Origin: Actinomycetospora sp. NBRC 106378
Lineage (GTDB): Bacteria; Actinomycetota; Actinomycetes; Mycobacteriales; Pseudonocardiaceae
Direction: 5' to 3'
Assembly: GCF_030269685.1 (NCBI RefSeq)
Contig: NZ_BSTT01000002.1
Location: forward strand, 124,001 to 188,000
Length of the DNA stretch: 64,000 nucleotides
Under the pieces are notes generated by a model. That model was not told where the DNA came from. It searched no databases and worked only from the letters and a program-made list of their open reading frames with translations. The translations under genes and the position numbers were made by a program. Shown here piece after piece: positions 1-64,000 of this stretch. Positions within the stretch are counted from its first letter, which is position 1. Each line of letters opens with the position of its first letter.

Positions 1-3000
1 CGGCCCGCAGCCATCGCGGAGACCGAGTCACCGGACACGGTGGCCGTGGCCAGGCCGCCCACCCCGCCGGCGACCTCCCCGGACACGGTCCCGGCCGCGG
101 TGATCCCGTCGACCGTGGTGGAGCCGTGGACCGAGCCGGACAGACCGAAGGAGTCCTGGAACGACGTCGAGTAGGTGTGCGTGCCGACGGCGTTGCCCAG
201 GAGGTGGGCACCGTCGCCGGCCCAGTCGGTCAGGTTGCTGCCGGTCATCAACTGGTCCAGCGCGTCGCCGGCCTCGTCGAGGGTGTCGCCCGGGTGGGAC
301 AGGGCGTCGCCGGCCGATCCGGCGACGTCCTGTGCGGTGTCGGCGGCGTGCGACAGGGTGTCGGCGCCCTTCTGCAGGAAGTCGTTCCCGGTGTTCTCGA
401 GGCTGCCGAGGGCGTCGGTGCCCTTCTGCAGCAGGCCGGTCCCGGTGCTCTCGAGGTTGCCGAGGGCGTCCGTGCCCTTCCCGAGCAGGTCACCCCCGGC
501 GTTCTCGAGGGCGCCCTGCGGGTCGCTGCCCAGGGCCGTCGTCAGGGTGCCCTGCGGATCACCGAGGGCGTTCGTGAGCGCGGTCTTGCCGTCGGTGAGG
601 GTGTTGGTGACGGCGTTCTTGCCGTCGGTGAGGGTGTTGGTGACGGCGTTCTTGCCGTCGGTGAGGGTGTTGGTGACGGCGTTCTTGCCGTCGGTGAGGG
701 TGTTGGTGACGGCGTTCTTGCCGTCGTTCAGGGCGTTCGTCACGGCGGTCTTCGCCTCGTTCACCGGGTGCGGGGCGGACCGCGCGGCGTCGATCGCGTG
801 AACCGGTCCGACGGTGGCGGCGGCCGGAGCGACCGCTGCTGCCGCCCCGGTCGTCGCAGCCTCGCCGGTGGGGGAGGGGCTGCTCGCTGATGCGGCGTGG
901 GTCGGCTGCGTCACGTCCAGGTTCTCGACGTGGGAGGTCGTCGGGACCGCGGACGGTGCGGCTGTACCGGGGGACGCCCCCTGGTCGACCGGAGAGGCCG
1001 AGAGGCCCGCCGACGCATGCGCTGCTGCGTCGGAGGTGGAGTTCGACGTCGGCATCGCGATGAGGCCGGTGAAGGCCGTGCCGCTCGTCGTCGTGGTGGG
1101 CAGCGTGACGGGCACCGGGAGGGACGTCGCCGTCGGAGCGCCGAGCGACGACAGCGCGGGCACGGACCCACCGGCGGTGTCGGATGACGATGCGGCGGTC
1201 GCCGCGGCCTGGGCCGCCGCGGCCGCGGTGTGCACGCCCGACGTGTCAGTGGTGGGGACCGCGACCAGCACGCCGTCGGGGCCCATCACGACCGCCGGGT
1301 CGGTTCCGGTGTCCGCCGCAGTCGACGCGGCCGTCCCCGTGTAGCTCCGGAGGTGCATGACCGTCGGCCCGGTCCACGCCACGGTCTGCGGGGCGGTCGT
1401 CCTCCCGGTGCTGTGGTCGTAGATCGTCCGCTGTGCGGTGTTGCTGTAGCCGTCGTGGTGAACGGTGACCACGTTGCCGTTCTGGTAGTCGGCGACGATG
1501 TCCTGGTCCCCCTGGTGGTTCGTCGTCACCGTGAGCGTGATGGTCGGGTCCTTCGGATCGGGCATGACGATCGTCGAGTTGCCCGCGGAGTCCTGCGAGG
1601 AGATCAGCTGCCCGTCGGGTCCCTGGACCTCGCTGTTCCAGCTGCCGTCGGCGTTGGTGTGCAGCGAGACGGTTTTCCCGGCGGTCGTCGCGTCGTTCTC
1701 CGTGGTGGAGTGGCTTCCGTTGACATACATCGTGGTGTTGAGGGTGCGGTCGCCCCCGATCTGCGTCTGCACGGTGGCCACGACGTCGCCCGCGTTGATG
1801 GGCGTGTAGGTGGTGGTCTGGACGACCTGGTCGCTCCCCGCGGCCGTGTCGATCTTCGTGACCACGCCGCCGGGGGTCACGGTCGTCCTCGAGGTCGCGC
1901 CGTCGGGAGCGGCGTCGTACGAGTTCGAGGATCCGTCGGGGTGTATGTCGGTCTGGACGACGTGGCCCTGGGTGTAGGCGTCGTTCTCGGTCCAGTTGAC
2001 GATGCCGAGTCCGTCCACGGCGCCGTTGAGGGTCCGGCCGTCGCTGGTGGTCCTGACCATGGTGGCCGTCCAGGCCAGCGGGCTGTCGGAGGCGTTCGGG
2101 TTCGGCGTGGTGACGGTCTTGGTCCAGCTGTTGTCCGGGGCGGTGTCGAACCGGGTCGTCGACCCGTCCTGAGCGGTCGTCGTGACGACGGTGTGGCCCT
2201 GGGTGGAGGCGTCGTTCTCGGTCCACTGCACGTCGCCGGTGCCCGACGCGACGCCGTTCAGCGCCCGGCCGTCGCTGGTCGTCTGGACGAGGGTGGCCGT
2301 GAACTCCAGCGGGCTGTCGGAGGCGTTCGGGTTCGGCGTGGTGACGGTCTTGGTCCAGCTGTTGTCCGGGGCGGTGTCGAGCCGGGTCGTCGACCCGTCC
2401 TGAGCGGTCGTCGTGACGACGGTGTGGCCCTGGGTGGAGGCGTCGTTCTCGGTCCACTGCACGTCGCCGGTGCCCGACACGACGCCGTTCAGCGTCCGGC
2501 CGTCGCTGGTGGTCCGCACCAGGGTGGCCGTGAACTCCAGCGGGCTGTCGCCGGCGTGCGGATTGGGGGTGACGACGGTCGTCGTCGTGCTGCCGTCGTG
2601 GGCGGTGGCGACCTGGGTCGACGACCCGTCGTCGTGGTTCGTCGTGACCAGGGAGCTCCCGTCGGGGTTCTTCACCGTGGTCACTGCGTGCGTGGTGTTC
2701 GCGTCGGTGACGTGGACCGTCTGCGTCGTCGCACCGGTGCCGTCCACCGTGGTGGCGTCGACGGTCGCCCCGTCCGCGGAGGTGACAGCCGTGGTGCTGC
2801 TGTTGTCCGCCCGAGTGGCGACCTGCGTGGACGAGCCGTCGGGGTGCGCGGTGGTGACGACGACCTGACCGCCGGGGTCCCGTTCCGTCGTCACGGAATG
2901 ATCGGTCCCGGGGTCCTGGACGTGGATCGTCCGGGTGCTGTCGCTGAAGGTGACGTCGATCGACGACCGGTCGGGCGACTGCACCGTCGTGGACGAGGTG

Positions 3001-5867
3001 CCGTCGGGCGCGGTGTCGGTCCGCGTGACGGAACCGTCGGCCGCCTGCTTCGTCACGACGACGTGTTGGGTGGTGGCGTCGGTGGCGGTCGAGGCGACCG
3101 TCCCGTCGGGTGACGTGACGGTGGAGACGGCCGCGCCACCGACCGCCGTGGATGCTTCGGTCGTCGTCCCGTCGGGGGCGAGGGAAACCGACTGGGAGGA
3201 GCCGTCCGGATTCGTATGGGTCTCGGTCCGGGTGCCGTCGGCCCCCAGGGTCTTGTCGACGACGTGCCCGTCGGCCGAGGTCGTCGTGCTCTCGCCGTGC
3301 CCGTCGGCGTAGACGACGCTGTGGAAGGCACTGCCGTCGGAGCCCTGGACGTCCTGCACGACCGAGCCGTCCGCGTGGCGCTCGGCGCTGACGTAGCTGC
3401 CGTCGGGCGCCTGGTCGGTGTACTCGACGGCTCCGGAGTCGTTCAGCGACTTCTGGATGGTGTGCCCGGTGGTGGCGTCCTGGAGCGTCGCGTTCCAGGT
3501 GCCGTCGGCGTACACGTGCTGGTTGGCCGTCGAGCCGTTCGCCAGGTCGGCCACGACCGAGCGGGTGCCGTCCGCGGCCTGCTGGATGGTCGACGTGCTG
3601 CCGTCCGCGAGCGTGATCACCCGGTTCAGGGAGCCGTCCGCGGCGACGGTGGTGTCGACCGTCCGGCCCGTCGACGCGTTCTTCGCGACGGTGTCGACGC
3701 TCCCGTCGGCGTGGTAGGTGACCTGCGCGGTCGACCCGTTCGCCGCGGTGGTCGTCTCGACACGGGAGCCGTCGGCTGCGGACGACACGACGGTGTGCGG
3801 TGCGACGGCGGGTCCTGCCGCGGCGCCGTCGGTGGCGGCGGCGATTCCGGTCCCGGGGTCGGTGGCAGCAGCGTGACCGCCGGCGTCACCCGTCGTCGGG
3901 ACCGCGGAGTGCTGAGCGCCCTGATCGAGGCGGAGCGCGCCGACGAGGTACTGCGCGACGTCGTCGGCCCACGGGGCGTTCGGGAGGCCGTTCGGGCCGG
4001 CCTTCACCGCGGTCGCCACGAACTGGGCCACCCCGTTGATCATGTTGTGGTACTCGCCGCCGCCTTGCGCGGGCCGTCCGTTCATGGCGTCGACGACGGC
4101 GCTGCGGAGGTCCTGGGCCCACTGCCCGTCGTGGGCCGCCTGGTCGGGAGCGACCACGTGGTCCGCGGCCGAGGGCGGGGACGACGGGTCGGTCAGGTGG
4201 TCGGTGGCCTGGTGGGCGAACGGCTGCTGGGTGTCGGCGCCCGGGGTCGTGTGCGCGCCCGGCGCGACGGTCTGGTGGGCGACGGGCGTGCCCGCGGCGT
4301 CGAAGGTGAAGGTCTCGGCGTGCCCGTCCGGGAACCCGAAGACCCGCGTGTGGGAGCCGTCGGCGTTCGCGATGTCGTCGACGCTGAGCCGCACGGTGGC
4401 CGAGTCGCCCTGGGGGTCGCTCGTGACCGCCACGGCCCCGCCGTCCGCCGTCGCGGAGATCGTCGTCGAGACCTGGTTGCCGCCCACGTCGAGGTGCTGC
4501 ACCGTGAACAGGGACTGACCCGGGGTGCCCTGCATCGTCGAGTTCCAGGTGACCTCGGTGGTCGAGCCGGCGGCATCGGTGTCGGCCTCGTGCAGGGTGG
4601 TGCCGTCCCACGTCCGGACGACGCTCGAGCCGTCGGTGCCCGCGATCGTCGTGTGTCCGGAGGCGGTGCCCGTGGCGGTCGTGACGACCTCGGAGCCGTC
4701 GGTGTCGGTGTAGCTGTCCACCTTCTGCCCGGCCGGGTTCTGGGCCTGGTGGACCTCGACCTGGGTGCCGTCCGCGCGGGTCACGGCGAGGGTGCGGCTG
4801 CCGTCGGTGTTGGTCGCGAGGACCTGGCTCGCGACGGTGCCGCCGTGGTACGAGGCGGTCGTCGACGTCGGTGCGGTGAGACCCTGGGGAGTCGTCGTGA
4901 GGGCCGGCGCGGCGAGGCTCTGGGTCCCGTGGGCCGCGGGGTCGGAGATCGCGCCGTGGCTCGTCGTGATGGCCGGTGCCTCGGCCGGGGTGCTGCTCGA
5001 CGAGTTGGTGGGCTGAGCGCCGGTGTGCGCGGTCTCGGTCGCCGAGGCGTGGCTTCCGGCGGACGCGATGGTGGGCGCGGCACCGGCGGCGCTCGTCGTC
5101 GCAAGGTGGGTCCCGGCGGACGACGCGGTGGCCGTAGCAGCGGTATCGCCCGTCGTTGCAGCATGGCCGGGTGACGACGAGGCCGTGGGCTCGGCCCCTG
5201 CCGCAGCGGTCCCGTTCGCCGCAGGATGTGCCGCGGCGCCGGTCGTACCCGTCGTCGTGGTGGACGTCGCCGGTGCGGGGTCGGTGCTGGACGTGTGGGT
5301 CGGCTGGCCGTGGGTCGACGGTGGGCTGTGGGTCGGGGCGGCGGCCGGCACGGTCGTCGGGGTGCCGGAGTTCGTCGTGGGCCCGTCCGAGGAGTGCGTG
5401 ACGGGCGCGGCGTGGCCGGTGGTCGACGAGTGGTCGGTGGTCGAGGCGTGGTTGCCGGCGGGAGCGTGGCCGGTGCTGGAGGACTGGCTGCTGTTCGACG
5501 AGTGCGTCGAACTCGAGGAGTGGCTGGTGCTCGACGCGCTGTCGGAGTGGCTCGGCGAGCTCTCGGTGTGGCTCGACGAGGTCGTGTGCGAGGAGCCGCC
5601 GGAGCTGTCCGCGTGCGGGCTGGCGTGGTCACCGCCGGTGGAGCCGTGGTCCATCCCGAACAGCAGCGACGAGCGGGACAACCGCTCCTCGAGCCGACGC
5701 GCCCTCCGCGGGCCGCTCCGGTCCACCTTGAGGGCGCCGAGGAACGCGAGGTCGTCGTCGGAGAGCCCGTAGACGGTCCGCGCCTCGTCGGGGGTGTCCC
5801 GGACCGAGCGCGCGAACTCGGCGTCGGTGGCCATGCGGGTGATCAGTGACTCGGTCGTCTCGGTCAT
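1..5867 (-). CDS. Giant Ser/Thr- and DGS-repeat protein with short leader-like N-terminal domain (C-terminus beyond window)
   Basis: This minus-strand frame stays open from an ATG at 5867 to the left edge, giving at least 1,955 residues. Residues 1-50 form a small helical module (DAEFARSVRDTPDEARTVYG) resembling the F-x-DxPxxAL-x-GL pattern of IniB-type and NHLP/Os1348-type N-terminal domains. Residues about 65-300 are Ser/Thr/His/Pro-rich. A long array of loosely repeated ADGSxxxT units follows, including 77-residue near-identical repeats. The visible end holds 11-residue repeats (KNAVTNTLTDG) that could form amphipathic helices. No signal peptide or membrane segment is seen. Function is not recognised; an envelope or surface scaffold is inferred only from composition and from the membrane kinase next door. 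The opposite strand is also open for long stretches because of base composition. Confidence 0.82.
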   Translation of the reverse strand, partial: MTETTESLITRMATDAEFARSVRDTPDEARTVYGLSDDDLAFLGALKVDRSGPRRARRLEERLSRSSLLFGMDHGSTGGDHASPHADSSGGSSHTTSSSHTESSPSHSDSASSTSHSSSSTHSSNSSQSSSTGHAPAGNHASTTDHSSTTGHAAPVTHSSDGPTTNSGTPTTVPAAAPTHSPPSTHGQPTHTSSTDPAPATSTTTTGTTGAAAHPAANGTAAAGAEPTASSSPGHAATTGDTAATATASSAGTHLATTSAAGAAPTIASAGSHASATETAHTGAQPTNSSSSTPAEAPAITTSHGAISDPAAHGTQSLAAPALTTTPQGLTAPTSTTASYHGGTVASQVLATNTDGSRTLAVTRADGTQVEVHQAQNPAGQKVDSYTDTDGSEVVTTATGTASGHTTIAGTDGSSVVRTWDGTTLHEADTDAAGSTTEVTWNSTMQGTPGQSLFTVQHLDVGGNQVSTTISATADGGAVAVTSDPQGDSATVRLSVDDIANADGSHTRVFGFPDGHAETFTFDAAGTPVAHQTVAPGAHTTPGADTQQPFAHQATDHLTDPSSPPSAADHVVAPDQAAHDGQWAQDLRSAVVDAMNGRPAQGGGEYHNMINGVAQFVATAVKAGPNGLPNAPWADDVAQYLVGALRLDQGAQHSAVPTTGDAGGHAAATDPGTGIAAATDGAAAGPAVAPHTVVSSAADGSRVETTTAANGSTAQVTYHADGSVDTVAKNASTGRTVDTTVAADGSLNRVITLADGSTSTIQQAADGTRSVVADLANGSTANQHVYADGTWNATLQDATTGHTIQKSLNDSGAVEYTDQAPDGSYVSAERHADGSVVQDVQGSDGSAFHSVVYADGHGESTTTSADGHVVDKTLGADGTRTETHTNPDGSSQSVSLAPDGTTTEASTAVGGAAVSTVTSPDGTVASTATDATTQHVVVTKQAADGSVTRTDTAPDGTSSTTVQSPDRSSIDVTFSDSTRTIHVQDPGTDHSVTTERDPGGQVVVTTAHPDGSSTQVATRADNSSTTAVTSADGATVDATTVDGTGATTQTVHVTDANTTHAVTTVKNPDGSSLVTTNHDDGSSTQVATAHDGSTTTTVVTPNPHAGDSPLEFTATLVRTTSDGRTLNGVVSGTGDVQWTENDASTQGHTVVTTTAQDGSTTRLDTAPDNSWTKTVTTPNPNASDSPLEFTATLVQTTSDGRALNGVASGTGDVQWTENDASTQGHTVVTTTAQDGSTTRFDTAPDNSWTKTVTTPNPNASDSPLAWTATMVRTTSDGRTLNGAVDGLGIVNWTENDAYTQGHVVQTDIHPDGSSNSYDAAPDGATSRTTVTPGGVVTKIDTAAGSDQVVQTTTYTPINAGDVVATVQTQIGGDRTLNTTMYVNGSHSTTENDATTAGKTVSLHTNADGSWNSEVQGPDGQLISSQDSAGNSTIVMPDPKDPTITLTVTTNHQGDQDIVADYQNGNVVTVHHDGYSNTAQRTIYDHSTGRTTAPQTVAWTGPTVMHLRSYTGTAASTAADTGTDPAVVMGPDGVLVAVPTTDTSGVHTAAAAAQAAATAASSSDTAGGSVPALSSLGAPTATSLPVPVTLPTTTTSGTAFTGLIAMPTSNSTSDAAAHASAGLSASPVDQGASPGTAAPSAVPTTSHVENLDVTQPTHAASASSPSPTGEAATTGAAAAVAPAAATVGPVHAIDAARSAPHPVNEAKTAVTNALNDGKNAVTNTLTDGKNAVTNTLTDGKNAVTNTLTDGKNAVTNTLTDGKTALTNALGDPQGTLTTALGSDPQGALENAGGDLLGKGTDALGNLESTGTGLLQKGTDALGSLENTGNDFLQKGADTLSHAADTAQDVAGSAGDALSHPGDTLDEAGDALDQLMTGSNLTDWAGDGAHLLGNAVGTHTYSTSFQDSFGLSGSVHGSTTVDGITAAGTVSGEVAGGVGGLATATVSGDSVSAMAAG
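586..750 (-). repeat. 33-bp tandem repeat within the giant protein gene
   Basis: Four identical 33-bp units lie at 586-618, 619-651, 652-684 and 685-717, followed by a diverged unit at 718-750 and a more diverged one before 586. Each unit encodes eleven residues of the type GKNAVTNTLTD. The eleven-residue periodicity recalls LEA-like or amphipathic helical repeats. Exact identity at DNA level points to recent unit amplification. Confidence 0.9.
1951..2643 (-). repeat. 231-bp tandem repeats (77-residue protein repeat)
   Basis: Three successive units begin near 1951, 2182 and 2413. The 2182 and 2413 copies are almost identical and the 1951 copy is diverged. On the coding strand each carries a block of the type QWTENDASTQGHTVVTTTAQ followed by a DxSWTKTVTTPNPNASDSPL segment and a TSDGRTLNG segment. 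The repeats keep the reading frame, as expected for a modular extracellular or scaffold protein. Confidence 0.85.
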
Positions 5868-5897
5868 GGAGGTCTGCTTTCTCGAGGTGCGGCCGGG

Positions 5898-6677
5898 TCA
5901 GGGGCAGGCGTAGGTGAAGGTGCCGGCGGTCTCGGACGCCGGGCCGGGATCGAGCACGCGGAGCGTCGCGACGGCGGCGAAGCGGCCGTGGCCGCTGAAC
6001 GACCAGTGCAGGTGCACCTGGGTGTCGGTCGCGCCGGAGGCGACCGACTGCGTCAGCACGTCCGTGGGCTGGCCGTCGTTGCGGTTCCACTGGTAGGTGA
6101 CGGTGCCCGGACGACCGTTGGTGGCGATGGTCCCGACGACGTCGACGGTGGTGTCGCACGCGCCCGCCGGCGAGGTCGCCGTGACCTGCGCGGCGTGGGC
6201 CTGGATCGGATCGGCGTCCCGGGTGAGGAGCCAGGCGATCACGCCGGCGACGAGCGCCACGGTGATCAGCCCGCCGATCCAGGGGCGCCGCCGACTCCGG
6301 GCCCTCGCGGCAGGTCGGGCCGACCACTCGGGCGAGGCAGTCGGGGTCCGTGGCACCCCCGGCCCGAACCGGACGACCCCCTGGTCGCCCGGCCCGGTCT
6401 CGACCGCATCCGGCCGGCGCCGCCCGAACCGGGTCCCGCCGCCGTCGACCGCCGGCTCGGCTCGGCGGCCCACCTGCGTCTCGTGGCCAGTCCCAGCCTC
6501 GCGACGACCCAGCCGGGTGTCGTCGGTCTCGGTAGCCGGGGTGCTGACCGCTCGGCGCCCGAGCCGGGTCGCCGACGCCGCTCGCGACGGAGTCGCAGCT
6601 CCGTCGTCGGGCGGCGCGCCACGCCGCCCGACGCGCGTGACGCGGGGGTCCTGGTCGGCCTCGTCGTCGCCGCTCAC
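5898..6677 (-). CDS. Single-pass membrane protein with five TRxGRR motifs in its cytoplasmic part
   Basis: 259 residues. The basic, disordered N-terminal part carries five copies of a T-[RQ]-x-G-R-R motif with the threonine at residues 14, 37, 54, 67 and 82, and a degenerate VVRFG at about 103. One membrane segment follows (WIGGLITVALVAGVIAWLL, about 135-154). The extracytoplasmic part of about 100 residues looks like a beta-sandwich with one cysteine pair (ACDTT near its start, YACP at the end). The start codon overlaps the stop of the upstream kinase gene by 4 bp, so the two are co-transcribed. I infer that the repeated threonines are phosphorylation sites of that kinase. The family is not recognised by name. 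Confidence 0.82.
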   Translation of the reverse strand: MSGDDEADQDPRVTRVGRRGAPPDDGAATPSRAASATRLGRRAVSTPATETDDTRLGRREAGTGHETQVGRRAEPAVDGGGTRFGRRRPDAVETGPGDQGVVRFGPGVPRTPTASPEWSARPAARARSRRRPWIGGLITVALVAGVIAWLLTRDADPIQAHAAQVTATSPAGACDTTVDVVGTIATNGRPGTVTYQWNRNDGQPTDVLTQSVASGATDTQVHLHWSFSGHGRFAAVATLRVLDPGPASETAGTFTYACP

Positions 6678-8653
6678 CGGACGATCCCGCCGTACCCGGA
6701 CCCGGAGCCCGACCCCGAGCCGGTTCCACAGCCGGGGCAGCCGCCGTAGTCGACCGGGTCGTCGGAGCCGCTGCCGGAGCTGGATCCGCTGCCGGACCCG
6801 GAGCTGGTCCCGGCGCCACTTCCGGAGCCGGAACCGGAGGTCGTTCCGCTGCCGCTGCCGGAACCGGACGTGGTGCCGGTGCCGCTGCCGGAGCCGGACG
6901 TGGTGCCGGTGCCGCTGCCGGAGCCGGACGTGGTGCCGGTGCCGCTGCCGGAGCCGGACGTGGTGCCGGTGCCGCTGCCGGAGCCGGACGTGGTGCCGGT
7001 GCCACTACCCGAGCCGGACGTGGTGCCGGTGCCGCTGCCGGAGCCGGACGTGGTGCCGGTGCCGCTGCCCGAACCGGACGAGGTCCCCGTGCCGGTTCCC
7101 GCACCCGTCGTCGTGCCGGGTGCGCCGCCTCCGCCGACGGGTGCTCCGCCACCGGTGACGGGCGCACCGGTTCCGGCACCTGTCGTCGTGCCGGGTGCTC
7201 CGCCACCGGCGCCGGGCGCACCGCCGGCGACGGGTACTCCGCCACCGGTGACGGGCGCACCGGTTCCGGCACCTGTCGTCGTGCCGGGTGCGCCGCCGCC
7301 CGCGACGGGTGCCCCTCCACCGACGACGGGTGCGCCGCCAGCAGCGACGCCGCGGCCGACCGGCGCTCCCGCGCCGCCACCCACACCGCGAGCCTGGTCA
7401 CCGTCGGTCGTCGCGGTGTCGTCGGCCGGGGCCACCTCGCTCGTCAGCTCCGGGACTCCCGGTGGCGAGAAGATTCCGGCCAGGATGGCGGGCGTGGAGC
7501 CGGCCCCACCTCCGATGGCCGGACTGCTCGCGGGCTCGGCTCCACCGGCCGGCCGCGCGAGTCCGCCGGTCCCCGGGAGCACCGGACCCGGACCGGTCAC
7601 ACCGGCCGCGGCGACCGAGGTGACCTCGCCCGACGACGCGAGGGTGGCGACCGTGGCACCCCCGACCAGCAGCGCCGCGACACCGGCGCCGAGCAGGATC
7701 CGGAGGCGGTTCCCGGCGAGCGCTCCCAGGGCGGCCGACCCGAGCGTCGTCGTCGCGACCGCCGAGGCACCGACTGCCCCGGCAGCGAGCGGGAACAGCA
7801 GGGCGAGCAGGGCAGCGCGCTCGGCGAGGCGACGACGTCCGCGCTCCTCCCAGTCCGCGCCGTACCCCGCAACGGCGGCCGACCCCAGCTCGGCCAGGAA
7901 GCTCGTGGCGTCGACCGGTCGGGCGGCCGGGTCCTTCGCGAGCCCCCGGGTGACCAGCTCGCGCACCGGGGCCGGGACGTCGTCCAGCGGGATCGGGGCG
8001 TTCTCGTGCTGCCGACGCAGCCGGTCGACGCCGGGCCCCGGGTAGGGCGGTCGTCCGGTGAGGCACTCGACGAAGGTCGCGGTCGTCGCGTAGATGTCGG
8101 TCGCGGCCGACGCCGGCGCGCCCGACCACTGCTCGGGCGCCATGTAGGCGGCCGTCCCGGAGCCGGCGACCCCGCGGCCCGCCACGGCGGCGAGGCCGAA
8201 GTCGGTGAGGTGGCTTCTGCCGTCGGCGTCGACCATCACGTTCTCGGGCTTGTAGTCGCGGTGGACGATGCCCCGGGTGTGCGCCGCGCCGAGTCCGCGC
8301 AGCGAGCCCTGCAGGACGCACAGCGCCGACTCCGGGGCCGTCGGGCCGCGGTCGTCGAGCATGTGCCGCAGCGTCACCCCGTCGATCAGGTCCATGACGA
8401 TGGCCGCGCCGGCGGCGCTCTGCACGTACTCCCACAGCCGGACGACGTCGGGGGCGTCGAGGGAGGCGAGGACCTCGGCCTCGTGCCGGAAGTCAGCGAG
8501 GAACCCGGGATCGCGGCGCAGCTCGTCGGCCAGGTACTTCACCGCCACCGCGGTGCCGGTCGCGTCGTGCTCGGCGAGGACCACCCGCCCGCTCGCCCCG
8601 CGGCCCAGTTCGCGGATGTCCGTGTAGCCCGGCGCCGACCACGATTCCTGCAT
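6674..8653 (-). CDS. Transmembrane Ser/Thr protein kinase with Gly/Ser/Thr-rich tail
   Basis: 659 residues. The N-terminal kinase domain (about 8-270) has the P-loop GRGASGRV (17-24), lysine 39 in AVAVK, the catalytic loop HRDYKPEN (131-138), DFG (151-153) and APEQ (172-175), so it should be active. A Tyr replaces the usual Leu after HRD. Two hydrophobic segments lie at about 285-310 and 320-345. The rest is a Pro/Gly/Ala then Gly/Ser/Thr low-complexity tail ending with a CPGC motif. There are no PASTA repeats, so it is not a PknB orthologue. It is the first gene of an operon with the TRxGRR membrane protein and lies upstream of the giant repeat protein, suggesting a local phospho-signalling unit. 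Confidence 0.93.
   Translation of the reverse strand: MQESWSAPGYTDIRELGRGASGRVVLAEHDATGTAVAVKYLADELRRDPGFLADFRHEAEVLASLDAPDVVRLWEYVQSAAGAAIVMDLIDGVTLRHMLDDRGPTAPESALCVLQGSLRGLGAAHTRGIVHRDYKPENVMVDADGRSHLTDFGLAAVAGRGVAGSGTAAYMAPEQWSGAPASAATDIYATTATFVECLTGRPPYPGPGVDRLRRQHENAPIPLDDVPAPVRELVTRGLAKDPAARPVDATSFLAELGSAAVAGYGADWEERGRRRLAERAALLALLFPLAAGAVGASAVATTTLGSAALGALAGNRLRILLGAGVAALLVGGATVATLASSGEVTSVAAAGVTGPGPVLPGTGGLARPAGGAEPASSPAIGGGAGSTPAILAGIFSPPGVPELTSEVAPADDTATTDGDQARGVGGGAGAPVGRGVAAGGAPVVGGGAPVAGGGAPGTTTGAGTGAPVTGGGVPVAGGAPGAGGGAPGTTTGAGTGAPVTGGGAPVGGGGAPGTTTGAGTGTGTSSGSGSGTGTTSGSGSGTGTTSGSGSGTGTTSGSGSGTGTTSGSGSGTGTTSGSGSGTGTTSGSGSGTGTTSGSGSGSGTTSGSGSGSGAGTSSGSGSGSSSGSGSDDPVDYGGCPGCGTGSGSGSGSGYGGIVR
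6850..7085 (-). repeat. 30-bp tandem repeats encoding the kinase tail
   Basis: About seven to eight 30-bp units encode ten residues of the type GSGSGTGTTS. One unit has silent changes around 7009-7015, where cactacccg replaces cgctgccgg, so the units are not all identical. The repeat forms a flexible extracytoplasmic linker and is likely to vary in length between strains. Confidence 0.88.
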
Positions 8654-8827
8654 CGAATGCCCACTCCCATCGGCGATCGTGTTGATCGACCGAGATCGTG
8701 GAACTCGGCGACGGCGCCGGTCTGCAGTAAGGAGTTACGGCATCCGCTCGGGACTCCGTTCCGTACGCAGCAACCGCAAACCGACGACGATGCCGAGGCA
8801 AAGAATCGTCAGGAAAGGTAAATCAGG
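8654..8827. other. Intergenic region upstream of the kinase gene
   Basis: This 174-bp gap separates the kinase start from the end of the glycosyltransferase-like gene. It is less GC-rich than its surroundings. No clear terminator hairpin was found. It may contain the promoter of the kinase operon, but no confident -10/-35 pair was identified. Confidence 0.4.
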
Positions 8828-9511
8828 TCACGACCAGATGGAGAAGTCGTAGTCGGAGTAGCGGTCCGGGGTGCTCCCGGCGTCCTCCCAGCCGTAGCGG
8901 TAGGTCCCGACGTGCCAGAGCCGGATCGTCGTGTCGGCCATGATCGGGAAGCCCGCGCGGCGGGCCCGTTCGCAGAACGCGAAGTCCTCGCCGAGGTACC
9001 AGTGGCCGTCGCCGTCGGGGACGACGAGCGGGAGGAAGTAGGGCACCGTCGGGGCCTCGAAGCGCTGGTTGCAGACCGGGAGCCCGTCGGCGATCCGCTC
9101 GTAGACCGCGCGCCGGGTCAGCAGGAAACCCGTCGGCGCGTACCGGACCTCCAGGAGCCCGCCGTGACCACCGAAGCGGACCTTCGTGGTGCCCTCGAGC
9201 AGGTGGCACGCCAGTGCCCGCGCGTTCTTCTTCGGGTAGATCCCGCCGACGACGGGGAGCTCCCACGCGCGGAGGCGCTCCACGTCGTCCGGGTCGAAGA
9301 CGATGTCGGCGTCGATCCAGAGGAGCTCGTCGAAGCCGTCGGCCAGGGCGTCGGTCGCCATCTGGCTCCGCGCCTGGTCGATCGCGGCGTAGCCCCGGAC
9401 GCGTCGGACCTCGTAGCCCCGCGCCTCGAGCGCGCGCAGTCCCTGTTCGCAGTCGGGTTCGACGTGGTGCCCGACGGGGACGAGGACGACGCACCGCCCG
9501 GGTGGTGTCAC
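8828..9511 (-). CDS. GT-A type glycosyltransferase-like protein
   Basis: 227 residues from a GTG at 9511 that overlaps the stop of the upstream LuxR gene (GTGA). The protein begins CVVLVPVGHHVEPDC and contains LLWIDADIVFDPDD, a DxD-type motif that in GT-A enzymes binds the metal and nucleotide sugar. Later it has a GxxP-type segment and the acidic LGEDFAFCERARRAG, typical of glycosyltransferase acceptor loops. It is compact and lacks a membrane segment. The substrate cannot be told. Overlap with the regulator indicates co-transcription; a longer open frame upstream is only antisense/out-of-frame sequence within the regulator gene. Confidence 0.78.
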   Translation of the reverse strand: MTPPGRCVVLVPVGHHVEPDCEQGLRALEARGYEVRRVRGYAAIDQARSQMATDALADGFDELLWIDADIVFDPDDVERLRAWELPVVGGIYPKKNARALACHLLEGTTKVRFGGHGGLLEVRYAPTGFLLTRRAVYERIADGLPVCNQRFEAPTVPYFLPLVVPDGDGHWYLGEDFAFCERARRAGFPIMADTTIRLWHVGTYRYGWEDAGSTPDRYSDYDFSIWS

Positions 9512-12129
9512 CGCGGCTCCTCCGGGGGCACGACCACGGCCACGAACTCGCTCCGGCCGCTCAGCCCGAGCCGGGCGCAGGCGCGGTAGATGTGACTCTC
9601 CACCGTCCGCAGCGAGACACCCATCCGTTCGGCGATGTCGCGGTTGGACAGTCCGGCCGCCGCCAGCGTCGCGACCTCCCGCTCGCGTGCGCTCACCGAC
9701 ACCGGCGCGGACGCGGCGGTGAGCGCCGGGGTGCGGGGTCGTTCGCATCGCTCGGCCAGGGCCGTCGCCCGGCGGGATGCTGCCGCGGCCTCGGGGAGGT
9801 CGCCCGCCGCGGAGTGCAGGACCGAGGCCTGGGCGGCGGCGTCGGCCGCGACGAGCAGCAGGTCGAGGTCCTCGAGCGCCGCTGAGGTGGCCAGGAGCGC
9901 GCGCGGATCCCGGGCGCTCCAGGCGGCGGCGTGGTCGGCCGCGGTGCGGGCGCGGGGGCTGTCGACCGTCCGGGCCAGCGCGGCGAGCGGGGCGGCCTGG
10001 GTGCGGTCGCCGAAGCAGACCGCGGTGTGCCGGATGAGGATTTCCGTCGCGTACTGCTGGGAGGCGGCCGCCTCGGTCGCCGCCCGGCCGAGGATGACCA
10101 GGGCCGTGGCGGTGGCGCCGCTCGCCGCGTCGACCCAGGCCGCCGCCCAGCCGAGCTGGGGGAGGAGCAGCGGATAACCCGGGTGCTCGTTCTCCCGCGC
10201 CTGCTCGAGGGCCGCGGCCGCCGTCGTCGCGTCGCCGGCCATCGCGGCGGCCGCGGCGATCATGAGGTCGATCCACGCGCCGAAGCCGCCGCCGTGCCCG
10301 GGGAACGACGGACGGACGCTCGTCAGGAGGTCCACCGCGCTCCGGGGGCGGGCGGTGTCGAGGGCGATGCGGCCGTCGACGAAGACGGCGAAGACCGCAC
10401 CCGCGTCGCCCTCACCGGCGCGGAACCGGACCGCGATCTCGCGGGCCGCGTCGATCCGCCCTTCCAGGCAGAGCCCGACCAGCGCCATGAACGCGATGTT
10501 GGGTCCCATCACCACGACGTCGGGTGCGTCGGCCGACGCAGCGATCGCGGCGGCCGCGGTCGCCTCGACCGACGGCCCGGTCCCGCGGAACGCCCGCACC
10601 CCCACCCGGGCCCACCCCGCCAGGGCGTGCGCCGTCGGGGAGGACGTCGGGTCGGCGTCGACCCGGCCGGCGAGCGCCTCGGCCGCGGGCAGTTCGGCGT
10701 TCACCATGTGCAGGACCGCCCGGAGGCCCAGGAGATCGGTCGACCCCGCACCGTCCTCGGTCGCGAGATGGTCGTCGAGCAGCGCTATCGCCTCGGCCGG
10801 CCGGACGACGTTGTAGTACAGGTTCAGCGTCCGGCCGAGCACGGCCCGGTTGCGCTCGGCGCGGGTGCGGGCCGCGGCGGTCGCGCGGGCGAGCTCGACC
10901 TCCGCCTCGTCCGCGCGGTGCATCCACATGACGAGGTGCCCCAGCCCGATCTGGGCGTCGAAGCCGCCGCCGGAGTCCCGGGCGGCGCGGTACAGCCGCT
11001 CGGCGAGGTCGACGTCGCCGAGCCCGACCGCCTGGGCCGCGGCGGCGCCCAGCAGGGCGGGGTCGACCGTCCGGTCGCTGTCGAGCCCGAGGACCGCCTG
11101 CCGGAGCCGGTCCCCGGTGCGGCGGTCGCCGGTGGCGGCGAGGGCGTCGACGAGCCGACCACGCATGCGGCGCAGCCGGGGCACGCTCATCCGGGCTCGG
11201 ACCAGCTCGCCGTAGAGCGGGTGCGCGACCCGTACCTCGGTGCGCGCACCGTCGGTGCGGACCCCGATCAGGCCCCGCTCGGCGACCTCCTCCACGGTGT
11301 CCGCCGCGGTGAGCCCCTCGAGCATGCCGAGGCCCAGCGGCTCACCGAGGGCCAGGAGTTCGAGGACCTGCCGCTGCTCGTCGGTGAGCTCGCCGATCCG
11401 GCGGGAGAGCAGCTCGTCGAGGGCCGTCGACAGGACCGGGCGCCCCTGCCACCGCCACTGGTCGGCCATGAGGACGAGGCGCCCGGCCGCACGTTCGCCC
11501 TCGACGAGGTGGCGGAGCCAGAGCGCGTTCCCACCGGTGATGTCCACGAGCCGACGGCGGGCCGCGGCGTCGAGCCGACCACCGAGGAGCTGTTCGGCGA
11601 GTCTCGTCGTCTCGTCGTCGGAGAGCGCACCGAGCTCGACCCGCGCCGCGAGGTCGTCCTTCCACAGCAGGGTGATCGCGTCGGGGCAGGGTGTGTCGGT
11701 GCGCACCGTCAGGAGGAATCCGGCGCCGCCCCGGACGACGGCCTGGTGGACCACCGCCGCGGAGACCGCGTCGAGGCAGTGGGCGTCGTCGATCAGGACG
11801 ACGCGGTGGTCGAGGACCGCGTCGACGGCGCCCTGCACCGTCCCGACGTGCGGCGCGGCGGTCCTGTCCGCCGTCACCATCGGGGCCAGGGCGGCCAACG
11901 GGACCTCCGCCGCCGCTCGGGACGCCATCGCGACGCCGAGCTCCCCGTTCCCGACGAGCCCCTGGACGGCCTCGCGGGCGAGGCGCGTCTTGCCGACCCC
12001 GGCCGGGCCCACCACGACGACGGCGCGGTGCTCGCGCAATGCCTCGGTGATCACCGTCAGCTCGGCCGAGCGGCCGACGAGCTCGATGTCGGCGCCGACG
12101 TGCCGCGACACCTGGTCGCCGATGTCCAC
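9508..12129 (-). CDS. Large AAA-ATPase LuxR family transcriptional regulator
   Basis: 873 residues from a GTG at 12129, preceded by a G-rich ribosome binding site. Residues about 10-45 contain LVGRSAEL and the Walker A GPAGVGKT. A Walker B-like VVLIDDAH follows about 60 residues later. The long middle region is helical and Ala/Leu/Glu-rich like a TPR signal-sensing domain. The final 65 residues are a LuxR helix-turn-helix (SAREREVATLAAAGLSNRDI, then ISLRTVESH-type VSLRTVESHIYRACARLGL). This is the MalT/LAL architecture. The target is unknown, but it overlaps the glycosyltransferase gene and precedes the kinase operon on the same strand. The start is chosen because earlier in-frame codons run into the 12285-13295 gene. 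Confidence 0.88.
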   Translation of the reverse strand: MDIGDQVSRHVGADIELVGRSAELTVITEALREHRAVVVVGPAGVGKTRLAREAVQGLVGNGELGVAMASRAAAEVPLAALAPMVTADRTAAPHVGTVQGAVDAVLDHRVVLIDDAHCLDAVSAAVVHQAVVRGGAGFLLTVRTDTPCPDAITLLWKDDLAARVELGALSDDETTRLAEQLLGGRLDAAARRRLVDITGGNALWLRHLVEGERAAGRLVLMADQWRWQGRPVLSTALDELLSRRIGELTDEQRQVLELLALGEPLGLGMLEGLTAADTVEEVAERGLIGVRTDGARTEVRVAHPLYGELVRARMSVPRLRRMRGRLVDALAATGDRRTGDRLRQAVLGLDSDRTVDPALLGAAAAQAVGLGDVDLAERLYRAARDSGGGFDAQIGLGHLVMWMHRADEAEVELARATAAARTRAERNRAVLGRTLNLYYNVVRPAEAIALLDDHLATEDGAGSTDLLGLRAVLHMVNAELPAAEALAGRVDADPTSSPTAHALAGWARVGVRAFRGTGPSVEATAAAAIAASADAPDVVVMGPNIAFMALVGLCLEGRIDAAREIAVRFRAGEGDAGAVFAVFVDGRIALDTARPRSAVDLLTSVRPSFPGHGGGFGAWIDLMIAAAAAMAGDATTAAAALEQARENEHPGYPLLLPQLGWAAAWVDAASGATATALVILGRAATEAAASQQYATEILIRHTAVCFGDRTQAAPLAALARTVDSPRARTAADHAAAWSARDPRALLATSAALEDLDLLLVAADAAAQASVLHSAAGDLPEAAAASRRATALAERCERPRTPALTAASAPVSVSAREREVATLAAAGLSNRDIAERMGVSLRTVESHIYRACARLGLSGRSEFVAVVVPPEEPR

Positions 12130-12208
12130 GCGTTGCCCCCCGGGAACTCCCGACACCGTTCTGATCAGCACAGAAGGTAGGGGCGCGACGGTCCGGCGTC
12201 CGAGTCGT

Positions 12209-12230
12209 TTGTCGATGTTCTTGCCGACAA
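12209..12230. promoter_or_regulatory. Inverted repeat upstream of the LAL regulator
   Basis: TTGTCG and CGACAA form a perfect 6-bp inverted repeat with a 10-bp spacer, 80 bp upstream of the regulator start. LuxR-type dimers often use such sites, so autoregulation is possible. The arms are short and chance occurrence cannot be excluded. Confidence 0.35.
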
Positions 12231-12284
12231 TTGACGTCGGTATTCCCGCCGCTTTCCGAGACGATGGGCAATGGTGACGGCGGG

Positions 12285-13295
12285 TCAGTTCACGCGCACC
12301 GACACGTGACCCCGATATCGCCCGGCGAGCAGGTCGACCAGGGCCTGCGGGGCGGCGTCGAGCCCGCCGTCGACGACGGTGTGCGTGAAGACCAGGCCCT
12401 CGCCGAGCCACCGGGCGAAGAGGTCCGGCCACTCCCCGAGGACGTGCGGGGCGTGGGCGAGGGCGAAGCCCTGCAGGCGGATCCCGTGCAGCAGCACGCG
12501 CTGGGTGTCCAGCCGCGGCCACGGCGTACCGGCCTGCTGGGCCGCGAGAGCTCCGCCGATCGCGATCCGGGCGTGCGGAGCCGACGCGGCGACGGCCGCC
12601 TCGAGCTGGGTGCCGCCGACCAGGTCCAGCGCGGCGGTCACCCCCTCGGGAGCCGCGTCGCGCAGGGCGGAGGCGAACCCGGCGTCGTGATAGTCCACGG
12701 CGACGTCGAAGCCGAGCTCGCTTACGAGCCACCGGCACTTCTCCGCCGACCCGGCCGTACCGACGACCCGCGCGGCCCCCAGCCGCCGGGCGATCTGCCC
12801 GGCGAGCGAGCCGACGCCGCCGGCCGCGCCGGTCACGACGACGACGTCGCCGTCACCGACCGCGGCGACGTCGCGCACGCCGTGGAGCGCGGTCGCGCCG
12901 TTGCCGGTGGCCAGGTGGTACTCGGGTGAGGGCAGCAGGGCCGGGTCGAGGACCTTCACGGACGAGGCGTCGACCTCGGCGTACCCGGCCCACGGCCCGT
13001 GGAAGGCGACCAGCGCGCCGACCGGCACCGACCCGGCGTCGGGAAGAACCACCGTGCCGAGCACGGGGCCGTTCACCGGCTCGTCGAGGGCGAGCGGCGG
13101 GAACGGCAGGTCGGCGTCGGCGTCCATGCGCTCGCGCAGGACGGCGGCGAGCCCGAGATGCTCGACGCGCACGAGCAGCCGTCCGGGCGCCGGGGGAGCG
13201 ACCGGGACGTCGACGACGCGGAAGGCGTCCGGTCGTACGGCACCGTCCGGTCGCGCGACGAGGTGGATCGCGCGGGTCCGATCGGGGAGCGCCAC
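12285..13295 (-). CDS. MDR-type NADP-dependent oxidoreductase (leukotriene B4 dehydrogenase/CurA-like)
   Basis: 336 residues. The protein has the zinc-free medium-chain dehydrogenase fold: an N-terminal substrate domain, the VVVTGAAGGVGSLAGQIA Rossmann segment at about 150-168, and the ALDLVGG and RIAIGGALA motifs of the NADPH-dependent alkenal/one oxidoreductase group. Cysteine zinc ligands are absent. It lies 1 bp from the stop of the upstream paralogous oxidoreductase and is probably co-transcribed with it, under the TetR operator at 14230. The likely role is reduction of reactive enones or quinones; substrate not determinable. Confidence 0.88.
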   Translation of the reverse strand: MALPDRTRAIHLVARPDGAVRPDAFRVVDVPVAPPAPGRLLVRVEHLGLAAVLRERMDADADLPFPPLALDEPVNGPVLGTVVLPDAGSVPVGALVAFHGPWAGYAEVDASSVKVLDPALLPSPEYHLATGNGATALHGVRDVAAVGDGDVVVVTGAAGGVGSLAGQIARRLGAARVVGTAGSAEKCRWLVSELGFDVAVDYHDAGFASALRDAAPEGVTAALDLVGGTQLEAAVAASAPHARIAIGGALAAQQAGTPWPRLDTQRVLLHGIRLQGFALAHAPHVLGEWPDLFARWLGEGLVFTHTVVDGGLDAAPQALVDLLAGRYRGHVSVRVN

Positions 13296-13296
13296 G

Positions 13297-14205
13297 TCAG
13301 ACCACCAGGGCGAGGCGGCCCCGGACGCGTCCGGTCTCGCTCCAGCGGTGGGCGTCGGCGATCGCGTCGAGCGGGAAGGTGCGCTCGACCGGGAGCCAGA
13401 AGCGGCCGGCGTCGATCAGCTCGCCGATCGTCGACATGGCGTGGAAGGCGTTGCCGTCGGCGAACCCGTTGCTGAAGTGCACGCCGTGCGTGGTGGCGCC
13501 GTCCATGTCGGCCACGGTGAGGACCCGGTCGGCGCCGCCCGTCAGCTCGATGAGCTCACCGAGGACCCCGCTGCCGGCAATGTCGACCGCCACGTCGGCG
13601 CCGTCGGGGGAGACGGCTCGCACCCGGTCGACGAGGCCGTCGCCGTAGACGACCGGCTCGGCGCCGAGCAGGCGCAGGTAGTGCTGGTTGGCCGCGCTCG
13701 CCGTGCCGATCACGCGGGCCCCGCGGGCGTTCGCCAGCTGCACCGCCACGCTGCCGATCCCGCCGGAGGCGCCGCTGAGCAGCACCGTCGTGCCGGCGCC
13801 GACCTCGAGCTGGTCGAGTACCCGCGTGGCCGTCTCGAGCGCGACCGGCAGACCCGCGGCGTCGACGAACCCGAGCGAGCGGGGGATCGGGGCGCGGTAG
13901 GTGATGAGCGCGTACTCGGCGGCGCCGGCGTGGTCGTCGGAGATGCCGAACACGCGGTCGCCGACCGCGACGTCGGTGACGCCCTCGCCGAGCTCGTCGA
14001 CGACGCCGGCGACCTCGGCGCCCGTCGTCGAGGGCAGTGGTGCGCCGAAGTTCAGCGTGCCGGCGCGCAGCTTCGGGTCGGAGGCGCTCACCCCGACGGC
14101 GCGGACCGCGATGCGCACCTGGCCGGGCCCCGGGTGCGGGTCGGGCAGGTCGACGATCTCGAGGACCTCGGGCCCTCCGTACTGCTCGAACCGTGCTGCT
14201 CTCAT
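13297..14205 (-). CDS. MDR-type NAD(P)H:quinone oxidoreductase-like protein
   Basis: 302 residues, matching the usual length of small zinc-free MDR enzymes. It starts MRAARFEQYGGPEVLEI, typical of the QOR/ADH-like group, has the cofactor motif LLSGASGGIGSVAVQLA at about 140-156, and ends RGRLALVV. Zinc ligands are lacking. The gene is divergent from a TetR gene at 14275, and a perfect 17-bp palindrome lies between them. It is the promoter-proximal member of a two-gene unit with the 12285 gene, so both probably respond to a ligand sensed by that TetR. Confidence 0.9.
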   Translation of the reverse strand: MRAARFEQYGGPEVLEIVDLPDPHPGPGQVRIAVRAVGVSASDPKLRAGTLNFGAPLPSTTGAEVAGVVDELGEGVTDVAVGDRVFGISDDHAGAAEYALITYRAPIPRSLGFVDAAGLPVALETATRVLDQLEVGAGTTVLLSGASGGIGSVAVQLANARGARVIGTASAANQHYLRLLGAEPVVYGDGLVDRVRAVSPDGADVAVDIAGSGVLGELIELTGGADRVLTVADMDGATTHGVHFSNGFADGNAFHAMSTIGELIDAGRFWLPVERTFPLDAIADAHRWSETGRVRGRLALVV

Positions 14206-14229
14206 GGCCGCCCCTTCCCTCGATCAGGA

Positions 14230-14246
14230 ACTTACCACTGGTAAGT
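14230..14246. promoter_or_regulatory. TetR operator (perfect 8+1+8 palindrome)
   Basis: The sequence ACTTACCA-C-TGGTAAGT is a perfect palindrome centred in the 69-bp gap between the divergent MDR and TetR genes. This is the standard position and form of a TetR-family operator. A related, imperfect copy overlaps the start of the monooxygenase-like gene at 15279-15295. Confidence 0.8.
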
Positions 14247-14274
14247 CGAGGTAGGCGCACGATAACCTGCGGTC

Positions 14275-14949
14275 GTGACCAAGGACGTCCTGTGGCTGCG
14301 CGACCAGCCGGCGGCCAGTGCACGGCGGGCCGAGCCGTTGAGCGTGGAGCGGATCGTCACCGCAGCGGTCGCCGAGCTCGACGAGCACGGGGCCGAGCGG
14401 CTGACGATGCGCCGGCTCGCGCAGCGCCTGGACGTCACCTCGACGGCGCTCTACTGGCACGTCCGCACCAAGGAGGACGTGCTCGACCTCGCCGTCGACC
14501 ACGTCCTGGGCGAGGTGCCCGTCCCCTCCGGCGGGGAGCCGCGGGCCGCGGCGCGCGCCCTGCTCGTCGACTGGCGGTCGGCGATGCTGCGCCACCCATG
14601 GTCGTCGGCGCTGCTCGGGCGCCCGCTCCTCGGGCCGAACGTGCTCGCGCGGATCGAGTTCCTGCAGGCGACGCTGGTGCGCGCAGGTCTGTCGGGCGTC
14701 GACCTGCAGGTCGCGACGAAGCTGCTCTCCAACGTCGTCATCGGGACGGCGATGAACGACTCGTCCTGGCGACGCCTCGACGACCCCGCCGTGATGGTGC
14801 AGGTGCGCCAGTTCATCGCTGGTCGGGCCGACCTCTACCCCACCCTCGGTTCGTCCGGCTTCCTCGACGAGGGGTCCTCCGACGACGAGCTCTTCGAGCG
14901 CGGCCTGGACCGGGTGCTCGACGCCGTGGGGCTCAGCTCCCCGGCGTGA
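14275..14949 (+). CDS. TetR/AcrR family transcriptional regulator
   Basis: 224 residues from a GTG. The N-terminal helix-turn-helix covers about 22-70 (LSVERIVTAAVAELDEHGAE, then MRRLAQRLDVTSTALYWHVR). The C-terminal part has the TetR_C_1-like helical ligand-binding layout (HPWSSALLGRPLLGPN). It is divergent from the MDR oxidoreductase pair and convergent, with a 17-bp overlap, with the monooxygenase-like gene. The palindromes at 14230 and 15279 suggest that it represses both neighbours and itself. Confidence 0.93.
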   Translation: MTKDVLWLRDQPAASARRAEPLSVERIVTAAVAELDEHGAERLTMRRLAQRLDVTSTALYWHVRTKEDVLDLAVDHVLGEVPVPSGGEPRAAARALLVDWRSAMLRHPWSSALLGRPLLGPNVLARIEFLQATLVRAGLSGVDLQVATKLLSNVVIGTAMNDSSWRRLDDPAVMVQVRQFIAGRADLYPTLGSSGFLDEGSSDDELFERGLDRVLDAVGLSSPA

Positions 14950-15280
14950 ACGACACGGTCGGGCGGTAGAGGCCGGGGTACTGGTCGGGGCGCGGCGCGG
15001 TCGGGTCGGTGCCGAAGCGGGTCGCCGCCTCGCGCATCGCCGGGTTCGTGGAGGCGTCCCGCCAGGCCTGCTCGCTGTCCCAGCGCGCGATGTTGACCAG
15101 CTGGAACCGGGCCTCGTCGTTCACCGCCTCGTGGAGCTGGGCGCCCCGGAAGCCCGGCGCCGCGGCCATGATCGCCGCCAGCTGCTGCCAGCCGGCCTTG
15201 AAGGTCTCCACGTCGTCGCGGTCGATCTCGAAGATGTTGATGAACGTGACGCCCGCGTCCTGACCCGTGTTCTGTGCCAT
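14933..15280 (-). CDS. Antibiotic biosynthesis monooxygenase (ABM) domain protein
   Basis: 115 residues from an ATG at 15280. The sequence VTFINIFEIDRDDVETFKAG, then AAPGFRGAQLHEAV and FQLVNIARWDSEQAW, is the ABM ferredoxin-like dimeric fold found in heme-degrading and quinone-forming monooxygenases. A longer open frame upstream begins within the TetR operator region and is not used. An imperfect copy of the TetR operator overlaps the start codon, so it probably belongs to the same regulon as the MDR oxidoreductases. A quinone-handling pathway would fit: an oxygenase makes a quinone and a reductase removes it. Confidence 0.85.
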   Translation of the reverse strand: MAQNTGQDAGVTFINIFEIDRDDVETFKAGWQQLAAIMAAAPGFRGAQLHEAVNDEARFQLVNIARWDSEQAWRDASTNPAMREAATRFGTDPTAPRPDQYPGLYRPTVSFTPGS

Positions 15281-15295
15281 TGACCAATGGTAAGT
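15279..15295. promoter_or_regulatory. Imperfect second copy of the TetR operator
   Basis: The sequence ATTGACCA-A-TGGTAAGT keeps the full right half of the 14230 operator and six of eight positions in the left half. It covers the start codon and immediate upstream bases of the ABM gene. Binding here would block initiation of that gene. Confidence 0.6.
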
Positions 15296-15344
15296 CGCGC
15301 GGCGGCCGATCCGCCAGCGTGCGTGCTCCGTAAGGTCGCGGGTC

Positions 15345-16079
15345 ATGAGCCTGCCCGAGCCCTCCCCGGACGAGACCCCGGTGCGGCGGCCTCGTCGGGA
15401 ACTCGTGGAGGCGCAGATCTACGAGCAGGCGACCCGGCTGTTCGCCGAGCGCGGCTTCGCGGGCACGAGCCTGCAGGACATCGCGGACGCCATGGGGATG
15501 ACCCGGCCGTCGCTGTACTACTACGTCAAGAACAAGGACCAGCTGCTCGCGCGGCTCGTCACCGAGATCACCGAGGCGCCGGCCGCGGCGACCGAGGAGA
15601 TCGCCGACCGCGACCTCGACGCGGTGACCAAGCTGCGCGAGCTGGTCCGGCTGATCGCGGGCCAGCAGGCCCGGCACGCGGCGCGGTTCCAGCTCGTGAT
15701 CCGGTCGGAGTCGGAGCTGCCCGACGACCTCGCCGGCGCCCACCAGGCGGCGAAGCGACGCGTGCTGGACGGGTTCGTCCGCGTCGTGGACGAGGGGATC
15801 CGCAGCGGTGAGTTCCGGCCGCGCCCGGTGCGGACGACGGCGCTCGCGCTGATCGGCATGTGCAACTGGGTCGCGTGGTGGTTCCGGCCGGGGGGTGTGC
15901 AGTCGCCCGAGGAGGTCGGGGAGCAGATGGCGGAGATGGCCGTCGCGATGGTGGCCCAGGCTCCCGACCGGCTCCCCGAGACCCCGCGTCCCGACGATCC
16001 CGCCGCGGCGCTGAGCCTGCTCCGGCAGGACCTGGACTACCTCGAACGCATCATCACGACGTCGCCGTCGAAAGATTGA
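15345..16079 (+). CDS. TetR/AcrR family regulator, KstR2-like
   Basis: 244 residues. The helix-turn-helix lies at about 18-65 (LVEAQIYEQATRLFAERGFA, then LQDIADAMGMTRPSLYYYVK). The C-terminal helical region and the WVAWWFRPGG motif resemble TetR proteins that control lipid or steroid catabolism in actinomycetes. It is 65 bp from the divergent ABM gene and 31 bp upstream of the VOC-family gene on the same strand. It may control the downstream VOC-hydrolase operon. Ligand unknown. Confidence 0.9.
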   Translation: MSLPEPSPDETPVRRPRRELVEAQIYEQATRLFAERGFAGTSLQDIADAMGMTRPSLYYYVKNKDQLLARLVTEITEAPAAATEEIADRDLDAVTKLRELVRLIAGQQARHAARFQLVIRSESELPDDLAGAHQAAKRRVLDGFVRVVDEGIRSGEFRPRPVRTTALALIGMCNWVAWWFRPGGVQSPEEVGEQMAEMAVAMVAQAPDRLPETPRPDDPAAALSLLRQDLDYLERIITTSPSKD

Positions 16080-16110
16080 CGCGAGCGTAGACGACTCCTA
16101 GTCTGGGGTC

Positions 16111-16731
16111 ATGGCACTGGAGCACAAGGTCCGCGGTGTCGACCACGCGGCGTTCCCGACGTTCGATCCCGCTGGGACCGTCCGCTTCTACCGCGACGTC
16201 CTCGGCTTCCCGGTGGTGCACTCGATCTGCGCCGCGGGCTGGGGTCCGGAGAACCACCCCGACTTCATCCACTTCTTCTTCGACATCGGCAACGACGACC
16301 GGATCGCGTTCTTCTACTACTTCGGCCTGGAGCCCCAGCACGCGCACGAGCGCGGCGACGTGTACGCCGGGTTCGGGCCGGAGGTGCCGGAGTTCTTCGT
16401 GCGGTCGCGTCACCTCGCGATCCACGTCGACGACGAGGCCGACCTGCTGGAGTACCGGCGCCGGCTCGACGACTCGACGTGGCCGGTCGAGATGCAGATC
16501 CAGCACGAGACGATCGAGTCGATCTACACGCACGACCCCAACGGCTACATGGTCGAGTTCACCCGCGCGATGCGTCCGGTGACGCCGCAGGAGGACCTCG
16601 ACGCGAACCTGACGATCGATGCCTTGATCGACGTGGTCACCGCGCCGGACCCGTCGTTCGGCAAGCTCCTCGCCCGCAAGGCCGAGCTGATCGTCGAGCG
16701 CGCCGCGGACTGGGAGGCGGCGCAGGTATGA
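16111..16731 (+). CDS. VOC family protein (glyoxalase/extradiol dioxygenase-like)
   Basis: 206 residues. The N-terminal half has the VOC beta-alpha-beta pattern: VRGVDHAAFPTFDPAGTVRF, FYRDVLGFPVVHS, and HLAIHVDDEADLLEYRRRL followed by YTHDPNGYMVEFTRAM. His12 of DHAAF, a His in the second module and the terminal Glu (VEFTR) are candidate metal ligands. The C-terminal extension (about 155-206) is helical. The stop overlaps the start of the next gene (ATGA), so it is in an operon with the small protein and the alpha/beta hydrolase. Ring-cleavage or lyase chemistry is likely, with substrate unknown. Confidence 0.88.
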   Translation: MALEHKVRGVDHAAFPTFDPAGTVRFYRDVLGFPVVHSICAAGWGPENHPDFIHFFFDIGNDDRIAFFYYFGLEPQHAHERGDVYAGFGPEVPEFFVRSRHLAIHVDDEADLLEYRRRLDDSTWPVEMQIQHETIESIYTHDPNGYMVEFTRAMRPVTPQEDLDANLTIDALIDVVTAPDPSFGKLLARKAELIVERAADWEAAQV

Positions 16732-16970
16732 CCGCGCTCTACGTCCTCGACGTCCCGGAGAACACGACGGTCGCGAAGGTGGCGGCCGAGGCCGGCGCGA
16801 CCGTCGGCAAGATCGGCCCGTACTTCGAGATCACCGCCGACGGGCCGATCGTGATCGACCGCCGGGCCACCGGCTGCCGACACGCGGTCTGGTACAGCTG
16901 CGTCGCGGGCGTGGCCGGCGGGCAGATCGTGCAGCACGACAAGAACGCCCTGCAGGTCGACCCGGCATGA
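16728..16970 (+). CDS. Small conserved hypothetical protein in VOC-hydrolase operon
   Basis: 80 residues (MTALYVLDVPENTTVAKVAA...), beginning at an ATG overlapping the VOC stop and ending in a 4-bp overlap with the hydrolase start. Two cysteines occur (TGCRHAVWYSC). The compact alpha/beta pattern with a KIGPYFEI segment and a conserved-looking DxxATGC stretch suggests a soluble partner or small ligand-binding protein. No family was recognised. The double overlap makes it a real translated gene. Confidence 0.78.
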   Translation: MTALYVLDVPENTTVAKVAAEAGATVGKIGPYFEITADGPIVIDRRATGCRHAVWYSCVAGVAGGQIVQHDKNALQVDPA

Positions 16971-18217
16971 GCGCGCCCACGCGCCTCGGCGCGGGTCGCT
17001 ACATCGCGGCCGACGAGCGCCCCGGGGCCACGACCACGAGCGTCCACGAGTTGACGACGGCGGACGGCGCCTCCGTCCGCGGCGTGCTCGCCACCGTCCC
17101 GGGCGCGCGGACCGTGGTCTGCCTGATGCACCCCCGGCAGGACGTGACCCACCACCCGCTCGTGCCGCCCTTGCTGCACGCGGGCGCGGCGGTGTGGACC
17201 CAGCACACGCGGTCGGTGAACAACGACCTGACGCTGGTGCACGAGCAGGCGCTGCTCGACGTCGCGGCCGGTCTGGCGTTCCTGCGCGACCGTGGTTTCG
17301 AGTCGGTCGTGACCCTCGGGCACTCGGGCGGCGGCACGCTGTTCGCGTTCTACGCGGAGCAGGCCGGCCTGGCTGGTCCCGATCGGATCGCGACGACGCC
17401 GGGTGGACGCCCGACGAAGCTCGGTGAGGCTCTGCTGCCCCCGGTCGACGCCGCCGTCTTCCTGGCGCCGCATCCCGGTCAGGGGCGGTTGCTGCTCGGC
17501 TGCATCGACCCGTCGGTCGCCGACGAGACCGACCCATTCGCCGCGGTGTCGGACCTGGACCCGTTCGACCCGCGCAACGGCTTCGCCGAGCCGCCGACCA
17601 GCTCGTCGTACGCGCCCGAGTTCCTCGAGCGGTACCGGGCGGCGCAACGCGACCGGGTCGCCCGCATCGACGCGCGGGCCCACGCGGCGCTCGCCCGGGC
17701 GGCCGAGGCGCGCGCCGTGCACAAGCGCACGGGTGCACCCGCCGACCGTCGTCGCGCGCTGGCACCGGAGATCATCACGGTGTTCCGCACCGACGCCGAT
17801 CCGCGGTGCGTCGACCTGTCGCTCGACCCCAGCGACCGGCCGTACGGGTCGCTGTTCGGGTCACGGCCGGACCTCATCAACTACGGGCAGATCGGGTTCT
17901 GCCGCCTGACGACGCCAGAGGCGTGGCTGTCGACCTGGTCGGGGCTGTCGTCGAACGCCGACTTCGTCCGCTGCGCGCCGGGCGTCCGGGTGCCGACGCT
18001 GTTCGTCGAGCTCAGCGGCGACCAGGCCGCCTTCCCGGCCGACTCGCAGCGCATGGTGTCCGCGCTCGGGGCGTCCGACCTCACGCACGCCAGCGTGCGC
18101 GGCACCCACTTCGGCGGCGCGATCGCTGCGGGGGAGCCGACGGGGAACGAGCTCGCGGGTCGTCAGATCGTCGACTGGCTGTCGGCCCGGCACGAGCTGG
18201 CGCCGCCAGGGGAGTGA
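16967..18217 (+). CDS. Alpha/beta hydrolase
   Basis: 416 residues. An alpha/beta hydrolase fold is shown by VVCLMHPRQDVTHHPLVPPL, the nucleophile elbow GHSGGG (about 117-122, Ser nucleophile), a long lid insertion (about 150-320), a late acid (LFVELSGDQAAFP) and the histidine of GTHFGG near 385. It is translationally coupled to the 80-residue protein upstream. With the VOC enzyme this resembles a small catabolic module that cleaves a ring and then hydrolyses the product. Substrate not inferable. Confidence 0.88.
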   Translation: MSAPTRLGAGRYIAADERPGATTTSVHELTTADGASVRGVLATVPGARTVVCLMHPRQDVTHHPLVPPLLHAGAAVWTQHTRSVNNDLTLVHEQALLDVAAGLAFLRDRGFESVVTLGHSGGGTLFAFYAEQAGLAGPDRIATTPGGRPTKLGEALLPPVDAAVFLAPHPGQGRLLLGCIDPSVADETDPFAAVSDLDPFDPRNGFAEPPTSSSYAPEFLERYRAAQRDRVARIDARAHAALARAAEARAVHKRTGAPADRRRALAPEIITVFRTDADPRCVDLSLDPSDRPYGSLFGSRPDLINYGQIGFCRLTTPEAWLSTWSGLSSNADFVRCAPGVRVPTLFVELSGDQAAFPADSQRMVSALGASDLTHASVRGTHFGGAIAAGEPTGNELAGRQIVDWLSARHELAPPGE

Positions 18218-18233
18218 GCTGCATGCTCACGGG

Positions 18234-18576
18234 ATGAGCCGGCCCCTGTGTCAGATCCACGCGACGCCCGCGGCCGTCGAGGCGCTCGAGCGCCTGCGCC
18301 GTGAGCACGGCGGGATCGTGCTGCACATCGCGGGCGGGGCCGAGGAGGCCGGCACACCGCAGGCCTTCGCCGTCGGCGAGCTGCGGGTCGGCTCACGGGA
18401 CGTGCTGCTCGGCTCGGTGCAGGGCGTCGAGATCTACGAGCAGGCCAGCCAGCCGCACGCGCACTTCCGCGCCGGCTGGGGTTCTGCTCGACGTCGTGCC
18501 CGGCCGCGCGCCCGGGTTCTCCGTCCCGCCGGGGGACGGGATGCGGTTCTCGCTCCGCGACTCCCGGCCTGCCTGA
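18234..18576 (+). pseudogene. DUF779 family protein gene with a single-base frameshift
   Basis: The first frame (ATG 18234) encodes IVLHIAGGAEEAGTPQAF and VGSRDVLLGSVQGVEIYEQA, the beginning of a DUF779 protein. After a run of four G at 18478-18481 the homology continues in the next frame with VLLDVVPGRAPGFSVPPGDG and a stop at 18576. Removing one G restores one continuous protein of about 113 residues. DUF779 genes often neighbour aldehyde dehydrogenases, which are absent here. It is either a real mutation or a homopolymer error in the sequence. Confidence 0.8.
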
Positions 18577-18610
18577 CGGCGGGCTGTTCGGGTCGGGTGG
18601 TGGCGCGAGG

Positions 18611-18687
18611 CGGCCCAAGATCTCGTTCTGCGGAGCGAAGTGGTCGCTCAGCGAACGCTTCGCCCCGCCCGATGGGATCTTGGCCCG
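18611..18687. terminator. Long three-tier hairpin between convergent genes
   Basis: Outer arms CGGCCCAAGATC (18611) and GATCTTGGCCCG (18676) pair at 11 of 12 positions. Inner arms GCGGAGCGAA (18630) and TTCGCCCCGC (18659) pair at 9 of 10, and a TCGCT-C-AGCGA helix sits at 18644-18654. It lies between the converging DUF779 and DUF3558 genes, as expected for a bidirectional terminator, but it has no T tract. Confidence 0.65.
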
Positions 18688-18693
18688 AGAAGG

Positions 18694-19251
18694 TCAGGAC
18701 TGCGGCGGCAGCTTCCGGATCACCTGCGCCGCAGCGGTCTCGGCGCGCTCGCACGGGTCGGGGTCGCCGGGCTTCAAGGTCCCGAGGCCGGTCCAGTCCG
18801 CCCGCAGAGCCTGCTTCGGGCCCAGTCCCACCGTGACGATGCAGTTGTTGTCCTCGGGCTTGGTCATCTCCCGCACGGCGGGGTAGCTGGCCACGACGAC
18901 CGGTTGGAAGATAGTGAGGGCACGGGCACGATAAGTATCTGCCAGCAGGTCCCGGTTCTGATCCACGGACAAGGCGAGAATGTCTCCTCGCTTCGAGTTC
19001 CATCGACATTCGCTGTCGCCCAAGTAGGTTCGTCGATTGCCTTCCTCGACGATTGCGAGCTGGCCGAGTTCGCTAAGGGTGAGTTGGCGGCACGGATCGT
19101 CGAATATGCTGCTCACGTCCAGCGGACGCTCGACCACTGGTGCTCCAAAGCGTTCAGGTAAGGATGGGGGCGGTGCCGGCCCGGTTGGTGCGCTACATCC
19201 AGCCAAACCCAGAAGCACGGCCAGGAAGAGCGCGCTAGAGCAGACGCCCAC
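18694..19251 (-). CDS. DUF3558 family lipoprotein
   Basis: 185 residues from a GTG at 19251 preceded by AGGAG. The signal sequence SSALFLAVLLGLAGC ends in the lipobox LAGC, so the mature protein is lipid-anchored. The DPCRQLTLSELGQLA motif, the GDSECRWNS cysteine segment, the CIVTVGL stretch and the final DPCERAETAAAQVI helix define the DUF3558 family, which is widespread in actinomycetes and often linked to type VII secretion neighbours. The start overlaps the upstream helical protein gene by 17 bp. An in-frame ATG at 19383 would bury the signal peptide and is rejected. Confidence 0.88.
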   Translation of the reverse strand: MGVCSSALFLAVLLGLAGCSAPTGPAPPPSLPERFGAPVVERPLDVSSIFDDPCRQLTLSELGQLAIVEEGNRRTYLGDSECRWNSKRGDILALSVDQNRDLLADTYRARALTIFQPVVVASYPAVREMTKPEDNNCIVTVGLGPKQALRADWTGLGTLKPGDPDPCERAETAAAQVIRKLPPQS

Positions 19252-19693
19252 GGTTCTCCTGTTCGGCCGCTTGATAGCTAGCCAGTTCTGCTTCCAGCGC
19301 GCCGATGAGCTGTCCGAGTCGCGCGATGCCTCCGTTGACCGCCTCGACCAGAGATCCGGAACCTCCAGCCGCGATGGCCCCAAGAACGCTTGCGGCGTCC
19401 CGGCTGACCTCGTCCTGTGTTCCGGGATCGATCTGCCTCAAGCGCAGAGCATCCATCCGCACCTGCTGCAGTTCGTCGCGAGCGGCGTACAGCTCGCGGA
19501 GCACCCCGGGTGCGGCTTCGAGGTCGACCGTGAACGCGTCGGCAGCCGGGGTGACCGGCATGGCCTCGCGAGGGACGACCTGCCCGGTGGTGAGGACGGT
19601 CGGGTCGGATGCCTGCAGCGGGCGCGCGGGCAGCCACGGGGGCGGACCCTGGGGAGGCTGGGTGTACAGCCCCGGCGGCACCGGCTCGGTCAC
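19235..19693 (-). CDS. Helical hypothetical protein paired with the DUF3558 lipoprotein
   Basis: 152 residues from a GTG at 19693. The N-terminus is Pro-rich (PPGLYTQPPQGPPPWLPARP). From about residue 55 it is helical with heptad-like hydrophobics (LRELYAARDELQQVRMDALR, then SLVEAVNGGIARLGQLIGAL), similar in layout to small type VII secretion-associated partners, although no WxG motif is present. It overlaps the lipoprotein gene and so forms a two-gene operon. Function unknown; the secretion link is inference only. Confidence 0.75.
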   Translation of the reverse strand: MTEPVPPGLYTQPPQGPPPWLPARPLQASDPTVLTTGQVVPREAMPVTPAADAFTVDLEAAPGVLRELYAARDELQQVRMDALRLRQIDPGTQDEVSRDAASVLGAIAAGGSGSLVEAVNGGIARLGQLIGALEAELASYQAAEQENRGRLL

Positions 19694-19908
19694 GACAGCT
19701 CACGGTAGTGGCCCGAATCCGTCGTCAGGAGCTGTTCGGGAGAATTCGCCCGACGTCCAGTCGCCGCGCGCCGAACCCTGGGAAGAATTACTAGGTACGG
19801 GACGGAGATCCGTTCGCACACTCTGTGCGCACCACGGGTCCGATCCGGTGATGCCGAGGTCGTGCGGGGACGCCTCGAACGACTCGACGTCATGGGGGCG
19901 TACGAAGC

Positions 19909-21363
19909 ATGGCTGCCTGGAACCCGGTCCGTACCCGGACCGCGATGGGCTTGAGCGCCCTGGTGCTCGCCGCGGCGACGACGGCGGGCCTCCCGCTGGT
20001 CGCGATGGGCGAGACGTGCACCGCAACCGACGGGCGGGCGGTCTGCACCGCGGGCGACGGCACACAGGCCGACGCCTCCGGCACCGGCGCCACCGGGCCG
20101 TCGGCGGGGTCGAGCCGGACGACGTCCGGCAGCGCCGCCTCCGGGTCGGCCACCGACTCCGGGACGACCCGCGGGGCGGGATCCTCGGGCGCGGGGGCCG
20201 CGACCTACACGCCGGCCACCGGGACCACCCCGACCCAGGCATCCGCGTCCGCGGCGGCCGCCGCGAGCAGCGGAGGCGGCCCGGCGACGGCGCCGCTGCC
20301 CGCGGCGACCGCGGCGACCTCGACGGCCCCCGGCACGGCCACCGGACGTGGCACCACGAGCAACACCAGCGCCACAGCCACGGCGAACCCCGACCCCTCC
20401 TACGTCTCCCCGGGCGCGGGCGCAGGCGCGGGCGCGAGCTCAAGCAATGATTCGGAGCAATTCGGCGGGGCGGGCGCCGGCGCCGCCGGCACGCAGAACG
20501 ACGGCAGCCCGAGCACCGCGAGCGCCAGCGGTGGCGGGTTCGACGACGACCCCGAGCCCCCCGCGACCGCGTCGACCACGTCGTCGGGCGGGCCGGCCGC
20601 GGCGAGCGCGTCCGGGCGCAGCAGCGCGACCTCGACGACCGGCAGCCCGACCGGGGCGGCCGCGAGTTCGGGGGCGAAGGACTCGACGGCTACTGCGGAC
20701 GCGCCGGGGGACGGGGCGCAGGCGTCGTCGACCGCCGTGGACGCCTCGAAGGCCATCTCTACCGCTTCGGGTTCCTCGTCGAAGGCCTCCTCGGCGGCGT
20801 CGACCAACTCGACCGCCACGTCCGAGGCGAAGGGTGCGAATTCGACGGCGGGGTCGGCGGCGTCGGACGACAGCACGGCGAAGGCGACGGCGGCCGGGGA
20901 CAACTCGACGGCGCGGGCGTCGGCGACCGATCACGACAAGTCGGTGGCCTACGCAGGGAAGAACGCGACGGCCACCGCTTCAAGCGCCCAGAACGGGAAG
21001 CCGGCTTCGGTCACCTGCGGTGGCGGTCCCGCCTACGCAGCGAACCGGAACGGCCACACGTTCTGTGTGAGCGGGAAGTACTACTCGTTCACCTACGCGC
21101 CGAACAAGATCGACCTGACGCTCGACCTTCCGACCGCCCCGCCGAAGAAGACCTCGTCGTCGTCCTCCGCGGCGCAGAAGGCCTCGAACAGCACCGGGTC
21201 GTCGAGCACGGGGTCCTCCAACAAGGGGTCCTCGAGCACGGGGTCCTCGAGCAAGGACGCGTCGTCGGGCAGCAAGAGTTCGTCGTCGGGCACGAGCTCG
21301 TCGTCGGGCAAGAACTCGGGCAGTGGCTCGACGAAGCTGGTGACGCTGACCAAGAAGAACTGA
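19909..21363 (+). CDS. Exported Ser/Ala/Thr-rich low-complexity protein
   Basis: 484 residues. An N-terminal signal-like segment (MGLSALVLAAATTAGLPLVA) is followed by a cysteine pair (ETCTATDGRAVC). About 300 residues are of Ser, Ala, Thr, Gly and Asp-Ser repeats. A short ordered part with a second cysteine pair (SVTCGGGPAYAANRNGHTFC, SGKYYSFTYAPN) follows, then a Ser/Lys-rich tail ending KLVTLTKKN. The composition resembles cell-wall-spanning or O-mannosylated proteins of actinomycetes. The family is not recognised. There is no sortase motif. The basic Lys/Ser tail could bind anionic cell wall polymers. Confidence 0.75.
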   Translation: MAAWNPVRTRTAMGLSALVLAAATTAGLPLVAMGETCTATDGRAVCTAGDGTQADASGTGATGPSAGSSRTTSGSAASGSATDSGTTRGAGSSGAGAATYTPATGTTPTQASASAAAAASSGGGPATAPLPAATAATSTAPGTATGRGTTSNTSATATANPDPSYVSPGAGAGAGASSSNDSEQFGGAGAGAAGTQNDGSPSTASASGGGFDDDPEPPATASTTSSGGPAAASASGRSSATSTTGSPTGAAASSGAKDSTATADAPGDGAQASSTAVDASKAISTASGSSSKASSAASTNSTATSEAKGANSTAGSAASDDSTAKATAAGDNSTARASATDHDKSVAYAGKNATATASSAQNGKPASVTCGGGPAYAANRNGHTFCVSGKYYSFTYAPNKIDLTLDLPTAPPKKTSSSSSAAQKASNSTGSSSTGSSNKGSSSTGSSSKDASSGSKSSSSGTSSSSGKNSGSGSTKLVTLTKKN

Positions 21364-21367
21364 CCGC

Positions 21368-21814
21368 CTACGTCACGACGACGGACTGCCCCTGGATCTG
21401 CACCGCGATCGCCGGCAGGGGCCGGTCCGCCGGTCCCTGCTCCACGGCCCCTGTCGCGGCGTCGAACACCGACCCGTGACAGGGGCAGGCCAGCGTCGCC
21501 CCGGCGGGGGAGACGCTGCAGCCCTGGTGGGTGCAGATCGCGCTGTGTGCGATCACCGTGGCGGCGTTCGGCCGGACCAGGGCGACCGGCGCGCCGTTCG
21601 GGCTGTTCACGACCACGGTGCCGCCGACGGGCACCTGGTCCAGCGTGGCCAGCGGTCCGGGCGCCGGCACCGAGGGCGTGGTCTGGGGACCACCGCACGC
21701 GGAGACGACCCCGAGGCCCACGAGTGCCGCCCCGCCGGCGAGGCAGCCCTGCAGCAGCGGGCGACGCCCGAGCCCCGGGGCGGGGGGCTCGCCGGGTCCG
21801 TCCGTTCGGCTCAT
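21368..21814 (-). CDS. Rieske [2Fe-2S] lipoprotein
   Basis: 148 residues from an ATG at 21814. The N-terminus has [19 protein letters not shown] followed by VSACGG, a twin-Arg-type signal with a lipobox cysteine. The Rieske cluster ligands are seen in ICTHQGC and CPCHGS, spaced as in small ubiquinol-type Rieske proteins, with the GAxDAATG segment after them. It is an exported single-domain electron-transfer protein. It is convergent with the Ser-rich protein (4-bp gap) and 50 bp downstream of the membrane esterase on the same strand. The redox partner is unknown. Confidence 0.92.
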
Positions 21815-21864
21815 GCGCGCACCGTAGGACGACCGGGGTACGACGGCAGTGGGACCGACGGCCG

Positions 21865-23256
21865 TCACACGGCCGCTCCGGCCGTGGCGGGCAGACCCAG
21901 CCGCCCGGCCAGCCACGGCAGCGCCGTCACGAAGGCCGCGTGCGCGAACTGCCAGGTGTGCTTCCCCGGGCTGACGTGCACGGTGCAGCTGATGCCCCGG
22001 GCGGACGCCTCGGCGCACAGGGTCCGCGCCTCGCTCGCCTGCTGGCCCTGCATGCTCGCGGGCGCCGGGTCCTTGCGGCCGCCCAGGCCGGCGCGTGGAT
22101 CGGCGGTGGTGGTCGAGGGTGTGGTCCCGGCCCGGCGGGGTGTCGTGGTCGCCGGGTTGTCGGCGAACCAGCCGGCCGAGTCCGGGTACGGCGCGTGGTG
22201 CGCGAGCACCGTGGCCGGGTCGAAGGCGGCCTCGGCGGCGGCGTTCCCGCCGTAGAGCTCGGCCAGCGTCTGGGCCGGGTCGCCCGCGTTCGGCGCGAGG
22301 TCGCCCTGGATGTCCTCGAAGGTGCCGAAGGCCTGCGGCGCGGTGACGCCGAGGTCGACCGCGCACGTCCCGCCCGTCGACCACCCGACCACACCCCACC
22401 GGCCGGGCGCGGCGCCCGCGCCGAAGTGGGTGACCACGTAGGGCCGTAGTTCGTCGACGAGGTGGGTCGCCGCGTCGCCGCGCGGTCCGTTCACGCACTC
22501 GGTGTCGTTGCGGAACGAGCCGGTCGAGTCCGCGAAGACGAGAATGGGCGCCAGGCCGCCGTGGGCGCGGGCGTAGGTGTCGGCGGCGTCGACCGCCTTG
22601 CCGGTGCGGATCCAGTCGGTCGGGCTGGTGAACTCGCCGCCGATCATCATCAGCGCCGGCAGCGCCGGCGTGCCCGGGGCGAACCACGCCGGCGGCAGGT
22701 AGACGTACTCGGTCCGGTGCGTGAAGTGGCTGATGTCGTCGGGACTGGTGATGGGCACGACGACGCCGGCGGTGCGGCTGGTGCCGCGCATCCCGGAGAG
22801 TGCCGTGGGATCGACCTGGTCGGGCAGCGGGCCGGCGCTGAGCTGGCTCCACGCCTCCGCGACGGTCGGGAAGTAGCCGACCCACTCGTTGGCCTGCAGC
22901 CCCACGCAGAGCACGGCGAGGACGGCGGTGACCACCGCGAGGGCGCGCCGGGACCATCCGTGCCGGACCCCGCTGACGACCAGCAGCACGAGGGCGGCCG
23001 CGCCGACGCCGGTCCACACCCACAGCCCGGGCGGCGGCGGGTCGGTCGCGAGGTCCTGGTCCCGCAGCGACCACCACGCCCACCCCACGGCGGCAGCCGC
23101 CGCGACGAGGGCGAGCACCACCACGACGGCCACGCGCGCCGGTCGCGCGCGGCGGAGCAACCAGGCGGCGAGGACCAGCAGCAGCACGGCCGCGACGAGC
23201 TGGGCGGTGAGCGGGAGCCAGCCCTCGAGGAGCGACACGCCGGCGTGACGGGACAT
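21865..23256 (-). CDS. Membrane-anchored esterase of the mycolyltransferase/esterase D-like family
   Basis: 463 residues from an ATG at 23256. The first 110 residues contain about four hydrophobic helices ([19 protein letters not shown] and following). The rest is an exported alpha/beta hydrolase domain with [25 protein letters not shown], the nucleophile elbow GWSTGG (about 290) and a terminal [10 protein letters not shown] that provides the catalytic His. This architecture is common in actinomycetes and related to antigen-85-like esterases. Substrates may be envelope lipids, by inference. It is divergent from the Wzz-like gene at 23392. Confidence 0.88.
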
Positions 23257-23391
23257 GGCCGTCACCGTCGTGTGCGCGGCTGAGAGGAGCCTGGTGCGGG
23301 CCCCGGACCTGTGACCTTCTTCAGCGGATCCACAGCTCGTGACGCCCCTCGACTCACGGAACGAACACGAACGGCGCGGAGACTCGTGCGC

Positions 23392-24060
23392 ATGGGCAAC
23401 GAAGGGCGGATCCGGCGCAGTGTGCGCGGGGCGCGGTGGGTCGTGGTGGTCGGGATCGTGGTGGGCGCCGCGGTGGGTCTGCTCGCCGACCTGCATCTCG
23501 ACCACACGCCGGTGAGCTCGACCTCGCAGCTGCTGGTCTCCGACGGTGCGCTCGGTCAGTCGTCGGCGGACGCCGCGTCGACCGAGGACCAGTACGTCTC
23601 GGCGCGCATGGCCACCTACGCGCAGCTGGCCACGGACGACACGGTGCTCGCCCCGGTCGCCGCGCAGCTCGGTACGACGGTCCCGGCGCTGCAGCAGGTC
23701 GTCCGCGCGACCCCGGTCGACGGCACGACGGTGCTCTCGCTCGCGGTCCGTGCCGCGACCCCGGCCGAGGCGACCGCCGACGACGCGGCGGTCACGGGCG
23801 CCGTCGCCGCCGCGATCACCTCGGCCGAGACGTTCGGTTCGAACCCCTCTCTGGTGGCGGTGACCGTGGCGTCGCCGCCCAGCACCCCGGACCCGATCTC
23901 CGTGCCGCCGCTCGGTCTCGTCACGGTGGCGGGCGCGCTCGCCGGAGGACTGATGGTGCTGCTCGGCGCGGTGCTGTGGGGGAGTGGTCTGATCCAGCGC
24001 CTCGGCCGGCGGGTCGACGACGCCGTGTTCGCGGATCCGGCGCAGACCATCCGGTCCTGA
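23392..24060 (+). CDS. Wzz/chain-length determinant-like membrane protein
   Basis: 222 residues from an ATG at 23392 with GGAG upstream; an earlier ATG at 23311 is less likely. It has a membrane helix near the N-terminus (VVVVGIVVGAAVGLLADLHL), a periplasmic-like region with YVSARMATYAQLATDDTVLA, and a second membrane helix close to the C-terminus (LVTVAGALAGGLMVLLGAVL). This two-helix hairpin is the Wzz/tyrosine kinase activator layout used in polysaccharide export. No kinase domain follows. It lies alone and divergent from the esterase gene; a role in envelope polysaccharide export is inferred. Confidence 0.78.
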   Translation: MGNEGRIRRSVRGARWVVVVGIVVGAAVGLLADLHLDHTPVSSTSQLLVSDGALGQSSADAASTEDQYVSARMATYAQLATDDTVLAPVAAQLGTTVPALQQVVRATPVDGTTVLSLAVRAATPAEATADDAAVTGAVAAAITSAETFGSNPSLVAVTVASPPSTPDPISVPPLGLVTVAGALAGGLMVLLGAVLWGSGLIQRLGRRVDDAVFADPAQTIRS

Positions 24061-24069
24061 GGCCCGTCG

Positions 24070-24879
24070 TCACACCCGCGGCACGTCGTCCAGGTCCACG
24101 ACGAAGACGCGCGACGACCGCCGGGCGACGACCTCCGCGGCCTTCTCGATGCCCTCCCACTCGTTGCAGAGCAGGAACAGTTTCCCGCCGCCCACGGCGC
24201 AGGCGAAGCAGGGCATCGGGGTCTCGATGCGGTGCGTGACCGTCCCGCCGTCGAGTACCCGGACCACGGCCCCGGCGGGCGCCGACGGGTCGCCGCTGTG
24301 GGCGAAGGTGTCGGCGGTCTGGGACCAGATCCCACCTTCCGCGTCGATGGCGATGCCGTCCGGGCCGAGTCCCTCCGCCCACACCCGTCGGCCGCCGAGC
24401 GACCCGTCGTCGTGCAGGTCGAAGGCCGTCAGACACCCGCCGACGGACTCGGCGATCACCAACGTCGAGCCGTCGGGCGTCACGACCATCCCGTTGGGGA
24501 AGCGGATGTCATCGGCGACGCGACGGGACGTGCCGTCGGGGGAGACGAGGTCGATCCAGCCGGGCTCGGTGAAGGAGAAGCCGCCGTCGATCCCGTCGAC
24601 GAGGACGTGCCCGCGCGGGTCGACCACCACCTCGTTGGCGCCGGCGTCGCGCAGGACCGTCGCGCCCACACGGACCGCGTCGCCGGTGGTGACGAGCTGC
24701 CCGTCGGGGAGCCAGTCGAACGCCCACCCCATCTGCGCCGGCCCGGAGGCGACCACCTCGGCCGTCCCGTCGAGCCCGACCGCGATCACCTCACCGACGC
24801 CCCAGTGGGCGAACCACAGCCGACCGTCGTGCCAGCGCGCGCCCTCCACCATGGCCAGGCCGTCGAGCAGCGTCTCCAT
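24070..24879 (-). CDS. SMP-30/gluconolactonase/LRE family protein
   Basis: 269 residues. The six-bladed propeller features are MVEGARWHDGRLWFAHWGVG, then FPNGMVVTPDGSTLVIAES, EGLGPDGIAIDAEGGIW and a final VFVVDLDDVPRV. The first Glu, the Asn of PNG and the Asp of PDG correspond to the metal-binding residues of the family. Cytoplasmic lactonase activity is likely, probably on sugar or other lactones. It converges with the Wzz-like gene. No operon partner is obvious. Confidence 0.92.
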   Translation of the reverse strand: METLLDGLAMVEGARWHDGRLWFAHWGVGEVIAVGLDGTAEVVASGPAQMGWAFDWLPDGQLVTTGDAVRVGATVLRDAGANEVVVDPRGHVLVDGIDGGFSFTEPGWIDLVSPDGTSRRVADDIRFPNGMVVTPDGSTLVIAESVGGCLTAFDLHDDGSLGGRRVWAEGLGPDGIAIDAEGGIWSQTADTFAHSGDPSAPAGAVVRVLDGGTVTHRIETPMPCFACAVGGGKLFLLCNEWEGIEKAAEVVARRSSRVFVVDLDDVPRV

Positions 24880-24907
24880 GGCGGAAAACTAACACGATGG
24901 TCCTGTT

Positions 24908-25240
24908 TCAGGACTGGATGCGGTAGGAATCCTGCAACAGCTCGGCGAGCTCGTCCCAGTCGCTGTGGTCGTCGATCAGCAGGCCGATGACGTTGGAGCC
25001 CCACGAGACCGTGAAGTAGGGCGGACCCATGTGGTGGAACGCCGCGACCTCGTCGGGCTCCCCGCGGAAGGTGACGCGGAACAGGCCGTCCTCGCCGCCG
25101 AAGACGTGCGCGACCGTCGCGGCGCGCACCTTCCACCGGGTGCCGACCCACGCGGGCTCCTGTCGCACGTCCGGCCAGGCGGCCAGGACGCGGTCGATCC
25201 GCTCGACGAACTCCCCGGGAACGTCCGGCCGCTCACCCAC
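24908..25240 (-). CDS. MmcQ/YjbR family DNA-binding-like protein
   Basis: 110 residues from a GTG at 25240. The typical CyaY-like fold pattern is seen: RIDRVLAAWPDVRQEPAWVG at the start, FGGEDGLFRVTFRG in the middle, and WDELAELLQDSYRIQS at the end, with a GPPYFTVSWGSNVI core. Members are small and widespread, and their biochemical role is poorly defined. Longer in-frame starts upstream overlap the promoter of the divergent 25355 gene and are less likely. Confidence 0.85.
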   Translation of the reverse strand: MGERPDVPGEFVERIDRVLAAWPDVRQEPAWVGTRWKVRAATVAHVFGGEDGLFRVTFRGEPDEVAAFHHMGPPYFTVSWGSNVIGLLIDDHSDWDELAELLQDSYRIQS

Positions 25241-25354
25241 GCCGACACCCTGGCACGACCCCCCGACAACCAACGCCGTTGCGCCGGTCGCCACCTCGGG
25301 CGGCCTGCTCTCGGCGGAGTTCCACATCCTCGCCCGACGGATAGCGTCCAACCC

Positions 25355-25735
25355 ATGACCGTCGCCACCGCCGTCGCGGACCTCAATGCCGGCGAACGCC
25401 TCAAGACCTGTGGCGAGCGATTGGCGGTGGCGGTGATCGACCGCCTCGCCGGGATCGCGGCCGACAAGGTGGACGACCTCTCCGACCAGGTCGAGAAGAT
25501 GGCCTCGGGCGGTGGCCTGAAGCTCGGGGCGATCTTCGGGGCGGGCAATGCGCTGATGGCGGGGAAGAACCCGGTGGTCGGCGCGATGAAGGGCGCGTGG
25601 GGCGCGCTCGGCACCGGCCCGAAGATCGCGATCATCGTCGGGCTCGTCCTGCTCGGCGTCCTGAGCCCGGTGGCCCTCCTGCTGCTGCTCGTCGGTCTGC
25701 TGGTCGCCGCGATCGTCAGCGCCGTGAAGAACTAG
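25355..25735 (+). CDS. Hypothetical protein with C-terminal hydrophobic region
   Basis: 126 residues. The N-terminal half is soluble and helical (MTVATAVADLNAGERLKTCG), and the middle is Gly-rich (GGLKLGAIFGAGNALM). The C-terminus has a long hydrophobic stretch (IAIIVGLVLLGVLSPVALLL and on), which could be one or two membrane helices, ending in AAIVSAVKN. No family was recognised. It is convergent with the ABC permease; a 14-bp tandem duplication directly follows and contains its stop codon. Confidence 0.75.
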   Translation: MTVATAVADLNAGERLKTCGERLAVAVIDRLAGIAADKVDDLSDQVEKMASGGGLKLGAIFGAGNALMAGKNPVVGAMKGAWGALGTGPKIAIIVGLVLLGVLSPVALLLLLVGLLVAAIVSAVKN

Positions 25736-25763
25736 CCGTGAAGAACTAGCGGTCAGGAACTAG
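25722..25763. repeat. 14-bp tandem duplication containing convergent stop codons
   Basis: CCGTGAAGAACTAG occurs at 25722-25735 and 25736-25749, followed by the diverged unit CGGTCAGGAACTAG at 25750-25763. The first copy carries the TAG stop of the plus-strand gene, and the third contains the stop of the minus-strand permease. This looks like local slippage at the gene junction. Confidence 0.85.
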
Positions 25764-26572
25764 CGGCTCGCGGCCCGGCGGTACTGCGCGCTCGCGAGCG
25801 GGGCGAACACCGCGACGACCGCCACCGCCCAGATCAGGGTGTACAGCTGCGGGTGCTGCAGCGACCACGCCTGCGAGACCGTCGCGGTCGGGTTCGGGTC
25901 GGGGTTGCCGAACAGCTCCCGCGCCGCCTGCGTCACCGCCGAGACCGGGTTCCACTCCGCGAACACCCGCAGCGGCCCGGGCAGCGTGTCGAGCGGGACG
26001 AAGGTGTTCGCGACGAACGTCAGCGGGAAGATCACGATGAACGAGGCGTTGTTGATGACCTCGGGGCTCGGGATGAGCAGGCCCAGCCAGGCCATGATCC
26101 ACGAGACGGCGTAGGCGAAGATCAGCAGCAGGACGAAGCCCCACAGTGCTTCGAGCGGTCCGGTGTGGATCCGCCAGCCCACGAGCAGACCCGTGATCGA
26201 CATGACGATCAGCACCAGCACGTTGTTCACGACGTCGGAGAGCGTCCGCCCCGTCAGCACCGCCGACGGCGCCATCGGCAGGGACCGGAACCGGTCGATG
26301 ATGCCTTTCTTGACGTCGTCCGCCAGGCCCGCTCCGGTGTTGGTGGCCCCGAAGACGACGGTCTGGGCGAAGATCCCCGCGATGAGGAACTCGCGGTAGG
26401 CCGCCCCACCCCCGGTCGGATCGATCGCGCCGCCGAAGACGTAGGCGAACAGCAGCACGAACATGATCGGCGAGAGCGTGGTGAAGACCAGCAGGTCGGG
26501 CACCCGCTTGATCTTGATGAGGTTGCGCTTGGCGACGACGGCCGCGTCGTTCACCACGTCGAGCGTGCTCAC
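25760..26572 (-). CDS. ABC-2 type permease (DrrB-like)
   Basis: 270 residues from a GTG that overlaps the ATPase stop (GTGA). Six hydrophobic segments occur, beginning with LVFTTLSPIMFVLLFAYVFG. The motifs FLIAGIFAQTVVFGATNTGAG, IDRFRSLPMAPSAVLTGR and FVANTFVPLDTLPGPLRVFA are diagnostic of the daunorubicin/lipid-type export permeases. It acts with the adjacent ATPase in the cytoplasmic membrane as a drug or lipid exporter. Confidence 0.93.
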   Translation of the reverse strand: MSTLDVVNDAAVVAKRNLIKIKRVPDLLVFTTLSPIMFVLLFAYVFGGAIDPTGGGAAYREFLIAGIFAQTVVFGATNTGAGLADDVKKGIIDRFRSLPMAPSAVLTGRTLSDVVNNVLVLIVMSITGLLVGWRIHTGPLEALWGFVLLLIFAYAVSWIMAWLGLLIPSPEVINNASFIVIFPLTFVANTFVPLDTLPGPLRVFAEWNPVSAVTQAARELFGNPDPNPTATVSQAWSLQHPQLYTLIWAVAVVAVFAPLASAQYRRAASR

Positions 26573-27525
26573 GCGCCGTCCTCCCCGGAGGTGGTCGAGC
26601 CGGTCAGGGTGAGGAAGACGTCGTCGAGCGTGGGGCGGCGGACCCCGGCGTCGTCGACGTCGAGACCCTCGGCCTCGAGCAGGTCCAGCGCCTGCCGCAA
26701 CGCCTTCACCCCGCCGGCCACGGGCATCGTCAGGGACCGCCGGTGCTCGTCGGTGACCGCCGGCGCGACCCCGAGCGGGGTGACGAGCCGCCGTGCCTCG
26801 TCGAGCCGCCCGGCGTCGGAGACGGTCAGTTCGAGGCGCTCGCCCCCGATCTGGGCCTTGAGCTGGTCGGCCGTCCCGCGGGCGATGGCCCGGCCGTGGT
26901 CGATGACGACGATGTCGTCGGCCAGCACGTCGGCCTCCTCCAGGTACTGGGTGGTGAGCAGGAGCGTGGTGCCGCCCGCGACGAGCTGCTGGATCACGCC
27001 CCACATCTCGGTGCGACTGCGCGGGTCGAGCCCGGTGGTCGGCTCGTCGAGGAACAGCACCGGGGGAGCGGCCACCAGCGCCCCCGCGAGGTCGAGACGC
27101 CGGCGCATGCCGCCGGAGTAGGTCCGGGCCGGACGGTCCCCGGCGTCGGAGAGGCTGAACTGGGCGAGCAGCTCCCGCGCCCGCTCCCGGCTGCGGCGCC
27201 GCCCGAGGTGGTAGAGCCGCCCGATCATGTCGAGGTTCTCGAACCCCGTGAGGTACTCGTCGACCGCCGCGTACTGCCCCGACAGCCCGAGCCGCCGCCG
27301 GACCTCGCGCGGCCGGACGAGCACGTCGACCCCGTCGATCGTCGCCCGCCCCGCGTCGGGCTGCAGCAGCGTGGTGAGGATGCGGACGATGGTCGTCTTC
27401 CCCGCGCCGTTGGGTCCGAGCAGCCCGAGCACGGTTCCACGCGGAACCTGCAGATCGACACCGTCGAGTGCGGTGAGATCGCCGTAGCGCTTGACCAGCC
27501 CGGCGACCTCGATCGCCACGTCCAT
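26569..27525 (-). CDS. ABC transporter ATP-binding protein (DrrA-like)
   Basis: 318 residues from an ATG at 27525. Walker A GPNGAGKTT, the SGGMRRRLDLAGAL signature, Walker B LFLDEPTTGLDP and the H-loop are intact. The C-terminal extension of about 90 residues (PLGVAPAVTDEHRRSLTMPV onward) is the DrrA-type regulatory domain. It is coupled to the permease at 25760 and lies 63 bp downstream of a TetR gene on the same strand, which is probably its repressor. An upstream in-frame start at 27588 would overlap the regulator region and is rejected. Confidence 0.94.
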   Translation of the reverse strand: MDVAIEVAGLVKRYGDLTALDGVDLQVPRGTVLGLLGPNGAGKTTIVRILTTLLQPDAGRATIDGVDVLVRPREVRRRLGLSGQYAAVDEYLTGFENLDMIGRLYHLGRRRSRERARELLAQFSLSDAGDRPARTYSGGMRRRLDLAGALVAAPPVLFLDEPTTGLDPRSRTEMWGVIQQLVAGGTTLLLTTQYLEEADVLADDIVVIDHGRAIARGTADQLKAQIGGERLELTVSDAGRLDEARRLVTPLGVAPAVTDEHRRSLTMPVAGGVKALRQALDLLEAEGLDVDDAGVRRPTLDDVFLTLTGSTTSGEDGA

Positions 27526-27588
27526 GCCACTCCCTGATGTCCGGATCGTCCCGAGCGTATCGACGGGGTCCGACACCGTCGCTCGCAT

Positions 27589-28194
27589 TCAGGCCCGGGC
27601 CGTCGCGCGCACCGCCGCCTCGACCGCCACGGCGAGGGTGTCCAGATCGGCGTCGTCGTACCGCTCCCGCACGACGAGGACGCGGAACAGGAGCGGCGCG
27701 ATCAGCAGATCCACGGCGAGGTCGACGTCGACGGCGTCGGGGAGCTCGCCGCGCGCGACCGCGGCCCGCACCACCGTCTCCCCGGCCACCCTGCGGGGGA
27801 CGGCCACGTCCGTCCGCAGCACCTCCGCCAGCGCCGGCGTGTGCGCGAGCTCGGCGAAGAGCGTCGGGCCGATCGCGGCGACCATCGGGGCGGCGACCTG
27901 GTCGCGCAGCGTGCCGAGCAGCTCGCGCAGGTCGCTCGCGAGGGCGCCCGTGGACGGGACCGGGGGCAGCGTGTCCGCGACCGACTGTCGGACGAGGTCG
28001 ACGAGCATCGCCTCCTTGGACGGCCAGCGCCGATAGAGGGCCGCCTTGCCGACCCCGGCCCGCCGCGCCACCGCGTCCATCGACAGCCGGGCGTAGCCCG
28101 CGTCCGCCAGCTCCGCGAACGCCGCCCCGACGATCGCGTCGGTGACGCTCGGTCGCAGCGCCGCTCCGCCGGTCACCGTCCGGGTCTCCGCCAT
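27589..28194 (-). CDS. TetR family regulator of the ABC exporter
   Basis: 201 residues. HTH at about 15-60 (VTDAIVGAAFAELADAGYAR, then MDAVARRAGVGKAALYRRWP), followed by a TetR_C_16-like domain (ALASDLRELLGTLRDQVAAP). It is the first gene of a unit with the ABC ATPase and permease and is divergent from the NTF2-like gene. Two inverted repeats with AACG cores lie in the 106-bp intergenic region. Repression of the exporter and self-control are likely. Confidence 0.92.
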   Translation of the reverse strand: MAETRTVTGGAALRPSVTDAIVGAAFAELADAGYARLSMDAVARRAGVGKAALYRRWPSKEAMLVDLVRQSVADTLPPVPSTGALASDLRELLGTLRDQVAAPMVAAIGPTLFAELAHTPALAEVLRTDVAVPRRVAGETVVRAAVARGELPDAVDVDLAVDLLIAPLLFRVLVVRERYDDADLDTLAVAVEAAVRATARA

Positions 28195-28208
28195 GGCTCC
28201 ACCATACC

Positions 28209-28279
28209 GGAACGATACGGTTGCGTTCCACTGAGAGGTGCCTTACCGTCGATCTCGAACGGAACGAGGCCGTCTCGTT
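28209..28279. promoter_or_regulatory. Two inverted repeats in TetR / NTF2-like divergent promoter region
   Basis: GGAACG and CGTTCC flank a 9-bp spacer at 28209-28229, and AACGAG and CTCGTT flank a 5-bp spacer at 28263-28279. Both share an AACG/CGTT core and lie between the divergent genes, as TetR operators do. The second lies just upstream of the ribosome binding site of the 28301 gene. Confidence 0.6.
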
Positions 28280-28300
28280 TCGGATTGTGAGGAGGATGCC

Positions 28301-28714
28301 GTGACCACGGCGACGAGCACCCGCGCCCGGCTTCTGACCGAGAGCCTCGACGCCTTCCACCGCGCCGACGTCGACACCTTCATGGCGATGTACGCCGACG
28401 ACGCCGTGCACGAGTTCCCCTTCGCCCCGGAGGGGATGCCGAGGAAGGTCGAGGGGCGGGCAGCCATCGAGACCTGGATGCGCCAGGTGCCGGACATCCT
28501 CACGCTCGACGGCGGGATGCACGACCTGCGGATCCACGAGGGAGCGGACACCCTCACGGCCGAGTGGTCGTCGACGGGCCACTTCGCCGACGGCAGCCCG
28601 GCGGCGGTCTCCTACGTCGCCGTGGTGACCTTCGACGGCGACCTCGTCGTGCGGTACCGCGACTACATCAACCCCCTGGACCTGCAGCCGGCGACGTTCC
28701 CGCCCCGGGGCTGA
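28301..28714 (+). CDS. NTF2-like/SnoaL-type protein
   Basis: 137 residues from a GTG preceded by GAGGAGG. The cone-shaped NTF2-like fold is shown by LLTESLDAFHRADVDTFMAM, YADDAVHEFPFAPEG, GRAAIETWMRQV and VVTFDGDLVVRYRDYINPLD. Such proteins are small isomerases, hydrolases or ligand carriers. It is divergent from the TetR of the ABC exporter and has putative operators upstream, so it may be part of the same detoxification response. Confidence 0.88.
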   Translation: MTTATSTRARLLTESLDAFHRADVDTFMAMYADDAVHEFPFAPEGMPRKVEGRAAIETWMRQVPDILTLDGGMHDLRIHEGADTLTAEWSSTGHFADGSPAAVSYVAVVTFDGDLVVRYRDYINPLDLQPATFPPRG

Positions 28715-28751
28715 GCCCTCCGGCGCGTCCGGCGCCTGCGAGGCTGCCCGC

Positions 28752-30431
28752 GTGACGGAACTGCTCGTCGTGCTGGTGACCGGGTTCGTCGTGATCGCCG
28801 CGGCGGCCGTCGTCGGTCCGCGGCTGGGGGTGGCCGCCCCGCTCGTGCTCGTGGTGGTCGGGGTGGGCGCGAGCTTCCTGCCGCTGTTCGCGGGCGTGGA
28901 GATCGAGCCGGAGTGGATCCTCGAGGGCGTCCTGCCGCCACTGCTCTACTCGTCCGCGGTGTCGATGCCGGCGATGAACTTCCGCCGGGAGTTCGGGGCC
29001 ATCAGCGGACTGTCGGTGGTGCTCGTCGTCGCCAGCTCGCTGGTCCTGGGCCTCTTCTTCTCCCTGGTGATCCCCGGCCTCGGATTCGCGTGGGGCGCCG
29101 CGCTCGGCGCGATCGTCAGCCCCACCGACGCGGTCGCCACCTCGATCATCCGCCGGACGCCGACCTCCCGGCGGGTCGTCGCGATGCTCGAGGGCGAGAG
29201 CCTGCTCAACGACGCCACGGCGCTGGTCATCCTGCGGACGGCGATCGTCGCGACGGCCGCGGCCTTCTCCTTCTGGGGCGCGCTGGGGACGTTCGCGTAC
29301 TCCGTCGCCGTCGCGGTGGTGATCGGCGTCCTCGTCGGGCGCCTCGCCCTCGCGGTCCGTCGCCGGGTGGCCGACCCGACCGTCACCACGGTCATCTCGT
29401 TCGCCGTCCCCTTCCTCGCGTCGGTCCCTGCCGAGCTCCTCGAGGCCTCGGGCCTGGTCGCCGCCGTGCTCGCGGGCCTCGTCACCGGCATCCGCGCCCC
29501 CCGCGACCTGTCGGTGCAGAACCGTCTGTCGGACACCCAGAACTGGCGCACCGTCGAGCTGGTCCTCGAGGGCGCGGTCTTCCTGACGATGGGTCTGCAG
29601 GTGCGGTCGATCGTCGAGTCCGTCGAGCGGGACCACGCGGGTGTCGGGACGGCGGTCCTCGTCGCCGTGGTGGCGCTCGTCCTGACGGTGCTCGTGCGCG
29701 CGGCCTACGTCGCCCCGCTGCTGAAGGTCCTCGCGCTCCGGTCCCGGCGCAGCGGGCAGCTGCGCGACCGCATGCAGGAGATGCGGGGCCGGATCGACAC
29801 CCCCGAGGGCCGGCAGGAGGCCTTCGCCGAGGTCAATCGGCGCCGACGGAGCCCGTCACGGCGCCAGCTCGACCGGTTCGCCACCCGCGTGACCCAGGTC
29901 GTCGCCGACATCGACTACTTCCTGCGCCAGCCGCTGGGCTGGCGGGAGGGCACGACCGTGGTGTGGGCCGGGATGCGGGGCGCGGTGACCGTCGCCGCGG
30001 CGCAGACCCTGCCCGAGGGCACCCCGCAGCGCTCGGTGCTCGTGCTCGTCGCCTTCACGGTCGCCACGCTGTCGTTGCTGGTCCAGGGCGGGACGATCGG
30101 CCCGCTGCTGGGCCTCCTCGCGCCCCCGCCCGACCCGGACGCCGCGGAGGACGCCGCCGAGCAGCGCGAGGCCGACCGCACCCGGCTGCTCGCCCTCGTG
30201 CGTACGGCGGCCGAGGGCATCCCCGAACCCGTGCCGGCCGAGGGCGAACCCCGCGCCGACACCGTGCAGGCGCAGGTCCGGTGGCGGGTCGCGGTCCTCG
30301 AGGCGCAGCGCGCCGCCCTGCTCGACGCGCGCGACGACGGGACCTTCGACGCGGACGCCCTCGAGGAGGCCCTGGCCAACCTCGACGCCTCGCAGATCGC
30401 GATCGAACTCCGGGCGCGGCCCGCCGACTGA
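28752..30431 (+). CDS. Na+/H+ antiporter, CPA1 family
   Basis: 559 residues, with about twelve hydrophobic segments in the first 430 residues. The ion-binding motif SPTDAVA and the GESLLNDATALVILR segment are conserved as in NhaP/CPA1 antiporters. Further motifs are FLTMGLQVRSI and GMRGAVTVAAAQTLP. The C-terminal tail of about 120 residues is cytoplasmic, Glu/Ala-rich and helical. It likely exchanges protons for sodium or other monovalent cations. It is 37 bp after the NTF2-like gene. Confidence 0.95.
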   Translation: MTELLVVLVTGFVVIAAAAVVGPRLGVAAPLVLVVVGVGASFLPLFAGVEIEPEWILEGVLPPLLYSSAVSMPAMNFRREFGAISGLSVVLVVASSLVLGLFFSLVIPGLGFAWGAALGAIVSPTDAVATSIIRRTPTSRRVVAMLEGESLLNDATALVILRTAIVATAAAFSFWGALGTFAYSVAVAVVIGVLVGRLALAVRRRVADPTVTTVISFAVPFLASVPAELLEASGLVAAVLAGLVTGIRAPRDLSVQNRLSDTQNWRTVELVLEGAVFLTMGLQVRSIVESVERDHAGVGTAVLVAVVALVLTVLVRAAYVAPLLKVLALRSRRSGQLRDRMQEMRGRIDTPEGRQEAFAEVNRRRRSPSRRQLDRFATRVTQVVADIDYFLRQPLGWREGTTVVWAGMRGAVTVAAAQTLPEGTPQRSVLVLVAFTVATLSLLVQGGTIGPLLGLLAPPPDPDAAEDAAEQREADRTRLLALVRTAAEGIPEPVPAEGEPRADTVQAQVRWRVAVLEAQRAALLDARDDGTFDADALEEALANLDASQIAIELRARPAD

Positions 30432-30436
30432 AACCG

Positions 30437-30484
30437 CTGCACGGTGTGCAGGACAGCACAGCACGCAAACTTGCACGCCGTGCA
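30437..30484. promoter_or_regulatory. Paired TGCAC/GTGCA operators upstream of the MFS-TetR operon
   Basis: CTGCAC-GGT-GTGCAG (30437-30451) and TGCACG-C-CGTGCA (30472-30484) are perfect inverted repeats sharing the TGCAC core. They lie 70-120 bp upstream of the MFS start and directly after the antiporter stop. Two sites are typical for repressors encoded at the end of the operon, here the TetR at 32446. Confidence 0.72.
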
Positions 30485-30553
30485 CACATGCGTAGTGTGA
30501 AGGACGGCGCCGCGGGCAGGCCGTGGCGACTTCTCTCGCAAAGGCCGCACCCC

Positions 30554-32449
30554 ATGACCACCGCCGCAGCGCCGCGCACCAGCCGGCGCGCCGTGCTCGT
30601 CCCGCTCTCGGGCCTGCTGATGGCCCTCTTCGTCGCGATCCTGAGCTCGACGATCGTGTCCAACGCCCTGCCGCGGATCCTCGGCGAGCTGGGCGGCACC
30701 CAGGCCCAGTACACGTGGGTGGTCACCGCATCACTGCTGGCCATGACCGCCTCCACCCCGATCTGGGGCAAGCTCGCGGACCTCTTCTCCAAGAAGCTGC
30801 TGGTCCAGCTCGCCATCGGCGTGTTCATCGTCGGCTCGATGCTCGCGGGCCTGTCGACGTCGACGCCGATGCTGATCGGCTTCCGCGTGCTGCAGGGCCT
30901 CGGGATGGGCGGTCTGACCGCCCTCGCGCAGGTCGTGATCGCCGCGATCATCCCGCCCCGCGAGCGCGGCCGGTACTCCGGCTACCTCGGCGCGATCATG
31001 GCGGTGGCCACCGTCGGCGGCCCGCTGATCGGCGGCGTCATCGTCGACACCATCGGCTGGCGCTGGTGCTTCTACGTCACCGTGCCGATCGCCGTGATCG
31101 CCCTCGTCGTCCTGCAGCGGACCCTCTCGGTGCCCACCGAGAAGCGTGAGGTGCACATCGACTACCTCGGCGCGCTCCTCGTCGCGGGCGGCGTCTCGGC
31201 ACTGCTGATCTGGACCTCGCTGGGCGGCAAGAACTTCGCCTGGATCTCCTGGGCCTCGCTGGCGTGGCTCGCCGCCGGGATCGTGGCGCTGGTGCTCGCC
31301 GTCGCCGTCGAGAACCGCGCGCAGGAGCCGGTCGTCCCGCTCCAGCTCTTCCGCAACCGCACCGTCGCCCTCGCCACCGTCGCCGCGCTGTTCGTCGGCG
31401 TCGCGATGTTCGGCTCGTCGGTGTTCCTGTCGCAGTTCTTCCAGCTCGCCCGCGGCGCCTCGGCCACCGAGGCCGGGCTGCTGACGCTGCCGATGATCGC
31501 CGGCCTGTTCCTCGCCTCGACGATCGTCGGACAGCTCATCTCGCGCACCGGGAAGTGGAAGGCCTACCTCGTCGGCGGCGGTATCTCGCTGGTCGTCGGG
31601 CTGCTGATGCAGGGCCTGGTCATGGGCGCGGACACGCCGTACTGGGAGCTCGCCGTCGCGATGGTGCTGGTCGGCGTCGGGGTCGGGGCCACCCAGCAGA
31701 ACCTCGTGCTCGCCGTCCAGAACCAGGTCGCCCTGCGCGACATGGGCGCGGCCAGCTCGACGGTCGCGTTCTTCCGGTCGCTCGGCGGTGCCGCCGGGGT
31801 CGCCGCGCTGGGCGCGCTGCTCTCCAGCCAGGTCTCCGCGGCGATCACCTCCGGCCTCACCGCGGTCGGCATCCCGGCCTCGGCGACCTCGTCGTCGAGC
31901 GGCCAGATCCCGAACGTCGCGACGCTGCCCGAGCCGATCCGGTCCGTCGTCGAGAACGCCTACGGCGACTCGGTCGCGCTGATGTTCCTGGTCGCGGCGC
32001 CGCTCGCCCTGGTCGCCCTGATCGCGATCCTGTTCCTCCGCGAGGTCCCGCTGCGGGAGACGATCGACATCGAGGCCACCGCGACCGCCGGGCCGACCTC
32101 CGCCGGGCCGACCTCCGCCGAGCCGACCGCCGCCGAACCGACCTCCCTCGTGACCGGGACCGTCCGCGACGGCGACCGCCCGGCCGCCGGCGCGGTGCTC
32201 ACCCTGATCGACCGGACCGGCCGTCAGCTCGCCCGCGCCACCGCCGACGACGAGGGCCGCTACCGGCTCCCGGTCGACGCCGAGGTCGTGCCGCACCTGC
32301 TCATCGCGCAGCACCGCGGCACCCCGCACGTCGAGATGCTCGGCGGCACCGTCGGGAACCAGCGCCGCGACCTGCGCCTCGGCACCGGGACGACCGGACG
32401 GCACGCGCTCGACGCGAGCACGGAGGTCACGCCGGCGGTGACACGATGA
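30554..32449 (+). CDS. MFS drug exporter (DHA2/EmrB-QacA type) with C-terminal carboxypeptidase-regulatory-like domain
   Basis: 631 residues from an ATG at 30554. Fourteen membrane helices in about 15-515 are typical of DHA2 exporters, with ILSSTIVSNALPRI (motif D1), GKLADLFSKKLLVQL (motif A) and GPLIGGVIVDTIGWRWCFYV (motif C). A Thr/Ala/Pro linker leads to a beta-sandwich domain of about 80 residues (VTGTVRDGDRPAAGAVLTLI, then DDEGRYRLPV) like carboxypeptidase regulatory domains. The stop overlaps the TetR start (ATGA). Proton-driven multidrug efflux controlled by that TetR is likely. Confidence 0.94.
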   Translation: MTTAAAPRTSRRAVLVPLSGLLMALFVAILSSTIVSNALPRILGELGGTQAQYTWVVTASLLAMTASTPIWGKLADLFSKKLLVQLAIGVFIVGSMLAGLSTSTPMLIGFRVLQGLGMGGLTALAQVVIAAIIPPRERGRYSGYLGAIMAVATVGGPLIGGVIVDTIGWRWCFYVTVPIAVIALVVLQRTLSVPTEKREVHIDYLGALLVAGGVSALLIWTSLGGKNFAWISWASLAWLAAGIVALVLAVAVENRAQEPVVPLQLFRNRTVALATVAALFVGVAMFGSSVFLSQFFQLARGASATEAGLLTLPMIAGLFLASTIVGQLISRTGKWKAYLVGGGISLVVGLLMQGLVMGADTPYWELAVAMVLVGVGVGATQQNLVLAVQNQVALRDMGAASSTVAFFRSLGGAAGVAALGALLSSQVSAAITSGLTAVGIPASATSSSSGQIPNVATLPEPIRSVVENAYGDSVALMFLVAAPLALVALIAILFLREVPLRETIDIEATATAGPTSAGPTSAEPTAAEPTSLVTGTVRDGDRPAAGAVLTLIDRTGRQLARATADDEGRYRLPVDAEVVPHLLIAQHRGTPHVEMLGGTVGNQRRDLRLGTGTTGRHALDASTEVTPAVTR

Positions 32450-33060
32450 CCACCGTGGAGCTCGGTCGTCGGGAGCGGAAGAAGCTGGCCACGCGGGCAG
32501 CGCTGAGCGAGGCCGCCGTCGCGCTCTCGCTCGAGCACGGCGTCGAGCACGTGACGATCGAGCAGATCGCCGACGCCGCCGACGTCTCGCTGCGGACCTT
32601 CTTCAACTACTTCTCCAGCAAGGAGGAGGCCGTCGTCGCCGGGGACAGCGCCCGCGGTGACGTCCTCGTCGAGCTGGTCCGCGCGCGCCCCGCCGACGAG
32701 AGCGTGATGACGGCGCTGCGCACGGCGATGCTCGAGCACGTCGAGGACCTCGCCGGGGACGACCAGCTCGACGCGCTGCGGATGATGCGCCGCACGCCCT
32801 CGCTGCTGCCCCACCAGCTCGCGGCCTACGCCGACCGCGAACGCGCGCTCGCCGTCGTGATCGCGGAGCGGCTCGGAGACGACGTTCCCGACGACGGGTC
32901 GGTGGGGCTGCGTGCCGCGCTCGCGGCGGCCGTCGTCATGGCCGGCGTCCGGGTGGTCCTGCTGCGCTGGACCGACGGCGGGACCCGGGACCGGGACGTC
33001 CTGCGCGCCGACCTCGCGGAGATGTTCGACCAGCTCGCGGCGGGGCTGGACGACCGGTAG
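32446..33060 (+). CDS. TetR family repressor of the MFS exporter
   Basis: 204 residues. The N-terminal HTH (RERKKLATRAALSEAAVALS, then IEQIADAADVSLRTFFNYFS) includes the FFNYFSSKEEAV signature of TetR proteins that accompany EmrB-type exporters. The start codon overlaps the exporter stop, so exporter and regulator are made from one mRNA. The TGCAC palindromes at 30437 and 30472 are its probable operators. Confidence 0.94.
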   Translation: MTTVELGRRERKKLATRAALSEAAVALSLEHGVEHVTIEQIADAADVSLRTFFNYFSSKEEAVVAGDSARGDVLVELVRARPADESVMTALRTAMLEHVEDLAGDDQLDALRMMRRTPSLLPHQLAAYADRERALAVVIAERLGDDVPDDGSVGLRAALAAAVVMAGVRVVLLRWTDGGTRDRDVLRADLAEMFDQLAAGLDDR

Positions 33061-33069
33061 CGGATCGTC

Positions 33070-34071
33070 CTAGCGCCCCGGGCGGCGCAGGCGCTGCGGG
33101 GGCACCCCGAACCACCGGCGGCAGGCCCGGGAGAGCGTGCTCTGCTCGGTGTAGCCCAACATCGTCGCGATCCGGGGGAGCGGGCGCTCGGAGTAGCGGA
33201 CGTACTGCTCGGCGAGGTCACGTCGCACCTCGTCGAGCACGACCTCGAAGGTGGTGGCCTCGTCGCGCAGCCGCCGCTGCAGCGTGCGGGGGTGCAGGCC
33301 GAGGTGCCGGGCGACGGTGCCGATCGTCGCCTGCCCGGTCGGCAGGAGCCGCTCGACCAGCCTGCGGACGTGGGTGTGCAGGTCGGCGCCGAGGGGGACG
33401 GCTGTCGTCTCCAGGTAGCGCTCGGCGAGCCGGCGGACCTCCGGGTCGTCGCCGTGCCGGGGACGGCCGAGCTGCGCCTGGTCGATGTCGAACCCGCAGA
33501 CCTCGGCGTCGAACGAGACGGGGCAGTCGAAGAACGCGTGGTAGACGCCGGGCGCCGCGACGGCCGGGTGGGGGAGCAGCGCGCGGCGCGGGCGGAAGTC
33601 CTCGCCGAGCAGGATGCGGAAGAGGTCGAGGGACACCCCGAGGGAGAGTTCGAGGACCTGGACCCGCTCGGGCACCCGCGGCGCGACGATCGTGAACGTG
33701 TAGCGGGCCCGGCCGTCGTCGAGCGGCTGCAGGTCGACCTCGAAGGCGGTCGAGTAGAACTGCGTGTACCGGGTCAGCCCGACCATCGCGTCGGCGGCGG
33801 TCGGAGCGTGCCGCGCGATCATCGCGACCGCGCCGAGGATCTCGATGCCCTGGTAGCGGGCCAGGCGCAGCCCGAAGTCGGGGCAGCGGAGTTCCCGCGC
33901 CGCGTTCTCGACGAGGTGCGCGAGCGACCGGTAGGGGAGGTAGGCCTCCCGGTCGGCGGCCAGATCCGGGCGCAGACCGGCCTCGAGCATCAGCGGGGCC
34001 GGGTCGGCGCCGAGCTCGGCGACGAGGGCGTCGAAGCCCTGCAGGGAGGTCGAGCGGATCAACGCGTCCAT
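33070..34071 (-). CDS. AraC family transcriptional regulator
   Basis: 333 residues. The N-terminal arabinose-binding-like domain (PF12625 type) covers about 15-200, with LVENAARELRCPDFGLRLAR. The C-terminal AraC helix-turn-helix pair covers about 235-325 (IGTVARHLGLHPRTLQRRLR, then RIATMLGYTEQSTLSRACRR with WFGVPP). It is divergent from the alcohol dehydrogenase-like gene 172 bp away and may activate it. Confidence 0.93.
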   Translation of the reverse strand: MDALIRSTSLQGFDALVAELGADPAPLMLEAGLRPDLAADREAYLPYRSLAHLVENAARELRCPDFGLRLARYQGIEILGAVAMIARHAPTAADAMVGLTRYTQFYSTAFEVDLQPLDDGRARYTFTIVAPRVPERVQVLELSLGVSLDLFRILLGEDFRPRRALLPHPAVAAPGVYHAFFDCPVSFDAEVCGFDIDQAQLGRPRHGDDPEVRRLAERYLETTAVPLGADLHTHVRRLVERLLPTGQATIGTVARHLGLHPRTLQRRLRDEATTFEVVLDEVRRDLAEQYVRYSERPLPRIATMLGYTEQSTLSRACRRWFGVPPQRLRRPGR

Positions 34072-34242
34072 TGTCGTGAAGAGTCAAAGACCTGTCGCCC
34101 AGGGTCAAGCCTGCGCGCGTCGGACCTGGTTCGCTCGGAAGGCCACGACGTCCTCGGGGAGGAGAGACGAGATGCCGAGGAGCGTCGGCCCCGTCGAGCT
34201 GACGACGTGGGCCCGCTGCGGGTCCACCCCCGCGGGGCGCTG

Positions 34243-35286
34243 ATGCGCAGCGTCCTCGTGCAGGACGGCCGGGTCGGGGTCGTGGAGGTCGCCGACCCGG
34301 AGCCCGGTCCGGGGGAGGTCGTCGTCGACGTCCTCGCGTGCGGGGTGTGCGGGTCGGACCTGCACTGCGCCCGGCACGGCGCCGCCGTCAACGCGGCCAC
34401 CCGCCACGCGCTCGGCGTCGAGCTGCTGGATATCGCGCGTCCGGTCAGCCTCGGGCACGAGTTCGTCGGGGCGATCTCGGAGTACGGCGCGAACACCCAG
34501 CAGACGCTGCCGGCGGGCACGCGCGTGGTGTCGATGGCCGCGCTCATGCGGGCGACCCGGGCGTGCGTCGGGTTCAGCGGACCCGAGGTCCCCGGCGGCT
34601 GCTCGGACCGCATGCTGCTCTCCGAGCCGCTGCTCATGCCGGTGCCCGACCACGTCGACACCGCCGTCGCGGCGCTCACCGCGCCGCTGGTCGCCGCGTC
34701 GCGGACCGTGGACGGGGCGGGACTCGGCCCGGACGACGTCGTGGCCGTCATCGGCTGCGGACCCGTCGGCCTCGCGGTCCTTGCCGTCCTGAGGAGCCGT
34801 GGCCGGCGTCGGATCGTCGCCGTCGACCTCTCGCCCGCGCGACGCGAGCTCGCCGGGCGGATGGGGGCCGACGTCGTCGTCGACCCGGCCCGGACGCTCG
34901 GGCCGCTCCCACTGCGACCGCCCGTCGCCTTCGCGTGCGGTGGCGCGCCGGGCAGTCAGCGGGCGGTGGCCGACGGGTCGGACACCCCGCGGACCGTCCT
35001 CGCGGGCCCGTGCCTGGACACCGACTCGCTCGGGGCGGAGGAGATCGACGTGCGGTTCGCGCCGATGTGCTCGCCGGACCGGTTCTTCGACGTCTTCGAC
35101 GAGCTGTGCGCCGGGAGGCTCGACGTCGCCCCGATGATCTCGGACCACGTCTCGCTCGACGAGGTGCCCGGGGCCCTGACGCGCCTCGCGACCGACCCGT
35201 GCGACGCGAAGGTCCTCGTCGACCCGTCGCGGGCGGCACCCGCCGGAGTGGCCGAACCGGTCGACGTCGCGCGGGCGACGGTCTGA
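34243..35286 (+). CDS. Zinc-type alcohol dehydrogenase-like protein
   Basis: 347 residues. The catalytic zinc site is shown by CGVCGSDLHC and GHEFVG. The cofactor motif is GCGPVGLAVLA at about 170. The usual four-cysteine structural zinc loop is missing: only ATRACVGFSG and PGGCSDRM are seen. The C-terminal half continues normally to DAKVLVDPSR. Medium-chain NAD(P)-dependent alcohol oxidation is likely. The gene is divergent from the AraC regulator, which points to substrate-induced expression. Confidence 0.88.
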   Translation: MRSVLVQDGRVGVVEVADPEPGPGEVVVDVLACGVCGSDLHCARHGAAVNAATRHALGVELLDIARPVSLGHEFVGAISEYGANTQQTLPAGTRVVSMAALMRATRACVGFSGPEVPGGCSDRMLLSEPLLMPVPDHVDTAVAALTAPLVAASRTVDGAGLGPDDVVAVIGCGPVGLAVLAVLRSRGRRRIVAVDLSPARRELAGRMGADVVVDPARTLGPLPLRPPVAFACGGAPGSQRAVADGSDTPRTVLAGPCLDTDSLGAEEIDVRFAPMCSPDRFFDVFDELCAGRLDVAPMISDHVSLDEVPGALTRLATDPCDAKVLVDPSRAAPAGVAEPVDVARATV

Positions 35287-35290
35287 CGGG

Positions 35291-35608
35291 TCAGGGCGCG
35301 GAGGTCGCCGTCCGCAGGCCCCCCGCGTCGAGGACGAGGTGGTCCTGCCCGTGTTCCCGGACGAGCAGCGCCTCCTCGATCTGCGCGAGGAGGGACTGCA
35401 GGCGGGCGGCCTCGTGGTCGTCGTCGGCCGGGGCGCCGAGGTGCTCGGTGAGGCTCGCGGCGTCGACGTGCAGCTGGACCGGCGGCTCGATCGGCTCGCC
35501 GTCGAGGGCGGCGAGGGCGAGCCCCGGGGTGCCGGCCGCGGCGTCGGTGAGGTCGGCGCGGAAGCCGAGCGCCGAGCGGAAGCGGTCGTAGCGTTCCTGT
35601 GGGTCCAT
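35291..35608 (-). CDS. Conserved hypothetical protein
   Basis: 105 residues from an ATG at 35608 (MDPQERYDRFRSALGFRADL). The sequence is acidic and helical with a final HLVLDAGGLRTATSAP. No domain was recognised. It is convergent with the alcohol dehydrogenase gene with a 4-bp gap. Codon use fits a real gene. Longer in-frame extensions upstream reach into the 35609-35920 intergenic region and lack a better start. Confidence 0.65.
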   Translation of the reverse strand: MDPQERYDRFRSALGFRADLTDAAAGTPGLALAALDGEPIEPPVQLHVDAASLTEHLGAPADDDHEAARLQSLLAQIEEALLVREHGQDHLVLDAGGLRTATSAP

Positions 35609-35920
35609 GGGTACCTCCGGGTCTGCGAGCCACCGATGGTCCGCACGGACCCGGGGGTACGCCACGGAGGGCGGGTGTGACGTGGCGCCGGGCCTCCGTG
35701 ACGTCGCCGACGGTGTGGCGTTCCCGTCACCGGACGCCCCCGTGACGCTCTCCTGCCACGGTTCGTAGCCGATGTTGCGGTCCGTGGTGAACGGGGCCAA
35801 ACCAAGGTCACCTGATCGAGTGGACCGGCGGGCGACCTCACGCAAAGACACCACGAACGGCGGTGCAGGGGCGAGATCCGAAGTCGGACGATCTTTTGCG
35901 TACCACGTTCGGGAGGTCGG
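35609..35920. other. Intergenic region upstream of the GNAT-MoeY-DGC operon
   Basis: This 312-bp region contains several GTGACG-type words and the ribosome binding site GGGAGG before the 35921 gene. It is less GC-rich around 35790-35900 and probably holds divergent promoters. No clear long palindrome, riboswitch or small gene was seen. Confidence 0.45.
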
Positions 35921-36568
35921 ATGTCTGCGGGGATCGTGTGCGACGAGCGGGTCGAGTCGGCGGTTCCGTCGTCGAGGCCGGACCTGCACGTCGTCGTCGC
36001 CACACCGGGTGAGGACCCCTGGGCCTGGCGTTGCTACCGGGAGGGGCTCCGGGAGGCGTACGAGTACTACGGCGTCGGCGCGGCCCAGAATCTCGACGAG
36101 TCGCGGACGGCGCTGTTCATCACCGTCTTCACCGCGGCAGGGCACGCCGTCGGCGGTGCGCGGTTCCTCGGCCCGCACCGCGAGGCCGCCCAGATCGACA
36201 CGCTCGCCCTCTGGCGCGACGAACCGGCGGCGTGGGCGGCCCTGACTCCCTACGCCCTCGACGGCGTCGTCGACCTCGAGGGTGCGTGGGTTCGCCGGGG
36301 CGTCCCCGAGCGCGCGGCGGTGGTCGCGGCGGTGCGACGGATGCCCCTCGACGGAGCGGCCATGCTCGGCGTCCGCTGGTGTGTGGCGGCCGCCGCGGAG
36401 CACAGCCTTCCGCTGTGGCTCGCGAGCGGGTGCGAGATCCTGGACGTGCCCTCCGTGCCCTATCCCGACGAGCGCTACGCCACCCGGCTCGTGGTCTGGG
36501 ACGGCGATCGGGGCCTGGTCCCCGCGCCCCGGACCGCGGCCGACGACGCGACGGAGGTCCGGCCGTGA
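35921..36568 (+). CDS. GNAT-fold-like protein upstream of the MoeY-type gene
   Basis: 215 residues. It resembles N-acyl amino acid synthase/autoinducer-synthase-like GNAT proteins: WRCYREGLREAYEYYGVG, then ALFITVFTAAGHAVGGARFL, with a later WCVAAAAEHSLPLWLASGCE and PYPDERYATRLVVWD. The stop overlaps the start of the ThiF-nitroreductase gene (GTGA), so the two are coupled. An acyl- or aminoacyl-transfer role for the pair is inferred. The family assignment is from the pattern only. Confidence 0.7.
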   Translation: MSAGIVCDERVESAVPSSRPDLHVVVATPGEDPWAWRCYREGLREAYEYYGVGAAQNLDESRTALFITVFTAAGHAVGGARFLGPHREAAQIDTLALWRDEPAAWAALTPYALDGVVDLEGAWVRRGVPERAAVVAAVRRMPLDGAAMLGVRWCVAAAAEHSLPLWLASGCEILDVPSVPYPDERYATRLVVWDGDRGLVPAPRTAADDATEVRP

Positions 36569-38652
36569 GCGACATCAGAGCAGTGGTCCTCGGCGACGAC
36601 GAGGCGGGCGAGTTCCTGGCGGACCCCACGGTGGTGGTCCAGGACCGCCGCGAATCCCAGCTGGCCGACCTGGGGGACCTGCGCCGCGACCTGCCGCAGG
36701 ACCGGTCGACGCGCTGGGTCTACTACCCCTGGCGTCGCACCCTCGTCGGCCTGCTCGGCCCGGAGTCGTTCCGCCGGCTCCGGCTCGACCGCAACCGCAA
36801 CAAGATCACGGGGGACGAGCAGCGCCGGTTCGACGGACTCACCGTCGCGGTCGCAGGACTCTCCGTCGGCCACTCCATCGCGCACACGCTGGTGCAGGAA
36901 GGGCTCTGCGGCCGCATCCGGCTGGCCGACTTCGACGTGATCGAGGTGTCCAACCTCAACCGGATCCCGGCGACGGTCCTCGACATCGGACTCAACAAGG
37001 CGGTGGTGGCGGCCCGTCGGCTCGCCGAACTCGACCCGTACCTCGAGGTCGAGGCCCACGAGGACGGGGTCCAGCCCGCGGACGTCGACGCCTTCCTCGA
37101 CGGGGTCGACGTCCTCATCGAGGAGGCGGACTCCCTCGACGTCAAGGTCCTCCTCCGTGAGCAGGCCCGCGCCCGCGGTATCCCCGTCCTGATGGCGACC
37201 AGCGACCGCGGGCTGGTGGACGTCGAGCGGTTCGACCTCGAGCCCGACCGACCGTTGTTCCACGGCCTGGCCGGTGACCTCGACTCGGCCTCGTTGCGCG
37301 GTCTCACCACCCGGGACAAGGCGCCGCACGTGGCTCGCATCATCGGCGCCGCCGATCTGTCCGCGCGCTTCGCCGCGTCGATGGTCGAGGTGGACACCTC
37401 CCTGTCGACCTGGCCGCAACTCGCGAGCGACGTCGTGCTCGGTGCGGCCACCGTGGCCGCGGCGGTGCGCCGGTTCGGCCTGGGACAGCCGCTCCCGTCC
37501 GGCCGGTGCCGCATCGACCTCGACGACCACCTCGCCGAGCTGTCCCTCCCCGAGGAGCCGACCGGGCCGTCGGTGCCCGCTCCACGGACCTCGTCGGAGG
37601 CGCCGGCCGACGACGACCGAGCGGCGATCCTCGAGGCGATCGGTCGCGCCCCGTCAGGCGGCAACGTCCAGCCCTGGCGGACCGAGACGACCGCGGACGA
37701 GGTGCGCCTCTTCCTCGACCGGACCCGGACGACGACGATGGACGTCGAGTTCCGCGGCAGCCTCGTGGCTCTCGGCGCGGCCCTGTTCAACGCCCGGGTG
37801 GTTGCCGCGCAGCGGGCACGTCTCGGTACGGCGGAGATCGCGATCTCCGAAGCGGCGGGCCCGGACGACCTCGTCGCTCGACTGCGGCTCGGGACCGGGA
37901 CCGACGAACGGCTGCAGCGTCTCGACGTGCTCGCCCGCGGCACCAACCGGGGGCGCGGGGACGCACGGCCGCTCACCACCTACCAGCGGTACGCCCTGAC
38001 CGAGTCCGCTCTCGCCGAGGGCGGCCGATGTCACCTCGTCGAGCGAGGACCGTTGCTCGACCACCTCGGAGAGCTGCTCGCCCGCGCCGACCGGGTCCGC
38101 TACCTGACCGAGACGCTCCACCGGGAGATGTTCGCGGAGCTCGTGATGTCGGGCGGGCCCCGCGCGGAGGGGATCGACGTCGCGTCCCTCGCGCTGGACG
38201 AGGCGGACCTCGCCAAGCTGACCACCGCCGGACGGCCCGAGGTGATGGCGCTGCTCGCGGACTGGGACGCCGGCGCCGCGCTCGGCGACGACACCCGGGA
38301 ACGGGTCGCCTCGAGTTCCGGGCTCGCGGTGGTGGCGGTCGAGGGGCGAGGAGCGGCAGACTTCGTCCGCGGGGGGCAGGCGGTCGAGTCGGTGTGGGTC
38401 ACCGCGGAGTCGCTGGGGCTCGCGGTCCACCCGGTGTCGCCGGTGTTCCTCTACGGCATCGACGACGCGGGGCGTGCAGAGCTCTCCCCGCGGTACGCGG
38501 ACGAGCTGGCGGTCCTGCAGGGGGGCTTTCGTGACGTGGTCGGACTGGTGGACGGGGAGTCGATCGCCCTCGTGCTGCGGCTCAGCCACACCGGGGCAGC
38601 ACCCGTGCGCAGTCTGCGACGACCGATCACTGAGTGGCACCGCACTGCCTGA
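36565..38652 (+). CDS. Rv1355c/MoeY family ThiF-nitroreductase fusion protein
   Basis: 695 residues from a GTG overlapping the GNAT-like gene. The N-terminal half is an E1-like ThiF/MoeB domain: GLSVGHSIAHTLVQEGLCG (nucleotide site from about residue 97), RLADFDVIEVSNLNRIPA and NKAVVAARRLAELDPYLEV. The CxxC zinc pairs of true MoeB/ThiF are not seen. The C-terminal half (about 350-690) is nitroreductase-like with APSGGNVQPWRTE. Mycobacterium tuberculosis Rv1355c has the same fusion and length class and lies beside Rv1354c, as here with the 38681 gene. The reaction is unknown; adenylation plus flavin redox chemistry is implied. Confidence 0.88.
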   Translation: MSDIRAVVLGDDEAGEFLADPTVVVQDRRESQLADLGDLRRDLPQDRSTRWVYYPWRRTLVGLLGPESFRRLRLDRNRNKITGDEQRRFDGLTVAVAGLSVGHSIAHTLVQEGLCGRIRLADFDVIEVSNLNRIPATVLDIGLNKAVVAARRLAELDPYLEVEAHEDGVQPADVDAFLDGVDVLIEEADSLDVKVLLREQARARGIPVLMATSDRGLVDVERFDLEPDRPLFHGLAGDLDSASLRGLTTRDKAPHVARIIGAADLSARFAASMVEVDTSLSTWPQLASDVVLGAATVAAAVRRFGLGQPLPSGRCRIDLDDHLAELSLPEEPTGPSVPAPRTSSEAPADDDRAAILEAIGRAPSGGNVQPWRTETTADEVRLFLDRTRTTTMDVEFRGSLVALGAALFNARVVAAQRARLGTAEIAISEAAGPDDLVARLRLGTGTDERLQRLDVLARGTNRGRGDARPLTTYQRYALTESALAEGGRCHLVERGPLLDHLGELLARADRVRYLTETLHREMFAELVMSGGPRAEGIDVASLALDEADLAKLTTAGRPEVMALLADWDAGAALGDDTRERVASSSGLAVVAVEGRGAADFVRGGQAVESVWVTAESLGLAVHPVSPVFLYGIDDAGRAELSPRYADELAVLQGGFRDVVGLVDGESIALVLRLSHTGAAPVRSLRRPITEWHRTA

Positions 38653-38680
38653 ATGGCCCAGCATCCGTTACGCTCTGTGC

Positions 38681-40549
38681 GTGAGCGATCCCGAGTGCGA
38701 TCAACCGGGAAACCTCGATGAGCTCGTGACCTCGGTGGCCACCTCGCTCATGGGGGTGGACTCGGCTGGTCTGCGGCCTGCCGCGGAGCAGGTGCTGCGC
38801 TCGCTCGTGCAGTATTTCCAGGTCGATCTCAGCTTCCTGCGCTTCCACACCGCCCGTCGGACGACCACTCTGATGGCCGAGTGGCCGCCCCGGGAGAACA
38901 TCCCCGACCCCGATCCACTCGGGGTCGTCGAGTTCGCCACCGCCGACCCGGTGTTCGCCGCCAACGAGCACCTCAGCGACATCATGATCGTGCGGCCGGT
39001 GGGCAGCGACGACTACCAGAAGCGGGTGCAACAGGCCGCCGGCGTGCAGTCCACGTCCTTGGCGATGGTGCCCCTACGCCAGGACGGCCGGACGACGGGC
39101 GGCCTCGGCTTCATCAAGTACGGCGACCGCGGCTGGGACGACGACGAGCTCCGGGCGCTGAAGACCATCGCGCTGCTGTTCGCGCAGATGCAGGGCCGGA
39201 TGGCCGCCGAGGAGCGGCTGCGCCACATCGCCCACCACGACGAGCTCACCGGTCTGCCGAACCGGCGCGCGCTCATGGAGCACCTCACCGGCGTGCTGGA
39301 GGACGCCGAACCGGGCACCCGGGCGCTGCTGTTCATCGACGTCGACCGGCTCAAGGCGATGAACGACTTCCTCGGCCACGAGGCCGGGGACCGGTTCATC
39401 GTGGAGATCGCCGAGCGCCTCCGCGCGGCCGTCGACCCCGCCGACGTCGTCGCCCGATTGGGTGGAGATGAACTCGTGGTCTCCGTCGCCGGGACGTGCT
39501 CGGAGGCGCGCGCCGTGGCCCTCGCCGAACGCATCCAGCGGGCGATCGCCGAACCCATCCAGCTCGGCGGGCAGTCCCTCGGGCGCACCGTCAGCGTGGG
39601 CATCGCGGTGATGGAGCCGGCGTCGGTCTCGCTCGCGCAGTGGCTGCGGTCGGCCGACCACGCGGTGCTCGTGGCCAAGAAGCGCGGCGGCAACAACGTC
39701 GTGGTGTTCACCGCGGAGATGGAGAAGCGCGAGCAGGTGCGCGTCGCGGTGGAGATGAACCTGCTGACCGCGATCCGCGACGGCTCCCTGACGGTGGCGT
39801 ACCAGCCGATCGTCGACCTCCGCACCCGCATCCCCGTCGGCGTCGAGACCCTCGTGCGGTGGAACCACCCGACGCTCGGCCCCGTCGCCCCGGAGCTGTT
39901 CGTGGGCGTCGCCGAGGCCACCAACCTCGCGGGGGAGCTGGGCGACTGGGTGCTCGGCGAGGCGTGCAAGCAGTTCGCGACGTGGCGCGCGGAGCTGCCC
40001 GCCGGGACGATGGACGGGTTCGCCATCTCGGTGAACATCTCACCGGTCCAGCTGATCGCCATCGACTTCGTCGCCACGGTGGCGAACACCCTCGAGCGCT
40101 ACGGGCTGTCGGGCCGGGACCTGATCCTCGAGGTCACCGAGCACGCCGTGGTCAGCGACGACGCGGCGGCCCGGAAGACGCTGCACGGCCTGCGGTCGCT
40201 CGGCGTCTGCATCGCCATCGACGACTTCGGCACCGGGTACAGCTCGCTCGCCCAGCTCAAGGCGTTCCCGGTGAACACGCTCAAGATCGACCGCGGGTTC
40301 GTGCTGGACCTCGGCCACAGCACCGACGACCACGCGATCGTCCGCTCCATCATCAAGCTCGCGGAGTCCTTCGGCCTGGACCTCATCGCGGAGGGCGTGG
40401 AGAGCGAGGAGGCCGCGGCCACGCTCGTCGAGCTGGGCTGCCGCGTCGCGCAGGGCTACCTGTTCTCGCGACCGCTCCCGGCCGAGCGGGTCGCGTCCGC
40501 CCTCCGGACCCGGACCAGCGGGACGTACTCGCGCGGCGCGGCGTCCTAG
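38681..40549 (+). CDS. GAF-GGDEF-EAL bifunctional-type cyclic di-GMP protein (Rv1354c-like)
   Basis: 622 residues from a GTG, close to Rv1354c of M. tuberculosis. A GAF domain covers about 30-180. The GGDEF domain (about 190-345) has DELTGLPNRRAL, FIDVDRLKAMND and an active-site GGDEL, with Leu in the last position. The EAL domain (about 370-610) has ETLVRW, SVNISP, LEVTEHAV, DDFGTGYSS, KIDRGFV and AEGVES, so phosphodiesterase residues are complete. It can be expected to degrade c-di-GMP, and cyclase activity is uncertain. It sits 28 bp after the MoeY-type gene. Confidence 0.93.
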   Translation: MSDPECDQPGNLDELVTSVATSLMGVDSAGLRPAAEQVLRSLVQYFQVDLSFLRFHTARRTTTLMAEWPPRENIPDPDPLGVVEFATADPVFAANEHLSDIMIVRPVGSDDYQKRVQQAAGVQSTSLAMVPLRQDGRTTGGLGFIKYGDRGWDDDELRALKTIALLFAQMQGRMAAEERLRHIAHHDELTGLPNRRALMEHLTGVLEDAEPGTRALLFIDVDRLKAMNDFLGHEAGDRFIVEIAERLRAAVDPADVVARLGGDELVVSVAGTCSEARAVALAERIQRAIAEPIQLGGQSLGRTVSVGIAVMEPASVSLAQWLRSADHAVLVAKKRGGNNVVVFTAEMEKREQVRVAVEMNLLTAIRDGSLTVAYQPIVDLRTRIPVGVETLVRWNHPTLGPVAPELFVGVAEATNLAGELGDWVLGEACKQFATWRAELPAGTMDGFAISVNISPVQLIAIDFVATVANTLERYGLSGRDLILEVTEHAVVSDDAAARKTLHGLRSLGVCIAIDDFGTGYSSLAQLKAFPVNTLKIDRGFVLDLGHSTDDHAIVRSIIKLAESFGLDLIAEGVESEEAAATLVELGCRVAQGYLFSRPLPAERVASALRTRTSGTYSRGAAS

Positions 40550-40562
40550 TCGGAGGCCGGAC

Positions 40563-40679
40563 TCAGCGCTCGGTGTCGGCGTCGTCCTCGACGGGATCCA
40601 TCCGCTCCGGGTCGGGCAGCTCGGTGCCGTCCCAGAGGTCGCCGATCAGGTCGCGCAGGTTCCCCAGGAGCAGACTCAT
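40563..40679 (-). CDS. Small acidic protein (38 residues)
   Basis: ATG at 40679 with a GGGGGACCACC leader just upstream; the protein begins MSLLLGNLRDLIGDLWDGTE, continues LPDPERMDPVEDDADTER and stops at 40563. An amphipathic N-terminal helix is followed by an acidic tail. Start, ribosome binding site and high GC third positions support translation, but the size makes this a prediction. It converges with the c-di-GMP gene and is divergent from the S9 peptidase. Confidence 0.5.
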   Translation of the reverse strand: MSLLLGNLRDLIGDLWDGTELPDPERMDPVEDDADTER

Positions 40680-40814
40680 GGTGGTCCCCCGATCCACGGT
40701 GCTCGTCACGCGGCCGCCCGTTTCGTTTCACGCGTACCCCAGGCCTGTGCACGGTAACCGCTCGACGGTGCGGTCACGGAACCGGACCGATCACGAAAGG
40801 GTCTGCGGACTAGC

Positions 40815-42734
40815 GTGCACGCCGTGACCCCGGTGACCTCGGACCTCGTCGTGACCGCCGCCGTCCGCCTCGACGGGGTGATCCCCGACGGCGACGCCGT
40901 GGTGTGGGGGGAGGGTCGGGCCTCGGACGGGGGCCGCGTGCAGCTCGTGCGCCGCACTCCGGAAGGGGTCACGAACGACCTGCTGCCCGCGGGCTCCAAC
41001 GTCCGCACCGCCGTGCACGAGTACGGCGGCGGCGCGTGGTGGGTGCACGACGGCGTCGTGTTCACCGTCGACTGGGCCGACCAGCGGCTGCGGCGGGTCG
41101 TCGACGGCGAGGTCACCCTGCTGACCCCGGAGCCCGCCGTCCCTCGCGGCGACCGCTACGCCGACGGCCACGTCGCCCCCGACGGCACCTGGCTCGTCTG
41201 CGTCCGCGAGCACCACCCCTCCGCCGGCGCGCCGGCGACCGAGGTGGTCAACGAGGTCGTGCGGCTGTCGGCGGTGGCGGAGTCCGAACCGGAGGTCCTC
41301 GTCAGCGGCCCGGACTTCGTGGCCGCGCCCCGGCTCTCGCGCGACGGGCGGCAGCTGGCCTGGCTGTCGTGGGACCACCCCTCGATGCCGTGGGACGACG
41401 TCGTGCTCACGGTGCGCGCGCTCGACTCCGGCGAGGAGACCGTCGTCGCCGGCGGCCCGGGCGAGTCGGTGTCCGAGCCCGCCTGGCACGACGACGGGTC
41501 GCTGACCTTCATCTCCGACCGCACCGGCTGGTGGAACCTCTACCGCTACGCCGACGGCGTCGTGCGCCCCCTCGTCGAGCTCGAGGCCGAGATCGGGGAG
41601 CCCGGCTGGCAGCTCGGCGGCTCCCGCTACGCGGTTCTCGACGGAGCAACCGAGCACGCCGATAGGGGGTCGCTGGTCTTCGCGCGGTCGTCGGACGGGT
41701 TCGACGCGCTCGTGGTGCGGTCTCCGGACGGGGAGCTCACCGAACTCGACACCGGGTTCAGCGCGATCCGCTCCGTGCGGGCCGACGGCGACGGGGTCGT
41801 GTGCATCGCCGGCAGCCCGACGGCCGAGCCCGGGGTGCACCGGGTGTCGCTCGCCGGGGAGGTGACCACTCTGCGGCCGCCCCGCGACCTCGGCCTCGAC
41901 CCGGCGACGATCTCGGTGCCCGAGCCGATGACGTTCCGCTCCGTCGGCCCCGACGGTGCCGCGCGCGACGCGCACGCGCTGTACTACCCGCCGTCGGGAA
42001 GCGTCTCCGGCGCGCCGCCGCTGCTGGTCGTGATCCACGGCGGCCCGACCGGCTCCGCGACCCCGGTGCTGGCGGTCGGCCTGCAGTACTGGACGAGCCA
42101 TGGGTTCGGCGTCGTCGACGTCAACTACGGCGGTTCGACGGGGTACGGCCGCGCCTACCGCGAGCAGCTCAAGGGGGCCTGGGGCATCGTCGACGTGGCC
42201 GACTGCCTGGCGGCCGCCCGCGCCCTCGCCGCGTCCGGGCGGGTCGACGCCGACCGGTTGGCCATCCGGGGCGGGTCGGCGGGCGGGTTCACGGTGCTGG
42301 CGTCGCTCGCGCGGCCCGACACCCCGTTCGCGGCCGGCGCCGACCACTTCGGCGTCGCGGACCTCGAGGCGCTCGCCCGCGACACGCACAAGTTCGAGTC
42401 GCGCTACCTCGACGGGCTGGTGGGCCCCTATCCCGAGGCCCGCGACGTGTACGTCGAGCGCTCGCCGCTCACGCACGTCGACCAGTTCTCGACGCCGCTC
42501 ATCGTCCTGCAGGGCGACGAGGACGCGATCGTGCCGCCGAACCAGTCGGAGATGATCGTCTCGGCCCTGCGCGACAAGGGCGTGCCGGTGGCGTACCTGC
42601 TCTTCGCCGGGGAACAGCACGGCTTCCGGGCGGCCGAGAACATCAAGCGGGCCCTCGACTCCGAGCTCGCCTTCTACGCGCGCCTGTTCGACCTGTCGGT
42701 CGACGTCCCGCCGGTGGAGATCGAGAACCTGTAG
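40815..42734 (+). CDS. S9 family (prolyl oligopeptidase-type) serine peptidase
   Basis: 639 residues from a GTG at 40815; a second GTG at 40824 is possible. The N-terminal part is a beta-propeller with repeated DGxxxF blocks (DDGSLTFISDRTGWWNLYRY). The C-terminal catalytic domain has GGPTGS (oxyanion hole), FGVVDVNYGGSTGYGR, the nucleophile GGSAGG (about 485), ALQGDEDAIVPPNQSEMI-type acid region and the histidine in EQHGF near 604. No signal peptide is seen, so it acts in the cytoplasm on small peptides. Confidence 0.95.
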   Translation: MHAVTPVTSDLVVTAAVRLDGVIPDGDAVVWGEGRASDGGRVQLVRRTPEGVTNDLLPAGSNVRTAVHEYGGGAWWVHDGVVFTVDWADQRLRRVVDGEVTLLTPEPAVPRGDRYADGHVAPDGTWLVCVREHHPSAGAPATEVVNEVVRLSAVAESEPEVLVSGPDFVAAPRLSRDGRQLAWLSWDHPSMPWDDVVLTVRALDSGEETVVAGGPGESVSEPAWHDDGSLTFISDRTGWWNLYRYADGVVRPLVELEAEIGEPGWQLGGSRYAVLDGATEHADRGSLVFARSSDGFDALVVRSPDGELTELDTGFSAIRSVRADGDGVVCIAGSPTAEPGVHRVSLAGEVTTLRPPRDLGLDPATISVPEPMTFRSVGPDGAARDAHALYYPPSGSVSGAPPLLVVIHGGPTGSATPVLAVGLQYWTSHGFGVVDVNYGGSTGYGRAYREQLKGAWGIVDVADCLAAARALAASGRVDADRLAIRGGSAGGFTVLASLARPDTPFAAGADHFGVADLEALARDTHKFESRYLDGLVGPYPEARDVYVERSPLTHVDQFSTPLIVLQGDEDAIVPPNQSEMIVSALRDKGVPVAYLLFAGEQHGFRAAENIKRALDSELAFYARLFDLSVDVPPVEIENL

Positions 42735-42767
42735 CGGATCCGACGGCCGGCCGGCCGGATCCGCTAC
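42731..42767. repeat. Palindrome starting at the S9 peptidase stop codon
   Basis: GTAGCGGATCCG (42731-42742) and CGGATCCGCTAC (42756-42767) are perfect 12-bp inverted arms around a GC-rich 13-bp loop with CCGG repeats. It contains the stop codon of the peptidase and ends just inside the end of the nuclease-like gene. It can act as a bidirectional terminator. A related palindrome lies on the other side of that gene at 43713. Confidence 0.85.
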
Positions 42768-43669
42768 ATCTGCACGCTGAGGGCCCGGCACCGGACGTCG
42801 ATGATCCGGCGCAGCTCGTCGAGGAACTTCTCGGGACGTCGCACGAGGTCCACCCAGGTCACCTCGACGACCACCCAACCGTCCGCGACCAGGGCCCGCT
42901 TCCGGGCGCGGTCGCCGACGAAGCGGGTCGGGTCGACGTGGAAGGCCCAGCCGTCGACCTCGAGGGCCAGTTTCAGGGCGAGGAACCCGAGGTCGACCAC
43001 GGTCTCCCGCCCGTCGGGCAGGGTCACCTCGAGGTTCGGTGTCCAGCCCGTGATGCCGCCCCGTCGCAGCAGCGCGACCGTGCGGCGTTCGGCCGTCGAG
43101 GCGGCGCGGTCCGCCGCCTCGTCCAGCATCCGCTGCGCCGTGCCCGAGCCGCGTCGTCCGACGTGCCGCTCCTGCATCGCCGTCAGATCCTCGAGGCTGA
43201 CCCGCCCCTGCTGCAGGGCCCGGTCGAGGAACGCCTGTCCCTGCGGGCCCAGCGCCACCGCGGTGTCGAGGACGGCGAGCGCGCGGGCCACGACCCACAG
43301 GCCCCGGTGCTCGGTCCGGTCCCCGCGCAGGTCGCGGCGGACCATGGCGATGCCGTCCGGTGCGCGCCGCGAGGAGTGCGGTGGGACGACGACCCCGACG
43401 GGGTGCGGGGAGTCGAGGTCGAGGCCGAGCCACCACGCGGCGGCCGGCCCGGCCAGGGCGCCGGTGGGGCGGGCCCACTCCGCAGCGACCCGGACCTTGG
43501 CCGCGGGGGTCCAGCGCCAGGCGATCGCGAAGTAGACCCCGGGTGCGCGCCGGAGCCACTCGCCGGACGCCACCTTGCGGGCGATCTGGTCGTCGCTGAG
43601 ACCGACAGCTCGCGCCTGGGCCCGGCTGATCACGCCGTCGTGCGCGGCGAGGAATCGCTGGAGCTTCAC
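42764..43669 (-). CDS. AbiEi-type N-terminal / DUF559 nuclease-like protein
   Basis: 301 residues. The N-terminal region (FLAAHDGVISRAQARAVGLS, then IARKVASGEWLRRAPGVYF) is the winged-helix found in AbiEi antitoxin-like proteins. The C-terminal region (about 190-290) is a DUF559/Vsr-type PD-(D/E)XK fold, with DLGFLALKLALEVDGWAFHV and ALVADGWVVVEVTWVDLVRR. The Glu in LALEVDG and the lysine before it fit a metal-dependent nuclease site. No AbiEii toxin gene is adjacent, so it is not a complete type IV toxin-antitoxin pair. It is flanked by two related palindromes. Confidence 0.85.
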   Translation of the reverse strand: MKLQRFLAAHDGVISRAQARAVGLSDDQIARKVASGEWLRRAPGVYFAIAWRWTPAAKVRVAAEWARPTGALAGPAAAWWLGLDLDSPHPVGVVVPPHSSRRAPDGIAMVRRDLRGDRTEHRGLWVVARALAVLDTAVALGPQGQAFLDRALQQGRVSLEDLTAMQERHVGRRGSGTAQRMLDEAADRAASTAERRTVALLRRGGITGWTPNLEVTLPDGRETVVDLGFLALKLALEVDGWAFHVDPTRFVGDRARKRALVADGWVVVEVTWVDLVRRPEKFLDELRRIIDVRCRALSVQM

Positions 43670-43712
43670 ACAGGCTCAGACGCAGCTGGGCCCCGTTCGG
43701 ATCCGGGATCTT

Positions 43713-43761
43713 CGAGATGTAGCGAATCCGAGGACCGAGCGTCCGAATCCGCTACATCTCG
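43713..43761. repeat. Second palindrome flanking the DUF559 gene
   Basis: CGAGATGTAGCGAATCCG (43713-43730) pairs with CGAATCCGCTACATCTCG (43744-43761) at 16 of 18 positions, with a 13-nt loop. The inner word GTAGCG[GA]ATCCG is shared with the palindrome at 42731. It lies in the intergenic space between the nuclease-like gene and the LuxR gene. Confidence 0.85.
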
Positions 43762-43775
43762 CGTCAGCCCGAGCC

Positions 43776-45320
43776 TCAGCCTGCGAGAGACGCCCGCAGG
43801 TCGGCGAACAGGTCCGTGCGCGACTCCGACCCGAGGCGCTGGCGCATGCCGCGGACGTGGTGCTCGACGGTCTTGGCCGTGATGAAGAGGCGGTCGCCGA
43901 TCTCGCGGTAGGTCAGGCCCTCGAGGACGAGCTCGGCCACCTCGCGCTCCCGGTCGGACAGGACGCAGGGCCGCGGCGAGGGGGTCACGACGACGGGTGC
44001 GTCCGGCTCGGCGGCCTCGGCCGTCGGCGGGAGCACGGTCGGCCCGGCGAGCAGACCGCGGGCGAGGTTCAGCATGGCGGCGAGGACCCGCTTGTCGCTG
44101 GTCCGGACGGCGGCCTCCTTCGCGAGGCGCGCACCGTCGTAGGCCATGCCGGCGTCGGACAGCGAGCCCGCGACGGCGGTGACGTCGTCGGCGTCGACGT
44201 CCCCGGCGAGGACGCGCAGCCACGTGCGGGCGGCCCGGGAGAGGACCAGGGCCAGGGACCCGGCGTGGGCGGCCACGTCCGCGGCGCCCTCGGCGAGGTG
44301 GGCGGCGTGGCGCTGGGCGGCGGGCGGGTCGTCGGCGGCGACGGCCGCGAGGAAGGCGCACCAGTGCCACGGCGCGGCCCAGAGCACGGGTTCGCCGAGG
44401 GCGGTCAGCAGCTCGTCGCCGGCCTGCAGGTGCGGGGCGAGCCAGGCCAGCTGGCCGAGGCGGCCCGCCACGACGGCCAGCTCGCCGACCGGGAGCAGCG
44501 ACCACAGGTCGACCGCGTGCCGCAGCACGGCCTCCCGTGCGCGGGACCAGACGGCGAGCAGCCCGCGGGTGTCTCCGGCGCGCCGGACGAGGCCCGCCTC
44601 GAGCGCGACCGCGACCAGCTCGTCCCGGGCGTGGACCGGCTCCGGTCGGGCGTTGGCGGCGTCGAGACCGGCCCGGGCGGTGAGCAGGTCGCCGCCCGCC
44701 ATGTCCGCCCACGCCCGCAGCAGCAGGTGCCGACGACGGTAGGGCGCCCCGCCGAGGTCGGCGGCGAGCGCGCGGTCGACGAGGGTGCGGGCGAGGTCGG
44801 GCTCGCCGCGGTGCAGGGCGACCAGGGCGCCCAGGGCGGCGGGGGAGTCGTCGTGCAGGACCGGGGTCGCGCGGCACTCGAGCATCGCGGCGGCGCGCGT
44901 CAGGTCGGACAGCGCCGAGGCCGACCCGGCGGGTCGCACGCTCGCCCGGATCGCCTTCCCGACGAGGCCGTCGGCGCCCGCGCGCAGGGTCGGCGGGAGG
45001 GGGCGGCCCGGGTCGGTGGGGGAGGCGGGGAGTTCGCGGCCGGTGCCGACCAGGGCCACCGCCGCGGCCGGGGAGGCACATGCCGGGGCGACCGCGGCGA
45101 CCCACGCGTGCAGTTCGCCGGCGTCGCCGAGCATCCCGCGGTGGGCGTGGACGCCGGCGAGGACGTGGGCGGCCCGGACGAGCTCGGGCAGCGGCGCGTC
45201 GGTGGCCAGCACCTCGTCGGCGCATCGGGCCGCCTCGACCAGCTCTCCGGTGAGGGCGGCCTGCTCGGCCAGGGCGACGAGGTCGGCGGTCATCGGGCGC
45301 TCGATCTCGGGGGCGCTCAC
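43776..45320 (-). CDS. LuxR family regulator coupled to the Hsp70-like gene (ini-type locus)
   Basis: 514 residues from a GTG that overlaps the Hsp70 stop (GTGA). The first 430 residues are Ala/Leu-rich helical repeats of the TPR kind. The last 65 form a LuxR HTH (LSDREREVAELVLEGLTYRE, then FITAKTVEHHVRGMRQRLG). No AAA Walker motif is present, so it is unlike the 9508 regulator. In mycobacteria the iniBAC operon is controlled by IniR, and this gene is the obvious candidate for an equivalent role here; that is inference from position. Confidence 0.88.
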   Translation of the reverse strand: MSAPEIERPMTADLVALAEQAALTGELVEAARCADEVLATDAPLPELVRAAHVLAGVHAHRGMLGDAGELHAWVAAVAPACASPAAAVALVGTGRELPASPTDPGRPLPPTLRAGADGLVGKAIRASVRPAGSASALSDLTRAAAMLECRATPVLHDDSPAALGALVALHRGEPDLARTLVDRALAADLGGAPYRRRHLLLRAWADMAGGDLLTARAGLDAANARPEPVHARDELVAVALEAGLVRRAGDTRGLLAVWSRAREAVLRHAVDLWSLLPVGELAVVAGRLGQLAWLAPHLQAGDELLTALGEPVLWAAPWHWCAFLAAVAADDPPAAQRHAAHLAEGAADVAAHAGSLALVLSRAARTWLRVLAGDVDADDVTAVAGSLSDAGMAYDGARLAKEAAVRTSDKRVLAAMLNLARGLLAGPTVLPPTAEAAEPDAPVVVTPSPRPCVLSDREREVAELVLEGLTYREIGDRLFITAKTVEHHVRGMRQRLGSESRTDLFADLRASLAG

Positions 45321-47431
45321 GCAGGTGTACCGGTCGGGGTGGTGGTCGTGGAGCCGGCGGGAGGCGTCGTGGTGCCACCGGTGCCACCCGTACCTCCGGT
45401 CGACCCACCCGTGCCGGCGGTCCCTCCGGTCCCGCCCGTGCCCCCGGTCCCGCCGCCGGTCGACGGTGGCGGAGTGTTGTCCCGGGGCGTGGAAGGAGCT
45501 GGGGCCGGAGCGGGTGCAGGGGCAGGCGCCGGGGCCTTCGCCGGTGCGGCGGCGGGCGGCGGCACGACGGCGGGCGCGGCCGCCGGGGGCACGACCGGCG
45601 CGGCCGGCTTCACAGCCGCCGGGGTGGCCGCGCGGCTCCTGGTCGCGGCCACCGGCACGGCCGCGCGGCCGGAGTTGTCGGTGGTGCCGCCGGTCCCGAG
45701 GGTGTCCGGCGGCAGGGTGCCGGCAGCGTTGGCCGGCGGCGCGGCCGCGGCCGGGGTGGCGGCGTTCGGCGCGGCGGACGCGGCGACGCTCGCCTCGCCG
45801 CTGGTGTTCTTCACCATCGGCACCGCGACCGCGACGACGCCGCCCGCGACGAGGACGGCGGCGGCGCCGGCCCCGATGGCGAGGCGGCGTCGGCGGGTGT
45901 CGGGCTTGCCGGGCGGGAGCAGCGGGCCGGGGGCGGTGCCGGCGGCCCGTACGGGCGGCAGGGCGCTCGTCGGCATCGGCATCGGCATCGGCATCGGCAT
46001 CGGGGTGCGGCTCGGCAGACCCGTGCCCAGGGTGTCGGTGACGGCGTCGTCGTCGGCCCGCAGGCGCACGGGGCGCGTGATCGGGTCCTCGGCGTGCACG
46101 CGCAGGGCGGCGGCGGGCCCGACGAACTCGGTGCGCGGCTCGGCCTCGGCGTGCGCGAGCAGGGCGGCCGCCGGGCCGACCCACTCGGTGCGGGGCTCCA
46201 CCGCGGGACGCTCGAAGGGGCCCGAGATCGGGGCACGACCCGGCGTCGGGAACGGACCGGAGACCGCCGGGAAGGCGCCCGACGGCGGCCGGATCACGCC
46301 GGACGCGGCCGCTGCCGCCCAGGTGGCGCCGCGGGCGACGACGGTGGTCGGGTCGGGATCGATCGAGACCGGGCGGCCCAACTCGGCGGAGAGCAGGCGC
46401 GCGACCAGCGGGATGCGGGAGGAGCCGCCGACGAGCAGGACGCCGTCGAGGTCGGCCGGGCGGACGCGGGCGGAGTCGAGGACCTCGCCGAGGACGTCGA
46501 TCGTCTGGCGCAGGGCCGGCGCGATCATCTCCTCGAACTCGCCGCGGGTCACGCGCACGCGGGTGGTGACGTTCGGCAGGCGGACGTCGACGACCGCCTC
46601 GGTGTCGACCGACAGCGCCTCCTTCGCCGCCACGCAGGCCCGTCGGAGGCCGGCGACCGCGCGGACCGTGGCGGGGTCGGCCGGGTCGAGCGAGGCGACG
46701 GCGCCGCCGAGCTCGGAGCAGACGTGCCAGAACAGGGCCTCGTCGAAGTCGATGCCGCCGAGGGCCTCGATGCCCTGGCCGCGGCCGAGGACGGTCAGGC
46801 CGACCGGGGCGGCGGGCGAGGCGGGGACGCCGCGCACGACGGCGGCGTCGAAGGTGCCGCCGCCCAGGTCGTAGACGGCGACGGTGCGCCCGACCGGCAG
46901 GCGGCCGGCGGCGGCGTGCGCGGAGGCGGCGGCCTCGGGCTCGGTGAGCAGGACGACGTCGTGCAGGCCGACCTCGGCGAGGGCCTCGGTGAACACCCGC
47001 CGCCGGTAGGCGCCCCAGCCCGCGGGGTGGGCGACGGCGAGCCGGCGGGGCGCGCAGCCCTGCTGCCCGGCGACCCGGTCGGCGGTCCAGCGGACCATCT
47101 CGGCGGCCACGCCGTCGGCGGAGAAGCCCTCGCCGGCGACGACGATCGGGGTGTCGTCCCCGAGGCGGCGCTTGAACTCGCGCACCACGCGCTGCGGGGC
47201 CCACGGGGCGCGGGCCTCGGCCTCGCCGCCGACCAGCAGGGACCCGTCGTCGTCGACGAGGAGCACGGAGGGGACCTGGACGGCGCCGCGGTCGAGGCCG
47301 ACGACGCGCACGTCCGGCGCGGGAGCGAGGTGGACGGCGGCGGCGGTGAAGGTGGTGCCCAGGTCGATACCGAGGTCGTAGGCCACGCGCGTGCCGGGCC
47401 CTGCCGTCCCCGCGTGCCGCGGGTCCACCAT
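45317..47431 (-). CDS. Membrane-anchored Hsp70-like ATPase
   Basis: 704 residues from the ATG at 47431; starts at 47449 and 47500 are possible. The actin-like ATPase domain has DLGIDLGTTFTAAAV, VYDLGGGTFDAAV and LVGGSSRIPLVARLL, all intact nucleotide motifs. The substrate-binding and lid domains of DnaK are replaced by a Pro/Ala/Thr linker, a (Met-Pro)n run, a membrane helix (about 515-537) and an exported Pro-Ala then Gly/Thr-rich tail. It therefore links a cytoplasmic ATPase to the envelope. It is divergent from the IniB-type gene and overlaps the LuxR gene. Confidence 0.9.
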   Translation of the reverse strand: MVDPRHAGTAGPGTRVAYDLGIDLGTTFTAAAVHLAPAPDVRVVGLDRGAVQVPSVLLVDDDGSLLVGGEAEARAPWAPQRVVREFKRRLGDDTPIVVAGEGFSADGVAAEMVRWTADRVAGQQGCAPRRLAVAHPAGWGAYRRRVFTEALAEVGLHDVVLLTEPEAAASAHAAAGRLPVGRTVAVYDLGGGTFDAAVVRGVPASPAAPVGLTVLGRGQGIEALGGIDFDEALFWHVCSELGGAVASLDPADPATVRAVAGLRRACVAAKEALSVDTEAVVDVRLPNVTTRVRVTRGEFEEMIAPALRQTIDVLGEVLDSARVRPADLDGVLLVGGSSRIPLVARLLSAELGRPVSIDPDPTTVVARGATWAAAAASGVIRPPSGAFPAVSGPFPTPGRAPISGPFERPAVEPRTEWVGPAAALLAHAEAEPRTEFVGPAAALRVHAEDPITRPVRLRADDDAVTDTLGTGLPSRTPMPMPMPMPMPTSALPPVRAAGTAPGPLLPPGKPDTRRRRLAIGAGAAAVLVAGGVVAVAVPMVKNTSGEASVAASAAPNAATPAAAAPPANAAGTLPPDTLGTGGTTDNSGRAAVPVAATRSRAATPAAVKPAAPVVPPAAAPAVVPPPAAAPAKAPAPAPAPAPAPAPSTPRDNTPPPSTGGGTGGTGGTGGTAGTGGSTGGTGGTGGTTTPPAGSTTTTPTGTPA
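45971..46003. repeat. Hexanucleotide CGGCAT microsatellite in the Hsp70-like gene
   Basis: Five CGGCAT units plus CGG encode alternating Met-Pro in the linker before the membrane helix. Unit changes keep the reading frame, so length variation rather than on-off switching is expected. Confidence 0.85.
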
Positions 47432-47500
47432 CGTCACACCCAGCTCCATCCGCCCCGGCCGCCCGGACGGGGCGGCTCCGTGTCGCTGACTCGTGGCCAC

Positions 47501-47761
47501 TATCGACCCGTTCCGAGCCGCCGTTACACGTTCGTAGCTCGATCGTGTGTCGCTGGGCCGAACGGATGCCGGTGCTCCGTCACTCGCCGTGACCCCGGGG
47601 CGGCGACCGGGGCACCCGTGCGGAATCCCCTAGGGGGTCGCCCCGGGAACCCGGCGGGAGCCCCGATGGCCGGCGGGCCCCCGAGGACCACTGTTCTCAC
47701 CACGCCGCCCGGTCCGACCAGGCCACGGGCGCTCCACACACTTCCTCTGGGGGCAGAGACC
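47501..47761. promoter_or_regulatory. Divergent control region of the ini-type locus with nested palindromes
   Basis: The region between the Hsp70-like and IniB-type starts contains CCCGGGGCG (47594) and CGCCCCGGG (47639), a perfect 9-bp inverted repeat across 36 bp, with CCCCTAGGGG inside at 47627-47636. The IniB-type start is preceded by GGGGGCAGAGACC. The palindromes could be operator sites for the LuxR protein or form a leader hairpin in the IniB-type mRNA. Confidence 0.55.
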
Positions 47762-48703
47762 ATGTCCGAGCACAAGACCCTCCTCGAGTTCCTGATGGAC
47801 CTCCTCAACAACCACGACGCGCTGGCGGACTTCCGCGACGACCCGCACGCCGCGCTGCAGGCCGCCGGCCTCGGCAACGTCTGCGTCGACGACATCAAGG
47901 AGCTCCTCCCCGTCGTCCTGGAGAAGGTCGACGCCGAGAAGTGCGCGCAGTACGAGGACGACTGCGACGACGACAAGTGCTGGGACGCCGAGCCCAAGCA
48001 CCACGACGACCACGAGCACCACCACAAGCACATCGACTGCGACGACGAGGGCCGCCCGGCTCCGCACTGCTCGGAGATCGACAAGGTCGTCACGCACCTC
48101 AACTACGTGACGAACAACTACTCGTACGACTCGCACGACACGATCTACAACACCACCAACGTCACCAAGATCTGGGCCGGCGACGGCTCGGACGTGCACG
48201 TCAACAACGAGACCAACAACATCGGCTCGCACGGCGTGCAGGTCCAGGGCGACTCGAACGCCCCGATCGTCTCCGGCGACCACAGCTTCGTGGGCGACGG
48301 CAACCAGGTCTCCGGCGACGGCTCGACGACCGCCTTCGGTGCCGGCAACGCCACCTCGCTCGACCACGTCGGCACCGGCCAGGGCGGCGTCATCTCCACC
48401 GGCTCCGGCACGGTGAACAACTCGAACGCGTTCGGCCACGGCAACCAGGTCGCCGGCGCCAACGGCGTCAACACCGACGCCTCGAACCACGACTCGGGCA
48501 ACACGTCGCTGCACACCGACTCGCACAACACCGACAACTCCGGGTCGCACAACATCACCGACTCGCAGAACCACGACTCGCACGACACCGACTCGTCGGA
48601 CTCGAACAACTCGTCGATCGAGTCGCACGAGACCCACAACGCGCTCGTCGACGCCAGCCACGCGTCCCCGGTCCTGGACGCGCTGCACGTCGCCGGCGTC
48701 TGA
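47762..48703 (+). CDS. IniB N-terminal domain protein with His/Asp-rich centre and Asn/Ser/His/Thr-rich repeats
   Basis: 313 residues from an ATG at 47762. Residues 1-50 (LLEFLMDLLNNHDALADFRD, then DPHAALQAAGL) form the IniB-type N-terminal domain. Residues about 62-105 are metal-ligand-rich (CAQYEDDCDDDKC, KHHDDHEHHHKHIDCDD). The rest is Gly/Asn/Ser/Asp-rich with regular hydrophobic spacing, then SH/DS repeats rich in His, Asn, Ser and Asp; a beta-solenoid-like or disordered surface protein. It has no signal peptide. It is the first gene before two dynamin-like GTPases, like iniB before iniA and iniC. Confidence 0.88.
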   Translation: MSEHKTLLEFLMDLLNNHDALADFRDDPHAALQAAGLGNVCVDDIKELLPVVLEKVDAEKCAQYEDDCDDDKCWDAEPKHHDDHEHHHKHIDCDDEGRPAPHCSEIDKVVTHLNYVTNNYSYDSHDTIYNTTNVTKIWAGDGSDVHVNNETNNIGSHGVQVQGDSNAPIVSGDHSFVGDGNQVSGDGSTTAFGAGNATSLDHVGTGQGGVISTGSGTVNNSNAFGHGNQVAGANGVNTDASNHDSGNTSLHTDSHNTDNSGSHNITDSQNHDSHDTDSSDSNNSSIESHETHNALVDASHASPVLDALHVAGV

Positions 48704-48791
48704 GCAGGTCCACCCATCGGGTGAGCGGTCCCCGGGGACGAGCGGCACGGCGGTCGGAGCGGGCCGCGTAACGTCCCCGGGGTGACGAGGG

Positions 48792-48821
48792 AGCCGGGAC
48801 ACGGGAGACCGTGTCCCGGCT
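48792..48821 (+). terminator. Perfect 13-bp hairpin between the IniB-type and dynamin genes
   Basis: AGCCGGGACACGG (48792-48804) and CCGTGTCCCGGCT (48809-48821) are perfect arms with a GAGA tetraloop, followed by TTC. It sits 89 bp after the IniB-type stop and 22 bp before the dynamin start. It may terminate most IniB-type transcripts, attenuate read-through or protect mRNA ends. Confidence 0.75.
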
Positions 48822-48843
48822 TTCGCGCGTGTCGGGGAGGGAC

Positions 48844-50655
48844 ATGAGCAGGGACCTGGTCGACCTCGTCGAGGTCGCCCGCCGGGCGGCGACGGCCTAC
48901 GGCCGGCCCGACCTGGAGAAGCGGCTCTCGACCGTGGCCGCGACGGTCGCGGACGACCGGGCGCGCGTGCTCGTCGTCGGCGAGTTCAAGGCGGGCAAGA
49001 CCGAACTGGTCAACGCGGTCCTCGGGGGACGGGCCCTGCCGACCGACGCGCACCGGGCGACCACGGTCCCCACGGTCTGCGTCCACGGCGCGGAGCGCGC
49101 GGTGAAGCTCGCCCGAGCGGTCGAGGGCGGCGAGGAGCAGCAGCAGATCGCGCCCGCCCAGCTCGCCGAGCACGTCACCGAGGCGGGCAACCCCGACAAC
49201 GCCGCGGGCTGGTCGTACGCCGAGGCCACGCTGCCGGTGGACGTGCTCGAGGGCCTGCGGCTGGTCGACACCCCGGGTGCGGGCGGGCTCGCCTCCCCGG
49301 CGTCGGTGTCGACGATGGCCGAGCTCCCCGGTGCCGACGCGGTGCTGCTCGTGTGCGACGGCGGACGCGAGCTGACCGCCCCCGAGCTCGCCCTGGTCCG
49401 GACCGCGGTCGCGGTGTGCCCGACCGTCGCGGTCGTGCTCACCCGCACCGACCTGCACCCGCACTGGCGCCGGATCGCCGAGCTCGACCGCGCCCACCTG
49501 GACCACGCGCACGACTCGCTGCGGCGGGTCCCCGTGCTCCCCACCTCGGCCGCGCTGGCCCTGCACGACGAGGCGTCGCTGCTGGCCGAGTCGGGCGTGC
49601 CGGAGGTGCGGGAGCTGCTGCGCTCCGAGGTCGTCGGCGGCCGCCACGCCCGGCGGACCCGGATGGCCGCGGACGAGGTGCTGGTGGTCTGCGAGCAGCT
49701 GGCGGGCCGCTTCCGGGCCGAGCGGGACGCCCTGTCCGACCCGGGCCGCGCGCAGCGGATCAGCGACGAGCTGGAGCGGTCGAAGGTCCGGGTCGTGGCC
49801 CTGCGCGACCGTGCCGCCCGGTGGCAGCAGACGCTCAACGACGGCACCCAGGACCTCGTCTCCGACATCGAGTACGACCTGCGCGACCGCCTCCGCACGG
49901 TCACCACCGACGCCGAGGCCGCCCTGGACGACACCGACCCCGCGAAGACGTGGGAGCAGTTCTCGCCGTGGCTGCACCAGCAGGTGTCGGCCGCGGTCTC
50001 GACGAACGTCGTCTGGGCCGAGGAGCGCACGCGGTGGCTCGCGGAGCGGGTCGCGACCCACTTCGCGGAGGACGGCGCCGGCGTCCTGCCCCCGATCGCG
50101 TCGCCGGAGGGGCAGGCCCTGTCGGCCGACCCGGTCGGGCTGCTGGCCGCGCCGGACCACGAGAAGTTCGGCCTCTCGCAGTCGCTGATGATCGGCATGC
50201 GCGGCTCCTACGGCGGCGTCCTGATGATCGGCATGCTGACCACCATCGCCGGGATGGCCCTGCTCAACCCGTTCTCGATCGGGGCCGGTCTGCTGCTCGG
50301 CTCGAAGACGCTGGTCGACGAGCGCAAGCGCGCCCTGCGCCGTCGGCAGGCCGAGGCCAAGCAGGCGGTCCGCCGACACGTCGACGACGTCATCTTCCAG
50401 GCGGGCAAGAACTCCCGCGACATGCTCCGCGAGGTCCAGCGCACGCTGCGCGACCACTTCACGACGACGGCCGAGGAGCTCGAGCGCTCGCTGAACGCCA
50501 CCTCGCAGGCGGCGAAGGCGGTCGAGGCCGACGGGGCCAAGCGCCAGGCGCGGCTCGCCGACGTCGAGGCGGAGCTGGAGCGGCTCGACGCGCTGGAGAA
50601 GCGGGCCCGCCGGATCCGGGAGAGCGTCGGCACCGCCCGGCTGGTCGGCGCGTGA
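48844..50655 (+). CDS. Dynamin-like GTPase, IniA type
   Basis: 603 residues from an ATG at 48844. The GTPase domain has P-loop GEFKAGKT (46-53), switch I Thr region (HRATTVPTV), DTPGAGG and the LTRTDL base-recognition motif. Helical stalk regions follow. A hydrophobic paddle (about 456-490, GGVLMIGMLTTIAGMALLNP) is the membrane-insertion loop known in bacterial dynamins. A C-terminal coiled coil follows. M. tuberculosis IniA is similar in size (about 640 residues). The stop overlaps the start of the second dynamin gene. Confidence 0.92.
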   Translation: MSRDLVDLVEVARRAATAYGRPDLEKRLSTVAATVADDRARVLVVGEFKAGKTELVNAVLGGRALPTDAHRATTVPTVCVHGAERAVKLARAVEGGEEQQQIAPAQLAEHVTEAGNPDNAAGWSYAEATLPVDVLEGLRLVDTPGAGGLASPASVSTMAELPGADAVLLVCDGGRELTAPELALVRTAVAVCPTVAVVLTRTDLHPHWRRIAELDRAHLDHAHDSLRRVPVLPTSAALALHDEASLLAESGVPEVRELLRSEVVGGRHARRTRMAADEVLVVCEQLAGRFRAERDALSDPGRAQRISDELERSKVRVVALRDRAARWQQTLNDGTQDLVSDIEYDLRDRLRTVTTDAEAALDDTDPAKTWEQFSPWLHQQVSAAVSTNVVWAEERTRWLAERVATHFAEDGAGVLPPIASPEGQALSADPVGLLAAPDHEKFGLSQSLMIGMRGSYGGVLMIGMLTTIAGMALLNPFSIGAGLLLGSKTLVDERKRALRRRQAEAKQAVRRHVDDVIFQAGKNSRDMLREVQRTLRDHFTTTAEELERSLNATSQAAKAVEADGAKRQARLADVEAELERLDALEKRARRIRESVGTARLVGA

Positions 50656-52211
50656 GCGGCGCCGCCGACACGCGCACCCGCCTCACCGACCAGGCCCGGT
50701 CCGTCGTCGGGAACGCGCAGCGGCTGTACGGCAGCGGGGCGCCGGACGCGGCGACGGGGTGGGCGCGGGCGGTGCTGGCCGACGCGCGGGCCCGGCTCGA
50801 CGAGCCGCTGCGCGTGGCGCTCGCGGGAACGCTCAAGGCCGGGAAGTCGACGCTGCTCAACGCCCTGGTGGGGGAGCGGGTGGCGGCGACGGACGCGGGG
50901 GAGTGCACCCGCCTGGTCACCTGGTACCGCGACGCGCCGTCGCCGGGTGTGCTCCGCGAGGACGTCGACGGGCGCCGCGGGCCGATCCCGTTCGCGCGCG
51001 ACGGCGAGGGCCTGCGGATCGACCTGCGCGGCGTCGATCCGGCGCGGGTCGGGCGCCTGCTCGTCGACTGGCCCTCGCGCGGGCTCGCGGAGACGACGCT
51101 GGTCGACACCCCGGGGCTGGACTCGATCCGCGAGACCAACTCCCGGCGCACGCTCGCCTTCGTCACCCCCGACGACCGCCCGTCCGGCGCCGACGCCGTC
51201 GTCTACCTGATGCGCCACGCCCACCGGAACGACGTCGGGTTCCTCGAGGCCTTCGCCGACCTCGCGCAGGGCGGGGCCGGCGGGTTGGGCGCGGTCGGCG
51301 CGTCGGGCACCGTCGTGGTCCTCTCCCGCGCCGACGAGATCGGCGGCGGGGGCCTCGACGCCATCACGACGGCGGGTCGGGTCGCCGAGGCCTACCGCTG
51401 CGATCCGGCGCTGCGGCCGCTGTGCCAGACCGTCGTCGCGGTGGACGGGCTGCTCGCCGAGACCGCGCGGACCCTGCGGCAGACGGAGTTCACGGCGTTG
51501 CGGGCGCTGGCCCGGGCGCCGCGCGCCGAGGTCGACGCGCTGCTGCTCTCCGCCGACCGGTTCTGCTCGGCCGAGCCGCCCGCCGTCGTCGCGGAGGCCC
51601 TCGCCTCCGACCCGGACGGCGTCCGCCTCGACGCGACGACCCGACGTGCGCTCATGGACCGGTTCGGCGTCTACGGCATCCGCACCGCGACGACCGTGCT
51701 GCGCCGCGGGGCCCGCACCGGGCGCGGGGTGACCGACTCGGTGTCGCTGGCCGAGGAACTGGTGCGCCGGTCGGGGCTCGAGGAGCTGCGCGAGGTGCTG
51801 GCCTCGCGGGTGGTCGGGCGGCGTGACGTGCACAAGGCCCGGTCGGCGCTGCTCGCCGTCGAGATGGTGCTGGCCCGGGTGCCGCGCCCCGACGCCGGGC
51901 CGCTCGCCGCCGAGCTGGAACGGGTCCTCACCGGCGCCCACGAGTTCACCGAGCAGCGCCTGCTGGCCGCCCTCCGGCAGGGCCAGGTGACCATGCCGGC
52001 CGACACCCAGCCGGAGGCCGAGCGACTGCTGGGCGGCGACGGTCCGGGCCCGGTCGAGCGCCTCGGCGGGGCCGACGACGTCCGGGCGGCGACCCTGGAG
52101 GCGCTCGACCGCTGGCGTACGCGGGCGGAGTCGCCGCTGACCTCACGCGCGGCGGCCGAGGTCGCCCGGGCCGTGGTGCGCTCCTGCGAGGGGATGCTGA
52201 CGCACGGCTGA
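50652..52211 (+). CDS. Dynamin-like GTPase, IniC type
   Basis: 519 residues from a GTG overlapping the previous stop. P-loop GTLKAGKS (59-66), switch region ECTRLVTW, DTPGLDSI and a VLSRADE base motif are intact. It is shorter than its partner and lacks an obvious membrane paddle. The pairing of two overlapping dynamin genes, one with and one without a membrane segment, matches IniA and IniC. The two GTPases probably assemble together at the cytoplasmic membrane. Confidence 0.9.
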   Translation: MSGAADTRTRLTDQARSVVGNAQRLYGSGAPDAATGWARAVLADARARLDEPLRVALAGTLKAGKSTLLNALVGERVAATDAGECTRLVTWYRDAPSPGVLREDVDGRRGPIPFARDGEGLRIDLRGVDPARVGRLLVDWPSRGLAETTLVDTPGLDSIRETNSRRTLAFVTPDDRPSGADAVVYLMRHAHRNDVGFLEAFADLAQGGAGGLGAVGASGTVVVLSRADEIGGGGLDAITTAGRVAEAYRCDPALRPLCQTVVAVDGLLAETARTLRQTEFTALRALARAPRAEVDALLLSADRFCSAEPPAVVAEALASDPDGVRLDATTRRALMDRFGVYGIRTATTVLRRGARTGRGVTDSVSLAEELVRRSGLEELREVLASRVVGRRDVHKARSALLAVEMVLARVPRPDAGPLAAELERVLTGAHEFTEQRLLAALRQGQVTMPADTQPEAERLLGGDGPGPVERLGGADDVRAATLEALDRWRTRAESPLTSRAAAEVARAVVRSCEGMLTHG

Positions 52212-52256
52212 GGTGGGCTGCGCCCCGGGGAGTACCTCTCCGCGTTCCGGCACGGA

Positions 52257-53111
52257 TCAGGACGCACGGGCGCGGAGCGCACATCCGACCGCCCCCAGCA
52301 CCAGCGCGGCGCCCACCAGGACGACCGGACGGAACTCCTCGCCGAGCACCAGCACGCCGGTCAGGTAGGCGACGACCGGCACCGCATACGCGTACGTGCC
52401 GACCAGCGACACCGACGCGTGCCGCAGCAGCCACGTGAACAGCGCGAACCCGGCGAGCGAGTCGACGACCAGGAGCACGGCCACGGCCACCCACGAGGAG
52501 GCGTTCCCGACGACGGGTGTGGCCGGGTCGAGCACCAGGCCGGCGGTCAGCACCAGCGCGCCGCCCGCGACGAGCTGCACCGCCGTCGCCGCGCCGAGCG
52601 CCGGGAGGACGACGCTGCGGGCGGCGACGAGCGTCCCGGCCGCCCACAGCACGCTCGACGCCACGATCACCAGCGCCCACGGGGTCCAGCCCGGTCCGCC
52701 CGCCTCGGCCAGCACGATCACGGTCACCCCGGCGAGCCCGATCGGCAGGCCCAGCAGCTCCCGCCGCGACGGCCGGTCGCCGGTGAGGGCGCGGAGGACG
52801 ACGAGCCACAGCGGGATCGACGCCGCGAGCAACGCCGCCGTCGATGCGGGCACATGGACCACGGCGAGTGCCGCGCTGCCCTGCGCGCCGAGCAGACAGC
52901 CGCCGACCAGCGCGGCCCGCCGCAGTGCGAGCGGCCCGGTCCGCCGCAGGTCCCGGGCGTGCACGACCGACAGGACCAGACCCGCCGTCAGGAAGACCGC
53001 GCCGGAGGTGGTGAGCGGCGGGAGGGTCGCGACCACGACCCGCATCGCGGGGAAGGACGAGCCCCAGCAGAGCCAGAGACAGACGAGGGCGAGCAGGACG
53101 CGGGCGGACAT
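52257..53111 (-). CDS. EamA/DMT family transporter
   Basis: 284 residues from an ATG at 53111. Ten hydrophobic segments in two EamA repeats are seen: LLALVCLWLCWGSSFPAMRV at the start and ALVIVASSVLWAAGTLVAAR in the second half. Conserved motifs are WGSSFPAMR and a final LVGAALVLGAVG. It likely exports metabolites or amino acids. It is divergent from a LysR gene 71 bp away, the usual arrangement for regulator and target. Confidence 0.93.
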   Translation of the reverse strand: MSARVLLALVCLWLCWGSSFPAMRVVVATLPPLTTSGAVFLTAGLVLSVVHARDLRRTGPLALRRAALVGGCLLGAQGSAALAVVHVPASTAALLAASIPLWLVVLRALTGDRPSRRELLGLPIGLAGVTVIVLAEAGGPGWTPWALVIVASSVLWAAGTLVAARSVVLPALGAATAVQLVAGGALVLTAGLVLDPATPVVGNASSWVAVAVLLVVDSLAGFALFTWLLRHASVSLVGTYAYAVPVVAYLTGVLVLGEEFRPVVLVGAALVLGAVGCALRARAS

Positions 53112-53181
53112 GACGACAGGAGAAGTCCGGGAGCCCCATGAGTCCAACGACTTCTCCTCCTACCCGGCATGATGTGCGCTC

Positions 53182-54018
53182 ATGGACGTCGCGCTGGCCC
53201 AGCTGGACGCCGTGCTCGCGCTCGCCGAGCACGGCAGCTTCACCCGGGCGGCCGCGGCGCTGGGGCGGACGCAGTCGGCGGTCAGCCGGTCGGTCGCGAC
53301 CCTGGAGCGGCGCCTGGGGGCGCCGGTCGCGCACCGAGGGCCGGTCGTGACGCTCACCGCGACCGGCCGGGAGGTCGCCGAGCACGCCCGCGCGGTGCGG
53401 GAGCACCTCGACGCGGTGGCGGGGCTCGCGCGGCGCGCCGAGCGGGCCGACCTGCGGATGGGGGCGGTGCACTCGGCGACCGTGCGGCTGGTGCCGGCGG
53501 TGGTGCGGCGGGTGCCCGGCCGGGTGTGGGTCGTGCAGGGCGACGACGACGAGCTGGCGGCCTGGTTCGCGGCCGGGACGGTCGACCTGGCGGTCTCGAC
53601 GTGGGGCCCGGAGGAGTTCGCCACGGCCGACGTGCACCTCGCGCGCGAGGACGCGTTCCTCGCGGTGCTGCCGGCACGCCATCCGCTGGTGGGGCGGGGG
53701 CCGGTCGGGTTGCGGGCGCTGGTCGAGGCGGGGGTCGCCGACCCCGGGGGGACCTGCGGGCCGCAGTTGGCGGACGGCTACGTCGCGCACGGCGAGTCGT
53801 GGGTGCCCGCGCACGTGGTGCGCGACGTCGGGACCGTCCTGGCGATGGCGGCGGCCGGGATCACCGTCGGCGTGCTCCCGGCGTTGGCGTTGCCGGACCC
53901 GCTGCCCGCGGGTGTGGTCGTCCTGCCGCTGGACCCGCCGTTGGGCCGGACCGTGCACGTCCACGTGCGGTCGGTGCCGGGCGCGGCGGACCTGGCGGAG
54001 CTGTTGGCGTCGGTCTGA
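53182..54018 (+). CDS. LysR family transcriptional regulator
   Basis: 278 residues. The N-terminal winged HTH (LDAVLALAEHGSFTRAAAAL, then GRTQSAVSRSVATLERRLG) is typical. The substrate-binding domain covers about 90-278, with the conserved VDLAVSTWG and AAAGITVGVLP motifs. It is short compared with the usual 300 residues. Its likely target is the divergent EamA transporter gene. Confidence 0.93.
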   Translation: MDVALAQLDAVLALAEHGSFTRAAAALGRTQSAVSRSVATLERRLGAPVAHRGPVVTLTATGREVAEHARAVREHLDAVAGLARRAERADLRMGAVHSATVRLVPAVVRRVPGRVWVVQGDDDELAAWFAAGTVDLAVSTWGPEEFATADVHLAREDAFLAVLPARHPLVGRGPVGLRALVEAGVADPGGTCGPQLADGYVAHGESWVPAHVVRDVGTVLAMAAAGITVGVLPALALPDPLPAGVVVLPLDPPLGRTVHVHVRSVPGAADLAELLASV

Positions 54019-54067
54019 CCCCCGCTCCGACCGGCCGCGCGAGCGGCACCCGGTTACCGTCGGCGGA

Positions 54068-54649
54068 GTGATCGTTCTCGACCTCGGTGGCGTCCTCGTC
54101 GCGTCGGACCAGGTGATGACCGCCGTCGCGGACCGGCTCGGGGTGCCCCGGCCGGCGCTCGAGGCGGTCTACTACGGGCCGCCCCGGCAGGCGTTCGACC
54201 TCGGCGGTGCCGACCTGGACTACTGGACCGCCGTGGGGGACGAGCTCGGCGTGTCCGTGACCCCGGAGGACGCCGCCGAGCTGACGGTGATCGATGCGCG
54301 CAAGTGGGCGGACCTGACGCCGGGCTCCGCGGAGTTCCTCGCCGCGCTCGCCGGGCGTCGCACCGCGGTGCTCTCGAATGCCCCGGCCCATCTGGCCCGC
54401 ACCGTGCGGGACGCCGGGTGGTCGCGGGGCTTCGAGACGTTGGTGTTCTCGGCTGAGATCGGCCTGGTGAAGCCGGATCCCGCGATCTACGCCGCGGCCG
54501 ACGAGGCCTACGGGACGGCGCCGGGAGAGTGCGTCTTCTTCGACGACCGCCCCCGCAACGTCGAGGCGGCCCGCGAGCACGGCTGGGAGGCCCACGTGTG
54601 GGAGGGGCCGGCGGCGGCGCTGGACCGCCTCGGCGTCAGGACGGGGTGA
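54068..54649 (+). CDS. HAD-IA family hydrolase (YihX-like)
   Basis: 193 residues from a GTG. HAD motif I is LDLGGVLV, so the nucleophile Asp5 is present, while the second acidic position is Gly as in YihX-type phosphatases. Motif II is in VLSNAP, motif III is the Lys of LVKPDPAIY, and motif IV is [16 protein letters not shown]. Phosphatase activity on a small sugar phosphate or nucleotide is likely. The end overlaps the SDR gene on the other strand by 14 bp. Confidence 0.9.
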
Positions 54650-55562
54650 GGCGACCGACCAGCTCCTCGGACACCTGCCAGACGCGCGCCGCCTCGGCGT
54701 CGTCGCGCAGCGGCTTGTAGAGCGCCTGCTCGGCGGGTCCGCCGCCGACGTGTCCGGGGCCGGACGGTCCGTAGAGGTGACCGCCGCGGGCGTCGGGGGA
54801 GGTCGCGGCGAGCAGCGCGGGCAGGGCGGCGGACTCGGGCGTCCCGGTGAGACCGATCCGGGACAGGAGGCCGATCACGGCCCGACCGCGTGCCGGGCGC
54901 GCCCGGCCGAGCTCGCTGCGCGCGTTGAGCAGGTTGGTCGGCGCGACCCCGGGGTGGGACAGCAGGCTGGTGATGCCCCAGCCGTTCGCCCGGCTGCGCC
55001 GCTCCAGCTCGAGGCCGTAGAGCCCGAACGCGACCTTCGACTGGCGGTAGGCGGCCATGCCGTCGTAGGAGCGCTCCCACTGCAGGTCGTCCCAGTGGAT
55101 CGGCCCGCGGGCCGCGGCCACGCTGATCTGGTGCACAACGCGGGCGCGCCCGGCCTGGAGCAGCGGCATCAGTCCCGCGACCAGCGCGACGTGCCCGAGG
55201 TGGTTGGTGCCGAACTGCAGCTCGAACCCGTCGGCCGTGACCTGCCGGTCGGGCGGGGTCATGACGCCCGCGTTGTTGATCAGTAGGTGGATCGGCCGGC
55301 CCTCGCGGCGCAGGGTGTCGCCGAGAGCGCGCACCGAGGTGAGCGAGGACAGGTCGAGGTCGCGCGGGGCCACCCTGGCCGCCGGGGCCTGGCTGCGGAT
55401 GGCGGCGAGCGCGGCCTCCCCCTTGCGCGTGTTGCGGACGGGCAGCAGGACCTCGGCGCCGGCGACCGCGAGCCTCGTCGCCAGGTGGAGGCCGACACCG
55501 TCGCTGCCGCCGGTGACGACGGCGAGGCGGCCGGTGAGGTCGGGGACGGTGATCTCCCGCAT
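54636..55562 (-). CDS. Short-chain dehydrogenase/reductase
   Basis: 308 residues from an ATG at 55562. The cofactor motif TGGSDGVG (TGxxxGxG), NNAGV and the catalytic YRQSK (YxxxK) are present, with QISVAAARG giving the serine. The protein is similar to the retinol dehydrogenase/WWOX-like SDRs, with the usual insertion before YxxxK. The NADP-dependent substrate is unknown. Convergent with the HAD gene. Confidence 0.92.
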
Positions 55563-55664
55563 GGTGTCTCCTTCGGTGGGCTGGCACCGAGACTGCTGTG
55601 CTTCGCGGCGGCTCACCACGGCCCGCTCATCAGGGGATCGGCGGTCCGCCCCTACGGTCGGCGC

Positions 55665-56177
55665 GTGGAGCTGACCCTCGACGAGCTGCGCGCGGTGGCG
55701 ACCTTCGCGGCCGCGTGCGCCCGCCCGGTCCTCCCGCTGTTCGAGGCGAGCTTTCCCGATGACGGGCGCCCGCGGCTCGCGATCGCGGCTGCGGCGGCGT
55801 TCGCAGAGGGCGGTCCCCGGACGAAGGCCATGCGCGACGGGGCCTGGGGTGCGCAGCGGGCGGCGAGCGGAGCCTGCGACGCCGGCTCGCCGGTGGCCGA
55901 GCAGGCCGCACGTTCCGCCCTGGCGGCGGCCGGGGCGGGATATCTGCACCCGTTGCCCGACGCGGCTCAGGTCCGGCACGTCCTCGGCGCTGCGGCACAC
56001 GCGCTGCGGGCCCGGGAGCTGGCCGGTGATCCTGCGCCGGTGGCGGCGACGGCGGACCTGGCCGGACCTGTCGTCAGGACGGTGCTGCAGCGGTACCCGG
56101 CCGCGCCGGCCGGCGGGGGACGGATCGGTGAGCTGATGCGGGCGCTGGACGCCGCGGTGCGCGACGTGGGCAGTTGA
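55665..56177 (+). CDS. Imm-5-like immunity-type protein
   Basis: 170 residues from a GTG. The all-helical pattern [60 protein letters not shown] and [13 protein letters not shown] matches the Imm-5-like putative immunity family. No adjacent toxin gene is found, so an immunity role is doubtful and the family may have other functions. It is divergent from the SDR gene. Confidence 0.8.
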
Positions 56178-56251
56178 TCATGCCGAGCGCGACAGGGCTC
56201 TGATGTCAGCGGTGGCACACGGCGCACGCTGAGCGTCAGCAGGTCGCCACG

Positions 56252-56968
56252 GTGGAGCTGGCACTACCCTCCGCGGGCGTGCGGCAGCCCGACGACCTCG
56301 ACACCGTCCGCGCGTCCTACGACCGCGTGGCCGACGCCTACGTCGAGATGGTGGAGTCGACGGGGCTCGGCGACATCCGGACGCACCCCTGGCTGGAGGC
56401 GGCGGTCGACGCGTTCGCGACGTCGGTGGCCGGGCTCGGCCCGGTGCTCGACGTCGGGTGCGGGCCCGGGCTGGTGACGGCGTACCTGGCCGAGCGGGGC
56501 CTCGACGTGAGGGGTGTGGACCTCTCGCCACGGATGATCGCCCACGCCCGGCGGCGGTACCCGACGTGCTCGTTCGACGTGGCGTCCGCGACGGAGCTGG
56601 ACCTGGCCGACGCGTCGTACGGCGGTCTGCTGGGCTGGTGGTCGCTGTTCAACCTGCCCCGCGACGCGCTGCCGGAGGTCCTCGCGGCGTTCGCGCGGGC
56701 GCTCGTGCCGGGTGGGCGGCTGCTTGTCGCGACGCACGTCGGCGACGAGGACCGGGTCCGCACTGAGGTGTACGGCCACGCCGTCACCTGGACCACGTAC
56801 CAGTGGCGGCCCGAGCAGCTCGCGAACCTGATCGAGGGCGCGGGCCTCACGACCGTGGCCGAACTCCGACTTCCGGCCGAGCCGCCGATCGGGCCGACGG
56901 TGGTGATGTGCGCGCAGCGCACAGGGTGGGATCGGCAGGGCGTGGCTGGCGACGGACCGGAGCGGTAG
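56252..56968 (+). CDS. Class I SAM-dependent methyltransferase
   Basis: 238 residues from a GTG. Motif I VLDVGCGPGLVTAYLAERGL, motif II-like VRGVDLSPRMIAHARRR and the later LLGWWSLFNLPRDALPEVLA and GGRLLVATHVGDE are typical of methyltransferase domain 11/25 enzymes. The nearby XRE regulator is 9 bp downstream and may share an mRNA. Substrate unknown. Confidence 0.92.
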   Translation: MELALPSAGVRQPDDLDTVRASYDRVADAYVEMVESTGLGDIRTHPWLEAAVDAFATSVAGLGPVLDVGCGPGLVTAYLAERGLDVRGVDLSPRMIAHARRRYPTCSFDVASATELDLADASYGGLLGWWSLFNLPRDALPEVLAAFARALVPGGRLLVATHVGDEDRVRTEVYGHAVTWTTYQWRPEQLANLIEGAGLTTVAELRLPAEPPIGPTVVMCAQRTGWDRQGVAGDGPER

Positions 56969-56977
56969 GCAGGAACC

Positions 56978-57811
56978 GTGATCGATCGGACGGGGCTGGC
57001 GGAGTTCCTGCGACGCCGTCGGGAGTCGTTGCAGCCCGAGGACGTCGGGCTCCCGCGCGGCGCACGGCGGCGGACCAGCGGGCTGCGCCGCGAGGAGGTC
57101 GCCGCGCTCTGCCACATGTCGACCGACTACTACTCGCGGCTCGAACGGGAGCGCGGCCCGCAGCCGTCCGAGCAGATGGCGGCCTCGATCGCGCAGGGGC
57201 TGCACCTCTCGCTCGACGAGCGCGACCACCTGTACCGGCTGGTGGGGCACGTACCGCCGAGCCGCGGCGGGTCGGGCGACCACATCGGTCCGGGCCTCCT
57301 GCGGGTGCTGGACCGCCTCACCGACACCCCGGCCGAGATCACCACCGAGCTCGGCGAGACGTTGCGCCAGACCCCGCTCGGGGTCGCGCTCACGGGCGAC
57401 CTCACGAGATTCCGCGGCCCCGCCCGCAGCATGGGCTACCGGTGGTTCACCGACCCGGCGAGCCGGGAACGGTACGTCCCCGAGGACCACGACCACCTGT
57501 CGCGCATGTTCACCTCGGGGCTGCGGCAGATCGTCGGACAGCGGGGTCGGGACTCCGCCGCCGGCCGGCTCGCCGACGACCTGCTCGACCGCAGCGCGGA
57601 GTTCCGGACGCTCTGGGAGCAGCACGAGGTCGGGGTCCGACCCCGGGAGCCGAAGCGGTTCCTGCACCCCGAGGTCGGGGTCCTCGAGCTGAACTGCCAG
57701 CACCTGCTCGACCCGGACCAGTCGCACCGCCTGCTCGTCTACACCGCCGTCCCGGGCAGCGAGAGCCACGAGAAGCTCCAGCTGCTCGGGGTCATCGGGG
57801 CGACGGTGTAG
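56978..57811 (+). CDS. XRE family regulator with MmyB-like ligand-binding domain
   Basis: 277 residues. The Cro/CI-type helix-turn-helix lies in about 8-75 with RRTSGLRREEVAALCHMSTD and YYSRLERERG, a hallmark of this actinobacterial group. The C-terminal MmyB-like domain (LDRLTDTPAEITTELGETLR, YRWFTDPASRERYV, LELNCQHLLDPDQSHRLLVY) resembles a PAS-type sensor that may bind fatty acids. Target unknown. Confidence 0.94.
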   Translation: MIDRTGLAEFLRRRRESLQPEDVGLPRGARRRTSGLRREEVAALCHMSTDYYSRLERERGPQPSEQMAASIAQGLHLSLDERDHLYRLVGHVPPSRGGSGDHIGPGLLRVLDRLTDTPAEITTELGETLRQTPLGVALTGDLTRFRGPARSMGYRWFTDPASRERYVPEDHDHLSRMFTSGLRQIVGQRGRDSAAGRLADDLLDRSAEFRTLWEQHEVGVRPREPKRFLHPEVGVLELNCQHLLDPDQSHRLLVYTAVPGSESHEKLQLLGVIGATV

Positions 57812-57883
57812 GAGGCCTCAGACCGACTCGGTCGCGGATGGGGCGACCGTGCGCTCTGGCTCCTTGGTCGAGAACAGCATGAA

Positions 57884-58230
57884 GCACCGAGTACCTGCTG
57901 CCCGGACTCGTGGGAGAGGGGCTCAAGCGCGGGCTGCCGCTGTCGCGGATCGCGGAGCTGACCTCGACCGCCCCGGCGCAGCGTTTCGGCCTGGGCGCCA
58001 CCAAGGGCGACCTCGCGCCCTGGTTCGACGCCGACATCGCGCTGGTCGACCCCGACCGCTCGTGGACCGTCGACCCCGCCGACTCCGAGTCGACCCAGGA
58101 GTACACGCCGTTCCGGGGCTGGCGATCGGCTCCACCGTCACCCGCACGTTCCTGCGCGGACGGACGGTCTACGCCGACGGGCGGTGGTGGGGGAGCCGTC
58201 GGGTCGCTTCCTGTCGCGACCCATCGCACG
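57884..58230 (+). pseudogene. Decayed C-terminal fragment of a hydantoinase/dihydropyrimidinase-type amidohydrolase
   Basis: One frame reads STEYLLPGLVGEGLKRGLPL, then ELTSTAPAQRFGLGATKGDL and DADIALVDPDRSWTVDP, the C-terminus of cyclic amidohydrolases. It continues in a second frame as AIGSTVTRTFLRGRTVYADG and in a third as GEPSGRFLSRPIAR. There is no start, and the N-terminal two-thirds with the metal site are missing. At least two frame changes occur. It is a relic of a deleted gene. Confidence 0.8.
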
Positions 58231-58284
58231 CTGGCGGGGCCGTTCGGCGGAGATCAAGTTCGTCCGGACGGTCGCTGGTTCTGT

Positions 58285-58300
58285 TCGAACGTGTGTTCGA
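58285..58300. promoter_or_regulatory. LexA/SOS box upstream of the DUF222-HNH gene
   Basis: TCGAAC-GTGT-GTTCGA is a perfect 16-bp palindrome that matches the Gram-positive/actinobacterial SOS box (CGAAC-N4-GTTCG). It ends 10 bp before the ATG of the HNH gene. This position would allow LexA to block the promoter or ribosome binding site. In M. tuberculosis, members of the same 13E12 repeat family are among LexA-controlled genes. Confidence 0.88.
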
Positions 58301-58310
58301 TACTGGAGTC

Positions 58311-60320
58311 ATGACCGCGCCTCTGCTCGAACTCGACCCGGCCTCGCTGCCGGGCGAGCTCGTGGAGGCCGAGCTGCGGGCGGCGTTCGCCGTCGAGAAC
58401 CGGGCGGCGTGGACCAAGCTGCGGTGGCTGCGGGAGGCGTGCCGTTCGCGGGCAGGCACCACGGTTCGCGAGGTCGGTCGCGACGACGGGGCGGTGGCTG
58501 CGGCTGCGCTGGGCTGGTCGGCGTCCATGGCCGGAGCGCGGCTGGAGCTGGCCGACGGTGTCCTCGAGCGGCTGCCCGCCCTCGGGGAGGCCATGGCCTC
58601 GGGCGTCCTGGAGCCGACGAAGGCCTGGTTGTTCGTCTCGACCCTGCGCGAGCTCGACCGCGAGCGGGCCGTCGCGGTGGTCGACCGGCTGCTCGCCCGC
58701 GCACCGCGCACCCCGCACCAGAGGCTGCGCGAGATGATCGAGATCGCCGCAGCGGAGATCGACCCAGACTGGGACGAGGCGCGCCGGGCCGCAGCGCTCG
58801 CCCGGGCGCGTGTGCTGGCGCGGATCGGACCTTCCGGCGCGGCCGAGCTGTCCGGCCTCGACCTGCCGTGGGAGGCCGCCAAGGACGCCTACGACCACCT
58901 CGTCGCGGTCGCCGACGCGGTGCTGGTCCGGCTGCGCGTCGCCGGGGTGGACGAGAGCGAGGGCGTCGTCCAGGCGCACGTCTTCGTCCGGCTGCTCGGC
59001 CGCGACCACCTGGGCCACGACGACCCCGACCTGGTCGCCCGTCTGACCGCCGAACTCCTCCCCGCGAATCCCACGGCCCGCGGTGACGACGGCCCGGATG
59101 CCGACGGTCCTCAAGACGGCCCGGACGGCAACGGTCCGGACGACCATCCGGACGGCGACGGACCCGGCGACGGACCCGGCGACGGACCCGACGACGGACC
59201 CGACGACGGCCCGGACGACGGTGGCCCGGACGACGGTGGCCCGGACGACGGTGGCCCGGACGACGGTGGCCCGGACGACGGCGCCGACGACGATCCCGCG
59301 GCCGGCGGCACGCATGGCGACGTGAGCCCCGACCCGGCTGAGGGCTCCCCCTCACGGGACGGCGCGGGCGCGACGAGCGCGGACGCGGACGACCCCGGCC
59401 GGTCCCACGCGGTGGGCTCCCGACTGTCCTTCCGGCGTCGCGTGGCGGTTCGGCTGGGGCTCGCGACCCTGCTCCGGTTCGACCGTCGCCCCGCCGAGAT
59501 GCCCGGCTGGGGTGCCGTCGCCGCCCCGACGGCCCGGGCGCTCGCCCTCAGGCGGAGGGCGGGTCGATGGCGCCTGCACCTCTACCGCCGGGTCGACGGG
59601 TTCCTCGAACACTCGCTGCTCGTCGAGCCGGCCGGCGGCAGGCCCGGCGCACACGACGACCCGCACTGCGCCCAGATCGTCGAACTCGCGGCCTTCACCG
59701 ACGAACTCGACGCCCTCGATCCCGCGGACGTGCTGCACGGCGACCTCGTCGCGTCCGCCCAGGCGGCGCTGGCGCATGCCCGCGCCCACCCCGAGCGGCA
59801 CCCGGCTCACAGCGACCGCGACGCCGCTCGCCGGTTCCCGGGCGCCGACCTCGACGACTGGGTCCGGGCCCGGGACCGCACGTGTCGCTTTCCCGGCTGC
59901 TCACGCCCGGCCTACGGCGCCGACCTCGACCACACCGTCGCGGTGACCGACGACGGACTCACCCTCGCGGACAACCTCGGCGCACTCTGTCGACGGCACC
60001 ACCGACTCAAGCACACCCCGGCCGCCGGCTGGGTCCTCGAGCAGCCCGACGCCGGGCTCTTCGTCTGGACCACCCCGAACGGCACCCGTCACGAGGTGCG
60101 GCCGGAGCCCTTCGAGCCCCTCCTCGAGATCCCTGCGGCGACCGGTCCCGCCGTGCCCCTCGCGGCGTTCGCTCCGCCCCGCGACACGCGGCCGTGGCGG
60201 GCGCGACGCAACCGCTACGGGCACGTCACGAGTGCGGCGCGGGCGACGGTCGTCGCCATCCGGGCCGCCGACCGGGAGCGCCGGCCAGCTCCACCCGTCG
60301 ACGACGAACCGCCGTTCTGA
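58311..60320 (+). CDS. DUF222 / HNH endonuclease signature protein (13E12 repeat family)
   Basis: 669 residues from an ATG at 58311. The DUF222 region (about 20-270 and 380-480) surrounds an acidic Asp/Gly/Pro repeat. Near the C-terminus lies the HNH motif: CRFPGCSRPAYGADLDHTVA and LCRRHHRLKHTPAAGW, with the zinc cysteines and the DLDH and HH catalytic pattern. Members are abundant and often multi-copy in actinomycetes. A perfect LexA box lies immediately upstream, so it should be induced by DNA damage. Codon use resembles the rest of the window. Confidence 0.93.
   Translation: MTAPLLELDPASLPGELVEAELRAAFAVENRAAWTKLRWLREACRSRAGTTVREVGRDDGAVAAAALGWSASMAGARLELADGVLERLPALGEAMASGVLEPTKAWLFVSTLRELDRERAVAVVDRLLARAPRTPHQRLREMIEIAAAEIDPDWDEARRAAALARARVLARIGPSGAAELSGLDLPWEAAKDAYDHLVAVADAVLVRLRVAGVDESEGVVQAHVFVRLLGRDHLGHDDPDLVARLTAELLPANPTARGDDGPDADGPQDGPDGNGPDDHPDGDGPGDGPGDGPDDGPDDGPDDGGPDDGGPDDGGPDDGGPDDGADDDPAAGGTHGDVSPDPAEGSPSRDGAGATSADADDPGRSHAVGSRLSFRRRVAVRLGLATLLRFDRRPAEMPGWGAVAAPTARALALRRRAGRWRLHLYRRVDGFLEHSLLVEPAGGRPGAHDDPHCAQIVELAAFTDELDALDPADVLHGDLVASAQAALAHARAHPERHPAHSDRDAARRFPGADLDDWVRARDRTCRFPGCSRPAYGADLDHTVAVTDDGLTLADNLGALCRRHHRLKHTPAAGWVLEQPDAGLFVWTTPNGTRHEVRPEPFEPLLEIPAATGPAVPLAAFAPPRDTRPWRARRNRYGHVTSAARATVVAIRAADRERRPAPPVDDEPPF
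59100..59290 (+). repeat. DGP/DDGGP-coding tandem repeats in the HNH gene
   Basis: Short tandem units, mainly 15-bp (encoding PDDGG) at 59210-59285 and 12-bp units before (GDGP, DDGP), code for an extremely acidic, flexible linker between the two parts of the DUF222 region. The near-perfect DNA identity suggests slippage and strain-to-strain length change. Confidence 0.85.
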
Positions 60321-60330
60321 CGCTCCGAGG

Positions 60331-60891
60331 TCACGAACCCACGGCGCGGAGGACGAGGTCCAACAGACGTCCGACGCGGACCCGGTCGTCGGCGTCCTGC
60401 AACGTGACGAAGGTGCCGACCAGCAGCGTCACGACGTCGTCCGCCTCGACCCCCGCGCGCATCGACCCGTCCGCCGCACCCGCCGTCAGGAACCTCCCGA
60501 CCGCCTCGTCGACCACCTCCCGCGTGCGCAGCGAGGCCAGCGACCCGTCGGCGACCATCGCGCGGAAGGTGTCGGCCATGCCCCGCTTGGTGAGGACGAA
60601 CTCGGCGTAGCGGTCGAGCCAGGCGCGGAACGCCGTCGCGGCGTGGGGGCCGGGGTCGACGTCGCGGCACAGGGACTCGAGCTCCGTGCGGTAGACGGCC
60701 GCGACGAGCGCCTCGCGGGTGGGGAAGTGCCGGTACAGCGTCCCGATCCCGACCCCGGCGTCCCGCGCGATCTTCTCCAGCGTCGGATCCCCGCTGCGAT
60801 CCCCCGTCGCTCCGCTCGCCCCGGCGAGGAACGCGGCCGCGGCGGCCTCGAGCAGGCGGGCACGGTTGCGCTCGGCATCGGCGCGGGGCAT
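60331..60891 (-). CDS. TetR family regulator
   Basis: 186 residues from an ATG at 60891. The HTH (RNRARLLEAAAAAFLAGASG, then LEKIARDAGVGIGTLYRHFP) is slightly expanded by a Gly/Ala insertion (GASGATGDRSGDP) before helix 2. The C-terminal ligand domain (AFRAWLDRYAEFVLTKRGMA) resembles the TetR SACE_7040/YbjK-like group. It is divergent from the aldo-keto reductase gene with twin operators between them. Confidence 0.92.
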   Translation of the reverse strand: MPRADAERNRARLLEAAAAAFLAGASGATGDRSGDPTLEKIARDAGVGIGTLYRHFPTREALVAAVYRTELESLCRDVDPGPHAATAFRAWLDRYAEFVLTKRGMADTFRAMVADGSLASLRTREVVDEAVGRFLTAGAADGSMRAGVEADDVVTLLVGTFVTLQDADDRVRVGRLLDLVLRAVGS

Positions 60892-60893
60892 AA

Positions 60894-60952
60894 GTGGAGG
60901 CTCCTCCGGTTCACGTGCTAGCGTCGTCGGGCAGAACCGGAGGCTACTCCGG
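60894..60952. promoter_or_regulatory. Twin TetR operators between TetR and aldo-keto reductase genes
   Basis: CCGGAG-GCTA-CTCCGG at 60937-60952 is a perfect palindrome, and GTGGAGGCTCCTCCGG at 60894-60909 matches it at 13 of 16 positions. They are 43 bp apart (four helical turns), and the second touches the TetR start. Two sites allow repression of both divergent promoters. Confidence 0.8.
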
Positions 60953-60975
60953 ATCAGCGGACGAGAGGAGCCATC

Positions 60976-61833
60976 ATGCGTCCCGGAGGCACCGCGAAGC
61001 TGGGGGAGCACGAGGTCGTGCGCGTCGGGTACGGCGCGATGCAGCTGCGGGAGGCGGGTCCTGACGACGGGTCGGTCGCCGTCCTGCGGCGCGCCCGCGA
61101 GCTGGGGGTGGACCACGTCGACACCGCCGAGTTCTACGGCGACGGCGTGGTCAACCGCCGCATCCGGGCTGCACTCGCGCCCTACGACGACGTCGTGATC
61201 GTCACCAAGGTCGGCGCCGAGCCCACGACGGGGGAGATCGATCTCCGCCTCGCCCAGCGCCCCGAGCAGCTGCGCGCGCAGGTGGAGGCGAACCTGCGCT
61301 CGCTCGGGGTGGAGCGGCTCGACGTCGTGAACCTGCGCCGCGCCGACGCCCCGCCCGGGCTCCTCGCCGAGGGCGACCAGGTCGTGGACCTCGACGACCA
61401 GCTCGCGGCCCTGACCGCCCTGCGCGACGAGGGGACGATCGGCGCGATCGGGCTCTCGCACGTGTCGGCCGAGCAGCTGCGCCGTGCCCTCCCGGTCGGC
61501 GTCGTCTGCGTGCAGAACGCGTACTCGCTGGTCGACCGGTCGTCGGAGCCGGTGCTCGACCTCTGCCGCGAGCGCGGCATCGCCTGGGTCCCGTACTTCC
61601 CGCTCGGCAGCGCGTTCCCCGGGCAGACGCACGTGACGACGCTGCCGACCGTGCAGCAGGTGGCCGCGCGGCTCGGGGCGACGCCCTCGCAGGTCGGGCT
61701 CGCCTGGGTCCTCGCCCGGTCCCCGGAGGCGATGGTGATCCCAGGGACGCGGTCGGTCGCGCACCTCGAGGAGAACGTGGCGGCCGGGTCGGTGTCGCTC
61801 ACGGCGGAGGACCTCGCGACACTCGACGCGTGA
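60976..61833 (+). CDS. Aldo/keto reductase
   Basis: 285 residues. The barrel motifs GYGAMQLRE, DHVDTAEFYGDGVVNRRIRA (catalytic Asp and Tyr), VIVTKVG (Lys), VQNAYSLVD and IPGTRSVAHLEEN are present. The fourth catalytic position is not the usual His: the sequence is LDVVNLRRAD. Oxidoreductases of this subtype are common in actinomycetes. It is divergent from the TetR and coupled to the hydrolase downstream by a 4-bp overlap; probably an inducible detoxification pair. Confidence 0.92.
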   Translation: MRPGGTAKLGEHEVVRVGYGAMQLREAGPDDGSVAVLRRARELGVDHVDTAEFYGDGVVNRRIRAALAPYDDVVIVTKVGAEPTTGEIDLRLAQRPEQLRAQVEANLRSLGVERLDVVNLRRADAPPGLLAEGDQVVDLDDQLAALTALRDEGTIGAIGLSHVSAEQLRRALPVGVVCVQNAYSLVDRSSEPVLDLCRERGIAWVPYFPLGSAFPGQTHVTTLPTVQQVAARLGATPSQVGLAWVLARSPEAMVIPGTRSVAHLEENVAAGSVSLTAEDLATLDA

Positions 61834-62489
61834 CCCGGTTCGTCCTCGTCCACGGAGCCGGCGGCGCTGCGGCGTACTGGTCGCGGGTGCTGCCGCTGCT
61901 GCCCGACGCGGCGGCGGTCGAGCTGCCGCCCGACGCCGCGACGTGGGAGGAGTGCGTCGGCGTCGTCCGCGACGCGGCCGACGCCGGCTCGGTGCTCGTC
62001 GGGCAGTCCATGGGCGCCTTCGTCGTCGCCCTCGCGGCGGCCTCCTTCCCGACGTCGGGTGTGGTGCTGCTGGCACCGATGGTCCCGGCGCCGGGAGAGA
62101 CCGCCGGGGCGTGGTGGGAGAACACCCGGCACGCCGACGCCGCGTCCGAGGCCGCGACCGGGCAGGGACTCGACCCCGCCGCCGTCGTGCCGGGCCCCGG
62201 GTTCGACGGCGACGTGACCTTCCTGCACGACGTGCCGCGCGAGGGTCTCGTCGAGCCGCCCGACCCGTCGTGGCCACCGGCGGCGCTGTTCGACGCGCCG
62301 TACCCGCTCGAGGCGTGGCCCGACGTCCCCACCCGGGTCCTCGCCGCCCGGGACGACCGGCTGTTCCCGCTCCCGTTCGTGCAGCGACTCGCTCGCGAGC
62401 GGGCCGGGGTCGAGGCGGAGGTGCTCCCCGGCGGGCACCTGGTGGCGCTGGCGCAGCCGGGCGCGGTCGCCGCGGCTCTCCTCGCGTGA
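61830..62489 (+). CDS. Alpha/beta hydrolase
   Basis: 219 residues from a GTG overlapping the reductase stop. FVLVHGAGGAAAYWSRVLPL (oxyanion hole), the nucleophile elbow GQSMGA and a late LAARDDRLFP plus GGHLVAL give a complete Ser-Asp-His triad. The lid is short. Likely a cytoplasmic esterase acting with the aldo-keto reductase; substrate unknown. Confidence 0.9.
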   Translation: MTRFVLVHGAGGAAAYWSRVLPLLPDAAAVELPPDAATWEECVGVVRDAADAGSVLVGQSMGAFVVALAAASFPTSGVVLLAPMVPAPGETAGAWWENTRHADAASEAATGQGLDPAAVVPGPGFDGDVTFLHDVPREGLVEPPDPSWPPAALFDAPYPLEAWPDVPTRVLAARDDRLFPLPFVQRLARERAGVEAEVLPGGHLVALAQPGAVAAALLA

Positions 62490-62502
62490 CACGGTGGAAT
62501 CC

Positions 62503-63255
62503 ATGGCGGACGACATCGAACGGGCGCGGGAGCTCATCGCCGGAGCGCAGCGGATCACCGTCCTCACGGGCGCCGGGGTCTCGACCGACTCCGGGATCCC
62601 CGACTTCCGCGGCCCGCAGGGAGTGTGGACCCTCAACCCCGCCGCCGAGCTGATCTGGAACTACGACAACTACGTCGCCGACCCCGAGGTCCGCCGTACG
62701 GCGTGGCAGGAACGCGTCGAGCACCCGATGTTCAGCGCCGTGCCCGGGCGCGCACACCAAGCGCTCGTCGACCTCGAGCGCTCGGGAAAGCTGTTCGCGC
62801 TGCTCACGCAGAACATCGACGAGCTGCACCAGAAGGCCGGGTCGTCGCCGTCGCTGGTGGCGGAGCTGCACGGCTCCAACCACGGCACGGTGTGCCTGAC
62901 CTGCGGGGCGATCGCTCCGATGGCCGACGCGCTGGCGCGGGTGCGCGCGGGCGACGACGACCCCGCCTGCGAGCGATGCGGCGGCATCCTCAAGGCGACG
63001 ACGATCATGTTCGGCGAGATGCTCGACGCGGACGTCCTCATGCGGGCCCGCGAGGCGGCGATCGCCTGCGACCTGTTCCTCGCGGTCGGCACCTCGCTCG
63101 GCGTGCACCCGGCGGCGGGCCTGGTCGACATCGCGGCGCAGGTCGGCGCCGAGGTGATCATCGTCAACGCGGAGCCCACGCCGTACGACCCGATCGCCTC
63201 CGTCGTCCTCCGCGGCGGCATCTCCGAGGTGCTGCCGGAGGTGCTCCGCAGGTGA
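62503..63255 (+). CDS. Sir2 family NAD-dependent protein deacylase
   Basis: 250 residues from an ATG at 62503; a GTG at 62494 is possible. The motifs ITVLTGAGVSTDSGIPDFRG, LLTQNIDELHQKAG, the catalytic ELHGSN, two zinc CxxC pairs (CLTCG, CERCGG), FGEM and AVGTSLGVHPAAGLV are all intact. Active NAD-dependent removal of acyl groups from lysines is expected. The stop codon lies inside a 13-bp palindrome. Confidence 0.95.
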   Translation: MADDIERARELIAGAQRITVLTGAGVSTDSGIPDFRGPQGVWTLNPAAELIWNYDNYVADPEVRRTAWQERVEHPMFSAVPGRAHQALVDLERSGKLFALLTQNIDELHQKAGSSPSLVAELHGSNHGTVCLTCGAIAPMADALARVRAGDDDPACERCGGILKATTIMFGEMLDADVLMRAREAAIACDLFLAVGTSLGVHPAAGLVDIAAQVGAEVIIVNAEPTPYDPIASVVLRGGISEVLPEVLRR

Positions 63256-63295
63256 GCACTTCTCCGTGCCAGAACACGGATTAGTGCTCACCTGC
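63248..63295. terminator. Hairpin overlapping the sirtuin stop codon
   Basis: GCAGGTGAGCACT (63248-63260) and AGTGCTCACCTGC (63283-63295) are perfect 13-bp arms. Inside lies a second stem, CCGTG (63264) with CACGG (63275). It starts inside the last codons of the sirtuin and can end transcription, though no T run follows. Confidence 0.8.
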
Positions 63296-63308
63296 GAAGC
63301 ACCTTGCG

Positions 63309-63324
63309 TTCGAGCGCACTCGAA
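63309..63324. promoter_or_regulatory. Palindrome upstream of the xanthine dehydrogenase-like gene
   Basis: TTCGAG-CGCA-CTCGAA is a perfect 6+4+6 palindrome 16 bp before the GTG start. It is placed as an operator for the downstream gene. It does not match the SOS box because the arms end in GAG/CTC. Confidence 0.55.
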
Positions 63325-63340
63325 GTCCTACGGTCGGACC

Positions 63341-64000
63341 GTGCCAGGATCCATTCTCGGAACCGCCGTCCGTCGCGTGGAGGACCCGGAGCTGATCCGC
63401 GGTCGCGCCACCTACGTCGACAACATCGTCCCACCGGGCGCCCTGCACGTCGTCTTCGTGCGGTCGCCGCTGGCGCACGCGCGGCTGGAGGACGTCGCCG
63501 TCGACAAGGCCCGCGAGGCGCCCGGCGTCGTCGCGGTCCTGACGGCGGACGACCTCGTCGACCTGCCCGACCACCGGCCCTTCATGGTCCTCAACGACGC
63601 CTGCGCCCGCCCACTGCTGGCCCGCGGCAAGGTGCGGTTCGTCGGGGACATGGTCGCCGCGGTCGTCGCGACCACGAAGGCCGAGGCGGTCGACGCCGCC
63701 GAGCTCGTCGAGGTGGACTACGACCCGCTCGAGCCCGTCGTCGACCCGGAGGCCGCCCTCGCTGCCGGGGCCCCGCTGCAGTTCGAGGAGCTCGGCTCCA
63801 ACCTCGCGGCCGGGATGCGCGACCCCGACGATGTCGACCCGTTCGTCGGCGCCGACGTCGTCGTCCGGGCCCGCATCGTCAACCAGCGGCTCGCCGTCGC
63901 CCCGATGGAGGGCAACTCGGTGACCGCCGAGCCGGGCGACGGGACGTACGAGACGACGATCCACGTCTCCACCCAGATGCCGCACGGGCTGCGCGACCAG
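63341..64000 (+). CDS. Xanthine dehydrogenase/CO dehydrogenase large-subunit family protein (N-terminal part)
   Basis: 220 residues are visible from a GTG; the gene runs off the right edge. SILGTAVRRVEDPELIRGRA, TYVDNIVPPGALHVVFVRSP, AHARLEDVAVDKAREAPGVV and FVGDMVAAVVATTKAEAVDA are diagnostic of the molybdopterin-binding subunits (CoxL/XdhB type). The catalytic motif lies beyond the window, so the substrate cannot be told. FAD and iron-sulfur subunits would be expected downstream. Confidence 0.93.
   Translation, partial: MPGSILGTAVRRVEDPELIRGRATYVDNIVPPGALHVVFVRSPLAHARLEDVAVDKAREAPGVVAVLTADDLVDLPDHRPFMVLNDACARPLLARGKVRFVGDMVAAVVATTKAEAVDAAELVEVDYDPLEPVVDPEAALAAGAPLQFEELGSNLAAGMRDPDDVDPFVGADVVVRARIVNQRLAVAPMEGNSVTAEPGDGTYETTIHVSTQMPHGLRDQ

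Follow-up and report, generated by a model that had tools for sequence, protein, structure and literature searches.

An iniBAC-type locus of Actinomycetospora with an ATPase-less IniR homologue beside a membrane Hsp70-like gene

Described systems and the locus of Actinomycetospora

In an article on the regulator IniR, an IniR ChIP-seq signal is placed upstream of iniBAC, a resemblance of IniR to domain III of MalT is described, and one sentence notes a 'dnaK-like' gene next to iniR in M. smegmatis (PMC5760070). When the drug-induced ATP surge was suppressed in M. bovis BCG, induction of iniBAC was suppressed as well, and the ATPase of IniR has been suggested as the sensor (PMC6104191). Our literature search, conducted largely without subscription journals, returned no account of an Hsp70-like gene at iniBAC besides this single sentence; by term search, 'dnaK' and 'Hsp70' are absent from the main text of two further articles, as far as this text was available (PMC13413693; PMC6715688). 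The iniBAC system and its regulator IniR are known, and what appears new here, within the scope of this search, is a variant of IniR devoid of its ATPase and coupled to an Hsp70-like gene, together with the regular presence of the latter at such loci. As a working analogy, we propose the MalT/MalK pair of E. coli, in which a MalT-type activator is restrained by a membrane ATPase. Unlike the pair described below, MalT retains its own ATPase and MalK is an ABC ATPase.

The locus lies in a 64,000-nucleotide stretch of Actinomycetospora sp. NBRC 106378, hereafter the window, and resembles mycobacterial iniR/iniBAC in having an IniR-type regulator, an IniB-domain protein, two dynamin-like GTPases and a divergent layout (Table 1). 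It differs from it in that the AAA+/STAND ATPase is missing from IniR and in the coupling of IniR to an Hsp70-like gene whose catalytic residues are intact. The layout agrees with that described in an earlier note on this DNA. The Hsp70-like and LuxR-type genes overlap by four bases, the sequence GTGA holding the stop codon of the former and the GTG start of the latter, and they diverge from the IniB-domain gene and the dynamin pair, the two dynamin genes sharing a second GTGA overlap. The same note's assignment to the iniBAC type was borne out as well, an IniB N-terminal domain gene being followed by two dynamin-like genes. Indeed, the IniB N-terminal model NF038175 (NCBIfam) is matched at 59.4 bits for a cut-off of 40, both dynamin proteins meet Pfam Dynamin_N, and a profile built from 21 relatives of the first dynamin aligns over its whole length with the solved IniA structure 6j72 (E 4.7e-219). 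The IniB-type protein has, besides the N-terminal domain, a His/Asp cluster, and the remainder is rich in Asn, Asp, Ser and Gly. The stretch 48704-48850, which contains the hairpin preceding the IniA-type gene, has a fold z of -6.3.

Table 1. Features of the iniBAC-type locus (positions in the window)
Feature	Position	Strand	Basis
ATPase-less IniR homologue, 514 aa	43776..45320	-	NF038181 C-terminal match; GerE aa 453-504
Hsp70-like membrane protein, 704 aa	45317..47431	-	Pfam HSP70; PDB Hsp70 nucleotide-binding domains (NBDs); NBD aa 14-380
Predicted membrane span of the Hsp70-like protein	45821..45877	-	Hydropathy scan; IGAGAAAVLVAGGVVAVAV following TRRRRLA, 167 aa from the C-terminus
Palindrome TCCCCTAGGGG between the divergent genes (shared promoter region), candidate IniR box	47626..47636	+	Conservation across loci
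CCCCGATG, second recurrent element	47661..47668	+	Recurrence in intergenic regions
IniB-type protein, 313 aa	47762..48703	+	NF038175, 59.4 bits; composition
Perfect 13-bp hairpin between iniB and the IniA-type gene	48792..48821	+	Sequence; regional fold
IniA-type dynamin-like GTPase, 603 aa	48844..50655	+	Dynamin_N; family profile against 6j72
IniC-position dynamin-like GTPase, 519 aa	50652..52211	+	Dynamin_N; IniC name from place and pairing

Regarding the LuxR-type protein, the IniR model NF038181 (NCBIfam) matches it with an E value of 3.8e-98 over profile positions 330-826 of 827, at 329.9 bits and thus below the cut-off of 750. NF038181 and Pfam place in it the conserved C-terminal part of IniR and the LuxR/GerE DNA-binding domain; the AAA+/STAND ATPase of IniR is missing, as the match starts only at position 330, and neither an IniR-N match nor a P-loop was found in the open frame running upstream of the IniR start across the Hsp70 gene. 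An added LuxR regulator, as the earlier note had it, was therefore rejected: by its profile match, the 'LuxR gene' encodes IniR, the regulator of iniBAC, with the ATPase half missing. The same genome encodes a full-length IniR on contig C4 (profile 5-825) and, some 22 kb further along contig C2, a second ATPase-less IniR (332-825), each at a locus with a dynamin pair and an Hsp70-like gene, and a related genome (G002) has the same trio of IniR relatives. Across the order, NF038181 matches above the cut-off were found in 24 of 298 genomes.

A membrane Hsp70-like protein and its spread

The Hsp70-like protein shares with DnaK/Hsp70 chaperones a nucleotide-binding domain containing the phosphate and adenosine motifs, in which all six catalytic positions are kept. 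In contrast to these chaperones, it has no substrate-binding domain and no interdomain linker, and it carries a membrane span and a disordered tail instead. Pfam and PDB comparisons cover only the nucleotide-binding domain, the Pfam HSP70 match stopping at profile position 377 of 599. In the AlphaFold2 model, this domain is predicted at a pLDDT of about 90, nearly everything beyond residue 380 falls under 50 (336 of the 704 residues are below 50, 323 of them after the domain), and no confident fold is seen there; the linker motif was sought in this protein and is absent. The membrane anchor proposed in the earlier note agrees with the hydropathy scan, which predicts a span at about aa 519-537 after an Arg-rich stretch, followed by a 167-residue tail rich in Pro, Ala, Gly and Thr; among the sequences read, the tails of these proteins contain no conserved domain. 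A standard chaperone was rejected because the substrate-binding domain is missing.

In a survey of the 298 genomes, 131 IniA-type dynamin loci were retained (rows of at least 399 bits). At least 79 of them have an Hsp70 match within 12 kb among the 150 matches listed, for about 0.5 expected by a crude estimate. Among the 52 others, 26 were read and 23 of these contain an Hsp70-like gene, as does one of six more, giving 103 of the 111 loci examined. The eight loci without it comprise six whose stretch shows a single dynamin (L283, at a contig end, and L294-L298), one locus near a contig start (L262) and one with a fragmentary partner (L282). The commonest order, found in several families, is IniR and Hsp70 diverging from IniB, IniA and IniC. 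These families include f8, whose IniR copies pass the mycobacterial NF038181 cut-off and whose genomes are presumably mycobacteria; three f8 loci (L256-L258) instead have the Hsp70-like gene on the far side of the second dynamin. Among named loci from the contig search described below, all five genes are present in Microbacterium yannicii (L163), and Saccharopolyspora shandongensis (L104) and Paractinoplanes (L106 and L107) have Hsp70 and dynamins with no IniR in the stretch. An enlargement particular to this genus was therefore rejected; judging from this distribution, iniBAC-type loci regularly include the Hsp70-like gene, which was not acquired in this genus. The earlier note had held that its reading would fall if co-occurrence ended at the genus, and as the linkage is conserved far beyond, the reading stands on this point.

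Among the Hsp70-like ORFs above 150 bits and without a DnaK linker, 107 of 130 have a membrane span after the domain; at dynamin loci, the span is found in 77 of 97 and absent from 20, some of these ORFs being cut by the end of the stretch. Two ORFs carrying the DnaK linker (L260 and L263) are considered DnaK-like and were set aside with L262, which is cut off and groups with them. A contig search for Hsp70 gave at least 80 loci, eight of which (L103-L109 and L163) were taken into the survey; the 72 left out, of which three were read (L139, L146 and L153), are mostly 26-35% identical and were taken as DnaK or other Hsp70s. No fusion of Hsp70 to IniR or to a dynamin was found among the survey ORFs.

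The family of membrane Hsp70s extends beyond dynamin loci, as 30 of 40 Hsp70-centred stretches have no dynamin, some of them being cut by contig ends. This would be expected if the genes were mere neighbours under shared stress regulation with no direct joint role, a reading that we consider very improbable, since gene order and overlap are conserved over several families and, as described below, the gene blocks are inherited jointly.

Gene overlap, recurrent intergenic elements and an apparent alternation of ATPases

In 40 of the 59 tandem Hsp70-IniR pairs, the Hsp70 stop codon shares a four-nucleotide overlap with an in-frame start codon of IniR. This is a count of possible start codons, and three loci (L075, L078 and L082) have an equally near start three bases after the stop. 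The overlap is present in all 15 loci of the clade containing the window and in 25 of a further 43 tandem pairs, and is not found in L080. As read from these overlaps, the translational coupling of the Hsp70-like gene is to IniR. The 15 loci, namely A1 (which includes the window), A2 and L079, group as a single clade in the IniR-C tree (support 1.0) and in the IniA tree (0.999), which indicates that the blocks were inherited together; in the Hsp70 tree, they join L080 with weak support, within a clade of 51 supported at 0.997.

The region between the Hsp70 and IniB genes was analyzed in 60 of 69 loci, the nine stretches of 600 nucleotides or longer being dropped. The motif CCCCTAA occurs on either strand in 43 of these 60 stretches (1.9 expected), and CCCCTA pointing at iniB in 50, often in tandem eight bases apart. 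It is missing in this orientation in 10 loci, including all six A2 loci of the set and L079, and the stretch read at the third locus of this genome contains no CCCCTAA. The window and most of its A1 kin have CCCCTAG, as part of TCCCCTAGGGG at 47626 in the window. Within the window, this palindrome gives two hits at one mismatch, which are its own two strands, for 0.9 expected, i.e., no more than chance; a 16-nucleotide form of the box has a single occurrence in the 6.3 Mb genome when up to two mismatches are allowed, and the control gave none. A second element, CCCCGATG, recurs on either strand in 34 of the 60 intergenic regions versus 3.5 expected. From its recurrence and orientation, the CCCCTA element is a candidate IniR box.

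We scored the P-loop of IniR together with six Hsp70 catalytic positions, numbered as in bovine Hsc70. Among the 59 tandem pairs, 38 combine a P-loop with a degenerate Hsp70, 11 (including the window) combine a live Hsp70 with an IniR without P-loop, one has both live and nine have neither, the latter being seven A2 loci, L261 and L274. Where the ATPase half of the adjacent IniR is detected, 1 of 41 Hsp70-like proteins has the complete catalytic set (L163); where it is not, 11 of 18 have it. Four loci (L275, L091, L105 and L213) have an arginine in place of the P-loop lysine and a complete Hsp70 set, and the A1 clade of the window has all six residues in 7/7 loci. Mycobacterial-type loci that were read keep the P-loop, except L261, and have degenerate Hsp70-like neighbours. 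Where IniR is in the stretch and not adjacent, the set is complete in 17 of 23 copies (15 of 21 once the DnaK-like L260 and L263 are removed), several of these complete copies lying beside a P-loop IniR. With a dynamin and no IniR in the stretch, it is complete in 16 of 17 rows, or in 14 of 15 after removal of the DnaK-like L262 and of L281, which is on the same contig as L108 and was counted twice; some of these stretches are cut by contig ends.

Live ATPases thus tend to alternate between IniR and the Hsp70-like protein (Fisher p 6e-6, rows treated without tree correction). There are four changes in each trait on the IniA tree, and of four independent pairs, 1.7 on average go the same way, none goes the opposite way and 2.3 show no difference; after tree correction the alternation is not significant, as four independent pairs cannot reach significance. 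Since the rows are related and independent changes are few, we regard the alternation as a lead and not as a proof. Moreover, the sister paralogue A2, whose seven loci have neither the P-loop nor a full Hsp70 set, indicates that a live ATPase is not always needed, as do L261 and L274.

These counts bear on an improbable alternative, in which an actin/Hsp70 fold would serve as a membrane-to-wall tether or scaffold marking the site of action, ATP turnover being inessential and IniR being regulated otherwise. The basic stretch, the single span (77/97 at dynamin loci) and the disordered-looking tail of most members would suit such a role, as would the loss of catalytic residues in several clades. 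It is at odds with the six residues being retained in every A1 locus and in 15 of the 21 non-adjacent copies (the two DnaK-like rows excluded), which suggests that ATP use has been selected.

A putative two-subunit regulator

The reading that we favor, tentatively, is that the Hsp70-like protein is the membrane-held gate of IniR and in this lineage supplies its nucleotide switch, the two forming a two-subunit regulator; the restraint of MalT by MalK at the membrane is a precedent. IniR, composed of a sensor part and the LuxR DNA-binding domain, would be made in translational coupling with a membrane-held Hsp70-fold ATPase bearing a disordered outer tail. The latter may bind IniR and keep it inactive until envelope damage, through the ATP level or the state of the membrane, alters its nucleotide state, upon which IniR would be released or activated. 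IniR might then bind the CCCCTAGGGG box and switch on iniB and the two dynamins, the induced dynamin system remodeling the damaged membrane. In mycobacteria, a link to ATP is supported by the M. bovis BCG results cited above. Most tandem relatives that were read have kept the IniR ATPase and lost the Hsp70 catalytic residues, in agreement with a single switch in each pair.

The main rival places the Hsp70-like ATPase on the effector side, acting on the assembly or disassembly of dynamin coats or on the IniB protein and being merely co-expressed with IniR, close to what the earlier note had envisaged. It owes this rank to the fact that, among the Hsp70 matches listed for the 123 IniR loci of the order, Hsp70 never occurs with IniR alone: 71 loci have Hsp70 and dynamin, 44 dynamin only, eight neither and none Hsp70 without dynamin. 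In addition, of the 15 rows in which dynamins occur in a stretch lacking IniR, with L104, L106 and L107 as examples, 14 keep all six catalytic residues. We nevertheless judge it rather unlikely, as the protein has neither substrate-binding domain nor linker and its gene overlaps that of IniR in 40/59 tandem pairs. Moreover, 40 of 41 copies beside a full-length IniR lack part of the catalytic set, which implies that ATP-driven work is often dispensable. The missing domain and linker and these incomplete catalytic sets also make the term 'chaperone' used in the earlier note a weak one.

Coming back to the membrane-held gate, its broadest form would be that a STAND-class activator has handed its nucleotide switch to a coupled, membrane-held Hsp70-fold ATPase without chaperone function, which gates a dynamin-driving envelope-stress operon, with the roles reversed in sister lineages, where the Hsp70 would be a dead scaffold. 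In this full extent, we consider the proposal somewhat unlikely. If true, it would make of an Hsp70 domain a signaling switch and not a chaperone. The ATPase-less IniR allows the roles of the two ATPases to be tested apart. The membrane Hsp70-like gene that is coupled to iniR, widespread and hardly ever mentioned, is a candidate for the missing link between the membrane, the ATP level and iniBAC.

Related loci in the same genome and beyond

The genome that carries the window also holds a second, paralogous five-gene locus (L061), whose IniR has no ATPase and whose Hsp70-like protein has lost part of the catalytic set, and a fourth membrane Hsp70-like gene (L232), in the surrounding stretch of which no dynamin was found. 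In five genomes of family f8, probably mycobacterial, IniA-like dynamins stand alone (L294-L298), with neither IniC, IniB, IniR nor Hsp70 found in the 20-kb stretch around each. Two mycobacterial-type loci (L253 and L255) have a second, degenerate Hsp70-like gene, placed past IniR or past the second dynamin.

Features of the window and of two further loci in its genome
Feature	Stretch	Position	Strand	Remark
Second, paralogous five-gene locus	L061	5970-14623		~22 kb from the window locus
Fourth membrane Hsp70-like gene	L232	9169-10728		
IniB-type protein gene	window	47762-48703	+	His/Asp cluster; remainder rich in Asn/Asp/Ser/Gly/His
Perfect 13-bp hairpin	window	48792-48821	+	in the gap separating iniB from the IniA-type gene; not followed by a T run

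The IniB-type protein and the hairpin behind its gene

The His/Asp cluster of the window protein, KHHDDHEHHHKH, differs among its relatives. At the hairpin site, stems of 12-21 bp, differing in sequence, occur in 13 of the 15 loci of the window's clade, and six other loci had no iniB/iniA stem longer than 7 bp. The intergenic hairpin possibly sets the expression of iniB higher than that of iniA.
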